From assembly GCA_947374315.1 (NCBI GenBank), contig CANCBK010000011.1, positions 1 to 41,224 of the forward strand: a stretch of DNA of 41,224 bases, in the 5' to 3' direction. Shown here piece by piece: positions 1 to 41,224 of this stretch. The notes beneath the pieces were generated by a model. That model ran no database searches and was not told where the DNA came from. It worked only from the letters and a program-made list of their open reading frames with translations. This DNA is from Burkholderiaceae bacterium. GTDB taxonomy: Bacteria; Pseudomonadota; Gammaproteobacteria; Burkholderiales; Burkholderiaceae. Each line of letters opens with the position of its first letter. The stretch's first letter is position 1. The position numbers and the translations under genes were made by a program.

Positions 1-376
1 GAGCCCTTTGAGAGACTCGTTTAGAGCCAAACAACATAATTCCTAAAAAAGTTGCCTCAAGAAAGAATGCCGATAAAACTTCGTAGCCAAGTAAGGGTCC
101 TGCTATATTGCCTACCGTTTGCATATATCCAGGCCAGTTGGTTCCAAACTGAAAGCTCATCGTAATGCCACTGACAACACCAAGCGCAAAGGTTAAGGCA
201 AATATCTTGACCCAGAATTGATAGGCTTCGCTCCATACTGAGTCACCAGTTTTATTAAATTTAACTTTGAAATAAAAAAGCACCCATCCCAATGCAATCG
301 ATATCGTTGGGAAAAGAATATGAAAAGTCATATTCGAAGCAAATTGAATTCTGCTCAAAATAAGCGTATCAAGCAT
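1..376 (-). CDS. cydA: Cytochrome bd-type ubiquinol oxidase subunit I, N-terminal part
   Basis: The first 125 codons of a quinol oxidase subunit I are present; the rest lies beyond the left edge. The enzyme reduces O2 with quinol electrons in the inner membrane without pumping protons through a haem-copper centre. The N-terminus carries the family pattern of two hydrophobic helices, the His of the MTFHILFP stretch (equivalent to the haem b595 ligand near residue 19 in E. coli), the FQFGTNWPGYM motif, and FFLEATFLG, whose Glu matches the conserved proton-path Glu. The ATG is preceded by AAGAGGT about 6 nt upstream on the minus strand, which supports this start. Family assignment is firm. Whether it is the CydAB or the cyanide-insensitive CioAB form cannot be decided from this part. 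Confidence 0.9.
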   Translation of the reverse strand, partial: MLDTLILSRIQFASNMTFHILFPTISIALGWVLFYFKVKFNKTGDSVWSEAYQFWVKIFALTFALGVVSGITMSFQFGTNWPGYMQTVGNIAGPLLGYEVLSAFFLEATFLGIMLFGSKRVSQRA

Positions 377-626
377 TTTTTACCTCTTATTTTTAATGTA
401 TTTTTTATTATGCTCTTTACCATCTTGGCCCGCTGAGGCCAATTTAATAGTCTTCCCGTCAGCATGGTGTCTTAAATACAGGCGCTGATAGCTTTGAATG
501 AACGTCGCTTAAATAGGTGCCTGACCTTCAGAGGGAGTCAACTTGGGGCATTGTTTTAAACGACGTTATTTGTTAATTATCGCAATGGCTTTTAATTCGA
601 AAACCCTATATGCGTATAGATGAGAT

Positions 627-641
627 GTCCTTTTAAAGGAC
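627..641. promoter_or_regulatory. Perfect 7-1-7 dyad upstream of cydA, possible operator
   Basis: GTCCTTT-T-AAAGGAC is perfectly symmetrical and lies about 250 bp upstream of the cydA start. Its symmetry and length suit a dimeric regulator. I do not recognise the motif and the role is inferred. Confidence 0.25.
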
Positions 642-685
642 GTTTCGGTAAGCGACTATTTAATCGACGCTTAGGCTAAGGGATG

Positions 686-711
686 GCGAGAGCCAACTAC
701 AGAGCTCTCGC
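686..711. repeat. Inverted repeat, 8-bp stem and 10-nt loop
   Basis: GCGAGAGC and GCTCTCGC pair perfectly around a 10-nt loop. No long T-run follows directly on either strand, so a factor-independent terminator is only one option. It lies between the tRNA-fragment modules and cydA. Confidence 0.35.
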
Positions 712-830
712 ACATCTTCAAGGTCCCTTTTTCTCGAACCAGCGAAATATACCAAGCGTAATGGTAGTCATCCCCACCATCTTAGGACTCGCACACTCAA
801 CCATTGTTAATACAGTAGGAACATAAAACA

Positions 831-856
831 AAACCCCCACTTAAAAGTGAGGGTTT
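831..856 (-). terminator. Terminator-like hairpin after the outermost tRNA fragment
   Basis: AAACCC and GGGTTT pair, followed inward by one mismatch and a CACT/AGTG stem with a 4-nt loop. On the minus strand the hairpin is followed by a T-rich run (GGGTTTTGTTTTATG). It occupies the same position relative to the tRNA fragment at 862-892 as the terminator at 2159-2180 does to the intact tRNA-Phe, and would stop transcription from the glutathione S-transferase gene. Confidence 0.55.
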
Positions 857-861
857 CTGAG

Positions 862-892
862 ATTCTTGGCGACCCGGGGCAGAATCGAACCA
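862..892 (-). repeat. Diverged tRNA 3'-end fragment (copy C)
   Basis: 31 nt match the 3' end of the tRNA-Phe gene and its 3' flank (2185-2215) with three differences: it includes CCA, the 3' acceptor strand and part of the T loop. No tRNA body follows, so it is not a functional tRNA. It could be an old tRNA-Phe copy or the end of another tRNA. The T-stem partner is not conserved, so the match breaks near the T loop as in copy A. Confidence 0.6.
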
Positions 893-911
893 GGGTGGAG
901 GATGTCTGATC

Positions 912-1595
912 CTACATCTTTAGCCTTTCATTGCCTGGAAAGAGATTCTTTATGGACTCTTCATCGACCTCTGTCTTGAAAGTGAAATTGGTCTTAATGG
1001 CCTCCACTGCTTGAGCACTCGGCTTGGCATTAATCTCATCTAACAAACGCTTCACGCTAGGCAACTTATCCCAAGCACCTTCACCCAATACAAAAGGAAT
1101 TATCCTAGCCCAGCCCCAAACAGACATATCCACAATACTGTATTCACTGAGCATATAAGGCTGTTTAGAGAGGCGATCTTCAATTAATAACCAATGACGC
1201 CATGCCTAAAAATCATATCGATTGACCGCATATTCCTTGGGTTCTGGAGCAAAGTATTTGAAGTGAGCGGCTTGCCCACAATAGGGACCAATACCCGTTG
1301 CTACAAACATGAGCCATGAATACAGCTCAGCATGCGCCTGTGGCGTATTTGCCGGCATGAACTTACCAATCTTCTCGCCTAAGTACAGCATGATGGCGGT
1401 ACTATCAAAAACATGAATACCACCATCGACCAAAGCCGGCGTTTTACCATTGGGATTGATTGCCCTAAATTCTGGAGTGTGCTGATCGCCCTTGCGGGTA
1501 TCGGTCACAATAATTTCGTAAGGCGTATTGGTCTCTTCTAAATACAGAGCTACTTTTGCTGGATTGGGTGATGGGTGATAGTAGAGCTTGAGCAT
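912..1595 (-). pseudogene. Glutathione S-transferase interrupted by one in-frame amber codon
   Basis: A complete glutathione S-transferase frame of about 227 codons is broken only by TAG at 1206-1208. The first part begins MLKLYYHPSPNPAKVALYLE, the thioredoxin-like glutathione-binding domain, with NPNGKTPALVDGG and DSTAIMLYLGEK (cis-Pro loop and the glutathione-contacting DSTAI motif). After the stop the same frame continues AWRHWLLIEDRLSKQPYML, then the helical C-terminal domain to the stop at 912. The ATG at 1595 is preferred to an upstream TTG because family homology begins there. Either the gene is a recent pseudogene or the stop is read through or suppressed. The protein would be cytosolic and conjugate or reduce electrophiles with glutathione. 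It ends 19 nt from copy C and starts 37 nt after copy A of the tRNA-derived repeat. Confidence 0.8.
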
Positions 1596-1632
1596 ATTTT
1601 TATTCCTAGAGATGTTCGTTTTTAATAATAAC

Positions 1633-1695
1633 CACAAATGAAAAAAACACCCGAAGGTGGTTTTAGTGCTTCTTGGTGGCCCGGGGCGGAATCGA
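1633..1695 (-). repeat. tRNA-Phe 3'-end plus terminator repeat (copy A, truncated)
   Basis: This 63-nt segment matches 2149-2211 at 59 of 63 positions. It contains the last 22 nt of the tRNA-Phe gene (CCA, acceptor strand, T arm up to the T loop; 1674-1695) and the terminator hairpin that follows it. One difference (A for C at 1647) breaks a base pair of the hairpin stem. The tRNA body is absent. The arrangement resembles an attachment-site duplication. Confidence 0.85.
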
Positions 1696-1712
1696 TTAGG
1701 GCGTAGGAGTTC

Positions 1713-2111
1713 TCATCCTTGCGGAAAGTGCTCGATATGAACCTCACCTTGCCGCCCGAAATAGTTGACATACTTTCCAGCTATCCAAACGATGTATCCA
1801 ATACAGCCGGCAGACATCGTTAGCTTAATAAACTCAGGGTATCTAACCGCATCACTTTGAGCACCACGAATGGCTGAAACAACATCTTCTTTATTAAATG
1901 AACTTGGAATCTCAATTGAAGGTATTGCCATGGGAATAGTAAATGCCCCATTGCCTGGCAAATAATAAGTCGTAGATTGATTCCGATAGTCAGCGAAGTA
2001 GGACTCAACGCCAACCTCAATTAAGCGGCCCAATGCCTCTGGGAACGTTAACAAGCCAGCATGAGATTCACGAGCGCATTTTTCAATAACTTCTTTTGTA
2101 TTCGGATTCAT
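1713..2111 (-). CDS. DUF1398 family protein
   Basis: A 132-residue soluble protein recognisable as the DUF1398 (YbcV-like) family: an N-terminal helical part with AGLLTFPEALGRLIEVGVESY, a tyrosine-rich YYLPG segment, and the family's C-terminal signature AGCIGYIVWIAGKYVNYFGR followed by GEVHIEHFP. The family's biochemical function is unknown to me. The ATG at 2111 is preferred over the TTG two codons upstream because AAGG lies 6 nt before it. The gene sits alone between two copies of the tRNA-Phe 3'-end/terminator repeat: it starts 37 nt after copy B and stops 17 nt before copy A, which suggests it arrived as a unit. No transposase or integrase accompanies it. Confidence 0.8.
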   Translation of the reverse strand: MNPNTKEVIEKCARESHAGLLTFPEALGRLIEVGVESYFADYRNQSTTYYLPGNGAFTIPMAIPSIEIPSSFNKEDVVSAIRGAQSDAVRYPEFIKLTMSAGCIGYIVWIAGKYVNYFGRQGEVHIEHFPQG

Positions 2112-2148
2112 AAGCAACCTTAAATTGATAGCTTGAATTATCTCGCCT

Positions 2149-2211
2149 CACAAATGAAAAAACCACCCGAAGGTGGTTTTGGTAATTCTTGGTGGCCCGG
2201 GGCGGAATCGA
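2149..2211 (-). repeat. tRNA-Phe 3'-end plus terminator repeat (copy B, in the intact tRNA)
   Basis: This is the reference copy of the 63-nt direct repeat. It overlaps the 3' end of the functional tRNA-Phe gene (2190-2211) and its downstream terminator. It is 516 nt from copy A in the same orientation, with four mismatches. Confidence 0.85.
2159..2180 (-). terminator. Rho-independent terminator of tRNA-Phe
   Basis: On the minus strand AACCACC-TTCG-GGTGGTT forms a 7-bp stem with a UUCG tetraloop, extended by A-T pairs and followed by a T-run. It begins 10 nt after the CCA end of tRNA-Phe. Copy A (1643-1664) has the same hairpin with one stem mismatch. Confidence 0.85.
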
Positions 2212-2265
2212 ACCACCGACACAAGGATTTTCAATCCTCTGCTCTACCGACTGAGCTACCAGGCC
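2190..2265 (-). tRNA. tRNA-Phe (anticodon GAA)
   Basis: A 76-nt cloverleaf folds on the minus strand: acceptor GGCCTGG/CCGGGCC with one G-U pair, D arm with AGCTCAGTCGGTAGAGC, anticodon stem AGGAT/ATCCT with the loop carrying GAA, and T arm GGTGG-TTCGATT-CCGCC. The CCA is encoded. A TATAAT hexamer at 2276-2281 lies 10 nt upstream of the 5' end. Its 3' end has truncated copies at 1674-1695 and 862-892, which marks it as a probable integration target. Confidence 0.96.
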
Positions 2266-2275
2266 AAGAATTGGA

Positions 2276-2281
2276 ATTATA
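2276..2281 (-). promoter_or_regulatory. -10 element of the tRNA-Phe promoter
   Basis: A perfect TATAAT on the minus strand ends 10 nt before the mature tRNA 5' end, which predicts a leader of only a few nt. A good -35 hexamer at standard spacing is not evident. Confidence 0.5.
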
Positions 2282-2401
2282 AATGAAACTGGGGCTTAGC
2301 CCGAAAAAATAGGTTTACAGGGCCCACCCTTGAGAAAACCTTGTAAATCCTTGGACAGTGAGGATGCTTAATCCTGCAGGGCAGTGCTTTGCTTTTCCTG
2401 C

Positions 2402-2740
2402 TTATGCAGCTACGGCTTTAGTTAACAGTTTGGATAGGCTATCGTAATGTTTCATCGCTAACTTGGTAGGAGCCGCTTTCTTTTTTCTACCATCCATCTT
2501 GTCGGTTGTTAACTTTACATAGCCCATTGTGACAAGATTCTTTACCCTTCCATGCAAAGTGGCCTGCGAACCAATTTTGCTCAAATGTATTAAATCGCCA
2601 ACTAGGATTTCACGCCCTTGCGAATAGGCAAGCATTACTGCATCCAGCAACTGCTCTTCTGTAGCATCTAACTTCTTATTTGCGTCCAAGCCAGCTATTG
2701 CATCGATGAGGTTTAGAAAGCGGATATATGAATTATTCAT
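2402..2740 (-). CDS. Winged-helix DNA-binding protein, MarR-like
   Basis: A 112-residue protein with the layout of a small winged-helix regulator. An N-terminal helical segment is followed by ATEEQLLDAVMLAYSQGREI, a helix-turn-helix around LIHLSKIGSQATLHGRVKNL (residues about 50-70), and a wing with GYVKLTTDKMDGRKKK. The SQATLHGRVKNLVTMGYV stretch corresponds to the MarR-type recognition helix and first wing strand. No ligand-binding domain is present. A perfect 12-bp inverted repeat at 2789-2823, 48 nt upstream of the start, is a plausible operator. The ATG is the only sensible start. The target genes are unknown; the membrane protein upstream on the same strand is one candidate. Confidence 0.7.
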   Translation of the reverse strand: MNNSYIRFLNLIDAIAGLDANKKLDATEEQLLDAVMLAYSQGREILVGDLIHLSKIGSQATLHGRVKNLVTMGYVKLTTDKMDGRKKKAAPTKLAMKHYDSLSKLLTKAVAA

Positions 2741-2788
2741 TTTGGTTATTTAGCTTATTAGGAACAAGTTATCTTTGATGTTGATTTT

Positions 2789-2823
2789 ATTAATATCAAA
2801 CTACTACATGATTTGATATTAAT
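2789..2823. promoter_or_regulatory. Perfect 12-bp inverted repeat, candidate operator
   Basis: ATTAATATCAAA and TTTGATATTAAT are exact inverse complements separated by 11 nt. The right arm overlaps the stop codon of the membrane protein gene and the whole element lies directly upstream of the winged-helix gene. The arms are AT-only apart from one C/G and no T-run follows, so a binding site is more likely than a terminator. The two half-sites are about two helical turns apart, as a dimeric regulator would require. Confidence 0.55.
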
Positions 2824-3397
2824 TCTTTATTCCCTTAATAAAATTGATAATAATCAATTTATTCTTAACAATTAACATCGCCAAACATACAACTATGGCA
2901 TTACCAGCAAAATTGCTCATCACCGTTGTGAAGCCGCTATGAAATAAGCCGCCACTCATCTGCCCAATTGTTAGGGCGCTAACCACATAGGCGAATACAA
3001 ATCCGTTCACAATACTTGTTGCGGTAGCCAATACAACTATTTGGTAATACTGAAGATTTGACAAATCTCTATCCACCTTCATTAGCTTTAGCCCATACTC
3101 AACCACCAAATACAAAGCGAGAGTGACAGAGGCTGCGGCAAGCAACCAACTAGTTAATGGCTGCGAAGAATCTGTAAACATTAAGCGAGCGAAGATTGCC
3201 AATCCAGTTCCAAGCGCTCCACGCCACCTGAAAATTAAAACAGCAAAAAGCTTTATGCCAGCGGGAAGAAATAAAAAATAGGTGACGGAGCTATTTTTTA
3301 ATTGCGGAAGAAAATACATGGGCGCCACAAAAATCCAATACAGCGCAAATGAGATGGCAAGCTGAAGGAGGATGTTTTTAATATTATTCAGACACAC
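2819..3397 (-). CDS. Integral membrane protein with MASE1-like features
   Basis: A 192-residue hydrophobic protein with five or six predicted membrane segments (residues about 5-30, 38-58, 60-74, 80-103, 117-142 and 159-180). The FLPAGIKLFAVLIFRWRGALG stretch resembles the core of MASE1-type sensory membrane domains, which occur fused to signalling enzymes. Here no output domain follows, so it would be a free-standing membrane unit. The frame opens with GTG at 3397; an ATG one base upstream is in another frame and closes at once, so start choice is uncertain. It lies upstream of and co-directional with the winged-helix gene, with the inverted repeat between them. Function is not recognised. 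Confidence 0.6.
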   Translation of the reverse strand: MCLNNIKNILLQLAISFALYWIFVAPMYFLPQLKNSSVTYFLFLPAGIKLFAVLIFRWRGALGTGLAIFARLMFTDSSQPLTSWLLAAASVTLALYLVVEYGLKLMKVDRDLSNLQYYQIVVLATATSIVNGFVFAYVVSALTIGQMSGGLFHSGFTTVMSNFAGNAIVVCLAMLIVKNKLIIINFIKGIKN

Positions 3398-3468
3398 ATT
3401 CGTTATTTTTATCTAAGTAGATTATTGCAAATATTATCAACAATTGCTTATAGGGTTACCCCCCCGAA

Positions 3469-3495
3469 CCCCCATTAAGCAAGAATTTATGGGGG
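3469..3495. terminator. Hairpin downstream of the GDCCVxC remnant
   Basis: CCCCCAT and ATGGGGG pair exactly across a 13-nt loop. It lies 23 nt past the stop of the remnant at 3519 on the minus strand. The T-run is short, so it is only a possible terminator. Confidence 0.35.
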
Positions 3496-3518
3496 CAATT
3501 CCAGGATAGGGGCTTGCT

Positions 3519-3671
3519 TTACCCGCAACACCCCTTGCTTTCTTGTATTGGTGGGCAAGGCTCATCACCATAGATACAAAAGACACAGCAATCACCCGCT
3601 TTAGGTTTCAGTATTGCGTGGCATTGCTGACAGATAAGGCAGAGATGTTGGAAGTGCCCGCCTTCACCACT
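3519..3671 (-). pseudogene. Decayed GDCCVxC-domain cysteine-rich protein
   Basis: On the minus strand a 50-codon open frame ends in a recognisable C-terminus: CLICQQCHAILKPKAGDCCV, then FCIYGDEPCPPIQ and a final CCG. This is the signature of the small proteins named GDCCVxC domain-containing (seleno)proteins, normally about 70 residues with an N-terminal CPxC motif. Here the N-terminal third is missing: TAA stands at 3672-3674 in frame and no ATG, GTG or TTG lies between it and the conserved part. A neighbouring frame reads ALPTSLPYL just upstream, which may be the displaced MPT-D-A-C stretch and would point to a small deletion. Probably a pseudogene. The family's function is unknown to me; a metal- or thiol-related role is suggested only by the cysteines. 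Confidence 0.65.
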
Positions 3672-3679
3672 TTATAGAG

Positions 3680-3706
3680 AAAAATGCCCGCAAACAACTG
3701 CGGGCA
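3680..3706 (-). terminator. Rho-independent terminator of the 46-aa protein gene
   Basis: TGCCCGCA and TGCGGGCA form a perfect 8-bp stem with a 6-nt loop, followed on the minus strand by TTTTT. It lies 27 nt after the stop codon at 3733 and closes a monocistronic unit. Confidence 0.85.
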
Positions 3707-3732
3707 ATATGGAAGCTATGAAAGAATTATTT

Positions 3733-3873
3733 TTAATCAGCGCAGACTTGATTTAGATATCCAATGACGCCGTTTTGGGTAATGCCAATCTTACCCACTT
3801 CTAATGTCGAAGCACTTACAACACCCACAAATAATCCAACAATAAAACCTACAACCCAGTGTTGCATTGTCAT
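3733..3873 (-). CDS. 46-residue exported or membrane mini-protein
   Basis: ATG at 3873 is preceded by GGAGGTG at 5-nt spacing, a near-perfect ribosome binding site, and the frame runs 46 codons to TAA. The protein begins MTMQHWVVGFIVGLFVGVVS and continues ASTLEVGKIGITQNGVIGYL to end NQVCAD. Residues 6-21 form one hydrophobic helix. VVSA followed by S could be a signal peptidase I site, leaving a peptide of about 25 residues; otherwise it is a single-pass anchor. A strong terminator follows at 3680-3706. The control signals are far better than chance, so I call it real although it is short and no family is recognised. A longer plus-strand frame over the same bases is taken as its antisense shadow. 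Confidence 0.75.
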   Translation of the reverse strand: MTMQHWVVGFIVGLFVGVVSASTLEVGKIGITQNGVIGYLNQVCAD

Positions 3874-3877
3874 TTTT

Positions 3878-4105
3878 CACCTCCATCAGTTAGCCAGTAG
3901 CGGTAAAGCAATACTGTGCTTGCGCGACAAAGAAAAACTTGTCCAATATCAACTTTTAATTTTATTAAGCTAGTACTTTAGTGTTAGTAGTGATTTTTAG
4001 TACTAAAAACCGCTGTAGATATTTAAATTATGAGGGCACAAAAATTGACTCCCCAGCCTGCAAATAAAGTAAGTGCGAATAATCTATTATAATTATTGTA
4101 ATTAA
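3878..4105. other. Divergent intergenic region
   Basis: This stretch separates the minus-strand mini-protein gene from the plus-strand lipoprotein gene and must hold both promoters. An AT-rich segment near 3988-4010 contains two AGTACT palindromes, one within TTTAGTACTAAAAA, which may be operator half-sites. No gene is seen. Confidence 0.35.
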
Positions 4106-4513
4106 ATGAGAGATGTTGAAATTTCTAAACTACTATTACTCCCCCTGTTGGCAGGCGTCTTATTTGCTTGTTCTAAAGCCGATGGCAATTTAACGCTGTC
4201 TTGCTATGGCACCCTGCTTTCCTCCATTAGCAACAATGAGCCAGACATTTCCAAAATCACCCGTAACTACAAATTTGCTAATGACCAATTTAGTGGCTAT
4301 GAGTGCGTGAAAAAAGCAGATGCTATTAGCTGCAACTCCATAAGGGATGAGAATGGCACAAGGGAGCGCAAAAGAATTATTTACGACACGAAATCTTTAG
4401 TATTTGTCGAAAGCAGCATCGTTCTCAATCTAGTCAATCTTAGAGATATTGCCCAGAACACGATTTCTAAAAGCGAGTTTATAGGCACTTGTCAAAAACC
4501 CATCTTCCACTAA
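4106..4513 (+). CDS. Small putative lipoprotein of unknown function
   Basis: A 135-residue protein with a basic N-terminus, a hydrophobic stretch LLLLPLLAGVLFAC and a cysteine at residue 22 in a lipobox-like LFAC context (Phe at -2 is unusual). It would be lipidated and anchored in the envelope. The mature part has four further cysteines (in LSCYG, YECVK, ISCNS and GTCQK), compatible with two disulfides in the periplasm, and a charged REDENGTRERKR-like region. No family is recognised. The ribosome binding site is weak. It is one of only three plus-strand genes left of the origin and has no co-directional partner. Confidence 0.65.
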   Translation: MRDVEISKLLLLPLLAGVLFACSKADGNLTLSCYGTLLSSISNNEPDISKITRNYKFANDQFSGYECVKKADAISCNSIRDENGTRERKRIIYDTKSLVFVESSIVLNLVNLRDIAQNTISKSEFIGTCQKPIFH

Positions 4514-4673
4514 TTCTCTGAGATTTCTATAGGCTCTGCTGTGCTTTAGCCACCCTCTACCGCGTTCGCTCACCACCAAACGCTTTGGCGACATTGTCTT
4601 TTGGCTTTTTAATACGCCTAAGCATGCTTGCTGTAGGGCGCCTTAATCCTATAAAAGACTGTGGCGCCCAACC

Positions 4674-6878
4674 CTAACTGGTAGTGGCTCCAACTTTGGC
4701 CCGAGCTGCATGCAGCTTTCTGTAGCTATCGATCATGCGGTGGTGCCTATCGAGCCCCTCAAGTTTTAAGCTCGTTGGAGTCAAACCATAGAAGCGCACG
4801 CTACCTTCCAGTGAGCCGATGACAGCATCCATCTTCTCATCACCAAACATGCGTCGGAAATTAACTATGTAGTCGTTGAGCTCCAATTCGTCATCCAACA
4901 AAATCTCCAGGGCCGCATTTAGGGCCTGATAAAACAATTTGCGCTCGACCGTGTTGTCGTTATATTGAAGGAAGGCGCCAACCAGCTCATGCGCCTCATC
5001 AAACCGCTGCAGGGCAAGATGAATCAACAGCTTCAACTCTAGAACGGTTAGCTGACCCCAGGGCGTATTCTCATCAAACTCAATGCCGATCAATGTAGCG
5101 ATATCGCCGTACTCATCTAACTCATTATTTTCTAGGCGCTCAAGCAGTGCATCCAGGTTTGGATCTTCTAGCTTGAGTAGATTCAAGATATCGGCACGGA
5201 ACAATAAAGCCTTATTGGTGTTGTCCCAAATTAAATCTTCTATTGGATAAACCTCGGAATACCCTGGCACCAAGATTCTGCATGCGGTCGCACCCAGCTC
5301 GTCATACACCGCTACGTAAGACTCTTTGCCCATAGCCTTAAGAATGCCAAACAAGGTTGCAGCTTCCTCCGCATTGGAGTTTTCGCCCTGACCAGAGAAG
5401 TCCCACTCAACAAAATCGTAATCGGGTTTTGCACTGAAAAATCGCCACGACACAATGCCGCTGGAATCGATAAAGTGTTCAACAAAATTATTTGGCTCTG
5501 TTACTGCCTCACTTGAAAAAGTGGGCGGCGGCAAATCATTCAGACCTTCTAAACTGCGCCCCTGTAGTAATTCAGTCAAACTCCGCTCCAGCGCCACCTC
5601 TAGACTTGGGTGTGCGCCGAAAGAGGCAAATACACCGCCTGTCCGGGGATTCATTAAGGTAACGCACATCACTGGATAGATCCCGCCTAGCGACGCATCC
5701 TTTATCAGCACTGGGAAGCCTTGCTCCTCTAGACCGCGAATGCCGGCCAAAATGCCCGGATATTTTGCTAGCACTTCTTGCGGCACATCCGGCAAAGCAA
5801 TTTCACCTTCCAAAATTTCGCGCTTGACTGCCCGCTCGAAAATCTCCGATAAGCATTGCACCTGTGCCTCGACCAGCGTATTGCCAGCACTCATGCCATT
5901 GCTGACGTACAGATTTTCAATCAGGTTGGATGGAAAATAGATGGTTTGGCCATCTGACTGACGTATGTATGGCAATGAACAGATGCCGCGCTCCACATTC
6001 CCGGAGTTGGTGTCGATTAAATGTGAGCCACGCAATTCACCATCAGGATTAAAAATTTTCAGGCAATATTCATCCAACATTTCTGTCGGAAGTGCATCAT
6101 TATTTCCCGGCATGAACCAGCGCTCATTCGGGTAATGCACAAATGCACTGTTAGCAATGTCTTCGCCCCAGAATATACCGGCATAGAAATGGTTGTTACT
6201 CAATCGCTCGATATACTCGCCCAAAGCCGATGCTAATGCGCTTTCCTTTGTCGATCCCTTCCCGTTGGTAAAGCACATCGGCGAGTGCGCATCGCGGATA
6301 TGCAAAGACCACACATTGGGAATGATGTTGCGCCACGAAGCGATTTCAATCTTAATACCTAGGCCCGCCAACACAGCAGACATATTGGCAATGGTTTGCT
6401 CCAATGGCAGATCCTTGCCCACAATGAAGGTATTAGAGTCAGAATCCGACTTCAATGCCAACAAAGTCTGCGCATCGGCATCCAGGTTCTTGACTTCTTC
6501 AATGACAAACTCTGGTCCAGCTTGCACCACTTTTTTAACAGTACAACGATCGATCGAACGCAAAATACCTTGGCGATCATTGGCAGAAATATCCTCTGGC
6601 AATTCAACCTGGATCTTGAAAATTTGCTGGTAACGGTTTTCAGGGTCGACAATATTATTTTGTGAAAGACGAATATTTTCGGTGGGAATATTGCGAGTGT
6701 CGCAATATAGCTTCACAAAATAAGCCGCACACAAAGCCGATGAAGCCAGGAAGTAGTCGAAAGGCCCTGGCGCCGAGCCATCCCCTTTATATCGGATGGG
6801 CTGGTCAGCAATCACCGTGAAGTCGTCGAACTTGGCCTCAAGACGAAGCTTATCGAGAAAGTTAACCTTGATTTCCAT
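4674..6878 (-). CDS. ycaO: OsmC domain/YcaO domain fusion protein
   Basis: A 734-residue two-domain protein. Residues 1 to about 140 are an OsmC/Ohr-like fold with APGPFDYFLASSALCAAYF and a second cysteine in DRCTVKK, the two positions used by thiol peroxidases of that family. The rest is a YcaO domain with GKGSTKESALASALGEYIER, VEAQVQCLSEIFERAVKREI and a Glu-rich helix (SLEVALERSLTELLQGR), the ATP/Mg-binding signature. YcaO enzymes activate backbone amides with ATP; the E. coli member affects RimO-dependent methylthiolation of ribosomal protein S12. E. coli YcaO lacks the OsmC part. The ATG at 6878 is preferred to the GTG 20 codons upstream because OsmC homology begins MEIKVNFLD. It stands alone, 135 nt after ntrX, with no precursor peptide gene nearby, so azole peptide synthesis is unlikely. 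Confidence 0.88.
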   Translation of the reverse strand: MEIKVNFLDKLRLEAKFDDFTVIADQPIRYKGDGSAPGPFDYFLASSALCAAYFVKLYCDTRNIPTENIRLSQNNIVDPENRYQQIFKIQVELPEDISANDRQGILRSIDRCTVKKVVQAGPEFVIEEVKNLDADAQTLLALKSDSDSNTFIVGKDLPLEQTIANMSAVLAGLGIKIEIASWRNIIPNVWSLHIRDAHSPMCFTNGKGSTKESALASALGEYIERLSNNHFYAGIFWGEDIANSAFVHYPNERWFMPGNNDALPTEMLDEYCLKIFNPDGELRGSHLIDTNSGNVERGICSLPYIRQSDGQTIYFPSNLIENLYVSNGMSAGNTLVEAQVQCLSEIFERAVKREILEGEIALPDVPQEVLAKYPGILAGIRGLEEQGFPVLIKDASLGGIYPVMCVTLMNPRTGGVFASFGAHPSLEVALERSLTELLQGRSLEGLNDLPPPTFSSEAVTEPNNFVEHFIDSSGIVSWRFFSAKPDYDFVEWDFSGQGENSNAEEAATLFGILKAMGKESYVAVYDELGATACRILVPGYSEVYPIEDLIWDNTNKALLFRADILNLLKLEDPNLDALLERLENNELDEYGDIATLIGIEFDENTPWGQLTVLELKLLIHLALQRFDEAHELVGAFLQYNDNTVERKLFYQALNAALEILLDDELELNDYIVNFRRMFGDEKMDAVIGSLEGSVRFYGLTPTSLKLEGLDRHHRMIDSYRKLHAARAKVGATTS

Positions 6879-7013
6879 GGGAATAATTCCGAATATGATG
6901 TGGGCGCTATTATCCGTCGCCACATCGATATCGTGCACGACATCGATGTTTCCAACAAACGCTAACGCTAAGAATCCATTGCTAGCTGCTTATGGGAAAT
7001 GATTTTTTAAACT

Positions 7014-7697
7014 TTATTGCTCGGCTTTATTACGCGAAGTATCAATTCCCAAGGCTTTTAGCTTGCGGTAAAGGTGAGTTCGCTCAAGCCCAGTATATTC
7101 AGAAATTTTGGTCATACTACCACCCATAATGATCATTTGATGTTCAAAATAGGCCTTCTCGAAAAGATCTCTAGCCTCTCTCAGCGGCAAATCAAAATAG
7201 GTTTTTGCAATACCGCTAATGTATCCGCTGCCCTGGGTTTGCGATGTTTGCTCATTGGCGGGCGCCTTAGGGCTTGGGCTAGATGTATGTGCTGGCTGAG
7301 AGGCCTTTTCTTCGGTGGGCTCAACATACTTCGGGGAACTTTCAAGTGCCTTACTTACGGTCTTGAGAAGCTTTTGTAGTGCAATCGGCTTCTCTAAAAA
7401 GTTCAAAGCACCAATTCTGGTGGCCTCAACAGCAGTGTCAATAGTGGCGTGGCCAGACATCATCACAACCGGCATGGTCAGCTGACCCGTCTTAGACCAC
7501 TCCTTCAAAAGAGTGATGCCATCAACATCCGGCATCCAAATATCGAGTAACACTAAATCTGGGCGCATTTGCTCTCGGATCGTACGCGCCTGCATAGCGC
7601 TCTCTGCCGCATAAACGGTGTGGCCTTCATCCGTCAGAATCTCATTGAGAAGCTCGCGAATGCCCATCTCATCATCGACCACCAAAATACTTGCCAT
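7014..7697 (-). CDS. ntrX: NtrX-like response regulator lacking the AAA+ domain
   Basis: A 227-residue response regulator. Residues 1-120 form a receiver with the acidic pair D8/D9, phospho-acceptor D52 in LLDIWMPDVDG, the Ser of MMSGHA and the Lys of LEKPI. A low-complexity Pro/Ser/Thr/Gln linker (about 123-160) replaces the sigma-54-interacting AAA+ module of classical NtrX. The C-terminus ends with a Fis-type helix-turn-helix, MTKISEYTGLERTHLYRKLK. Without AAA+ it cannot remodel sigma-54 holoenzyme and should act as an ordinary DNA-binding activator or repressor. It starts 2 nt after the stop of the NtrY kinase gene, its evident partner. The pair probably senses nitrogen or redox status; the signal is not visible here. 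Confidence 0.85.
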   Translation of the reverse strand: MASILVVDDEMGIRELLNEILTDEGHTVYAAESAMQARTIREQMRPDLVLLDIWMPDVDGITLLKEWSKTGQLTMPVVMMSGHATIDTAVEATRIGALNFLEKPIALQKLLKTVSKALESSPKYVEPTEEKASQPAHTSSPSPKAPANEQTSQTQGSGYISGIAKTYFDLPLREARDLFEKAYFEHQMIIMGGSMTKISEYTGLERTHLYRKLKALGIDTSRNKAEQ

Positions 7698-7699
7698 AC

Positions 7700-10009
7700 T
7701 TATGCTGCCTCTTTTGCCAGATTCATAAACAAAATGGATACCTGCGCACCGACCACCTCGTCTTCCCGCACGCGATTCCGAACTTCAATTTTGGCGCCGT
7801 GATCATCTACTATTTTCTTGACTACTGCCAATCCCAATCCGGTGCCCTTACTCTTTGTTGTTACATAGGGCTCAAATGCTCTTGCCAATATCTTAGCTGG
7901 AAAGCCTGAACCACTATCACTTATCGTCAGTCGCACCGCATTTTGCATAACGCCGTTCAATTCACCATACGGCACTAATTCAGTTTTTACTTCTACTGGT
8001 TCGGCCCGATGCTTGCCCTCAAGAGTAGCATCTTGCGCATTCTGCAAAAGATTATGAATAATTTGTCTTAGCTGGGTAGGGTCGCCCATAATGTTTGGAC
8101 AGCGTGGGTCAAGCTGCGTTTTTAGAGGGCTGCCCTCATATAAACCTAAAATCTCTTGCGTCAAAGTATTGATAGAGACTGACTTCAGTTGAGGGCTCGG
8201 TGTTTTGGCAAAATCCCTAAAATCATTCACCATCTCTTTCATGGCTTGAACTTGCCCAATGATGGTCTCGGTGCTGCGATTGATCATCTCTTCTTGCTCG
8301 GGACTTAACTTTCCTGCCAGCTTATGTTGCAACCTCTCGGCAGAGAGTTGTATAGGGGTGAGCGGGTTCTTAATCTCATGCGCCAAACGTCTAGCCACCT
8401 CACTCCATGCAATAGAGCGCTGCGCACTGACAACGTCGGTAATGTCATCAAACACCACCATCCGCAAGTCCCCGGTAAGTTCAGTGCCACGCACAAACAA
8501 AGTCACCCCTAGCTCATTCTCAAACTCGTTTGTACTGTGCAATTGGATCTGCTTTTGCCATACAGGCGCAGATTTTTTCTTGTCAGTTCCGGCGTGATCA
8601 CCATCCACCCCAACCGCAAGCTTCATGGTGGCAAAGCCCTCTTTAATCGCCTGCTCAAACTCCACCAGTGTGGGGTTATCGCTTAAGGGGTGTCCATCCA
8701 TTTGCGTTAAGTCCTGCCCAAAAATACGGTCAGCGCCAGCATTACTAGAGACCACATTGAAATTTTTATCAAAGATACAAACGCCAGCAGTCAAACTACC
8801 TAATACTGTCTCTAAAAATGACTTGGATTCCTGTAGCGATGTGCGGGTATCGGCAAGCTGGCGTGTCATCACATTAAATTGACGTGTCAGCATACCCAAC
8901 TCATCACCAGTATCTAGCTCTGGTCTGGGGGACAAATCCCCCTGGGCGACGGCCTGCGTCCCCTTCAACAGCATTAACAAAGGTCTTGCTAATTGGCGCC
9001 CCAGCATGAGGGCCAACGTCACCGCCACAAACAAAGCGAAGAACAGGGTTAATGTCAGCGTTCCTACAAACATCTTACGCAAACCAGTGCGTCCCAGCGA
9101 CTTCTCTTGGTATTCAGTGTAAGCAGACTCAACAGCAAAAATATTCTTGGCCAATGGCTTTGGAATAAAGTGAACCAATTGCAAAAAATATCTATCTTCC
9201 ACATCTTTGCCGGAGTCTAGTTTGCCTTGGCTGGGTTTTTTTCGCACAATTGGCACAATCGCCCGCACCCGATAGCCGCGCTCCCCATCCTCCATCTCAA
9301 CTTGATCCAAGAAGGTAAGACCCTTCTTTTTAAATGCCTCTGCAATCACATCGGCACTAGGGGCGGGTAAATATTTTTTAGCCCTTAACTCGCTAGTTAA
9401 GATCAAATTACGTTGCATATTGAAAAGGCTTACTTCTTGAATGCCAAACTGATTACGAATCTTCATAACCATGCTGCCGACCTGCTCAGAGCTAGTTCCC
9501 GAAGGAACCAGGGCGACCTGCTCGGCAATGAACCTTCCCTCAGCCAAAATCTCTTCTTGAACAACTTGCAAGGTGACGCGCCCCAACTCTAAGCCGGAGT
9601 TAAGCGCCGACTCAACCTTGACATCAAACCAAGTTTCAATGCTCCGAGAAACGAATTGAAGGGAGACTCCATACAAAATTAAGCCTGGCACAATTCCAAC
9701 TAGCGCAAAAATCATAGCTAGCTTTGCAATCAAGCGTGTGCCGAAATAGCCACGATGCCAACGCACCGCAATGACAATCACCAATGTCAGGATCACCAGT
9801 ATTAAGCAAGCGCCGATGATCATGTTGGCTGCGTAGAGCCATATAAAATATTTGTCAAAAAATTCTGTATTTGATGAAGCAATCGATAGCAATACCAGCA
9901 ATAGAAGTGCAAATGCGCCAATCACTGCAGTCGCTATTGGCAGGGCGCGTCTTCTCCAAACTTCTTTTTGAAAGACTTTGGAATTCAGATAGGCGGCGGA
10001 AATCTTCAT
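7700..10009 (-). CDS. ntrY: NtrY-type membrane sensor histidine kinase
   Basis: A 769-residue sensor kinase. Membrane helices lie near residues 22-44, 57-82, 95-119 and 313-336; between the third and fourth is a periplasmic sensor of about 190 residues. HAMP (about 337-389) and a PAS domain (about 392-530) follow, then HisKA with autophosphorylated H544 in RRLAHEIKNPLTPIQLSAER, the N box around 651-660 (IHNLLQNAQD), DSGSGF (698-703) and GTGLGL (722-727). It is the full NtrY layout. The start overlaps the stop of the upstream DUF4390 gene by 4 nt, so translation is probably coupled, and ntrX follows at once. It phosphorylates the NtrX-like regulator by inference from adjacency. Confidence 0.92.
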   Translation of the reverse strand: MKISAAYLNSKVFQKEVWRRRALPIATAVIGAFALLLLVLLSIASSNTEFFDKYFIWLYAANMIIGACLILVILTLVIVIAVRWHRGYFGTRLIAKLAMIFALVGIVPGLILYGVSLQFVSRSIETWFDVKVESALNSGLELGRVTLQVVQEEILAEGRFIAEQVALVPSGTSSEQVGSMVMKIRNQFGIQEVSLFNMQRNLILTSELRAKKYLPAPSADVIAEAFKKKGLTFLDQVEMEDGERGYRVRAIVPIVRKKPSQGKLDSGKDVEDRYFLQLVHFIPKPLAKNIFAVESAYTEYQEKSLGRTGLRKMFVGTLTLTLFFALFVAVTLALMLGRQLARPLLMLLKGTQAVAQGDLSPRPELDTGDELGMLTRQFNVMTRQLADTRTSLQESKSFLETVLGSLTAGVCIFDKNFNVVSSNAGADRIFGQDLTQMDGHPLSDNPTLVEFEQAIKEGFATMKLAVGVDGDHAGTDKKKSAPVWQKQIQLHSTNEFENELGVTLFVRGTELTGDLRMVVFDDITDVVSAQRSIAWSEVARRLAHEIKNPLTPIQLSAERLQHKLAGKLSPEQEEMINRSTETIIGQVQAMKEMVNDFRDFAKTPSPQLKSVSINTLTQEILGLYEGSPLKTQLDPRCPNIMGDPTQLRQIIHNLLQNAQDATLEGKHRAEPVEVKTELVPYGELNGVMQNAVRLTISDSGSGFPAKILARAFEPYVTTKSKGTGLGLAVVKKIVDDHGAKIEVRNRVREDEVVGAQVSILFMNLAKEAA

Positions 10010-10587
10010 CGCTTAACGATATTTTGTCCGTTAGGTAAAAATGGAAAACGGAGCCAGTCGCTAGAAACATTCCAATCGCGATTATTCAGCGCATTTACTT
10101 GAAATGGTTTTGGCAGCTTGCTTAAATCCAAAGTCATCCTTAAGGCTGCAGTGTATGACTTGCTTGGATCAATTTGATTGTTGTCAATCACTCTCCAACC
10201 ACCAATACTGCCAACCGCCTGCAACGCCTCAAAAATTGTTTTTGCAGAGAAGGTGAAGCCCTCTGAGGCGATGCGATATTGCTGGGTAAGTGGTTGATAA
10301 GAAAGGCGGGTTTGTCGTTGGGCTAATGCAGGCTTCTCATCAAACCAATACCAACGAGAGCGGGTTAAATCAAACTCCGTTTGAAAATACAAAACAACCC
10401 CTTTTTGGACCGCATCTTCCAAGCCTGGAGTTAACTCAATTTGAAATGTAGCATTTAGTAGCCAGTCGTTATCCGCCCGCTCAAGCTCGGCAGATTTAAT
10501 CTTGATTCCTTCCGCATTTGCCGGAGCCGAGAATAGACTGAGCGCCAACAAACCGCAGAGAATGAATTGTTTAATACCTTGGCTCAT
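10006..10587 (-). CDS. DUF4390 periplasmic protein
   Basis: A 193-residue protein starting with a signal peptide (MSQGIKQFILCGLLALSLFS, cleavage after PANA). The mature part is all-beta in character, with ELERADNDWLLNATFQIEL, YFQTEFDLTRSRWYWFDEKP and FPFLPNG near the end, which fits the DUF4390 family found in betaproteobacteria between rsmB and ntrY. It overlaps rsmB upstream and ntrY downstream by 4 nt each. Because it is exported and fused into the ntrY operon, a role in modulating the NtrY periplasmic sensor is possible, but this is inference only. Confidence 0.82.
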   Translation of the reverse strand: MSQGIKQFILCGLLALSLFSAPANAEGIKIKSAELERADNDWLLNATFQIELTPGLEDAVQKGVVLYFQTEFDLTRSRWYWFDEKPALAQRQTRLSYQPLTQQYRIASEGFTFSAKTIFEALQAVGSIGGWRVIDNNQIDPSKSYTAALRMTLDLSKLPKPFQVNALNNRDWNVSSDWLRFPFLPNGQNIVKR

Positions 10588-11897
10588 GTTCCTTTTTTCT
10601 TAAACAAAGCATAGTAAAAACCATCATTAGCTTCCGAGGGCAAGATTTGTCCCGGAGCGCTTAATCGTAACGCATCAGCATGCTCAGCAGCAAACCAAAC
10701 CGCTTGCTCCTCCCCCTCCTCAGGGAACACTGAGCAAGTAACATATAAAAGCGTTCCGCCTTGCTTCAACATCTTCCAGGCTTGGGTCAAGATGGCGCGT
10801 TGCCGTTGCTGTAAAGCCTTAATGTCTGCCTCACGCCGCAAAAATGGAATATCGGGATGTCTTGCAACAATGCCTGATGCTGAGCAGGGCGCATCTAATA
10901 AGATTTTGTCGAATGGCTTTCCATCCCACCAAGCAGCTTTTGAGGCGTCGCCGCGCACCACCCTCACGCTCTCAGACTGGAGGCGCAGGCGATCGAGATT
11001 ACCGCCAATTTTTCCAAGGCGCTCGCCATCTATTTCCAGGGCCACCATCTCGCATTCGGCCAACTCTAATAAGTGCGCCGTCTTTCCTCCAGGCGCAGCG
11101 CATGCGTCTAGCACTCGCTCCCCCGGCTTGGGGTCTAGCAGAACAGCAGCAATTTGTGCGCCTGCATCCTGCACCGAAACAGCGCCACTATAAAAACCAG
11201 GCAAATCGGATACTGGAGCGGGCTCACGCAATAGTAATGTTGACCCCAATGCTATCCCGGCAACCTCATTAATCGGTTCAGCGGAAATCCCAGCCTGTTG
11301 CAGCAAATCTTGATATTCCTGACGCGTATGTTGCCGTGTATTCACACGCAAGATCAGCGGCGCACGTTGAGCCTGTTGAATCAACATTGCCTGCCAAGCC
11401 TTCGGATAATTTCGCTTTAGACTTGCTCGCCACCAAGGCGGGGAAAACATAGGGATAGGATCTGGCGGGTAAGGTTTTTCACCCTCCGCTTGAACTGCCA
11501 AGCTCACCTTGCGCAAAACCGCATTCACCAAACCTTTGGCATACATCGTTGGTTCGTACTCGCTAGAAGCCTTCACAGCCTGATCAACAATCGTATGTGG
11601 CGCATAGCCTTTACCTTCTGCACCATTTTGCAGAAACAGGGCAATGGCCACGCTCAATAAATATTCCACCTCTGGCGGTGGCGCCTTCGGAATAAATTGT
11701 TGAATGAGCTCGTGAGACCTCACCCACTTTCGCAAAGCATCAAAAGTAAGGCTTTGGACAATCGGCCGCTCATGCACATCTAATTGGTCGAGCACCTCCG
11801 TGAGGGATCTGCCAAGCATCACCTCGCCGATAGCTTGTGCGGAAATCGTAATGGCCTCAGAAAGGGGAAGGCTACGCGGTGATTTTTGATCGGTCAA
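10584..11897 (-). CDS. rsmB: 16S rRNA (cytosine-967-C5) methyltransferase RsmB
   Basis: A 437-residue enzyme that uses S-adenosylmethionine to methylate C967 of 16S rRNA. The N-terminal third is a NusB-like RNA-binding domain. The Rossmann catalytic domain shows motif I LDACAAPGGKTAHLLEL, motif IV LLDAPCSASGIVARHPDI and motif VI YVTCSVFPEEGEEQ with the two catalytic cysteines (PCSAS and TCS). Length matches the family. It begins 1 nt after fmt ends and overlaps the DUF4390 start by 4 nt, so it is the third gene of the def operon. Confidence 0.95.
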   Translation of the reverse strand: MTDQKSPRSLPLSEAITISAQAIGEVMLGRSLTEVLDQLDVHERPIVQSLTFDALRKWVRSHELIQQFIPKAPPPEVEYLLSVAIALFLQNGAEGKGYAPHTIVDQAVKASSEYEPTMYAKGLVNAVLRKVSLAVQAEGEKPYPPDPIPMFSPPWWRASLKRNYPKAWQAMLIQQAQRAPLILRVNTRQHTRQEYQDLLQQAGISAEPINEVAGIALGSTLLLREPAPVSDLPGFYSGAVSVQDAGAQIAAVLLDPKPGERVLDACAAPGGKTAHLLELAECEMVALEIDGERLGKIGGNLDRLRLQSESVRVVRGDASKAAWWDGKPFDKILLDAPCSASGIVARHPDIPFLRREADIKALQQRQRAILTQAWKMLKQGGTLLYVTCSVFPEEGEEQAVWFAAEHADALRLSAPGQILPSEANDGFYYALFKKKGT

Positions 11898-11898
11898 A

Positions 11899-12894
11899 TT
11901 AAGCTTTCTTAAACTGCGTTATTTTTTCTTGCACATGATGGGGCTGCAGACAAGCACTGGCACTCATCTTTTTTCCGCCAGGCTTTTGCATTTCTAGGAT
12001 TTCAACTACACCCTCGCCGCACTGAATATAGATGCCGCCTTCCTCAAACCCCAAAACCTGTCCAGGATTTTTCGTTTGCGTCATCCGCGCATTGACAGGC
12101 AAGCACGAATTCCAAAACTTGAATTGCTCACCGTCTAGGCTACTGGTTGATCCCGGAAAAGGATTAAAAGCCCGAATACGTCGATCGATTTCTATTGCAC
12201 TCAAATGCCAATTAATCTCGGCCTCACTCTTCAGTATTTTTTCTGCATAAGTAGCGCCTTCAATAGGTTGAGGGGTGCGCTTAATGGCGGCACCTTGATC
12301 TAGCGTATTGAGTACCTCTACCATCAACTCAGCACCGAGTTCGGCCAAGCGATCATGCAATGAGGCGCTGGTTTCCTGTGGGGAAATTTTTAACTCACGC
12401 ACTAAGACGGTGTCGCCAGTATCTAAGCCTGCATCCATTTGCATAATGCTCACACCCGTGCTGGCATCGCCACTCTCAATCGCGCGCTGAATCGGCGCTG
12501 CGCCACGCCAACGCGGCAATAAGGAATCGTGAATATTAAAACACCCATGACGCCCATTTTTGGAGGCAACATCTAAGATATCTTGTGGAAGAATCAAGCC
12601 ATAAGCAACTACGACCATCGCATCAAACTCAACTTCAGAGAGCCGTTGATAAGCTTCGTACGCCTCAGCGTTTTTTTGTAAATCCAAGTGGCCTTGCCGT
12701 AAGGTGGCTGGCTGTAATATGGGAATATTTTTTTCTAGTGAAAATATTTTTACAGGGCTTGCATGTAAGTGCATTCCTCTGCCAGCGCGCCGATCGGGTT
12801 GCGTTAGCGCCAAAACAATTTGATGACCAGCCTCTTCAATCGCGCGCATTGCTTGCGCAGCAAACTCTGGAGTGCCTGCAAAAACAATTTTCAT
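11899..12894 (-). CDS. fmt: Methionyl-tRNA formyltransferase
   Basis: A 331-residue enzyme that formylates Met-tRNA(fMet) with 10-formyl-tetrahydrofolate. The N-terminal catalytic domain starts MKIVFAGTPEFAAQAMRAIE and carries the folate/catalytic signature NIHDSLLPRWRGAAPIQRAI, with His and the downstream Asp of MQMDAGLDTGD. The C-terminal OB-like tRNA-binding domain follows. The next gene upstream is def, 7 nt away, which removes the formyl group this enzyme adds; the pairing is standard in bacteria. Confidence 0.96.
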   Translation of the reverse strand: MKIVFAGTPEFAAQAMRAIEEAGHQIVLALTQPDRRAGRGMHLHASPVKIFSLEKNIPILQPATLRQGHLDLQKNAEAYEAYQRLSEVEFDAMVVVAYGLILPQDILDVASKNGRHGCFNIHDSLLPRWRGAAPIQRAIESGDASTGVSIMQMDAGLDTGDTVLVRELKISPQETSASLHDRLAELGAELMVEVLNTLDQGAAIKRTPQPIEGATYAEKILKSEAEINWHLSAIEIDRRIRAFNPFPGSTSSLDGEQFKFWNSCLPVNARMTQTKNPGQVLGFEEGGIYIQCGEGVVEILEMQKPGGKKMSASACLQPHHVQEKITQFKKA

Positions 12895-12901
12895 TGGGCG
12901 C

Positions 12902-13417
12902 TTAGCGCTCGCCTATTAATTCTTTGGCGCGTTTTTTCATTTTTAATGAAATGCGGTTGCGCTTCAACATGGAAAGATACTCAACGAATACCTTGCCCCG
13001 CAAATGATCCATCTCATGCTGCAAGCAGACGGCTAACAAACCTTCAGCCTCCACCTCAAATACTTTGCCATTGATATCAAGCGCGCGCACTCGAACCGCT
13101 GCAGGGCGATCCACTTCATCGTAATACTCGGGAACAGAGAGGCAACCCTCGCGCCAAGATTTTTTTTCTGGACTTGCCCAAACTAATTCTGGGTTAATAA
13201 AAACCATCAACTCGTCTTGATTCTCAGATACGTCAATGACCACTATCCGTTCATGAATATCCACTTGCGTTGCAGCCAATCCAACTCCAGGCGCTTCGTA
13301 CATTGTCTCGGCCATATCAGCGACAATTTTTTTGATGCGTGCATCTACCTGCGATACGGGTTTGGCAACCTTATGTAAGCGCGGATCCGGGTAACAAAGA
13401 ACATTTAATAAAGCCAT
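12902..13417 (-). CDS. def: Peptide deformylase
   Basis: A 171-residue metal-dependent hydrolase that removes the N-formyl group from nascent proteins. All three signatures are present: [29 protein letters not shown] (metal Cys) and QHEMDHLRG (two metal His and the catalytic Glu). The ATG at 13417 is chosen over a TTG five codons upstream because the family N-terminus [14 protein letters not shown] begins there. It is the first gene of the def-fmt-rsmB-DUF4390-ntrY-ntrX run. dprA diverges 71 nt away, so the two share a short promoter region. Confidence 0.96.
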
Positions 13418-13488
13418 GTGGGAATTATCCAACAGAGTAATCCGGCTGTCCCGATAGTTATTGCAAGCCCGATGCTGAAAATGGCTTT

Positions 13489-14157
13489 ATGAGCACCCCA
13501 AAAACACACATCACCCGTCTTTGGCGCAACGACCCAAGCTATCCAGCGCGCCTTCTGCATCTATCTGACCCACCCAGCCCTCTCTATATATATGGTGAGA
13601 CTCGACTCCTCCACCTGCCTATGATCGCCATCGTTGGCTCACGGGCAGCCAGCACAGAAGGAATCAATCATGCCCGCTACTTTGCGCACGCCCTTTCTGA
13701 AGCGGGATTTCTGATTGTGTCTGGCATGGCCCGCGGCATCGATGGAGCGGCTCACTGGGGAGCGCTTGGACCCAGCAAGGACCGCGGCACCCTAGCGGTC
13801 TGCGGAACCGGGCTGGATATTATCTACCCACGGGAACACCTCTCTTTGGCCAAGCTTATACAGGGGCATGGACTATTGATGTCTGAGTTTGCACCGGGGG
13901 TCGGACCAAAACCAGGGCACTTTCCCCGCCGGAACCGCATCATCGCAGCCCTTTCCCTTGGAATCCTGGTGATCGAGGCGGCCGAAAGGTCGGGTTCACT
14001 CATAACCGCAAGGCTGGGTGGCGAGCTCGGGCGAGAGGTATTTGCCATTCCCGGATCCATTCACAACCCGCTTTCAAGGGGCTGCCACCAGTTGATTCAG
14101 CAGGGCGCCAAACTCGTCCAAACCCCGGAAGATATTCTTGAGGAACTGTCATTTTGA
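13489..14157 (+). CDS. dprA: DprA (Smf)-like DNA-processing protein, Rossmann core only
   Basis: A 222-residue DprA core. DprA binds incoming single-stranded DNA and loads RecA during natural transformation. The extended Rossmann fold is intact: AIVGSRAASTEGINHARYFA, VSGMARGIDGAAHWGAL, GTGLDIIYPREH, SEFAPGVGP, FPRRNRIIAALS, ERSGSLITA and PGSIHNPLSRGCHQLI. It lacks both the N-terminal SAM-like domain and the C-terminal winged-helix domain of typical betaproteobacterial DprA of about 370 residues. A stop at 13438-13440 and the absence of other in-frame starts exclude a longer N-terminus. The ribosome binding site is poor. It is transcribed towards the origin, divergent from def. Confidence 0.88.
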   Translation: MSTPKTHITRLWRNDPSYPARLLHLSDPPSPLYIYGETRLLHLPMIAIVGSRAASTEGINHARYFAHALSEAGFLIVSGMARGIDGAAHWGALGPSKDRGTLAVCGTGLDIIYPREHLSLAKLIQGHGLLMSEFAPGVGPKPGHFPRRNRIIAALSLGILVIEAAERSGSLITARLGGELGREVFAIPGSIHNPLSRGCHQLIQQGAKLVQTPEDILEELSF

Positions 14158-14159
14158 TC

Positions 14160-14192
14160 AAAAACCCACTTTAAACACCTTAAAAATGGGTT
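14160..14192 (+). terminator. Weak hairpin after dprA
   Basis: AAACCCA pairs with TGGGTTT across an 18-nt A/T-rich loop, shortly after the dprA stop codon. The stem is short and the T-run is poor. The remaining 190 nt to topB contain a TAAACC/GGTTTA dyad near 14300 and probably the topB promoter; no gene is seen. Confidence 0.35.
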
Positions 14193-14380
14193 TCTATCAA
14201 AAAATATCCTGATAAATGGCATTCAAATGTGTCCGAAAAGCGAGGTTTTTGGACTTTTGCCAATTTATCGGTTAATAATAAAAAAGGGTATCGCCTCGAC
14301 TAAACCGGGATTTGGTTTAAATTGGTCAACCGTTTTACCCATTAAAAACATCATTTCAAGCTCAAATTTAGGCAAAACGC

Positions 14381-17059
14381 GTGGCTACTAAAGCAACTAC
14401 CAAAAAAAACAGCTCAAAGACTGCAACCGTGGATCATCCCAAGGCGCTCATCATTGCTGAGAAACCCTCTGTTGCCAATGACATTGCCAAAGCTTTGGGC
14501 GGCTTCACAAAACATGAAGATTATTTCGAAAGCGATGACTTTGTCATCTCATCCGCAGTCGGCCATCTATTAGAAATCGCCGCACCCGAAGAGTTTGACG
14601 TCAAGCGGGGTAAATGGTCCTTTGCAAACCTGCCCGTAGTGCCGCCTTATTTTGATTTGCGACCCATTGCCAAAACAGAATCACGCCTCAAGGTATTACA
14701 AAAACTCATTAAGCGCAAAGACATCAATGAACTCATTAACGCCTGCGACGCGGGACGTGAAGGCGAGCTCATCTTTCGTTTAATTGCACAACATGCAAAA
14801 GCGCCGCAAGCAATCAAGCGCCTCTGGCTGCAGTCGATGACGCCCGCAGCCATTCGCGCTGGCTTTGCATCGCTACGTAGTGACAGTGAGATGCAGCCCC
14901 TTGCTGATGCGGCACGATGCCGCTCTGAGGCTGACTGGTTGGTGGGCATTAACGGCACCCGCGCGATGACAGCATTCAATAGCAAAAGTGGTGGATTCTT
15001 TCTCACGACCGTAGGTCGCGTACAAACACCGACACTCTCAATTGTGGTTGAGCGCGAAGAGCTTATTCGTAAATTTATTTCCAAAGACTATTGGGAAGTA
15101 AAGGCAGAATTTATTGCTGCAGCGGGCGTATATGAAGGTCGCTGGTTCGATCCCAAGTTTAAGAAAGATGCCGCAGCAGCAGATGCACGTGAAAACCGCC
15201 TATGGAGCGAAGCTGCCGCACAAAGCATTGTGGCTGCCTGTCGCGATAAAAAGGCCAGCGTTAAAGAAGAGGCAAAGCCAGCAACACAACAAGCTCCACA
15301 GCTGTTTGATTTAACCAGCTTACAACGCGAGGCAAATGCGCGCTTTGGCTTCTCGGCAAAAAATACACTGGGTCTAGCGCAAGCACTTTATGAGCGCCAC
15401 AAAGTGCTGACTTATCCACGTACCGATGCCAAAGCATTGCCCGAAGATTACCTGGAAACTGTTAAGCAGACCATGGAAAATTTGGTTGAGAATTCACAAG
15501 AATATCGACCGTTTGCTAAACAAATCTTGGAGGGGGATCCCAAGGATTCAATCGCTAAAACTGGCTATGGCTGGATAAAACCCAACAAACGTATTTTTGA
15601 TAACTCAAAAATATCCGATCACTTTGCGATCATCCCCACATTGGAGTCACCGAAGACCCTAAGTGAGCCAGAACAAAAGCTGTATGACTTAGTGGTGCGC
15701 CGCTTCTTGGCAGTGTTTTATCCTGCAGCCGAGTTCCGCGTTACCACTCGCATCACCGAAGCGTCTGGCCATCACTTCAAAACCGAAGGTCGCGTGTTGG
15801 TGACACCAGGTTGGCTGACCGTTTACGGGAGATCCAATCAGGCGGACGATGAGCTTGTTCCGGTACAAGAGGGCGAAACCGTACAAAATGAGTCTATCGC
15901 CGCAGTCCCATTAAAGACTAAACCTCCAGCGCGCTATACAGAGGCAACATTGTTGTCGGCCATGGAGAGCGCCGGCAAATGGGTCGATGATGACGACATG
16001 CGGGAAGCAATGGCCGAAAAAGGCCTTGGAACACCGGCAACCCGTGCCGCCATTATTGAAGGCTTATTGGCTGAAAGATATATGGTTCGCGAAGCGCGCG
16101 AGCTGATTCCAACCGCCAAAGCATTTCAATTAATGACACTTCTGCGCGGGCTGGACGTTGAAGAATTGACTAGACCAGACCTCACAGGCAGCTGGGAAAA
16201 TAAGCTGTCACTAATTGAGCGCGGCGAGATGAATCGCGACACCTTCATGCAAGAAATTGCACAGATGACGCAACGCATCGTCAAGCGCGCGAAAGAATAT
16301 GACAGCGATACCATTCCTGGTGACTATGCGACGATGTCTACACCATGCCCGCATTGCAAGGGGGCGGTCAAAGAAAATTATCGTCGTTTTGCCTGTGAAA
16401 AATGTGGCTTCACGATTAGCAAAACTCCTGGCGGCCGTGCATTTGAGTACCCAGAAGTAGAAGAGCTCCTGCGTGAAAAAACGATTGGGCCACTACAAGG
16501 TTTTCGCAGCAAAATGGGTAGACCATTTGCCGCCATTATTAAGTTAAGTGAAATTCCTGAGGATGATGCCGACTATCCAAACGCAGGATTTAAGCTCGAA
16601 TTTGACTTTGGTAACTCTCAAGAAGATGAGTCCGAAGCCATCGACTTTACGGGTCGTCAAGCTTTGGGCGTTTGCCCTAAGTGCTCTGGAGCAGTCTATG
16701 AAGACGGAATGCGCTACTTGTGCGAGAAAAATACTGGACCCGATAAATCCTGTGATTTCAAAACGGGGAAAGTTGTTTTGCAGCAAGAAATTTCTCCAGA
16801 ACAGGTGCAAAAATTACTCAAAGAAGGCAAAACGGATTTATTAACCAACTTTAAATCTAACCGTACTGGGCGTGGCTTTAAAGCCTATTTAGCCTTAGGC
16901 GCTGACGGTAAAATTGGTTTTGAGTTTGAGGCTAAGGCACCCAAAGAAGGGGCTACCGCTAAGGCTCCAGCGAAGAAGCGTGCGGGTGCAAGTGCGGCAA
17001 CTAAATCCGCAGCAAAACCTAAGCGAGCCAGTAAAGCAAAGTCATCCCCCAGTACTTGA
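14381..17059 (+). CDS. topB: DNA topoisomerase III
   Basis: An 892-residue type IA topoisomerase that cuts and passes single strands to decatenate DNA and resolve recombination intermediates. The TOPRIM domain has the metal site E27 (IIAEKPS) and ACDAGREGELIFRL near 121-134. The active-site tyrosine is Y345 in KVLTYPRTDAKALPEDY. Two C-terminal zinc ribbons follow (CPHC...CEKC near residue 657 and CPKC...CEKN near 765), then a Lys/Ala-rich DNA-binding tail. It starts with GTG at 14381. Its last 175 bp overlap the convergent MnmC-like gene in antisense, and the overlap encodes the Lys/Ala tail. It lies head-on to replication. Confidence 0.93.
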   Translation: MATKATTKKNSSKTATVDHPKALIIAEKPSVANDIAKALGGFTKHEDYFESDDFVISSAVGHLLEIAAPEEFDVKRGKWSFANLPVVPPYFDLRPIAKTESRLKVLQKLIKRKDINELINACDAGREGELIFRLIAQHAKAPQAIKRLWLQSMTPAAIRAGFASLRSDSEMQPLADAARCRSEADWLVGINGTRAMTAFNSKSGGFFLTTVGRVQTPTLSIVVEREELIRKFISKDYWEVKAEFIAAAGVYEGRWFDPKFKKDAAAADARENRLWSEAAAQSIVAACRDKKASVKEEAKPATQQAPQLFDLTSLQREANARFGFSAKNTLGLAQALYERHKVLTYPRTDAKALPEDYLETVKQTMENLVENSQEYRPFAKQILEGDPKDSIAKTGYGWIKPNKRIFDNSKISDHFAIIPTLESPKTLSEPEQKLYDLVVRRFLAVFYPAAEFRVTTRITEASGHHFKTEGRVLVTPGWLTVYGRSNQADDELVPVQEGETVQNESIAAVPLKTKPPARYTEATLLSAMESAGKWVDDDDMREAMAEKGLGTPATRAAIIEGLLAERYMVREARELIPTAKAFQLMTLLRGLDVEELTRPDLTGSWENKLSLIERGEMNRDTFMQEIAQMTQRIVKRAKEYDSDTIPGDYATMSTPCPHCKGAVKENYRRFACEKCGFTISKTPGGRAFEYPEVEELLREKTIGPLQGFRSKMGRPFAAIIKLSEIPEDDADYPNAGFKLEFDFGNSQEDESEAIDFTGRQALGVCPKCSGAVYEDGMRYLCEKNTGPDKSCDFKTGKVVLQQEISPEQVQKLLKEGKTDLLTNFKSNRTGRGFKAYLALGADGKIGFEFEAKAPKEGATAKAPAKKRAGASAATKSAAKPKRASKAKSSPST

Positions 17060-18120
17060 GCCGTAATGAGCTTTGCCGCCAACGCTGACCAAAGTACCCC
17101 CCTCGACCCCAGGGCTGTAGCTAAAAATATCCCTGGGCGTTGAGTAAGGGCACCAATAATGGGTAAGCGGTCGCCAGCAACGCAGCGTATACCCACAAAG
17201 CTGCCGCTCTTATGCAACGCGCCACCATCGCCCTCCGCATAATCCAACAAGCCTTTCGCTTGCTCGCGATTAAAGTCATCACTTGAGCTCCAATCCTCGA
17301 GATCAGCTTCGCCCTCATCAAAACTAGAGCCCACTATCCATTGATGGCTTCCATCAGCAAGCGTCTGCGCTGGCAGGCAATAACCATCGCCTGAAATTGC
17401 TGTGCGGGGTAGTTTCAATGCCCAAGCATCATTTTTGGCAACAGAAAAAATACTCAACTGTCCGCGAACAGGCCTTAAGGGTAGGCGGATATTCATGCTG
17501 AAAGCTAATGCCTTGCTTTCTAAAGCGGCGGCAATAATGACCTTATTGGCGGTCATGATGAGCTCATCTTGATGATTGAATAACGCCCAGTGACTACCGG
17601 ATTTTTCTAATCGGGCAATATGGGTGCTCCAACAACAACTCAACAGTGGATGTGGCTTTAGAGATTGGCGCACCGCCTCTGACAGATTCAAGGAGGCTCC
17701 GCGTGGAATCCAGATTCCATCCTGCCTAATGCCACAGACTTGCATTGCCTCATCGGCATGCAATGCTTGCGCCATAGATTCATCGTGCCCAAGAGATTGC
17801 AGATAATCTGCAATCTCATTGCGATTAAAAGTCTTCTCTTTTTTTGCCGGCTGAAATATGCCATGTTGATGCCATATATTTTGCCAACGTGCTTCGGCCA
17901 TCAGAAATGCAATACGGGTTAGGCGTAATAAACGCGGGGCGCCCCGACCAACATGCGGGTGGGCAATGGCGTAGCTGTGACTGGAGCATGCAGTAGCAGG
18001 CAGAGGCGCGGAATCAACTATACAAACCGCTTGATCGCGCTCGATCAACTCATGCGCAATGGTTGCGCCTGCAATGCCAGCCCCAATCACCACGATGTCA
18101 TGGTGTTGGGGTGAGGTCAT
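16885..18120 (-). CDS. FAD-dependent oxidoreductase, MnmC C-terminal-domain type
   Basis: A 411-residue FAD enzyme with the dinucleotide motif VVIGAGIAGATIAHELIERD and features of the MnmC oxidoreductase domain: LRLTRIAFL, LPLRPVRGQLS, GIRCVAGDRLPIIGALTQRP and LATALGSRGVLWSALAAKLI. In bifunctional MnmC this domain converts the cmnm5 group on wobble U34 of tRNA to nm5, and the N-terminal methyltransferase domain completes mnm5. The methyltransferase half is absent here. The substrate would come from MnmE-MnmG, both encoded in this window. Its C-terminal 58 codons, including ADLVAALAPARFF, which looks like family sequence, overlap the end of topB in antisense. pckG lies just upstream on the same strand, with a terminator hairpin between. 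Confidence 0.82.
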   Translation of the reverse strand: MTSPQHHDIVVIGAGIAGATIAHELIERDQAVCIVDSAPLPATACSSHSYAIAHPHVGRGAPRLLRLTRIAFLMAEARWQNIWHQHGIFQPAKKEKTFNRNEIADYLQSLGHDESMAQALHADEAMQVCGIRQDGIWIPRGASLNLSEAVRQSLKPHPLLSCCWSTHIARLEKSGSHWALFNHQDELIMTANKVIIAAALESKALAFSMNIRLPLRPVRGQLSIFSVAKNDAWALKLPRTAISGDGYCLPAQTLADGSHQWIVGSSFDEGEADLEDWSSSDDFNREQAKGLLDYAEGDGGALHKSGSFVGIRCVAGDRLPIIGALTQRPGIFLATALGSRGVLWSALAAKLITAQVLGDDFALLARLGFAADLVAALAPARFFAGALAVAPSLGALASNSKPILPSAPKAK

Positions 18121-18149
18121 TAAATAAATATTGTTCTGAAAATACGAAT

Positions 18150-18177
18150 TAAATGCCTAGAGGCGCCTAGGCATTTA
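18150..18177 (-). terminator. Terminator hairpin containing the pckG stop codon
   Basis: TAAATGCCTAG and CTAGGCATTTA form a perfect 11-bp stem with a 6-nt loop. On the minus strand the pckG TAG stop lies in the 5' arm, and the hairpin is followed by a T-containing ATTCGTATTTTC. A terminating ribosome would cover the stem, so termination efficiency may depend on translation. Confidence 0.7.
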
Positions 18178-20032
18178 TACGATTTTCAATTTTGCTACGA
18201 GCTTCAATTAACTCTTTGGGCAAACGATCACCCAAGTGTTCAAATAATTCAGAGTGAAGTTTGAGCTCATTCTTCCAATCATCAACAGCAACGGTAATGG
18301 CTTTCTCAAACTTCTCAGCCGAGTAATCCAAGCCATCCCAATGCATATCAGCATGCTCTGGGCAGATACCGAATACGGTTTCCGTACCCTTGGCCGTACC
18401 TTCAGCACGCCCCAAGATCCAAGAAAGAACGCGCATGTTTTCACCGAAGCCAGGCCATACAAACTTGCCGTTTTCATCTTTACGGAACCAATTCACACAA
18501 TAGATTTTTGGCAATACTGCGCCTTCCGCAGCGAGCTTGCTACCGATATTGAGCCAGTGTTGAAAATAATCACTCATGTTGTAGCCAGCAAAGGCAATCA
18601 TTGCAAATGGATCGCGACGAACCACACCGACTTGACCAGTAATCGCAGCAGTGGTTTCAGAGCCCATCGTTGCGGCCATGTAAACGCCCTCCACCCAATC
18701 ACGCGCTTCACTTACCAAAGGCACAGTGTTGGAGCGACGTCCACCGAACAAGAATGCATCAATTGCTACACCCTCTGGATCATCCCAATTAGGATCAACC
18801 GCTGGGTTATTGGTCGCAGCCACAGTAAAGCGTGAATTTGGATGTGCCGCCTTGCGTCCCGCAGCGCCATCAGCAGGAGTCCAATCTTTACCTTGCCAAT
18901 CAATCAAATGTGCTGGAGGCGTCTCAGTCAAGCCTTCCCACCAAATATCGCCATCATCGGTTAAGCCAACGTTTGTGAAGATCACATCTTGGTTTAATGA
19001 ATCAAGACAATTTGGGTTGGTTTGGCGATTGGTGCCTGGTGCAACCCCAAAATAACCTGACTCAGGATTAATCGCGAACAAGCGGGTTTTGCCTGTAACG
19101 GCATCTTTGCGGGGTTTAATCCAAGCAATATCATCACCAACCGTGGTGACCTTCCAACCATCAAATCCTTTTGGCGGAATCATCATTGAGAAGTTTGTTT
19201 TTCCACAGGCAGATGGGAACGCAGCAGCGATATGGTATTTCTTGCCTTCAGGCGAAGTCACTCCCAAGATCAACATATGCTCAGCCAACCAACCTTGATC
19301 GCGCCCCATATTGGATGCGATACGTAATGCAAAACATTTTTTACCTAACAAGGCATTGCCACCGTAACCAGATCCAAAAGACCAAATCTCACGAGTCTCT
19401 GGGTAGTGAACGATGTACTTGTTTTTGTTATTAGGCCAAGCAACATCTTTTTCACCGATTGCGAGCGGCTTACCAACCGTATGAATGCAAGGAACAAATT
19501 CGCCAGTTGCGCCAAGCTGATCAATCACCGCTTTACCCATACGCGTCATCAAGCGCATGTTGATAGCAACATATGGGCTATCTGATAGCTCAACGCCAAT
19601 ATGGGCAATAGGGGAGCCAATTGGGCCCATAGAAAAAGGCACAACATACATTGTTCTACCGCGCATACAACCATCAAACAAGGGGTCTAATGTTGCGCGC
19701 ATTTCGCTTGGCTCAACCCAGTTGTTAGTTGGACCAGCATCTTCTTTTTTAGCAGAGCAAATAAAGGTGCGATCTTCTACGCGTGCAACGTCGTCAGGAT
19801 CGGATAGTGCCAAGAAAGAGTTTTTACGTTTGGCTGGATTAAGACGCTTAAACACCCCCGCCTTCACCAAGAGCTCGCATAGCTCATCGTACTCAGACTG
19901 TGAACCATCACACCAATGGATATTATCCGGCCTAGTTAGCGTGGCTACTTCTGTAACCCACTGAATTAACTGCTGATTTTTTACATAATCAGGCGCATTG
20001 ACATTAAGCTGCTCATTCGTTGATGTGGTCAT
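18167..20032 (-). CDS. pckG: Phosphoenolpyruvate carboxykinase (GTP)
   Basis: A 621-residue GTP-dependent PEP carboxykinase that converts oxaloacetate and GTP to PEP, CO2 and GDP for gluconeogenesis in the cytosol. The kinase-1a loop [20 protein letters not shown] contains the hyper-reactive Cys typical of the GTP class; GDDIAWIKP is the metal-binding stretch, and [20 protein letters not shown] the C-terminal nucleotide region. Length fits the family. The ATG at 20032 has AGGA about 5 nt upstream. It is a single gene ending in the strong hairpin at 18150-18177. Confidence 0.96.
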
Positions 20033-20119
20033 GAAAGTCCTATGAAGAGTAATAATTCTGATCGTACTATTTTAACATTTTGGGCCTATTTTTAGGGGCG
20101 CCCACCAAGAGCAAGCTCT

Positions 20120-21502
20120 TTATTTGCCAATACAAAACTGGCTAAATATCTTCCCCAAAAGGTCATCCGGGAGTAGCTTTCCGGTAATTTGACCTAGCTG
20201 ATCTTGCGCTAAACGTAACTCTTCTGCAAATAACTCCAGCGATATATTGCCATTTGCTGCGAACTCTTCAGATCTTCCTAAATGTGTAGCAACCCTATCA
20301 AGGCAATCTAAGTGCCGTCTACGGGCCAGAATCGCCCCCTCTTGTGAGCCACCCCAACCTACAGCCTCTAGAATTTTTTGTTTTAAAAGCGCTATGCCAT
20401 CACCTGTTTTAGCCGAAATAAACAAGGGCTGTTTCTCGCCCTTGGTGATCGGTGGTTTGCCCAATAAATCAGATTTATTGACAACTTCCAAAACGGGGCA
20501 TTTTGGGGGAAGCGCTTTTAAGATTTGAGCCTTCAGCTCTTGGGCGACAAGCTCCTCAGCTTCGTTTGCTGGTTTTGAGTCCCGCAGGAAGACCACCAAA
20601 TCGGCTGAGCGAATCGCGTCCCAAGATCTTTCGATGCCCTTTGCCTCAACCAAATCACTGGTATCTCGCAATCCAGCGGTGTCAATGATGTGCATCGGAA
20701 CCCCATTAATGGTGATGCTCTCTTTAACGCGATCTCTTGTCGTTCCCGCAATAGGCGTCACAATTGCCACATCCTCACCTGCAAGGCGGTTAAGTAAGGA
20801 GCTTTTCCCTACATTAGGGGCGCCGGCCAAAACGAGTTGAATTCCGTCACGCAAAATTTTTCCCTGCCTTGCGCCCTGCCGCAGGGCGCGCAACTTTTGC
20901 ATCACCGCAGCCAAACGCTCTCGCGCCTGGGCATTTTCTAAAAACTCAATCTCCTCTTCAGGGAAGTCCAATGTGGACTCCACCAAAATACGCAGTTGAG
21001 TAATTTCATCAATCAAACTATTAATGTCATTGGAGAACGCACCCTGCAATGAGCGCGCCGCGCCTCGAACAGCAGCTTCGCTTTGGGCATCAATTAAATC
21101 AGCAATAGCCTCCGCTTGAGCCAAATCTATTTTGTTGTTTAAGTAAGCGCGTAAAGAAAATTCACCCGGCTCCGCAATGACCAGGTCTTGCTCTTTACCC
21201 AGCTCAAGGCAACGCCTCATTACCAACTCAAGGAGCTGCGGTCCACCATGGCACTGCAACTCTAGAACATCCTCGCCAGTAAAAGACGCGGGGGCAGCAA
21301 AGTAAATGGCAATCAGCTGATCAATGGATGCGCCATCACCATCTCGAAGTGTTAGCAGGCTTGCTTGGCGTGGTTTCAGTGTTTTCTGAAATAGAGCCTG
21401 CGCCATCGGCAATAGGTTAGCGCCACTAATTCGAATCACCCCCACCCCGGCCTTGCCTGGGGCAGTGGCAACCGCAATGATGGGCAGCTTTCTAGTCATC
21501 AT
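20120..21502 (-). CDS. mnmE: tRNA uridine-5-carboxymethylaminomethyl modification GTPase MnmE
   Basis: A 460-residue protein with the N-terminal formyl-tetrahydrofolate-binding domain, a helical domain and an inserted Ras-like G domain: LAGAPNVGKSSLLNRLAGED (P-loop), TPIAGTTRD (switch), DTAGLRDTSD (G3) and NKSD (G4). It ends with the conserved CIGK whose Cys is needed for modification. With MnmG it builds cmnm5 on U34 of tRNAs that read NNA/NNG codons. The start is set at ATG 21502, 8 nt after AGAGGG; the GTG at 21511 falls inside that ribosome binding site. It follows yidC in the classic rpmH-rnpA-yidD-yidC-mnmE order. Confidence 0.96.
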   Translation of the reverse strand: MMTRKLPIIAVATAPGKAGVGVIRISGANLLPMAQALFQKTLKPRQASLLTLRDGDGASIDQLIAIYFAAPASFTGEDVLELQCHGGPQLLELVMRRCLELGKEQDLVIAEPGEFSLRAYLNNKIDLAQAEAIADLIDAQSEAAVRGAARSLQGAFSNDINSLIDEITQLRILVESTLDFPEEEIEFLENAQARERLAAVMQKLRALRQGARQGKILRDGIQLVLAGAPNVGKSSLLNRLAGEDVAIVTPIAGTTRDRVKESITINGVPMHIIDTAGLRDTSDLVEAKGIERSWDAIRSADLVVFLRDSKPANEAEELVAQELKAQILKALPPKCPVLEVVNKSDLLGKPPITKGEKQPLFISAKTGDGIALLKQKILEAVGWGGSQEGAILARRRHLDCLDRVATHLGRSEEFAANGNISLELFAEELRLAQDQLGQITGKLLPDDLLGKIFSQFCIGK

Positions 21503-21539
21503 TGCGGGCACCCTCTGTTGGTATCAAAGCAGCTAAAGT

Positions 21540-23213
21540 TTATTTAACCGACTTCTTTCCAAACAATTTATTGATCTGCCATTGCTGGGTAATAGATAGC
21601 AGATTGTTTACAACCCAGTACAAAACTAATCCAGCGGGAAAGAAGAAGAACATGACGGAGAAAACAAGTGGCATGTACATCATCACCTTGGCTTGAATTG
21701 GATCAGGCGGGGTTGGATTTAGTTTAGTTTGCGCAAACATCGAAGCTGCCATGATGATTGGTAGGATGTAATACGGGTCCGGAACTGACAAATCATGAAT
21801 CCAGCCAATCCAAGGTGCGCCACGCATTTCCACAGACGAAAGCAAAACCCAATATAAAGAAATAAACACGGGGATCTGAATTACCACGGGCAAACATCCA
21901 CCCAAAGGATTAATTTTTTCTTTGCGATACATTTCCATCATCGCTTGATTCAGTTTTTGTGGCTCACCCTTGTACTGCTCTTTCATGGCAAGCAATCTGG
22001 GTTGAACTTCTTTCATGCGCGCCATCGATTTGTAGCTTGCGGCAGATAAAGGGAAGAACACTAACTTAATGAGGATAGTGAGAAGAATGATTGACCAACC
22101 CCAGTTGCCAACATAAGCATGAATATTTTCCAACAACCAAAAAATGGGTTTGGCGAGAATGGTGAGGTAGCCATAATCTTTTAATAAGGCGAACCCAGGG
22201 GCAATAGTCTCCAGAGTACTTTCTTCTTGCGGACCAACAAAGAGTCTTGCCTTTTCAACTACAGTCGTGCCTGGAGCAACTACACCCAACGGGGTCTGCA
22301 TTCCAATACGATACAAGCCATCATCAATTCTTCCGGCATAAATATCGCGCGTAGATTTGTCGCTGGGGATCCAAGCGCTCGCAAAGTAATGCTGCACCAT
22401 CGCAACCCATGCTGGATCGCCAGCTGGCACCTGTGATGGAATGGTAATTTTATTTTTATCAATATCCGCAAAGGTTAACTTTCCAAATTTTTCTTTGCCC
22501 GTGTATGCAGCAGGCCCAGTGAAAGTACTTGCTGAAAACGCGCCATTGAAAGGGCCGATTTTTTTCTCTTGGGAAGCATCACGAACGATTTCGGTATACA
22601 GGACAAGTGGCGTAGCATTTGAACTGGCTTGTGTAACCCGATGACCAACATCCACAACATAGCTGCCAGGGTTTAGTAAGAATGTTTTTTCTAGTTTGAC
22701 GCCATTGCGCTCACTTACCAAAACAATAAATGGTCGACCAGACCCGTCTTTGCCTGACTGAGCCAACTTAAATGTACTGGTGTGGTTTGGTAGGTCTGTG
22801 TTGCCTAACGCGATTAAACCCGAACGTGCAAAATATTTATGTGTCGGCGTGTATTGAAAAAGTTCAACCGGCTTTTTATCTGCGGTGAGCTCTTTAAGCA
22901 ACTTGGCATCAATAATGTTGGCACCATTGGCGCTAATCTCAAGAGCGAGCACATCATTTTGTAAAACAAATTTTTCTGACGATTCGATCGCGCTTGCACT
23001 GACAGCTGGTGCTTGGGTTGAAGTCGGAATATTGGGATTTTGAGCTGGTGAAGGTATGTCCACCTTGCTTGTTGACGCCTGGTTCGCCGGGACACTATTT
23101 GTGACGCCACCACCAAACATGGATGGCTTACCCTCATGAACCTGCCAGTTGTTGTAGAGCATCAGACCCGACATGGAGAAGACTGCCCAAAGAATCGTTT
23201 TTTTAAAGTCCAT
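21540..23213 (-). CDS. yidC: Membrane protein insertase YidC
   Basis: A 557-residue inner-membrane insertase that inserts proteins alone or with SecYEG, including ATP synthase subunit c, which is encoded at the other end of this window. One N-terminal anchor (MDFKKTILWAVFSMSGLMLYNNW) leads to a large periplasmic beta domain (about 50-340), then the five-helix core: NWGWSIILLTILIKLVFFPL with the hydrophilic-groove Arg/Lys region, MARMKEVQPRLLAMKEQYKG (cytosolic coiled hairpin), and GGCLPVVIQIPVFISLYWVL. It ends with a basic tail. The gene starts 10 nt after yidD ends, in the same operon. Confidence 0.97.
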   Translation of the reverse strand: MDFKKTILWAVFSMSGLMLYNNWQVHEGKPSMFGGGVTNSVPANQASTSKVDIPSPAQNPNIPTSTQAPAVSASAIESSEKFVLQNDVLALEISANGANIIDAKLLKELTADKKPVELFQYTPTHKYFARSGLIALGNTDLPNHTSTFKLAQSGKDGSGRPFIVLVSERNGVKLEKTFLLNPGSYVVDVGHRVTQASSNATPLVLYTEIVRDASQEKKIGPFNGAFSASTFTGPAAYTGKEKFGKLTFADIDKNKITIPSQVPAGDPAWVAMVQHYFASAWIPSDKSTRDIYAGRIDDGLYRIGMQTPLGVVAPGTTVVEKARLFVGPQEESTLETIAPGFALLKDYGYLTILAKPIFWLLENIHAYVGNWGWSIILLTILIKLVFFPLSAASYKSMARMKEVQPRLLAMKEQYKGEPQKLNQAMMEMYRKEKINPLGGCLPVVIQIPVFISLYWVLLSSVEMRGAPWIGWIHDLSVPDPYYILPIIMAASMFAQTKLNPTPPDPIQAKVMMYMPLVFSVMFFFFPAGLVLYWVVNNLLSITQQWQINKLFGKKSVK

Positions 23214-23223
23214 TTGCGTTCAC

Positions 23224-23460
23224 TTAATAATGAGGTGTTTGTTTTACAACGGGGTCATAGCCGCCCTCTGACCATGGATTACAGCGCAAAATGCGCCAAG
23301 TCATCAGTCTAAGGCTTTTGAAAAATCCGTAATGGGCAAAGCAGTCGCATGCATATTGGGAGCAAGAAGGCTCAAACTTACACTGCATCCCAACAAAAGG
23401 ACTGAGCGTAATTTGATAAAGCCTCACAAACTTGACGGCGACTTTGTTCAATGGGTGCAC
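23224..23460 (-). CDS. yidD: Membrane protein insertion efficiency factor YidD
   Basis: A 78-residue YidD protein with the full signature: VRLYQITLSPFVGMQCKFEP, SCSQYACDCFAHYGFFKSL and RILRCNPWSEGGYDPV. It attaches to the membrane by an amphipathic N-terminal helix and assists YidC. It starts with GTG at 23460, a single base after the rnpA stop, so translation is probably coupled to rnpA. Confidence 0.93.
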   Translation of the reverse strand: MHPLNKVAVKFVRLYQITLSPFVGMQCKFEPSCSQYACDCFAHYGFFKSLRLMTWRILRCNPWSEGGYDPVVKQTPHY

Positions 23461-23461
23461 G

Positions 23462-23779
23462 CTAGATTAATCCTGTGACTTGCGTCCGCAGAGCATCTTT
23501 TTCTTTTTTTCTAAGTCTGCCGCGGGTTTCACGACCAATTGGTTTTTTCAGCTTCACAACAACATCGCTGTTGAGGGTAGCTGCTTGAGCGCTTCGAACG
23601 ATTTCTCGAATCATGCGCTTTAATTGGTTGCGATCTACCGCACGTTTTGCTAATTTTTTAGCAACCGCAATTCCTAGATCAGGTTTTGCGCCCTGACTCG
23701 AAGATGCCAAATACATGCCCCAGTACAAAGTTGTCTTGGGGCGCGTCTTTAGTAACTCAGAAATCCTAGCGCTATTCAA
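23462..23779 (-). CDS. rnpA: Ribonuclease P protein component
   Basis: A 105-residue basic protein, the protein subunit of RNase P, which trims tRNA 5' leaders. The family motif KLAKRAVDRNQLKRMIREIV contains the RNR-like core. The N-terminal part is short for the family (commonly about 115-120 residues), and the only suitable start is TTG at 23779, 8 nt after the rpmH stop. Poor start signals suggest reinitiation after rpmH, which would keep its output low relative to L34. Confidence 0.92.
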   Translation of the reverse strand: MNSARISELLKTRPKTTLYWGMYLASSSQGAKPDLGIAVAKKLAKRAVDRNQLKRMIREIVRSAQAATLNSDVVVKLKKPIGRETRGRLRKKEKDALRTQVTGLI

Positions 23780-23787
23780 CTGCTAAA

Positions 23788-23922
23788 TTAAACAGCCAAA
23801 CGTTTGCGGCCTTTAGCGCGACGTGCGTTTAATACTGCGCGACCACTCTTTGTTTTCATACGAATACGAAATCCGTGAGTGCGTTTGCGACGTGTTACTG
23901 AGGGTTGGTACGTTCTTTTCAT
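23788..23922 (-). CDS. rpmH: 50S ribosomal protein L34
   Basis: A 44-residue L34 starting [20 protein letters not shown] and ending KGRKRLAV, matching the universal family in length and sequence. It is the first minus-strand gene left of the origin and leads the rpmH-rnpA-yidD-yidC-mnmE run. Confidence 0.98.
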
Positions 23923-24144
23923 GATTCATCCTGCAAAACCCAGTATTTTCCTTGTTGCGCAGCAAAAGGTCAACCAGTGTTGATGAATATATAGGTATTT
24001 TTCTCTATTTTATAGGGGGATTTTTTATAACAAATTGATTTAAATGAAGTTTTTTCTTTTATCCACAAGTTATCCACAGGTTTTCCACGATTTACTGGCT
24101 TGTGGATAACTTTATGAGATCGCTACAATGGATCCTCCAAAAAT
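23923..24144. promoter_or_regulatory. oriC-type DnaA-box cluster and dnaA/rpmH divergent promoter region
   Basis: Perfect TTATCCACA boxes stand at 24059-24067 and 24070-24078 (plus) and 24101-24109 (minus), with a weaker TTTTCCACG at 24081-24089. To their left, 23985-24058 is very AT-rich (TATTTTATAG, ATTTTTTATAACAAATTG), a candidate unwinding element. The cluster is 36 bp from the dnaA start, so it also suits dnaA autoregulation. The gene strand switches exactly here. Confidence 0.85.
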
Positions 24145-25569
24145 ATGAGCAACTTACAGAATCCCCCCACCTTGAATTCACTTAGCCCACTGAGGTTTTG
24201 GGACGACGCCCTTGGCATGCTTGCGCGCGAGCTCTCCCCCCAACAATTTAAAACCTGGATTCAACCATTAAACCTGGTTTCCTATGATGAAAGTGAGCAA
24301 TTACTCACAGTAGGAGCTCCAAATAGATTCAAACTTGATTGGACAAAGAAGACTTTTTCCGACCGGTTCCAGGAGATGGCAGATCAATATTTCGGCCACC
24401 CAATTACATTAAGCTTTGTACTAAATGTAGATGGGGTGGGGGCACAAACCCCCGAAATAAGCACCCCAAAAGAAAGATTTGAGCCCTCCGAGACACTTAT
24501 TAATCCAGATAGCACCTCAACTGAGGAGCAGGCTTTTGAGATTGAAGATCACTCTAAGCTCAATCCCAACCTCACTTTTGAGACTTTTGTAACCGGCAAA
24601 GCCAATCAGCTGGCAAGGGCCGCATCGATTCAAGTTGCCCACAACCCCGGCACATCCTACAACCCTATGTTTTTATATGGGGGTGTGGGGCTTGGTAAAA
24701 CGCATTTGATCCACGCCATTGGAAATCACCTTTTAAAAGAAAAACCGAATGCCCGCATTCGCTACATTCATGCTGAGCAATACGTGTCAGATGTGGTGCG
24801 GGCCTATCAGCAAAAGGCTTTTGACAGGTTTAAGCGTTACTACCACTCTTTGGATCTCTTGTTAATTGACGATATTCAATTCTTTAGCGGGAAATCCAGG
24901 ACCCAAGAGGAATTCTTTTACGCCTTTGAGGCCCTCTTAAGTAATAAGGCCCAAGTCATTATTACGAGCGACACCTACCCTAAAGAAATGGCTGGAATTG
25001 ATGATCGGCTGATATCTCGATTTGACTCCGGCTTAACTGTGGCCATTGAGCCGCCTGAGTTGGAGATGCGCGTCGCCATTTTGATGAAAAAAGCCTTAAT
25101 AGAGGGCATCCCCATGAGTGAGGATGTCGCCTTCTTTGTAGCTAAGCATTTGCGCTCAAATGTTCGTGAGCTAGAGGGCGCTCTACGCAAGATCTTGGCC
25201 TTCGTCCGCTTTCATGGGAAAGAGGTGACTATTGATGTGGCTAGGACCGCCCTTAAAGACCTACTTTCTATTCAAAATCGACAGATTTCAGTGGAAAACA
25301 TCCAAAAGGCAGTGGCCGATTTTTATAGCATCAAGGTTGCTGATATGTATTCCAAGAAGCGTCCAGCAAATATTGCTCGCCCACGACAAATTGCCATGTT
25401 TATGGCCAAAGAATTGACCCAAAAAAGCCTCCCAGAGATTGGGGAGTTATTTGGTGGACGAGACCACACCACCGTTTTACATGCCGTACGGAAGATTGGT
25501 GAGGAGCGCTCACATGACGGCCAACTGAACCATGAGATCCATGTAATCGAACAAACCTTAAAGTCTTAG
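24145..25569 (+). CDS. dnaA: Chromosomal replication initiator protein DnaA
   Basis: A 474-residue initiator with all four domains. Domain I (1-90) mediates DnaB and self contacts, with [15 protein letters not shown] Ser/Glu-rich linker (about 100-137) follows. The AAA+ domain has Walker [17 protein letters not shown] (179-194), Walker [11 protein letters not shown] (238-247) and sensor motifs through [10 protein letters not shown]. Domain IV has the DnaA-box-binding helix-turn-helix with [15 protein letters not shown]. It opens plus-strand transcription at the origin, with DnaA boxes on both sides, and is followed by dnaN after 265 nt. Confidence 0.98.
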
Positions 25570-25579
25570 GTTTTTTCCC

Positions 25580-25778
25580 TGTGGATAAGGCTGTGGATAG
25601 CTCAATGGATAACTTTGGGGATAGCATGTGGATAAATTGTGGAAAACTTGTGCTTCATGCAAAAATAGGGTGCCAATAGAAAGTTATCCAATATTTATGC
25701 AGTGCTTATACAAAAGTTTTCCACAGGTTTTTTTGGTTTTAACATATTGATTTATATATAGTTTTTGAGTTATCCACC
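25580..25778. promoter_or_regulatory. Second DnaA-box cluster between dnaA and dnaN
   Basis: Perfect boxes (TGTGGATAA, minus orientation) lie at 25580-25588 and 25627-25635. Boxes fitting TTWTNCACA lie at 25638-25646 (TGTGGAAAA) and 25717-25725 (TTTTCCACA). One-mismatch boxes occur at 25592-25600 and 25770-25778, and weaker ones near 25604, 25616 and 25684. The stretch 25726-25768 is nearly all A/T and resembles an unwinding element. This is as strong an origin candidate as the cluster upstream of dnaA; the two may form a bipartite oriC. The dnaN promoter is also in this 265-nt gap. Confidence 0.8.
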
Positions 25779-25834
25779 GAAATAACGAGCCTTATTACTA
25801 TTACTAATAAGATATATACAAGGATTTAAAAGCA

Positions 25835-26950
25835 ATGCAACTCGTAAACACTTCACGTGACAGTTTGTTAAAGCCCCTTCAGGTTGTTAGTGGGATTGTT
25901 GAACGTCGACACACCTTACCTATCTTGGCAAACCTATTGTTTAAAAAGCAAGGTGACAAAGTGTCTTTTGTGTCTACCGATATTGAAATTCAAATTACGA
26001 CAAATGCCAGTTTCGGTGTTGGTTCTGAGGATGTAACCACTACAGTGGCTGCTAGAAAATTACTTGATATTTTGCGCGCACTTCCAGAGGGCCCGGTTGC
26101 TCTTAACCTTAAAGACAACAAGATGGTTGTTCAAAGTGGAAAAAGCCGTTTTTCTTTGCAGACCCTATCGGCAACCGAGTTTCCTGTAATGCAAAGTGTT
26201 GGCGAGGTGACTGCCAATTGGAAGATGACTCAAAAAAGCTTTCGTCAGTTGGTTAGCCAAGTTCACTTTGCGATGGCACAACAAGACATTCGCTACTACC
26301 TGAATGGCATGTTATTGGTGGTTGAGGGTAAACAAGTTATCGCGGTTGCTACAGATGGTCATCGCTTAGCCTATTCCCAGGTTGAGTTAGCGGAGGCCCC
26401 TACAGGTTCCGGACAAAAACAGGAAATCATTATTCCTCGTAAAACGATTTTGGAGTGTCAACACCTTCTTGAGGATTCCGATGAGTTGTTGGAGATGAGC
26501 CTTACTTCCAATCAGGTGAAGTTTACTTTTGGTGATATTGAATTAATTTCTAAATTAGTTGAAGGTAAGTTCCCTGATTTTCAAAGAGTTATTCCAAAGG
26601 GGCATAAAAACTCTTTAATTGTAGGTCGTGATGTGCTGCAATCCGCACTTCAGCGCGCAGCAATTTTGACGACAGATAAATTTAAAGGTGTGCGCTTTTC
26701 ACTGTCACCTAATCGCATCACGGTTCAATCTACCAATGCCGAGCAAGAAGAGGCGCAAGAAGAAATTGAAACGGAATACAGTGGTGACGCTGTTGAGATT
26801 GGATTTAATGTAAGTTATTTATTAGATGTTTTATCAAACTTGAAGAATGAAAAAATTCAAATCAGCTTGGGCGACGCCAATAGTAGTGCTGTCATCACCC
26901 TTCCCGGTTCTGAAGACTTCAAGTATGTTGTGATGCCAATGCGTATTTAA
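25835..26950 (+). CDS. dnaN: DNA polymerase III beta subunit (sliding clamp)
   Basis: A 371-residue clamp protein, which dimerises into a ring that holds polymerase III on DNA. Three repeated clamp folds are visible; hallmarks are VVSGIVERRHTLPILANLL, YYLNGMLLVVEGKQVIAVAT, DGHRLAYS and the C-terminal YVVMPMRI that helps form the ligand pocket. Length is normal. It lies between dnaA and gyrB in the standard order. Confidence 0.98.
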   Translation: MQLVNTSRDSLLKPLQVVSGIVERRHTLPILANLLFKKQGDKVSFVSTDIEIQITTNASFGVGSEDVTTTVAARKLLDILRALPEGPVALNLKDNKMVVQSGKSRFSLQTLSATEFPVMQSVGEVTANWKMTQKSFRQLVSQVHFAMAQQDIRYYLNGMLLVVEGKQVIAVATDGHRLAYSQVELAEAPTGSGQKQEIIIPRKTILECQHLLEDSDELLEMSLTSNQVKFTFGDIELISKLVEGKFPDFQRVIPKGHKNSLIVGRDVLQSALQRAAILTTDKFKGVRFSLSPNRITVQSTNAEQEEAQEEIETEYSGDAVEIGFNVSYLLDVLSNLKNEKIQISLGDANSSAVITLPGSEDFKYVVMPMRI

Positions 26951-26955
26951 TTTAG

Positions 26956-29460
<2,505 letters not shown>

Positions 29461-29466
29461 AACCAA

Positions 29467-29961
29467 ATGGCTAAAAAGAAATTATCGCCACCCAGTGTGG
29501 ACAAGTCTTGTATTGTTGTGAAATCTTCACCGATTCACGGCAAGGGTGTTTTTGCGGCTAAGCCAATTAAAAAAGGTGCAGCCATTATTGAATACAAAGG
29601 TGAGCGCATCAGTTGGAAGCTCGCTGAGAAGCGGCACCCTCATGACCCAAAAGACCCAAACCATACCTTTTATTTTTCACTGGAGGATGGTCGTTGCATT
29701 GACGCTAAATACGGCGGTAATGCGGCACGCTGGATTAATCACTCTTGCAGCCCTAGCTGTGAAACCCGCGAAGATAGTTTTATTGGAGAGCCTCGCGTTT
29801 TTATTTATGCGAAGCGCAATCTTAAGGTGGGTGAAGAGCTTTTTTATGATTACTCTCTTGATGTCGAGGGGCGCATAACAAAAAAAATGAAAAAAGATTA
29901 TGAGTGTCGTTGTGGTGCTAAAAAGTGTCGGGGCACAATGCTGTCTCTCGACAATAAATAA
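29467..29961 (+). CDS. SET-domain protein (lysine-methyltransferase-like)
   Basis: A 164-residue protein that is essentially a stand-alone SET domain. S-adenosylmethionine-binding SSPIHGKGVFAAKPIKKG (residues about 18-35), ARWINHSCSPSCETR (the NHS motif, about 93-107) and GEELFYDYSL with the catalytic Tyr are all present. A post-SET-like ECRCGAKKCRGTML closes the protein and could bind zinc together with the NHSCSPSC cysteine. SET enzymes methylate protein lysines. Bacterial members exist, but targets are poorly known. The gene begins 6 nt after gyrB, so it is probably co-transcribed. A DNA-associated or ribosomal protein target is a guess. Confidence 0.85.
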   Translation: MAKKKLSPPSVDKSCIVVKSSPIHGKGVFAAKPIKKGAAIIEYKGERISWKLAEKRHPHDPKDPNHTFYFSLEDGRCIDAKYGGNAARWINHSCSPSCETREDSFIGEPRVFIYAKRNLKVGEELFYDYSLDVEGRITKKMKKDYECRCGAKKCRGTMLSLDNK

Positions 29962-29972
29962 AGTTTTTTGTA

Positions 29973-30197
29973 GTGCTATTCATTACCATTCAAGATTTAG
30001 AGGCCGCGATTAATTATTGGCGCAGCCAGTCACCAGCCTTTGGGGAAGAGCTTCATTTATGCCCAGAGGCCGGTGCTCTTGCAAAACCTTATGCGCTCAT
30101 GATCATTCAAGGCTCACAAAGGGTTCTGATGGATGTTTTGGATGAGGCCGCAAAATCTGCAATTCATCAATATTTAAAAACTATCCAAACAAACTAA
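29973..30197 (+). CDS. DUF3717 family protein
   Basis: A 74-residue soluble protein matching the DUF3717 family common in Burkholderiales: ITIQDLEAAINYWRSQSPAF, ELHLCPEAGALAKPYALMII and a C-terminal helix. Function is unknown. It starts with GTG at 29973, 11 nt after the SET-domain gene stops, so gyrB-SET-DUF3717 looks like one transcript. A GC hairpin follows at 30198-30216. Confidence 0.8.
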   Translation: MLFITIQDLEAAINYWRSQSPAFGEELHLCPEAGALAKPYALMIIQGSQRVLMDVLDEAAKSAIHQYLKTIQTN

Positions 30198-30216
30198 ACC
30201 CCATTCCTTTTGGGGT
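30198..30216 (+). terminator. Weak hairpin after the DUF3717 gene
   Basis: ACCCCA and TGGGGT pair around a 7-nt loop directly after the stop codon. No T-run follows, so termination may be partial. Confidence 0.4.
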
Positions 30217-30297
30217 GTAGGGTTATCGCTATATTGGTAACTGGGTTCTTAATGTATCCTCAAATTCTTGCCCAACAAAGGGTATAAGGACTTGAGC

Positions 30298-31059
30298 TTG
30301 CAAGAAACAATATTAAAAACAATTGGCCTTGGAAAAACTTTTAAAGGTTTTTCTGCGGTGAGTGATGTCAATCTGGATGTCACCCGTGGAACTATCCACG
30401 CCTTGATTGGGCCAAACGGCGCTGGCAAAACCACCTGCTTTAATCTTCTTACAAAATTTTTAGAGCCAACAAGCGGGCAAATCTTATTTAATGGTTTTGA
30501 CATTACCAAAGAGAAGCCTGCCCAAATTGCGCGTCGGGGTGTTGTGCGCTCCTTTCAAATCTCAGCCGTTTTCCCACATTTAAGTGTTTTAGAAAATGTT
30601 CGTGTTGCACTGCAACAAGGTTTGGGCACTGAACTTCACTTTTGGAAATCTGGGCAATCTCTTAATGCGCTTAATGAGCGCGCTGAGGAGCTTTTGTGTG
30701 AGGTTGGTTTGGCTGATTTTGCGCAGGAAGAAACCCTTAATCTAGCTTATGGCCGTAAAAGAGCTTTGGAAATAGCTACCACAATGGCAATGGAGCCTGA
30801 ATTGATGCTGTTGGATGAGCCCACTCAAGGCATGGGTCATGAGGATGTAGAGCGCGTTACGGAGCTGATAGATCGCGTGGCCAAGGGCCGCACCATCTTG
30901 ATGGTGGAGCACAACATGAAGGTGGTTTCCTCAATCGCTGATCGAATTTCCGTTTTACAGCGGGGCTCCATTTTGGCTGAAGGTTCGTATCACGAGGTAT
31001 CAAGCAACCCATTGGTGGTTGAGGCCTACATGGGTAGTCATGGGGGCGATACCATATGA
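30298..31059 (+). CDS. livG: Branched-chain amino-acid-type ABC transporter ATPase LivG
   Basis: A 253-residue ABC ATPase of the LivG class, one of two ATPases powering import through LivH/LivM. It has Walker A IGPNGAGKTTCFNLL, the LivG-type signature NLAYGRKRALEIATTMAM, Walker B LMLLDEPTQGM and the switch His of VEHNMKVV. The start is a TTG. I choose 30298 because AAGGA ends 7 nt before it and family length is reached; TTG codons at 30268 and 30292 are less well placed. It is the first gene of livG-livF-binding protein-livH-livM. Its stop overlaps livF by 4 nt. Confidence 0.9.
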   Translation: MQETILKTIGLGKTFKGFSAVSDVNLDVTRGTIHALIGPNGAGKTTCFNLLTKFLEPTSGQILFNGFDITKEKPAQIARRGVVRSFQISAVFPHLSVLENVRVALQQGLGTELHFWKSGQSLNALNERAEELLCEVGLADFAQEETLNLAYGRKRALEIATTMAMEPELMLLDEPTQGMGHEDVERVTELIDRVAKGRTILMVEHNMKVVSSIADRISVLQRGSILAEGSYHEVSSNPLVVEAYMGSHGGDTI

Positions 31060-31760
31060 GCAATATGGCATTAGAGGTTAAAAATTTAGAGTCTTGGTAT
31101 GGCGAGTCTCACATTCTTCATGGCGTGGACTTTGCTGTTCGTGATGGTGAGGTTGTCACCCTCTTGGGTAGAAATGGTGCGGGTCGCAGCACTATTCTGA
31201 AAACCATTTTAGGTCTAACGAGCAAAAGAGCGGGATCTGTAGAGGTTTATGGTACCCAAACCATTTCCATGCCAACGTACAAAATTGCCCGCTTGGGTGT
31301 TGGCTTTTGCCCAGAAGAGCGCGGTATTTTTGCGAGCTTAAGCACGGAAGAGAATTTATTGTTGTTGCCGGAGATTGCCTCTGGCGGCATGGGTTTAGAT
31401 GAAATTTATGAAATGTTCCCCAACCTCTACGAGAGGCGCAATAGTCCGGGCACTCGGCTATCCGGCGGTGAGCAACAAATGCTGGCAATGGCGCGCATTC
31501 TAAGGACGGGTGCAAAACTATTATTGTTGGACGAAATCACTGAAGGTTTGGCTCCAGTGATTGTCCAAAAACTCGGCGAGGTGGTTACTAATCTGCGCAA
31601 TAAGGGTTTCACTATTGTCTTGGTGGAGCAAAACTTCCGCTTTGCGGCACCTTTGGCTGATCGCCATTATGTCGTTGAGCATGGAAACGTGGTTGAGGTT
31701 GTAAATCAAAACGAGCTTACCGAAAAAGCAAGCTTATTAAATGAGTATCTTGGTGTTTAG
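31056..31760 (+). CDS. livF: Branched-chain amino-acid-type ABC transporter ATPase LivF
   Basis: A 234-residue ABC ATPase of the LivF class. Signature RLSGGEQQMLAMARIL, Walker B LLLLDEITEGLAP and switch His-like region VEQNFRFA are normal. The Walker A reads GRNGAGRST: the invariant lysine that contacts ATP phosphates is replaced by arginine. The change may weaken hydrolysis at this site, with LivG carrying the canonical lysine. Translation is coupled to livG through a 4-nt overlap. The binding-protein gene starts 22 nt downstream of the stop. Confidence 0.9.
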   Translation: MSNMALEVKNLESWYGESHILHGVDFAVRDGEVVTLLGRNGAGRSTILKTILGLTSKRAGSVEVYGTQTISMPTYKIARLGVGFCPEERGIFASLSTEENLLLLPEIASGGMGLDEIYEMFPNLYERRNSPGTRLSGGEQQMLAMARILRTGAKLLLLDEITEGLAPVIVQKLGEVVTNLRNKGFTIVLVEQNFRFAAPLADRHYVVEHGNVVEVVNQNELTEKASLLNEYLGV

Positions 31761-31782
31761 TGGTTGTTTAGAGGAGACAAAA

Positions 31783-33003
31783 ATGAAGTTAAAGCAAATT
31801 ACTGCATGTTTGGTGGCTGGAGCCATATTTGGGTCTAACCCGGCATTTGCACAAACATCAAAAGTAAGTGGAGATGTTGTCAAGATTGGCGTATTAACCG
31901 ATCTATCATCAACCTACTCTGATTTGGCTGGTCCCGGCGCAGTTATTGCGGCAAAAATGGCAATCGCTGACTTTTCAAAAGACGGCACAGTGATCGGCAA
32001 AAAAATTGAACTAGTGAGTGCAGACCATCAAAATAAAGCTGACATTGCCGCAAACAAAGCGCGCGAGTGGTATGACAAAGATGGCGTAGATGTGATTGTT
32101 GAGTTGGTATCAACAAACGTTGCCTTGGCCGTAATGGAAGTTGCTGAACAAAAAAATAAAATTACTTTAGTCTCTGGTGCCGGTTCTTTGCCCATTACAA
32201 ATGAAAAGTGTACCGCCAATAATGTGCATTGGACGTATGACACTTATGCGCTCTCAAACGGAACAGGCAAAGCCGTTGTCAAGCAGGGTAAAAAGAATTG
32301 GTATTTCATTACCGCTGACTATGCGTTTGGTGCTGCTTTAGAAAGAGACGCCACCAATGTAGTGGTTGCTAACGGTGGCAAGGTGTTGGGCACAAGTAAA
32401 CACCCATTCCCCAATAGTGACTTTTCTTCCTACCTCTTAAAGGCCCAAGCCAGCGGAGCTGATGTGGTTGCTCTGGCAAACGCAGGGCAAGACACCATTA
32501 ATACGGTTAAGCAGGCATCTGAGTTTGGTATTAACAAAAAGCAAACCGTGGTTCCTTTATTGATGTTTATCTCTGATGTTCATTCTTTGGGTTTGAATGC
32601 CGCACAAGGCATGTACTTAACTGAAGGCTTTTATTGGGATAGGGATGAGAAGACCCGTGCTTTTTCTAAGCGCTTCATTCTGCAACATAAGCGCATGCCA
32701 ACCAGCGTTCAGGCTGGCGTTTACTCATCCGTTCTTGCGTACTTAAACGCAGTTCAAAAAGCCGGCACTGATGACACTCAAGCGGTGATGAAGACTCTTA
32801 AGTCCACCAATATCGATGATGGACTGTTTAAGGGAAAAATCCGCGCTGATGGCAAGTTCGAGCACGATATGTATTTACTGGAGGTGAAGAAACCATCAGA
32901 CTCCAAGAGCCCATGGGATTACTACAATGTTCGCGCAGTAATTCCTGCTGCTGAAGCGACTCTGCCGCTTTCACAGTCGAAGTGTAAGTTGGTTAACAAG
33001 TAA
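31783..33003 (+). CDS. Periplasmic substrate-binding protein of a LivK-like ABC importer
   Basis: A 406-residue exported binding protein of the type 1 periplasmic fold. A signal peptide (MKLKQITACLVAGAIFGSNP, cleavage after AFA) precedes VKIGVLTDLSSTYSDLAGPG, the usual start of this family. Mature length and the YSDLAGPGAVIAAKMAIADF stretch fit LivK/amide-type receptors. The ATG at 31783 has GAGGAG 6 nt upstream; an earlier in-frame ATG at 31741 lies inside livF and has no such site. It delivers substrate to LivH/LivM. Branched-chain amino acids are the default guess, but the ligand could be an amide, urea or an aromatic acid. Confidence 0.9.
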   Translation: MKLKQITACLVAGAIFGSNPAFAQTSKVSGDVVKIGVLTDLSSTYSDLAGPGAVIAAKMAIADFSKDGTVIGKKIELVSADHQNKADIAANKAREWYDKDGVDVIVELVSTNVALAVMEVAEQKNKITLVSGAGSLPITNEKCTANNVHWTYDTYALSNGTGKAVVKQGKKNWYFITADYAFGAALERDATNVVVANGGKVLGTSKHPFPNSDFSSYLLKAQASGADVVALANAGQDTINTVKQASEFGINKKQTVVPLLMFISDVHSLGLNAAQGMYLTEGFYWDRDEKTRAFSKRFILQHKRMPTSVQAGVYSSVLAYLNAVQKAGTDDTQAVMKTLKSTNIDDGLFKGKIRADGKFEHDMYLLEVKKPSDSKSPWDYYNVRAVIPAAEATLPLSQSKCKLVNK

Positions 33004-33019
33004 TTTTTAGAAATCAAGC

Positions 33020-33940
33020 ATGTTTGAACTTCTTGGTATCACCCCACAAGGGCTGATTGCTCAGCTCTTAGTGGGGCTTATTAATGGCTCGTTCTACGCC
33101 ATTTTGAGTTTGGGTTTAGCCATTATTTTTGGCCTACTCAATATCATTAATTTTTCACACGGTGCCCAGTACACCATGGGTGCTTTTGTTGCTTGGATTG
33201 GGCTAACTCAAGTTGGTCAATGGTTTGGATTTCCTGAGTTCTCAATTAATTACTGGTTTGCATTAATTCTTGTGCCGCTGGTGATGGCGGGTTTTGGTTT
33301 AATTTTGGAGCGCACAATGCTTCGGCGCCTCTACCATCTTGATCACTTATACGGCCTTTTGCTTACCTTCGGCTTGGCGCTCATTATTGAGGGCATGCTC
33401 CGTCATTGGTACGGCATTTCTGGTGAGAGTTATCCAGCCCCAGAGTTATTGCAGGGCGCGATTCCCTTGGATGCCATCGGCATTATTTTGCCGAAATACC
33501 GCTTATGGGTTGTTGTTGCTTCTTTGGTGGTTTGTTTCTCCACTTGGTATGTAATAGAGAGAACTAAATTGGGCGCCTATCTTCGTGCAGGCACGGAAAA
33601 TCCAAAACTCCTTCAGGCCTTTGGTATCAATGTCCCCTTGATGATTTCTTTGGCTTATGCTTATGGTGTGGGTCTAGCCGGTTTCGCTGGTGTATTGGCT
33701 GCACCAATTTTTCAAGTGAACCCGCTCATGGGCTCAAACTTAATTATTGTGGTTTTTGCGGTGGTTGTCATTGGTGGAATGGGCTCAATTATGGGATCCA
33801 TTTTGACTGGCCTTGCTTTGGGTTTGATTGAAGGATTAACCAAAGTCTTTTATCCAGAAGGATCGGGCGTTGTTATTTTTGTGATTATGGCAATCGTGTT
33901 GCTTGTTCGGCCTGCTGGACTTTTCGGCCGGGAGAAGTAA
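33020..33940 (+). CDS. livH: ABC transporter permease LivH
   Basis: A 306-residue polytopic permease of the LivH family with about eight membrane segments. LINGSFYAILSLGLAIIFGL at the N-terminus and GGMGSIMGSILTGLALGLIE, the cytoplasmic coupling loop that meets the ATPases, are diagnostic. It forms the channel with LivM, whose gene begins 2 nt after the livH stop. Confidence 0.94.
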   Translation: MFELLGITPQGLIAQLLVGLINGSFYAILSLGLAIIFGLLNIINFSHGAQYTMGAFVAWIGLTQVGQWFGFPEFSINYWFALILVPLVMAGFGLILERTMLRRLYHLDHLYGLLLTFGLALIIEGMLRHWYGISGESYPAPELLQGAIPLDAIGIILPKYRLWVVVASLVVCFSTWYVIERTKLGAYLRAGTENPKLLQAFGINVPLMISLAYAYGVGLAGFAGVLAAPIFQVNPLMGSNLIIVVFAVVVIGGMGSIMGSILTGLALGLIEGLTKVFYPEGSGVVIFVIMAIVLLVRPAGLFGREK

Positions 33941-33942
33941 GG

Positions 33943-34872
33943 ATGAATTTAAAAACAAAATTACTCTACGGCATTCTTGTTTCAATTGCACTACTTCTCC
34001 CTTTTCAAGATTTCATTTATTTAGTGTTTGCAATGAAGGTGCTGTGCTTTGCTTTATTTGCATGCGCTTTTAATCTGTTATTGGGCTTTACGGGCCTCCT
34101 CTCCTTTGGTCATGCAGCCTTTTTTGGAACCTCTGCTTACATTACGGCCTATCTTTGCAAAGAGCTTGGGCTATCACCTGAGTTTGGAATTATTTTGGGC
34201 GTTCTTGGTGCGGGAGCGCTCGGTTATTTAATGGGCTCCCTAGCAATTCGTAGGCAAGGTATTTATTTTGCAATGGTGACATTAGCCCTTTCCCAAATGG
34301 TTTACTTCCTGGCGGTTCAACTCCCGTTTACTGGTGGTGAAGATGGAATTCAAGGGGTGCCGCGTGGAATGTTGTTTGGGTTCATCGACTTAAAAGATGA
34401 CATCAGCATGTATTACTTTGTCCTAGCAGTCTTCCTATTGGGTTTTGCATTAATTGTCCGCACCGTTCATTCTCCCTTTGGCCAAGTGCTCAAGGCAATC
34501 AGAGAAAATGAGCCGCGTGCAATCTCCCTTGGATATGATGTTGACCGCTTTAAGTTAATCTCTTTTGTAATTTCAGCCGCCCTTGCTGGATTGGCTGGCT
34601 CCTTAAAGGCTTTAGTTTTCCAGTTGGCAACATTGACCGATGTGCACTGGCATATGTCTGGTGAAGTGGTGTTGATGACTTTGCTTGGCGGTATGGGAAC
34701 TATTTTGGGTCCAGTAGTCGGTGCTGGCATCGTGGTGGGACTGCAAAATTACCTCGCCAATATCGGATCGTGGAGCACTATCGCAACCGGGTTCATTTTT
34801 GTCATTTGTGTTTTGGCCTTCCGTCGCGGCGTAGTTGGTGAAATTTCCCATTTCTTCAAAAGCAAAAATTGA
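33943..34872 (+). CDS. livM: ABC transporter permease LivM
   Basis: A 309-residue polytopic permease of the LivM family. Hallmarks are FNLLLGFTGLLSFGHAAFFG, FGQVLKAIRENEPRAISLGY (coupling region) and MTLLGGMGTILGPVVGAGIV. It is the last gene of the liv-type operon. A UUCG hairpin lies 25 nt past its stop. Confidence 0.94.
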   Translation: MNLKTKLLYGILVSIALLLPFQDFIYLVFAMKVLCFALFACAFNLLLGFTGLLSFGHAAFFGTSAYITAYLCKELGLSPEFGIILGVLGAGALGYLMGSLAIRRQGIYFAMVTLALSQMVYFLAVQLPFTGGEDGIQGVPRGMLFGFIDLKDDISMYYFVLAVFLLGFALIVRTVHSPFGQVLKAIRENEPRAISLGYDVDRFKLISFVISAALAGLAGSLKALVFQLATLTDVHWHMSGEVVLMTLLGGMGTILGPVVGAGIVVGLQNYLANIGSWSTIATGFIFVICVLAFRRGVVGEISHFFKSKN

Positions 34873-34897
34873 ATGAGTTTTCTTTAATATAGTTTTG

Positions 34898-34919
34898 GTG
34901 CGGCGCTTCGGCGCCGTAC
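34898..34919 (+). terminator. UUCG-capped hairpin after livM
   Basis: GTGCGGCGC-TTCG-GCGCCGTAC forms a 9-bp stem with one G-T pair and the very stable C(UUCG)G tetraloop. Only a weak T-run (TCATTTG) follows, so it could be a terminator or an mRNA-stabilising 3' hairpin. Confidence 0.6.
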
Positions 34920-35046
34920 TCATTTGTGGGCGCCGATTGAATCCGCTCATCATGATTGGCATCCCAAACAATCTTTTTTATAAATATTCAATTAAATCAA
35001 ATAGTTATGGAATATATTGTCAGTTTTTTGTCCTAGGTCTCAGATT

Positions 35047-35062
35047 TGTTTCACGTGAAACC
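35047..35062. promoter_or_regulatory. parS: parS centromere site 1 (15 of 16)
   Basis: TGTTTCACGTGAAACC differs from the canonical 16-bp parS palindrome only at the last base. It lies 39 bp before the mnmG start, in the non-coding gap, and 2.6 kb from parA. ParB binds here and spreads to form the partition complex. Confidence 0.9.
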
Positions 35063-35101
35063 AACAAAATGCTATGATCATCGCCCTATCTGAGGCAAAT
35101 C

Positions 35102-37027
35102 ATGCGTTATTCAAAGAACTTCGATGTCATTGTGGTTGGTGGTGGTCACGCCGGTACTGAGGCTGCGCTTGCGGCTGCGCGCATGGGTTGTGACACCCTC
35201 TTAATTACTCATAGTATTGAAAACTTGGGTGCGATGAGTTGTAACCCTTCGATTGGTGGTATCGGTAAGGGCCATTTAGTTAAAGAGATTGATGCAATGG
35301 GTGGCGCTATGGCCGCCGCCACTGATGAGGCTGGCATTCAGTTCAGAATCCTTAACTCCAGCAAGGGTCCGGCGGTTCGTGCAACTCGCGCCCAGGGTGA
35401 TCGGGTTCTGTATAAGGCGGCCATTCGCCGTCGTCTAGAGAATCAGCCGAACCTTAGCCTATTTCAAGCGGCAGTAGAGGATTTGCTGGTTCAAGGCGAC
35501 GAGGTTCATGGGGTGGTTACTCAAATGGGCCTGGAGTTTACGGCTAAAAAAGTCGTACTTACTGCTGGAACCTTTCTAGATGGAAAGATTCATGTCGGAT
35601 TAAATAATTATGCGGGCGGTCGCGCTGGTGATCCAGCATCGGTTTCTTTGTCCGCTAGATTGAAAGAGCTAAAACTTCCGCAAGGAAGGTTGAAGACTGG
35701 CACCCCACCGAGAATTGATGGGCGCACTATTGATTTTTCCGTTATGTTGGAGCAACCCGGGGATTTAGATCCGGTGCCCGTCTTTTCCTATTTAGGGAGG
35801 CCGGAACAGCACCCTAGGCAGGTTCCTTGTTGGATTTCACATACCAATGAGCAAACCCATGACATTATTCGGGGTGGTTTAGATCGTTCCCCTATGTATA
35901 CCGGCGTTATTGAGGGGGTTGGTCCCCGCTACTGCCCTTCTATTGAAGACAAAATTCATCGGTTTGCCTCTAGAAATAGCCACCAGATCTTTTTAGAGCC
36001 CGAGGGCTTAACAACCAACGAGTTTTACCCCAATGGAATTTCCACTAGTCTACCCTTTGATGTGCAGTGGAGTCTGGTTCGCAGCATTCGTGGCTTAGAG
36101 TCTGCGGTTATTGTGCGGCCAGGATATGCCATTGAGTATGACTTCTTTGATCCACGCCATTTACGCCATAGTCTAGAAACCAAAGCAATTACTGGCCTCT
36201 ACTTTGCCGGCCAAATTAATGGCACAACTGGTTATGAAGAGGCTGCTGCCCAAGGAATGCTGGCTGGGATTAACGCTGGTCTAGCCGCCAAAGGAAAAGA
36301 GCCATGGCTGCCTAAGCGTAGTGAGTCTTATATTGGTGTTTTGGTGGATGACCTCATTACTTTAGGTGTTCAAGAGCCCTACCGGATGTTTACTAGTCGA
36401 GCTGAGTACCGTCTGAGCTTGCGTGAAGATAATGCTGATATGCGCTTAACCACTATTGGCCGTGAGCTTGGGCTGGTTGACGACTATCGTTGGAATACCT
36501 TTTGCAGGAAGCGGGAGGCTGTTTCACGTGAAACATCCCGCTTACAAGAGATTTGGGTTGGTCCGAAACATGGCTCTGCCGTGGCAGTTTCTGAGCTTTT
36601 GGGCCAAGATTTATCGCATGAATGCAGTTTGGCCGATATTTTGAGGCGCCCAGGCATCACCTATGAGGCAATGATGAGGTTGGCGGGCGGAATCTGGTCA
36701 CCAGGAACCTTAGATGACGATTTAGGTTTGGCTCAACAGATTAGCGACCAGGTGGAAATTTCCATTAAATATCAAGGGTATATAGATCGACAGGCAGTTG
36801 AGATTGCGCGTCAAGAACATAACGAGACCTTTCCGCTGTCTGAATCATTGGATTACACCAAGGTGATTGGCTTGTCCAAAGAGGTTCAACAAAAGCTGAA
36901 TTTACATAAACCTGGCACCCTAGGTCAGGCCGGCAGGATCTCTGGGGTAACGCCTGCAGCACTTTCTTTGTTATTGGTGCACCTGAAAAAAGGTTTGGGC
37001 CGGACCCAAGAAGATGCGCATGAGTAA
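35102..37027 (+). CDS. mnmG: tRNA uridine-5-carboxymethylaminomethyl modification enzyme MnmG
   Basis: A 641-residue FAD- and NADH-dependent partner of MnmE. The FAD fold [19 protein letters not shown] is near the N-terminus, followed by [20 protein letters not shown] with a conserved catalytic Cys, [40 protein letters not shown] and a helical C-terminal MnmE/tRNA-binding domain. With MnmE it installs the cmnm5 group at tRNA U34. A perfect parS site is embedded in its codons for Ala-Val-Ser-Arg-Glu-Thr (36520-36535). It starts the mnmG-rsmG-parA-parB cluster. Confidence 0.97.
36520..36535. promoter_or_regulatory. parS: parS centromere site 2, perfect, inside mnmG
   Basis: TGTTTCACGTGAAACA matches the canonical 16-bp parS palindrome at every position. 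It is inside the coding sequence of mnmG, 1473 bp from parS site 1 and about 1.2 kb upstream of parA. Confidence 0.95.
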
Positions 37028-37682
37028 TGAGCTAATGTCTTTGGGGATAGAAGGATTGGGTTTAAATCTAGACTCCAAAGATATTGCTGATTTAGAGCTA
37101 TTTTTGCAGGAAATGGGCCGTTGGAATCGGGTGCATAATCTGACCGCAATAGAGGGTGAAAAAAACTCTATTCGACTGCATCTCATTGATTCTATTACAG
37201 TTTTACCTATAATGCGTCAATTTTTAACTGCGGAAAACCCCAGGATTGCCGATCTGGGATCCGGTGGTGGATTACCTGCTATCCCTATCGCGATTTTGCA
37301 GCCAGATTGGCATTTAACTCTGATTGAGGCGATTCGCAAAAAGACGGCATTTTTGCAGCATGTACGCGGAAGATTGGGTTTGAAGAATATTGAAGTCCTA
37401 AGTGAGCGCGTTGAAGCGGTTGCAAAAACTCAGCCCAGTGAGTTTGATGCCGTGATTTCCAGGGCATTTACTAATCTTGCCCATTTTTTAGAGCTATCAC
37501 TGCCGCTACTGAAACCAAGTGGACTGGTTTTTGCAATGAAGGCCAAGCGCGCCGATGAAGAGCTGCAAGATGTTTGTATGGACGACTGGCAATTGGTGGC
37601 GGATGTACCGCTCCATATACCGAACCTGGCAGTGGAGCGCCGACTTTTGGTCTTGACCCCGATGAGAAAATTACCCCTTTAA
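37020..37682 (+). CDS. rsmG: 16S rRNA (guanine-527-N7) methyltransferase RsmG
   Basis: A 220-residue S-adenosylmethionine-dependent enzyme that methylates G527 of 16S rRNA; its loss causes low-level streptomycin resistance in many bacteria. Motifs: [31 protein letters not shown] (cofactor loop) and [23 protein letters not shown] 37020 is preferred because AAGAAG lies 6 nt upstream; ATG 37014 directly abuts it. Either start overlaps the end of mnmG (8 or 14 nt), so translation is coupled. Confidence 0.94.
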
Positions 37683-37706
37683 AGCACGACATTTTTTAAG
37701 AAAATT

Positions 37707-38477
37707 ATGGCCAAAATATTTTGTATAGCGAATCAAAAAGGCGGTGTAGGTAAAACTACAACTGCAGTGAATTTGGCCGCCGGTTTAGCTGGGCATAACC
37801 AACGTGTTTTATTGGTTGATCTAGATCCCCAAGGCAATGCAACGATGGGGTCGGGCATTGAAAAGGCAGGCTTGAGCGCTACTGTGTATCAAGTGCTCAT
37901 CGGTCTTTCTTCAGTTAAAGAATGTGCGCTACGTTGTGAGAGTTCGGGCTACGATGTTTTACCCGCCAATCGTGATTTGGCTGGCGCAGAAATTGAGTTG
38001 GTCGACTTGGACTCACGCGAGCAACGCTTGAAAGACGCGCTTGCTGTTGTTGCCAATGATTATGACTTTATTTTGATTGATTGCCCGCCTGCATTGTCGT
38101 TGCTAACCTTAAATGGATTGTGTGCAGCGAATGGCGTCATCGTTCCCATGCAGTGTGAGTATTTTGCATTAGAGGGTTTGTCTGATTTGGTAAACACCAT
38201 CAAGCAAGTGCATGCGAATTTAAATCCTGACTTGGTCATCATTGGTTTGTTGCGGGTGATGTTTGATGCGCGCATGACACTGCAACAACAAGTGTCAGAT
38301 CAATTGCTAGAGCATTTCGGCGACAAAGTATTCAAGAGCATCATTCCTCGCAATGTGAGGCTGGCTGAAGCCCCGTCCTACGGGCTTCCTGGGGTGGCGT
38401 TCGACAGGTCATCGCGGGGCGCCAAGGCCTATTTAGAGTTCGGCGCTGAAATGATTGAACGCATTGAGCAAATGTAA
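37707..38477 (+). CDS. parA: Chromosome partitioning ATPase ParA (Soj)
   Basis: A 256-residue deviant-Walker ATPase that forms DNA-bound dimers and moves ParB-parS complexes. KGGVGKTTTAVNLAAGLAG carries the signature lysine near residue 11, LLVDLDPQGNATMGSG the switch I region, and FILIDCPPALSLLTLNGLCA Walker B. It begins 24 nt after rsmG and is followed by parB after 23 nt. Confidence 0.97.
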   Translation: MAKIFCIANQKGGVGKTTTAVNLAAGLAGHNQRVLLVDLDPQGNATMGSGIEKAGLSATVYQVLIGLSSVKECALRCESSGYDVLPANRDLAGAEIELVDLDSREQRLKDALAVVANDYDFILIDCPPALSLLTLNGLCAANGVIVPMQCEYFALEGLSDLVNTIKQVHANLNPDLVIIGLLRVMFDARMTLQQQVSDQLLEHFGDKVFKSIIPRNVRLAEAPSYGLPGVAFDRSSRGAKAYLEFGAEMIERIEQM

Positions 38478-38500
38478 AACCTAGGAATAGTAAAAATATT

Positions 38501-39388
38501 ATGGTCGCAATAAAGAAAAAAGGTTTAGGGCGTGGGCTAGAGGCATTGCTCGGAGATAAGGCGCAAAAAGAAAACGTTGCGGATATCAATCGTTTGCCGC
38601 TGACCGCACTTCAGGCGGGTAAATATCAGCCCCGTCAAAAAATGGAAGTGGCAGCACTGCAAGAGTTGGCTGACAGCATTCGTGAGCAGGGAGTGATGCA
38701 ACCATTATTGGTGCGGTTGGTTGCTCCCGGTAGATACGAAATTATTGCGGGAGAGCGTCGCTTTAGGGCGGCAACTTTAGCTGGCTTAAAAGAGGTCCCT
38801 GTTTTAGTTTCTGGGGCGGATGATCAAGCTGCAGCTGCAATGGCACTGGTTGAAAATATGCAGCGTGAAGATCTTAATCCGCTTGAAGAGTCGCAAGGCT
38901 TGGCAAGGCTGATTGCGGAGTTTGGCTTTACGCATGAGCAAGCCGCTAAAGCGGTGGGTAAGTCCCGAAGCGCTATTACCAACTTGCTGCGCTTAAGTCA
39001 GCTGGCAAAACCGGTGCAAGCAATGTTATTGGCGGGCGAGATTGATATGGGCCATGCGCGCGCATTACTTCCGCTGCCTGGAGCTAGTCAAGTGGCTTTA
39101 GCCCAAAGAATTGCTGCTCAGGGCCTATCAGTTCGTGAGGCGGAAAGAATGTCTACCGCATTGGCGCTTGCTGGCGGTCAAATTGGAGATAAAAAAACTA
39201 AAGCCAAGGTAGAGGCCGGTAGCCCTAGTCGCGACCCGGATATGCGCCGCCTAACACAAGAAATTGCTGATTTAATCGGACTAAGTGCGGAATTTAAGTT
39301 CAAAGGCAAAGGTGGCGAGCTGAGAATTCGTTTTAGCCAGTTTGATGAGCTTGATTCTTTGTTAAAGAAGCTAGGCGTTGAAGCTTAA
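38501..39388 (+). CDS. parB: Chromosome partitioning protein ParB (Spo0J)
   Basis: A 295-residue CTP-dependent DNA clamp. The CTPase domain contains YQPRQKMEVAALQELADSIR, QPLLVR and GERRFRAATLAGL; the parS-binding helix-turn-helix is in FTHEQAAKAVGKSRSAITNL, followed by MGHARALLPL. The C-terminal dimerisation helix ends the protein. Its sites at 35047 and 36520 are in the same window. It starts with the typical basic MVAIKKKGLGRGLEALLG, the peptide that stimulates ParA. Confidence 0.97.
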   Translation: MVAIKKKGLGRGLEALLGDKAQKENVADINRLPLTALQAGKYQPRQKMEVAALQELADSIREQGVMQPLLVRLVAPGRYEIIAGERRFRAATLAGLKEVPVLVSGADDQAAAAMALVENMQREDLNPLEESQGLARLIAEFGFTHEQAAKAVGKSRSAITNLLRLSQLAKPVQAMLLAGEIDMGHARALLPLPGASQVALAQRIAAQGLSVREAERMSTALALAGGQIGDKKTKAKVEAGSPSRDPDMRRLTQEIADLIGLSAEFKFKGKGGELRIRFSQFDELDSLLKKLGVEA

Positions 39389-39415
39389 GAATTCGAAGAA
39401 ATGACCCTAAAACAT

Positions 39416-39444
39416 TTGACCTATTGCAGTGCACACATTAAACT
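39416..39444 (+). promoter_or_regulatory. Candidate sigma-70 promoter of the atp operon
   Basis: TTGACC at 39416-39421 (five of six) is separated by exactly 17 nt from TAAACT at 39439-39444 (four of six). The predicted transcript would begin near 39451, only a few nt before the atpI TTG, so either the leader is very short or the true promoter is elsewhere. Confidence 0.4.
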
Positions 39445-39456
39445 CTCGGGGCTAAA

Positions 39457-39951
39457 TTGATTCCTCAAAAAAATCGATTTTCCGAGGTAAATGATTGGGA
39501 TGAGCCTGAAGAAGAGGTTTATAGGGCTTTAAGTAAGGCGGAGATGGCTGCACTGCAAAAAAGCAATGCGGTGAAATACCCCTCACTATCACCTTGGAAG
39601 ATTTTGGCTGCACAAGTGGCGGTTACTGCGCTTAGCATGACGATTTGGTCATTTTTTGGGGAGCCGGTAGGGGTAAGCCTTTATACTCAAGCGGCCTTTT
39701 TAGGTGGTTTAATTAGCGTCTTGCCTTCAGCCTTGTTTTTATTAAGACTGGAGTTGGCAAAAAAATCGCAATTATTAAATCCAGGTCATTATTTGGCGGC
39801 ATTGGTTTCGGGTGAATTTATCAAAATTGCCGTTACTGTGATGTTGTTTATTGGGGTTGCATTTTTGATCCCTGGCGTGCTTTGGGTCCCCCTGTTGGTG
39901 ACTTATGTACTTGCCTTAAAGTGTGTTTGGCTGGCGTGGTTGTGGCGCTAA
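39457..39951 (+). CDS. atpI: ATP synthase subunit I
   Basis: A 164-residue membrane protein of the AtpI/UncI type. A charged, soluble N-terminus of about 45 residues (EVNDWDEPEEEVYRALSKAE) leads to four hydrophobic segments: ILAAQVAVTALSMTIWSFFG, YTQAAFLGGLISVLPSALFLL, GEFIKIAVTVMLFIGVAFL and WVPLLVTYVLALKCVWLAWL. AtpI aids assembly of the c-ring and is not a core subunit. The best start is TTG at 39457, with GGGG 5 nt upstream. atpB follows after 39 nt. Confidence 0.85.
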   Translation: MIPQKNRFSEVNDWDEPEEEVYRALSKAEMAALQKSNAVKYPSLSPWKILAAQVAVTALSMTIWSFFGEPVGVSLYTQAAFLGGLISVLPSALFLLRLELAKKSQLLNPGHYLAALVSGEFIKIAVTVMLFIGVAFLIPGVLWVPLLVTYVLALKCVWLAWLWR

Positions 39952-39987
39952 GAGTAATAAATGAGATTGAACCAAGGGACTAGTTAA

Positions 39988-41178
<1,191 letters not shown>

Positions 41179-41224
41179 TTGTTTTGGCGTGGATGACCAC
41201 CGGGTCATCCAACCGTTCTCAACA

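What the first reader, a model, noticed from the sequence alone, without database searches (positions are those of the whole stretch)
831..2265. Single-gene modules bounded by tRNA-Phe 3'-end plus terminator repeats
The 63-nt unit made of the tRNA-Phe 3' end and its terminator (2149-2211) is repeated at 1633-1695 with only 4 mismatches, and a diverged version of the tRNA-end plus hairpin plan stands at 831-892. Both truncated copies break off in the T loop. Each interval holds exactly one gene in the tRNA's orientation. Both genes start 37 nt after the preceding repeat, and they stop 17 and 19 nt before the next. This looks like serial insertion of minimal cassettes at a tRNA gene, each bringing a tRNA end and a terminator so that the tRNA stays intact. 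No integrase is present. It recalls tRNA-anchored elements such as tycheposons, but here the cargo is one gene per unit. Tandem duplication followed by gene replacement is the alternative.
Basis: partly seen in the sequence, partly recalled or inferred. Interest (0 to 1): 0.72.

Follow-up and report, generated by a model that had tools for sequence, protein, structure and literature searches.

The report
Gene cassettes stacked behind a tRNA gene
Behind their tRNA-Phe gene, freshwater Polynucleobacter bacteria keep a row of exchangeable one-gene packages, each starting with a copy of the tRNA's tail and a transcription stop, that come, go and change order between species much like the cassettes of an integron, although no recombinase gene was found in the single-gene packages examined.

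Summary
The window is Polynucleobacter-like. Of 186 genomes in that genus, 111 hold at least three copies of the tRNA-Phe 3' end, clustered where positions were listed. I took 302 sites from 38 genomes, window included.

Class B sites (216) bound short modules: 208 modules end in one, median 1,051 bp, 110 with a single ORF. Each site joins a recurrent left arm (consensus AGGATNAGNCATCCTCGGCCCTGG) to the tRNA from T loop to CCA, then a terminator. Same-gene modules with different neighbours show that terminator and left arm travel with the gene and that exchange falls mainly in the 22-bp tRNA core. The window's first cassette is 516 bp in five genomes and 99.2% identical to copies in two others, one of which matches the window's chromosomal flank at only 75%. 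One genome pair is a clean filled/empty site of 1,061 bp.

Recombinases were found only in four 8-11 kb class A islands, which use the anticodon loop; none in the class B modules. Best reading: integrase-less cassettes exchanged site-specifically in trans. The recombinase is unidentified; homologous recombination is not excluded.

The parts
2190..2265 (-). intact tRNA-Phe (gaa), anchor of the array
   Evidence: ARAGORN
2190..2211 (-). 22-bp core of the tRNA (T loop to CCA), the exchange zone of the first site
2149..2189 (-). terminator (CCACC type), start of cassette 1
1696..2211 (-). cassette 1, 516 bp: tRNA 3' end, terminator, gene, left arm; recurs at 516 bp in L028, L031, L060, L067 and 517 bp in L030
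1713..2117 (-). DUF1398 gene of cassette 1 (likely start ATG at 2111)
1696..1720 (-). left arm of the second site; overlaps the stop codon of the DUF1398 gene
1674..1695 (-). second core copy, 0 mismatches to the tRNA
1633..1673 (-). terminator (CCACC type), start of cassette 2
889..1695 (-). cassette 2, 807 bp, holding a GST gene
912..1595 (-). GST-family gene, broken by an in-frame stop at 1206-1208; intact relatives exist (L003, L025, L058, L072)
889..913 (-). left arm of the third site
867..888 (-). third core copy, 3 mismatches
825..866 (-). terminator of a different type (CCCTCAC), also seen at L019 and L054
627..641 (.). palindrome GTCCTTTTAAAGGAC, part of element X; marks a third, incomplete module

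Best explanation
The locus is the tRNA-proximal end of a cassette array. Each cassette is [22-bp tRNA-Phe 3' end, terminator, upstream region, one gene or a small operon or gene pair, left arm]. Shown: cassettes are gained, lost, reordered and transferred between species as whole units, and exchange falls mainly in the 22-bp core running from the T loop to CCA. Inferred: a circular or transient cassette recombines by its core with the tRNA gene or with another core, so the tRNA is rebuilt with the cassette's 3' end and terminator, and the old 3' end is pushed downstream behind the cassette's left arm. Inferred: a site-specific recombinase acts in trans, supplied from outside the class B modules, perhaps by helper elements such as the dual-recombinase islands found in the same arrays. 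Inferred: each cassette's terminator keeps tRNA and gene transcription apart, so insertion is nearly neutral for the tRNA.
For: Same-gene module pairs with different neighbours: before the gene, excess identity is 0.194 (95% 0.087 to 0.299) after the core and 0.012 (-0.044 to 0.068) in the left arm; after the gene it is 0.288 (0.219 to 0.355) in the left arm and 0.052 (-0.001 to 0.109) after the core (79 pairs in 20 gene clusters and 141 pairs in 22). In the 16 pairs at least 97.5% identical, mismatches before the gene step from 48-78% upstream of the core to 0-9% in it. Clean empty/filled pair: 1,061 bp, flanks matching for 1,190 nt upstream and 781 nt downstream until the fourth mismatch. 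Fixed module lengths recur (516 bp in five genomes, window included; 645-646 bp in five of eleven; 1,329-1,330 bp in four of four). 59 of 63 gene clusters present in at least 3 genomes have at least 3 different neighbours on both sides, array ends and unclustered neighbours counted as different, clusters of one module counted apart. Cassette 1 is 99.2% identical to its copy in L060 while the window's chromosomal flank is 75.0% identical to L060 over 1,643 bp. Stop codons sit 16-36 nt before the core in 138 of the 175 modules (of 208) where a forward ORF ends near it. Non-consensus core bases are almost never shared between same-gene sites (1 of 122 before and 9 of 216 after the gene), as expected if an intact core is needed to move; young core mutations would also do this.
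Against: No recombinase for class B sites is identified. G007 holds class B sites yet has only two PF00589 matches, which I read as XerC and XerD. Homologous recombination would also place breakpoints in the one stretch that all sites share. In 10 of 33 pairs at least 95% identical, the terminators before the gene differ in type or are unassigned, with 18-25% mismatches after the core where the gene shows 1.9%, and positions 23-32 are raised (17%) even in the other 23: not all exchanges lie inside the core. The left-arm hairpin has no covariation support. 35 of 216 class B sites have terminators of no assigned type; a good part of the longer modules hold several genes and may be composite.
Confidence: 0.62

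Rival explanations
1. Homologous recombination after DNA uptake: the 22-90 nt repeats are only the shared homology by which linear donor DNA swaps cassettes (minimal-mobile-element or replacement model), with no dedicated recombinase.
For: No recombinase found in class B modules; G007 has only two PF00589 matches, read as XerC and XerD; breakpoints fall mainly in the only stretch shared by all sites, with some spread beyond CCA. Recombination hotspots flank replacement islands in P. asymbioticus (passages of PMC5644125).
Against: Where terminators differ, shared identity is about 22 bp plus a few nt, which is very short for RecA (general knowledge). Simple addition of one cassette, as in the 1,061-bp pair, is not a straightforward double-crossover product. 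Left arms of similar sequence on unrelated genes are unexplained. Additive islands of Alteromonas are described as varying largely by site-directed recombination (passages of PMC5217437).
Confidence: 0.25
2. Eroded islands: the modules are leftovers of successive ordinary integrase-bearing islands that lost their integrases and most cargo.
For: Four islands of 8.4-10.8 kb with two tyrosine recombinases each sit in the same arrays and end in tRNA-Phe fragments (class A). Some modules look composite.
Against: Class A and class B sites break at different places (anticodon loop versus T loop) and have different left arms. Independent erosion would not give 516-517 bp modules in six genomes and 1,329-1,330 bp in four. 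Cassettes at 99% identity in different contexts show that they move as they are.
Confidence: 0.1
3. Tandem duplication of a tRNA-end/terminator unit followed by gene replacement inside each unit.
For: It would give the repeats seen in the window alone.
Against: Terminator and left arm travel with the gene; modules are shuffled and shared between species; left arms are not derived from the tRNA in any obvious way.
Confidence: 0.03

Closest known systems
Additive flexible genomic islands anchored at a tRNA gene (Alteromonas fGI1; Ca. Methylopumilus fGI-2 with repeats of the last 20 nt of tRNA-Lys)
   Same: Variable islands at a tRNA gene, gain and loss of cassettes, repeated tRNA 3' ends. Methylopumilus islands are given as 330 bp-42 kb with 1-63 CDS (passages of PMC10872708; passages of PMC4119200).
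   Different: Here the commonest unit is one gene with its own terminator and a recurrent left arm, the exchange point is mapped to about 22 bp, the same cassettes are followed through many orders across 37 genomes with modules, and no recombinase was found in the cassettes. Whether the Methylopumilus repeats have the same fine structure was not tested.
Integrons and their gene cassettes (attI/attC, IntI)
   Same: Arrays of single-gene cassettes in one orientation, a recombination site overlapping the gene's 3' end, shuffling between genomes, recombinase not in the cassette (general knowledge; integron passages of PMC4119200).
   Different: Site is a tRNA-Phe 3' end plus left arm; each cassette carries a terminator and an upstream region; no IntI candidate next to the arrays of the 20 genomes searched; the anchor is a functional tRNA gene.
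Tycheposons
   Same: tRNA-anchored mobile elements; reported in Methylophilaceae with a xerD-like recombinase (passages of PMC10872708).
   Different: Tycheposons are given there as 4-200 kbp with a tyrosine recombinase; these cassettes have a median of about 1 kb and none was found.
Minimal mobile elements of Neisseria and pdif modules of Acinetobacter plasmids (recalled, not searched)
   Same: Small exchangeable gene modules between short repeated or conserved borders.
   Different: Those use conserved flanking genes or XerC/XerD sites, not tRNA ends with terminators.

Membership tests
tRNA-anchored additive flexible genomic island | Variable gene content at a conserved tRNA gene with repeats of its 3' end | tested here: met
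tRNA-anchored additive flexible genomic island | Addition or loss of whole cassettes between strains or species | tested here: met
   (30 filled/empty comparisons, not independent; one clean with near-identical flanks)
Integron | attC sites and an adjacent attI | tested here: inconclusive
   The recurrent sites are tRNA-Phe 3' ends with left arms; no dedicated attC search was run, only a look against the recalled consensus
Integron | IntI integrase next to the array | tested here: not met
   PF00589 search of 20 genomes: inside fetched array stretches only the class A island recombinase of G010 and a match read as xerD 2.5 kb before the G016 array. IntI-specific motifs were not tested, nor IntI elsewhere in the genomes
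Integron | Exchange of single-gene cassettes at a conserved site | tested here: met
Tycheposon | Element carries its own tyrosine recombinase | tested here: not met
   None found in 208 class B modules with three models built from 15 island recombinases; remote families could be missed
Classical integrase island at a tRNA (class A sites) | Tyrosine recombinase plus tRNA 3'-end duplication | tested here: met
   Met by 4 of 34 class A-ended modules, which hold both recombinases; the other 30 do not

The most novel reading that the evidence does not exclude
A genus-wide integron-like gene-capture system in which the 3' end of a housekeeping tRNA plus its terminator serves as the cassette recombination site: integrase-less, self-terminated single-gene cassettes are captured at tRNA-Phe by a recombinase acting in trans, with a tRNA-derived core and a recurrent left arm in the role of attC.
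Probability: 0.5. Interest if true: 0.9.

Novelty: new variant of a known kind. Interest (0 to 1): 0.8.

Why it matters
Single-gene cassette shuffling is known above all from integrons. Here is what looks like a second, independent design built on a tRNA gene, in an abundant and cultivable freshwater genus. It would explain how small genomes trade single genes across species lines without disturbing tRNA expression, and it makes a testable question of how integrase-less modules move. It also offers a natural experiment on where new cassettes and their sites come from.

Tried and rejected
Left-arm hairpin (AGGAT/ATCCT): not supported. In 131 non-redundant arms, paired cells per column were 79-104 against 78-97 expected from independent columns, and the share of arms with a strong stem was 0.69 against 0.64 in shuffles.

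Vehicle search: the strict class B site is in 0 viral contigs; cassette 1 with both cores and terminators gave no match in 72,556 plasmid or 50,697 phage records. The viral pattern was strict and could miss variants.

Outside the genus: a strict class B pattern hit 16 of 398 family genomes, all bearing handles of the genus list. The pattern also missed genus genomes that do have arrays (for example G010, G011, G024), so absence elsewhere is only suggestive.

Terminator as a cassette-specific mark: rejected, since the CCACC terminator also occurs outside arrays. Core positions as a clue to the overlap: position 4 and other A/T positions are most conserved, but AT-biased mutation would do the same.

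Rows dropped: 20 of 322 core hits had no support from left arm or tRNA arm. Pairs with the same neighbours were left out. Position listings were capped (places of about the first 26 genomes only), so clustering was seen there and in the 15 genomes. G003 shows three tRNA-Phe contexts and may be a mixed bin.

Literature: no paper holds both Polynucleobacter and tRNA-Phe. Polynucleobacter with gene cassettes and integron gives 7 papers, none by title or abstract start about this (listing only). Polynucleobacter with genomic islands gives 37, of which 20 were listed. The study cited in PMC5644125 for island acquisition (PMC5244307) is not held, so it may describe part of this locus.

Not tested: other tRNA genes in the same genome; natural competence genes; the organism of the window by name.

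Full report
1. The observation. ARAGORN places a tRNA-Phe at 2190-2265 on the minus strand. The 63-nt unit at 2149-2211 matches 1633-1695 at 59 of 63 positions, and a third copy lies at 831-892. Between them, in tRNA orientation, lie a DUF1398 gene (PF07166, E 3.5e-7) and a glutathione S-transferase gene. The GST frame carries an in-frame stop at 1206-1208; four relatives are intact.

2. Relatives. A search with the DUF1398 protein brought seven loci, three of them titled Polynucleobacter. Behind its tRNA-Phe, L002 holds six further copies of the tRNA end within about 6 kb, and L001 four. In the genus of G002, 174 of 186 genomes match the core with up to 2 mismatches, 111 have three or more copies and 28 have one (counts include the tRNA itself and can include unrelated tRNA-like hits). 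A strict class B pattern hit 16 of 398 genomes of the family, all in the genus list.

3. Site anatomy. From array stretches of 38 genomes, window included, I kept 302 of 322 core hits: 40 at full tRNA-Phe sequences, 46 class A and 216 class B; 37 genomes have modules. Class A copies reach back to the anticodon loop and end modules of median 3,189 bp (n = 34). Class B copies agree with the tRNA only from the T loop on, and are preceded by a recurrent left arm with majority consensus AGGATNAGNCATCCTCGGCCCTGG. Class B-ended modules (n = 208) have a median of 1,051 bp; 110 hold one ORF of at least 60 aa, 46 hold two, 3 none and 49 three or more. In modules up to 1,300 bp the longest ORF has the tRNA's orientation in 110 of 130. 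The first forward ORF starts a median of 120 nt after CCA. In the 175 modules where a forward ORF ends near the next core, the stop codon lies 16-36 nt before it in 138, most often at 22 (36 of 175). Terminators fall into several types, 35 of 216 unassigned.

4. Cassettes move as units. Sixty-nine protein clusters with at least three members recur. Of the 63 found in at least 3 genomes, 59 have at least 3 different neighbours on each side, counting array ends and unclustered neighbours as different and clusters of one module apart. Lengths are fixed: DUF1398 cassettes are 516 bp in five genomes (window included) and 517 in one; a gene pair that I read as toxin-antitoxin is 645-646 bp in five of eleven; a three-gene cassette is 1,329-1,330 bp in four. 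The window's cassette 1 is 99.2% identical to copies in L060 and L067, while the window's chromosomal flank is 75.0% identical to L060 over 1,643 bp (no flank match to L067 was listed). In L003 the GST and DUF1398 genes stand in swapped order.

5. The exchange point. Among same-gene pairs with different neighbours, what follows the core is linked to the gene on its 5' side, and the left arm is linked to the gene on its 3' side. Excess identity over unrelated pairs: before the gene, 0.012 (95% -0.044 to 0.068) in the left arm and 0.194 (0.087 to 0.299) after the core; after the gene, 0.288 (0.219 to 0.355) and 0.052 (-0.001 to 0.109) (79 and 141 pairs). In pairs at least 97.5% identical, mismatches before the gene are 48-78% up to the core and 0-9% inside it (16 pairs); after the gene they are 4-11% up to the core and, where terminators differ, 45-67% beyond it (11 pairs), or 17-26% where terminators are of one type (5 pairs). 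Against a strict core-only exchange: in 10 of 33 pairs at least 95% identical the terminators before the gene differ or are unassigned, with 18-25% mismatches after the core, and positions 23-32 show 17% in the other 23. Non-consensus core bases are almost never shared: 1 of 122 before and 9 of 216 after the gene; just past CCA, at positions 23-26, the counts are 29 of 107 before and 2 of 73 after.

6. Filled and empty sites. Thirty comparisons, not independent, fit the pattern, most between diverged relatives and some with inner sites. The clean one is G073 (empty, L069:14456) versus G021 (filled, L026:9425-10486): 1,061 bp present or absent, flanks matching for 1,190 nt upstream and 781 nt downstream until the fourth mismatch, with the chromosome up to and including the tRNA 90.8% identical over 3,093 bp. 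A 1,060-1,061-bp cassette of the same gene occurs in L022 and L076 with other neighbours.

7. Recombinases. PF00589 matches were listed for 20 genomes. Inside fetched array stretches there are two: the class A island of G010, and a match that I read as xerD about 2.5 kb before the secondary array of G016. Recombinases of 195 aa also lie 4.3 kb before the secondary array of G012 and about 6 kb beyond the tRNA of G015. G007 has only two matches, which I read as XerC and XerD. Models built from island recombinases (7 small, 6 large, 2 mid-sized proteins) found, in 575 array ORFs, only the four class A islands of 8.4-10.8 kb in L014, L046, L047 and L073, each with one small and one large recombinase. 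The models could miss remote families.

8. Cargo. In 120 representative proteins from class B modules up to 2 kb, Pfam matches are scattered: transporters, cupredoxins, hydrolases, tautomerases, acetyltransferases; no recombinase family is among the 25 families shown of 147. PADLOC gives 13 families with one member each, so this does not look like a defence island.

9. Mechanism. The data show whole-cassette gain, loss and transfer with exchange mainly in a 22-bp tRNA-derived core. A site-specific recombinase in trans explains precision, recurrent left arm and simple addition behind an intact tRNA. RecA-dependent exchange is the main rival, because the core is also the only stretch that all sites share, some exchanges seem to lie past CCA, and no enzyme is identified.

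10. Known kinds. It belongs with additive tRNA-anchored islands (passages of PMC4119200; PMC5217437; PMC10872708). It works like an integron, but no IntI candidate adjoins the arrays of the 20 genomes searched and attC was not formally tested; it is not a tycheposon by size or recombinase. I found no description of it in the listings; one relevant paper was not held.

11. Changes on checking. Genome and copy counts, the flank wording and the attC status were corrected, and the terminator results against a strict core-only exchange were added; for these the confidence was lowered from 0.63 to 0.62 and the homologous-recombination rival raised from 0.24 to 0.25.

Noticed in passing
window 627-641; L013-L076, often about 90 nt after a core: Element X: a conserved non-coding stretch with palindromes GTCCTTTWAAAGGAC and GTCGTTTWAAACGAC, about 46 nt apart in the sequences printed, near the start of 93 of 242 modules. 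Of 19 exact GTCCTTTNAAAGGAC places in 8 genomes, 18 lie in arrays; of 42 GTCGNTTNAANCGAC places in 10 genomes, 34 lie in fetched array stretches. Perhaps an accessory recombination arm; function unknown.
   Followed up: partly
L017, L023, L024, L035: Arrays with the same sites stand where no intact tRNA-Phe was found, headed by a longer tRNA-Phe fragment.
   Followed up: partly
L078, L081, L082, L084, L085, L086, L087: A family of islands in this genus with a small (about 190-220 aa) and a large (about 400-460 aa) tyrosine recombinase, in two cases a third of 341 aa, at several chromosomal places.
   Followed up: partly
window 2402-3397: The gene pair just upstream of the tRNA is related to pairs found as cassette or island cargo in L014, L044 and L074 (59.6-62.0% and 27.3-30.9% identity).
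   Followed up: partly
L083:5916-6877 and L084:2794-3755: A one-gene unit between two tRNA-Phe-like cores, with a palindrome between gene and second core, in the same chromosomal neighbourhood in two genomes.
   Followed up: no
window 1-376: The next gene downstream of the third site looks like the start of a cytochrome bd oxidase subunit I (translation, name recalled); whether it is a cassette or the conserved flank was not tested.
   Followed up: no
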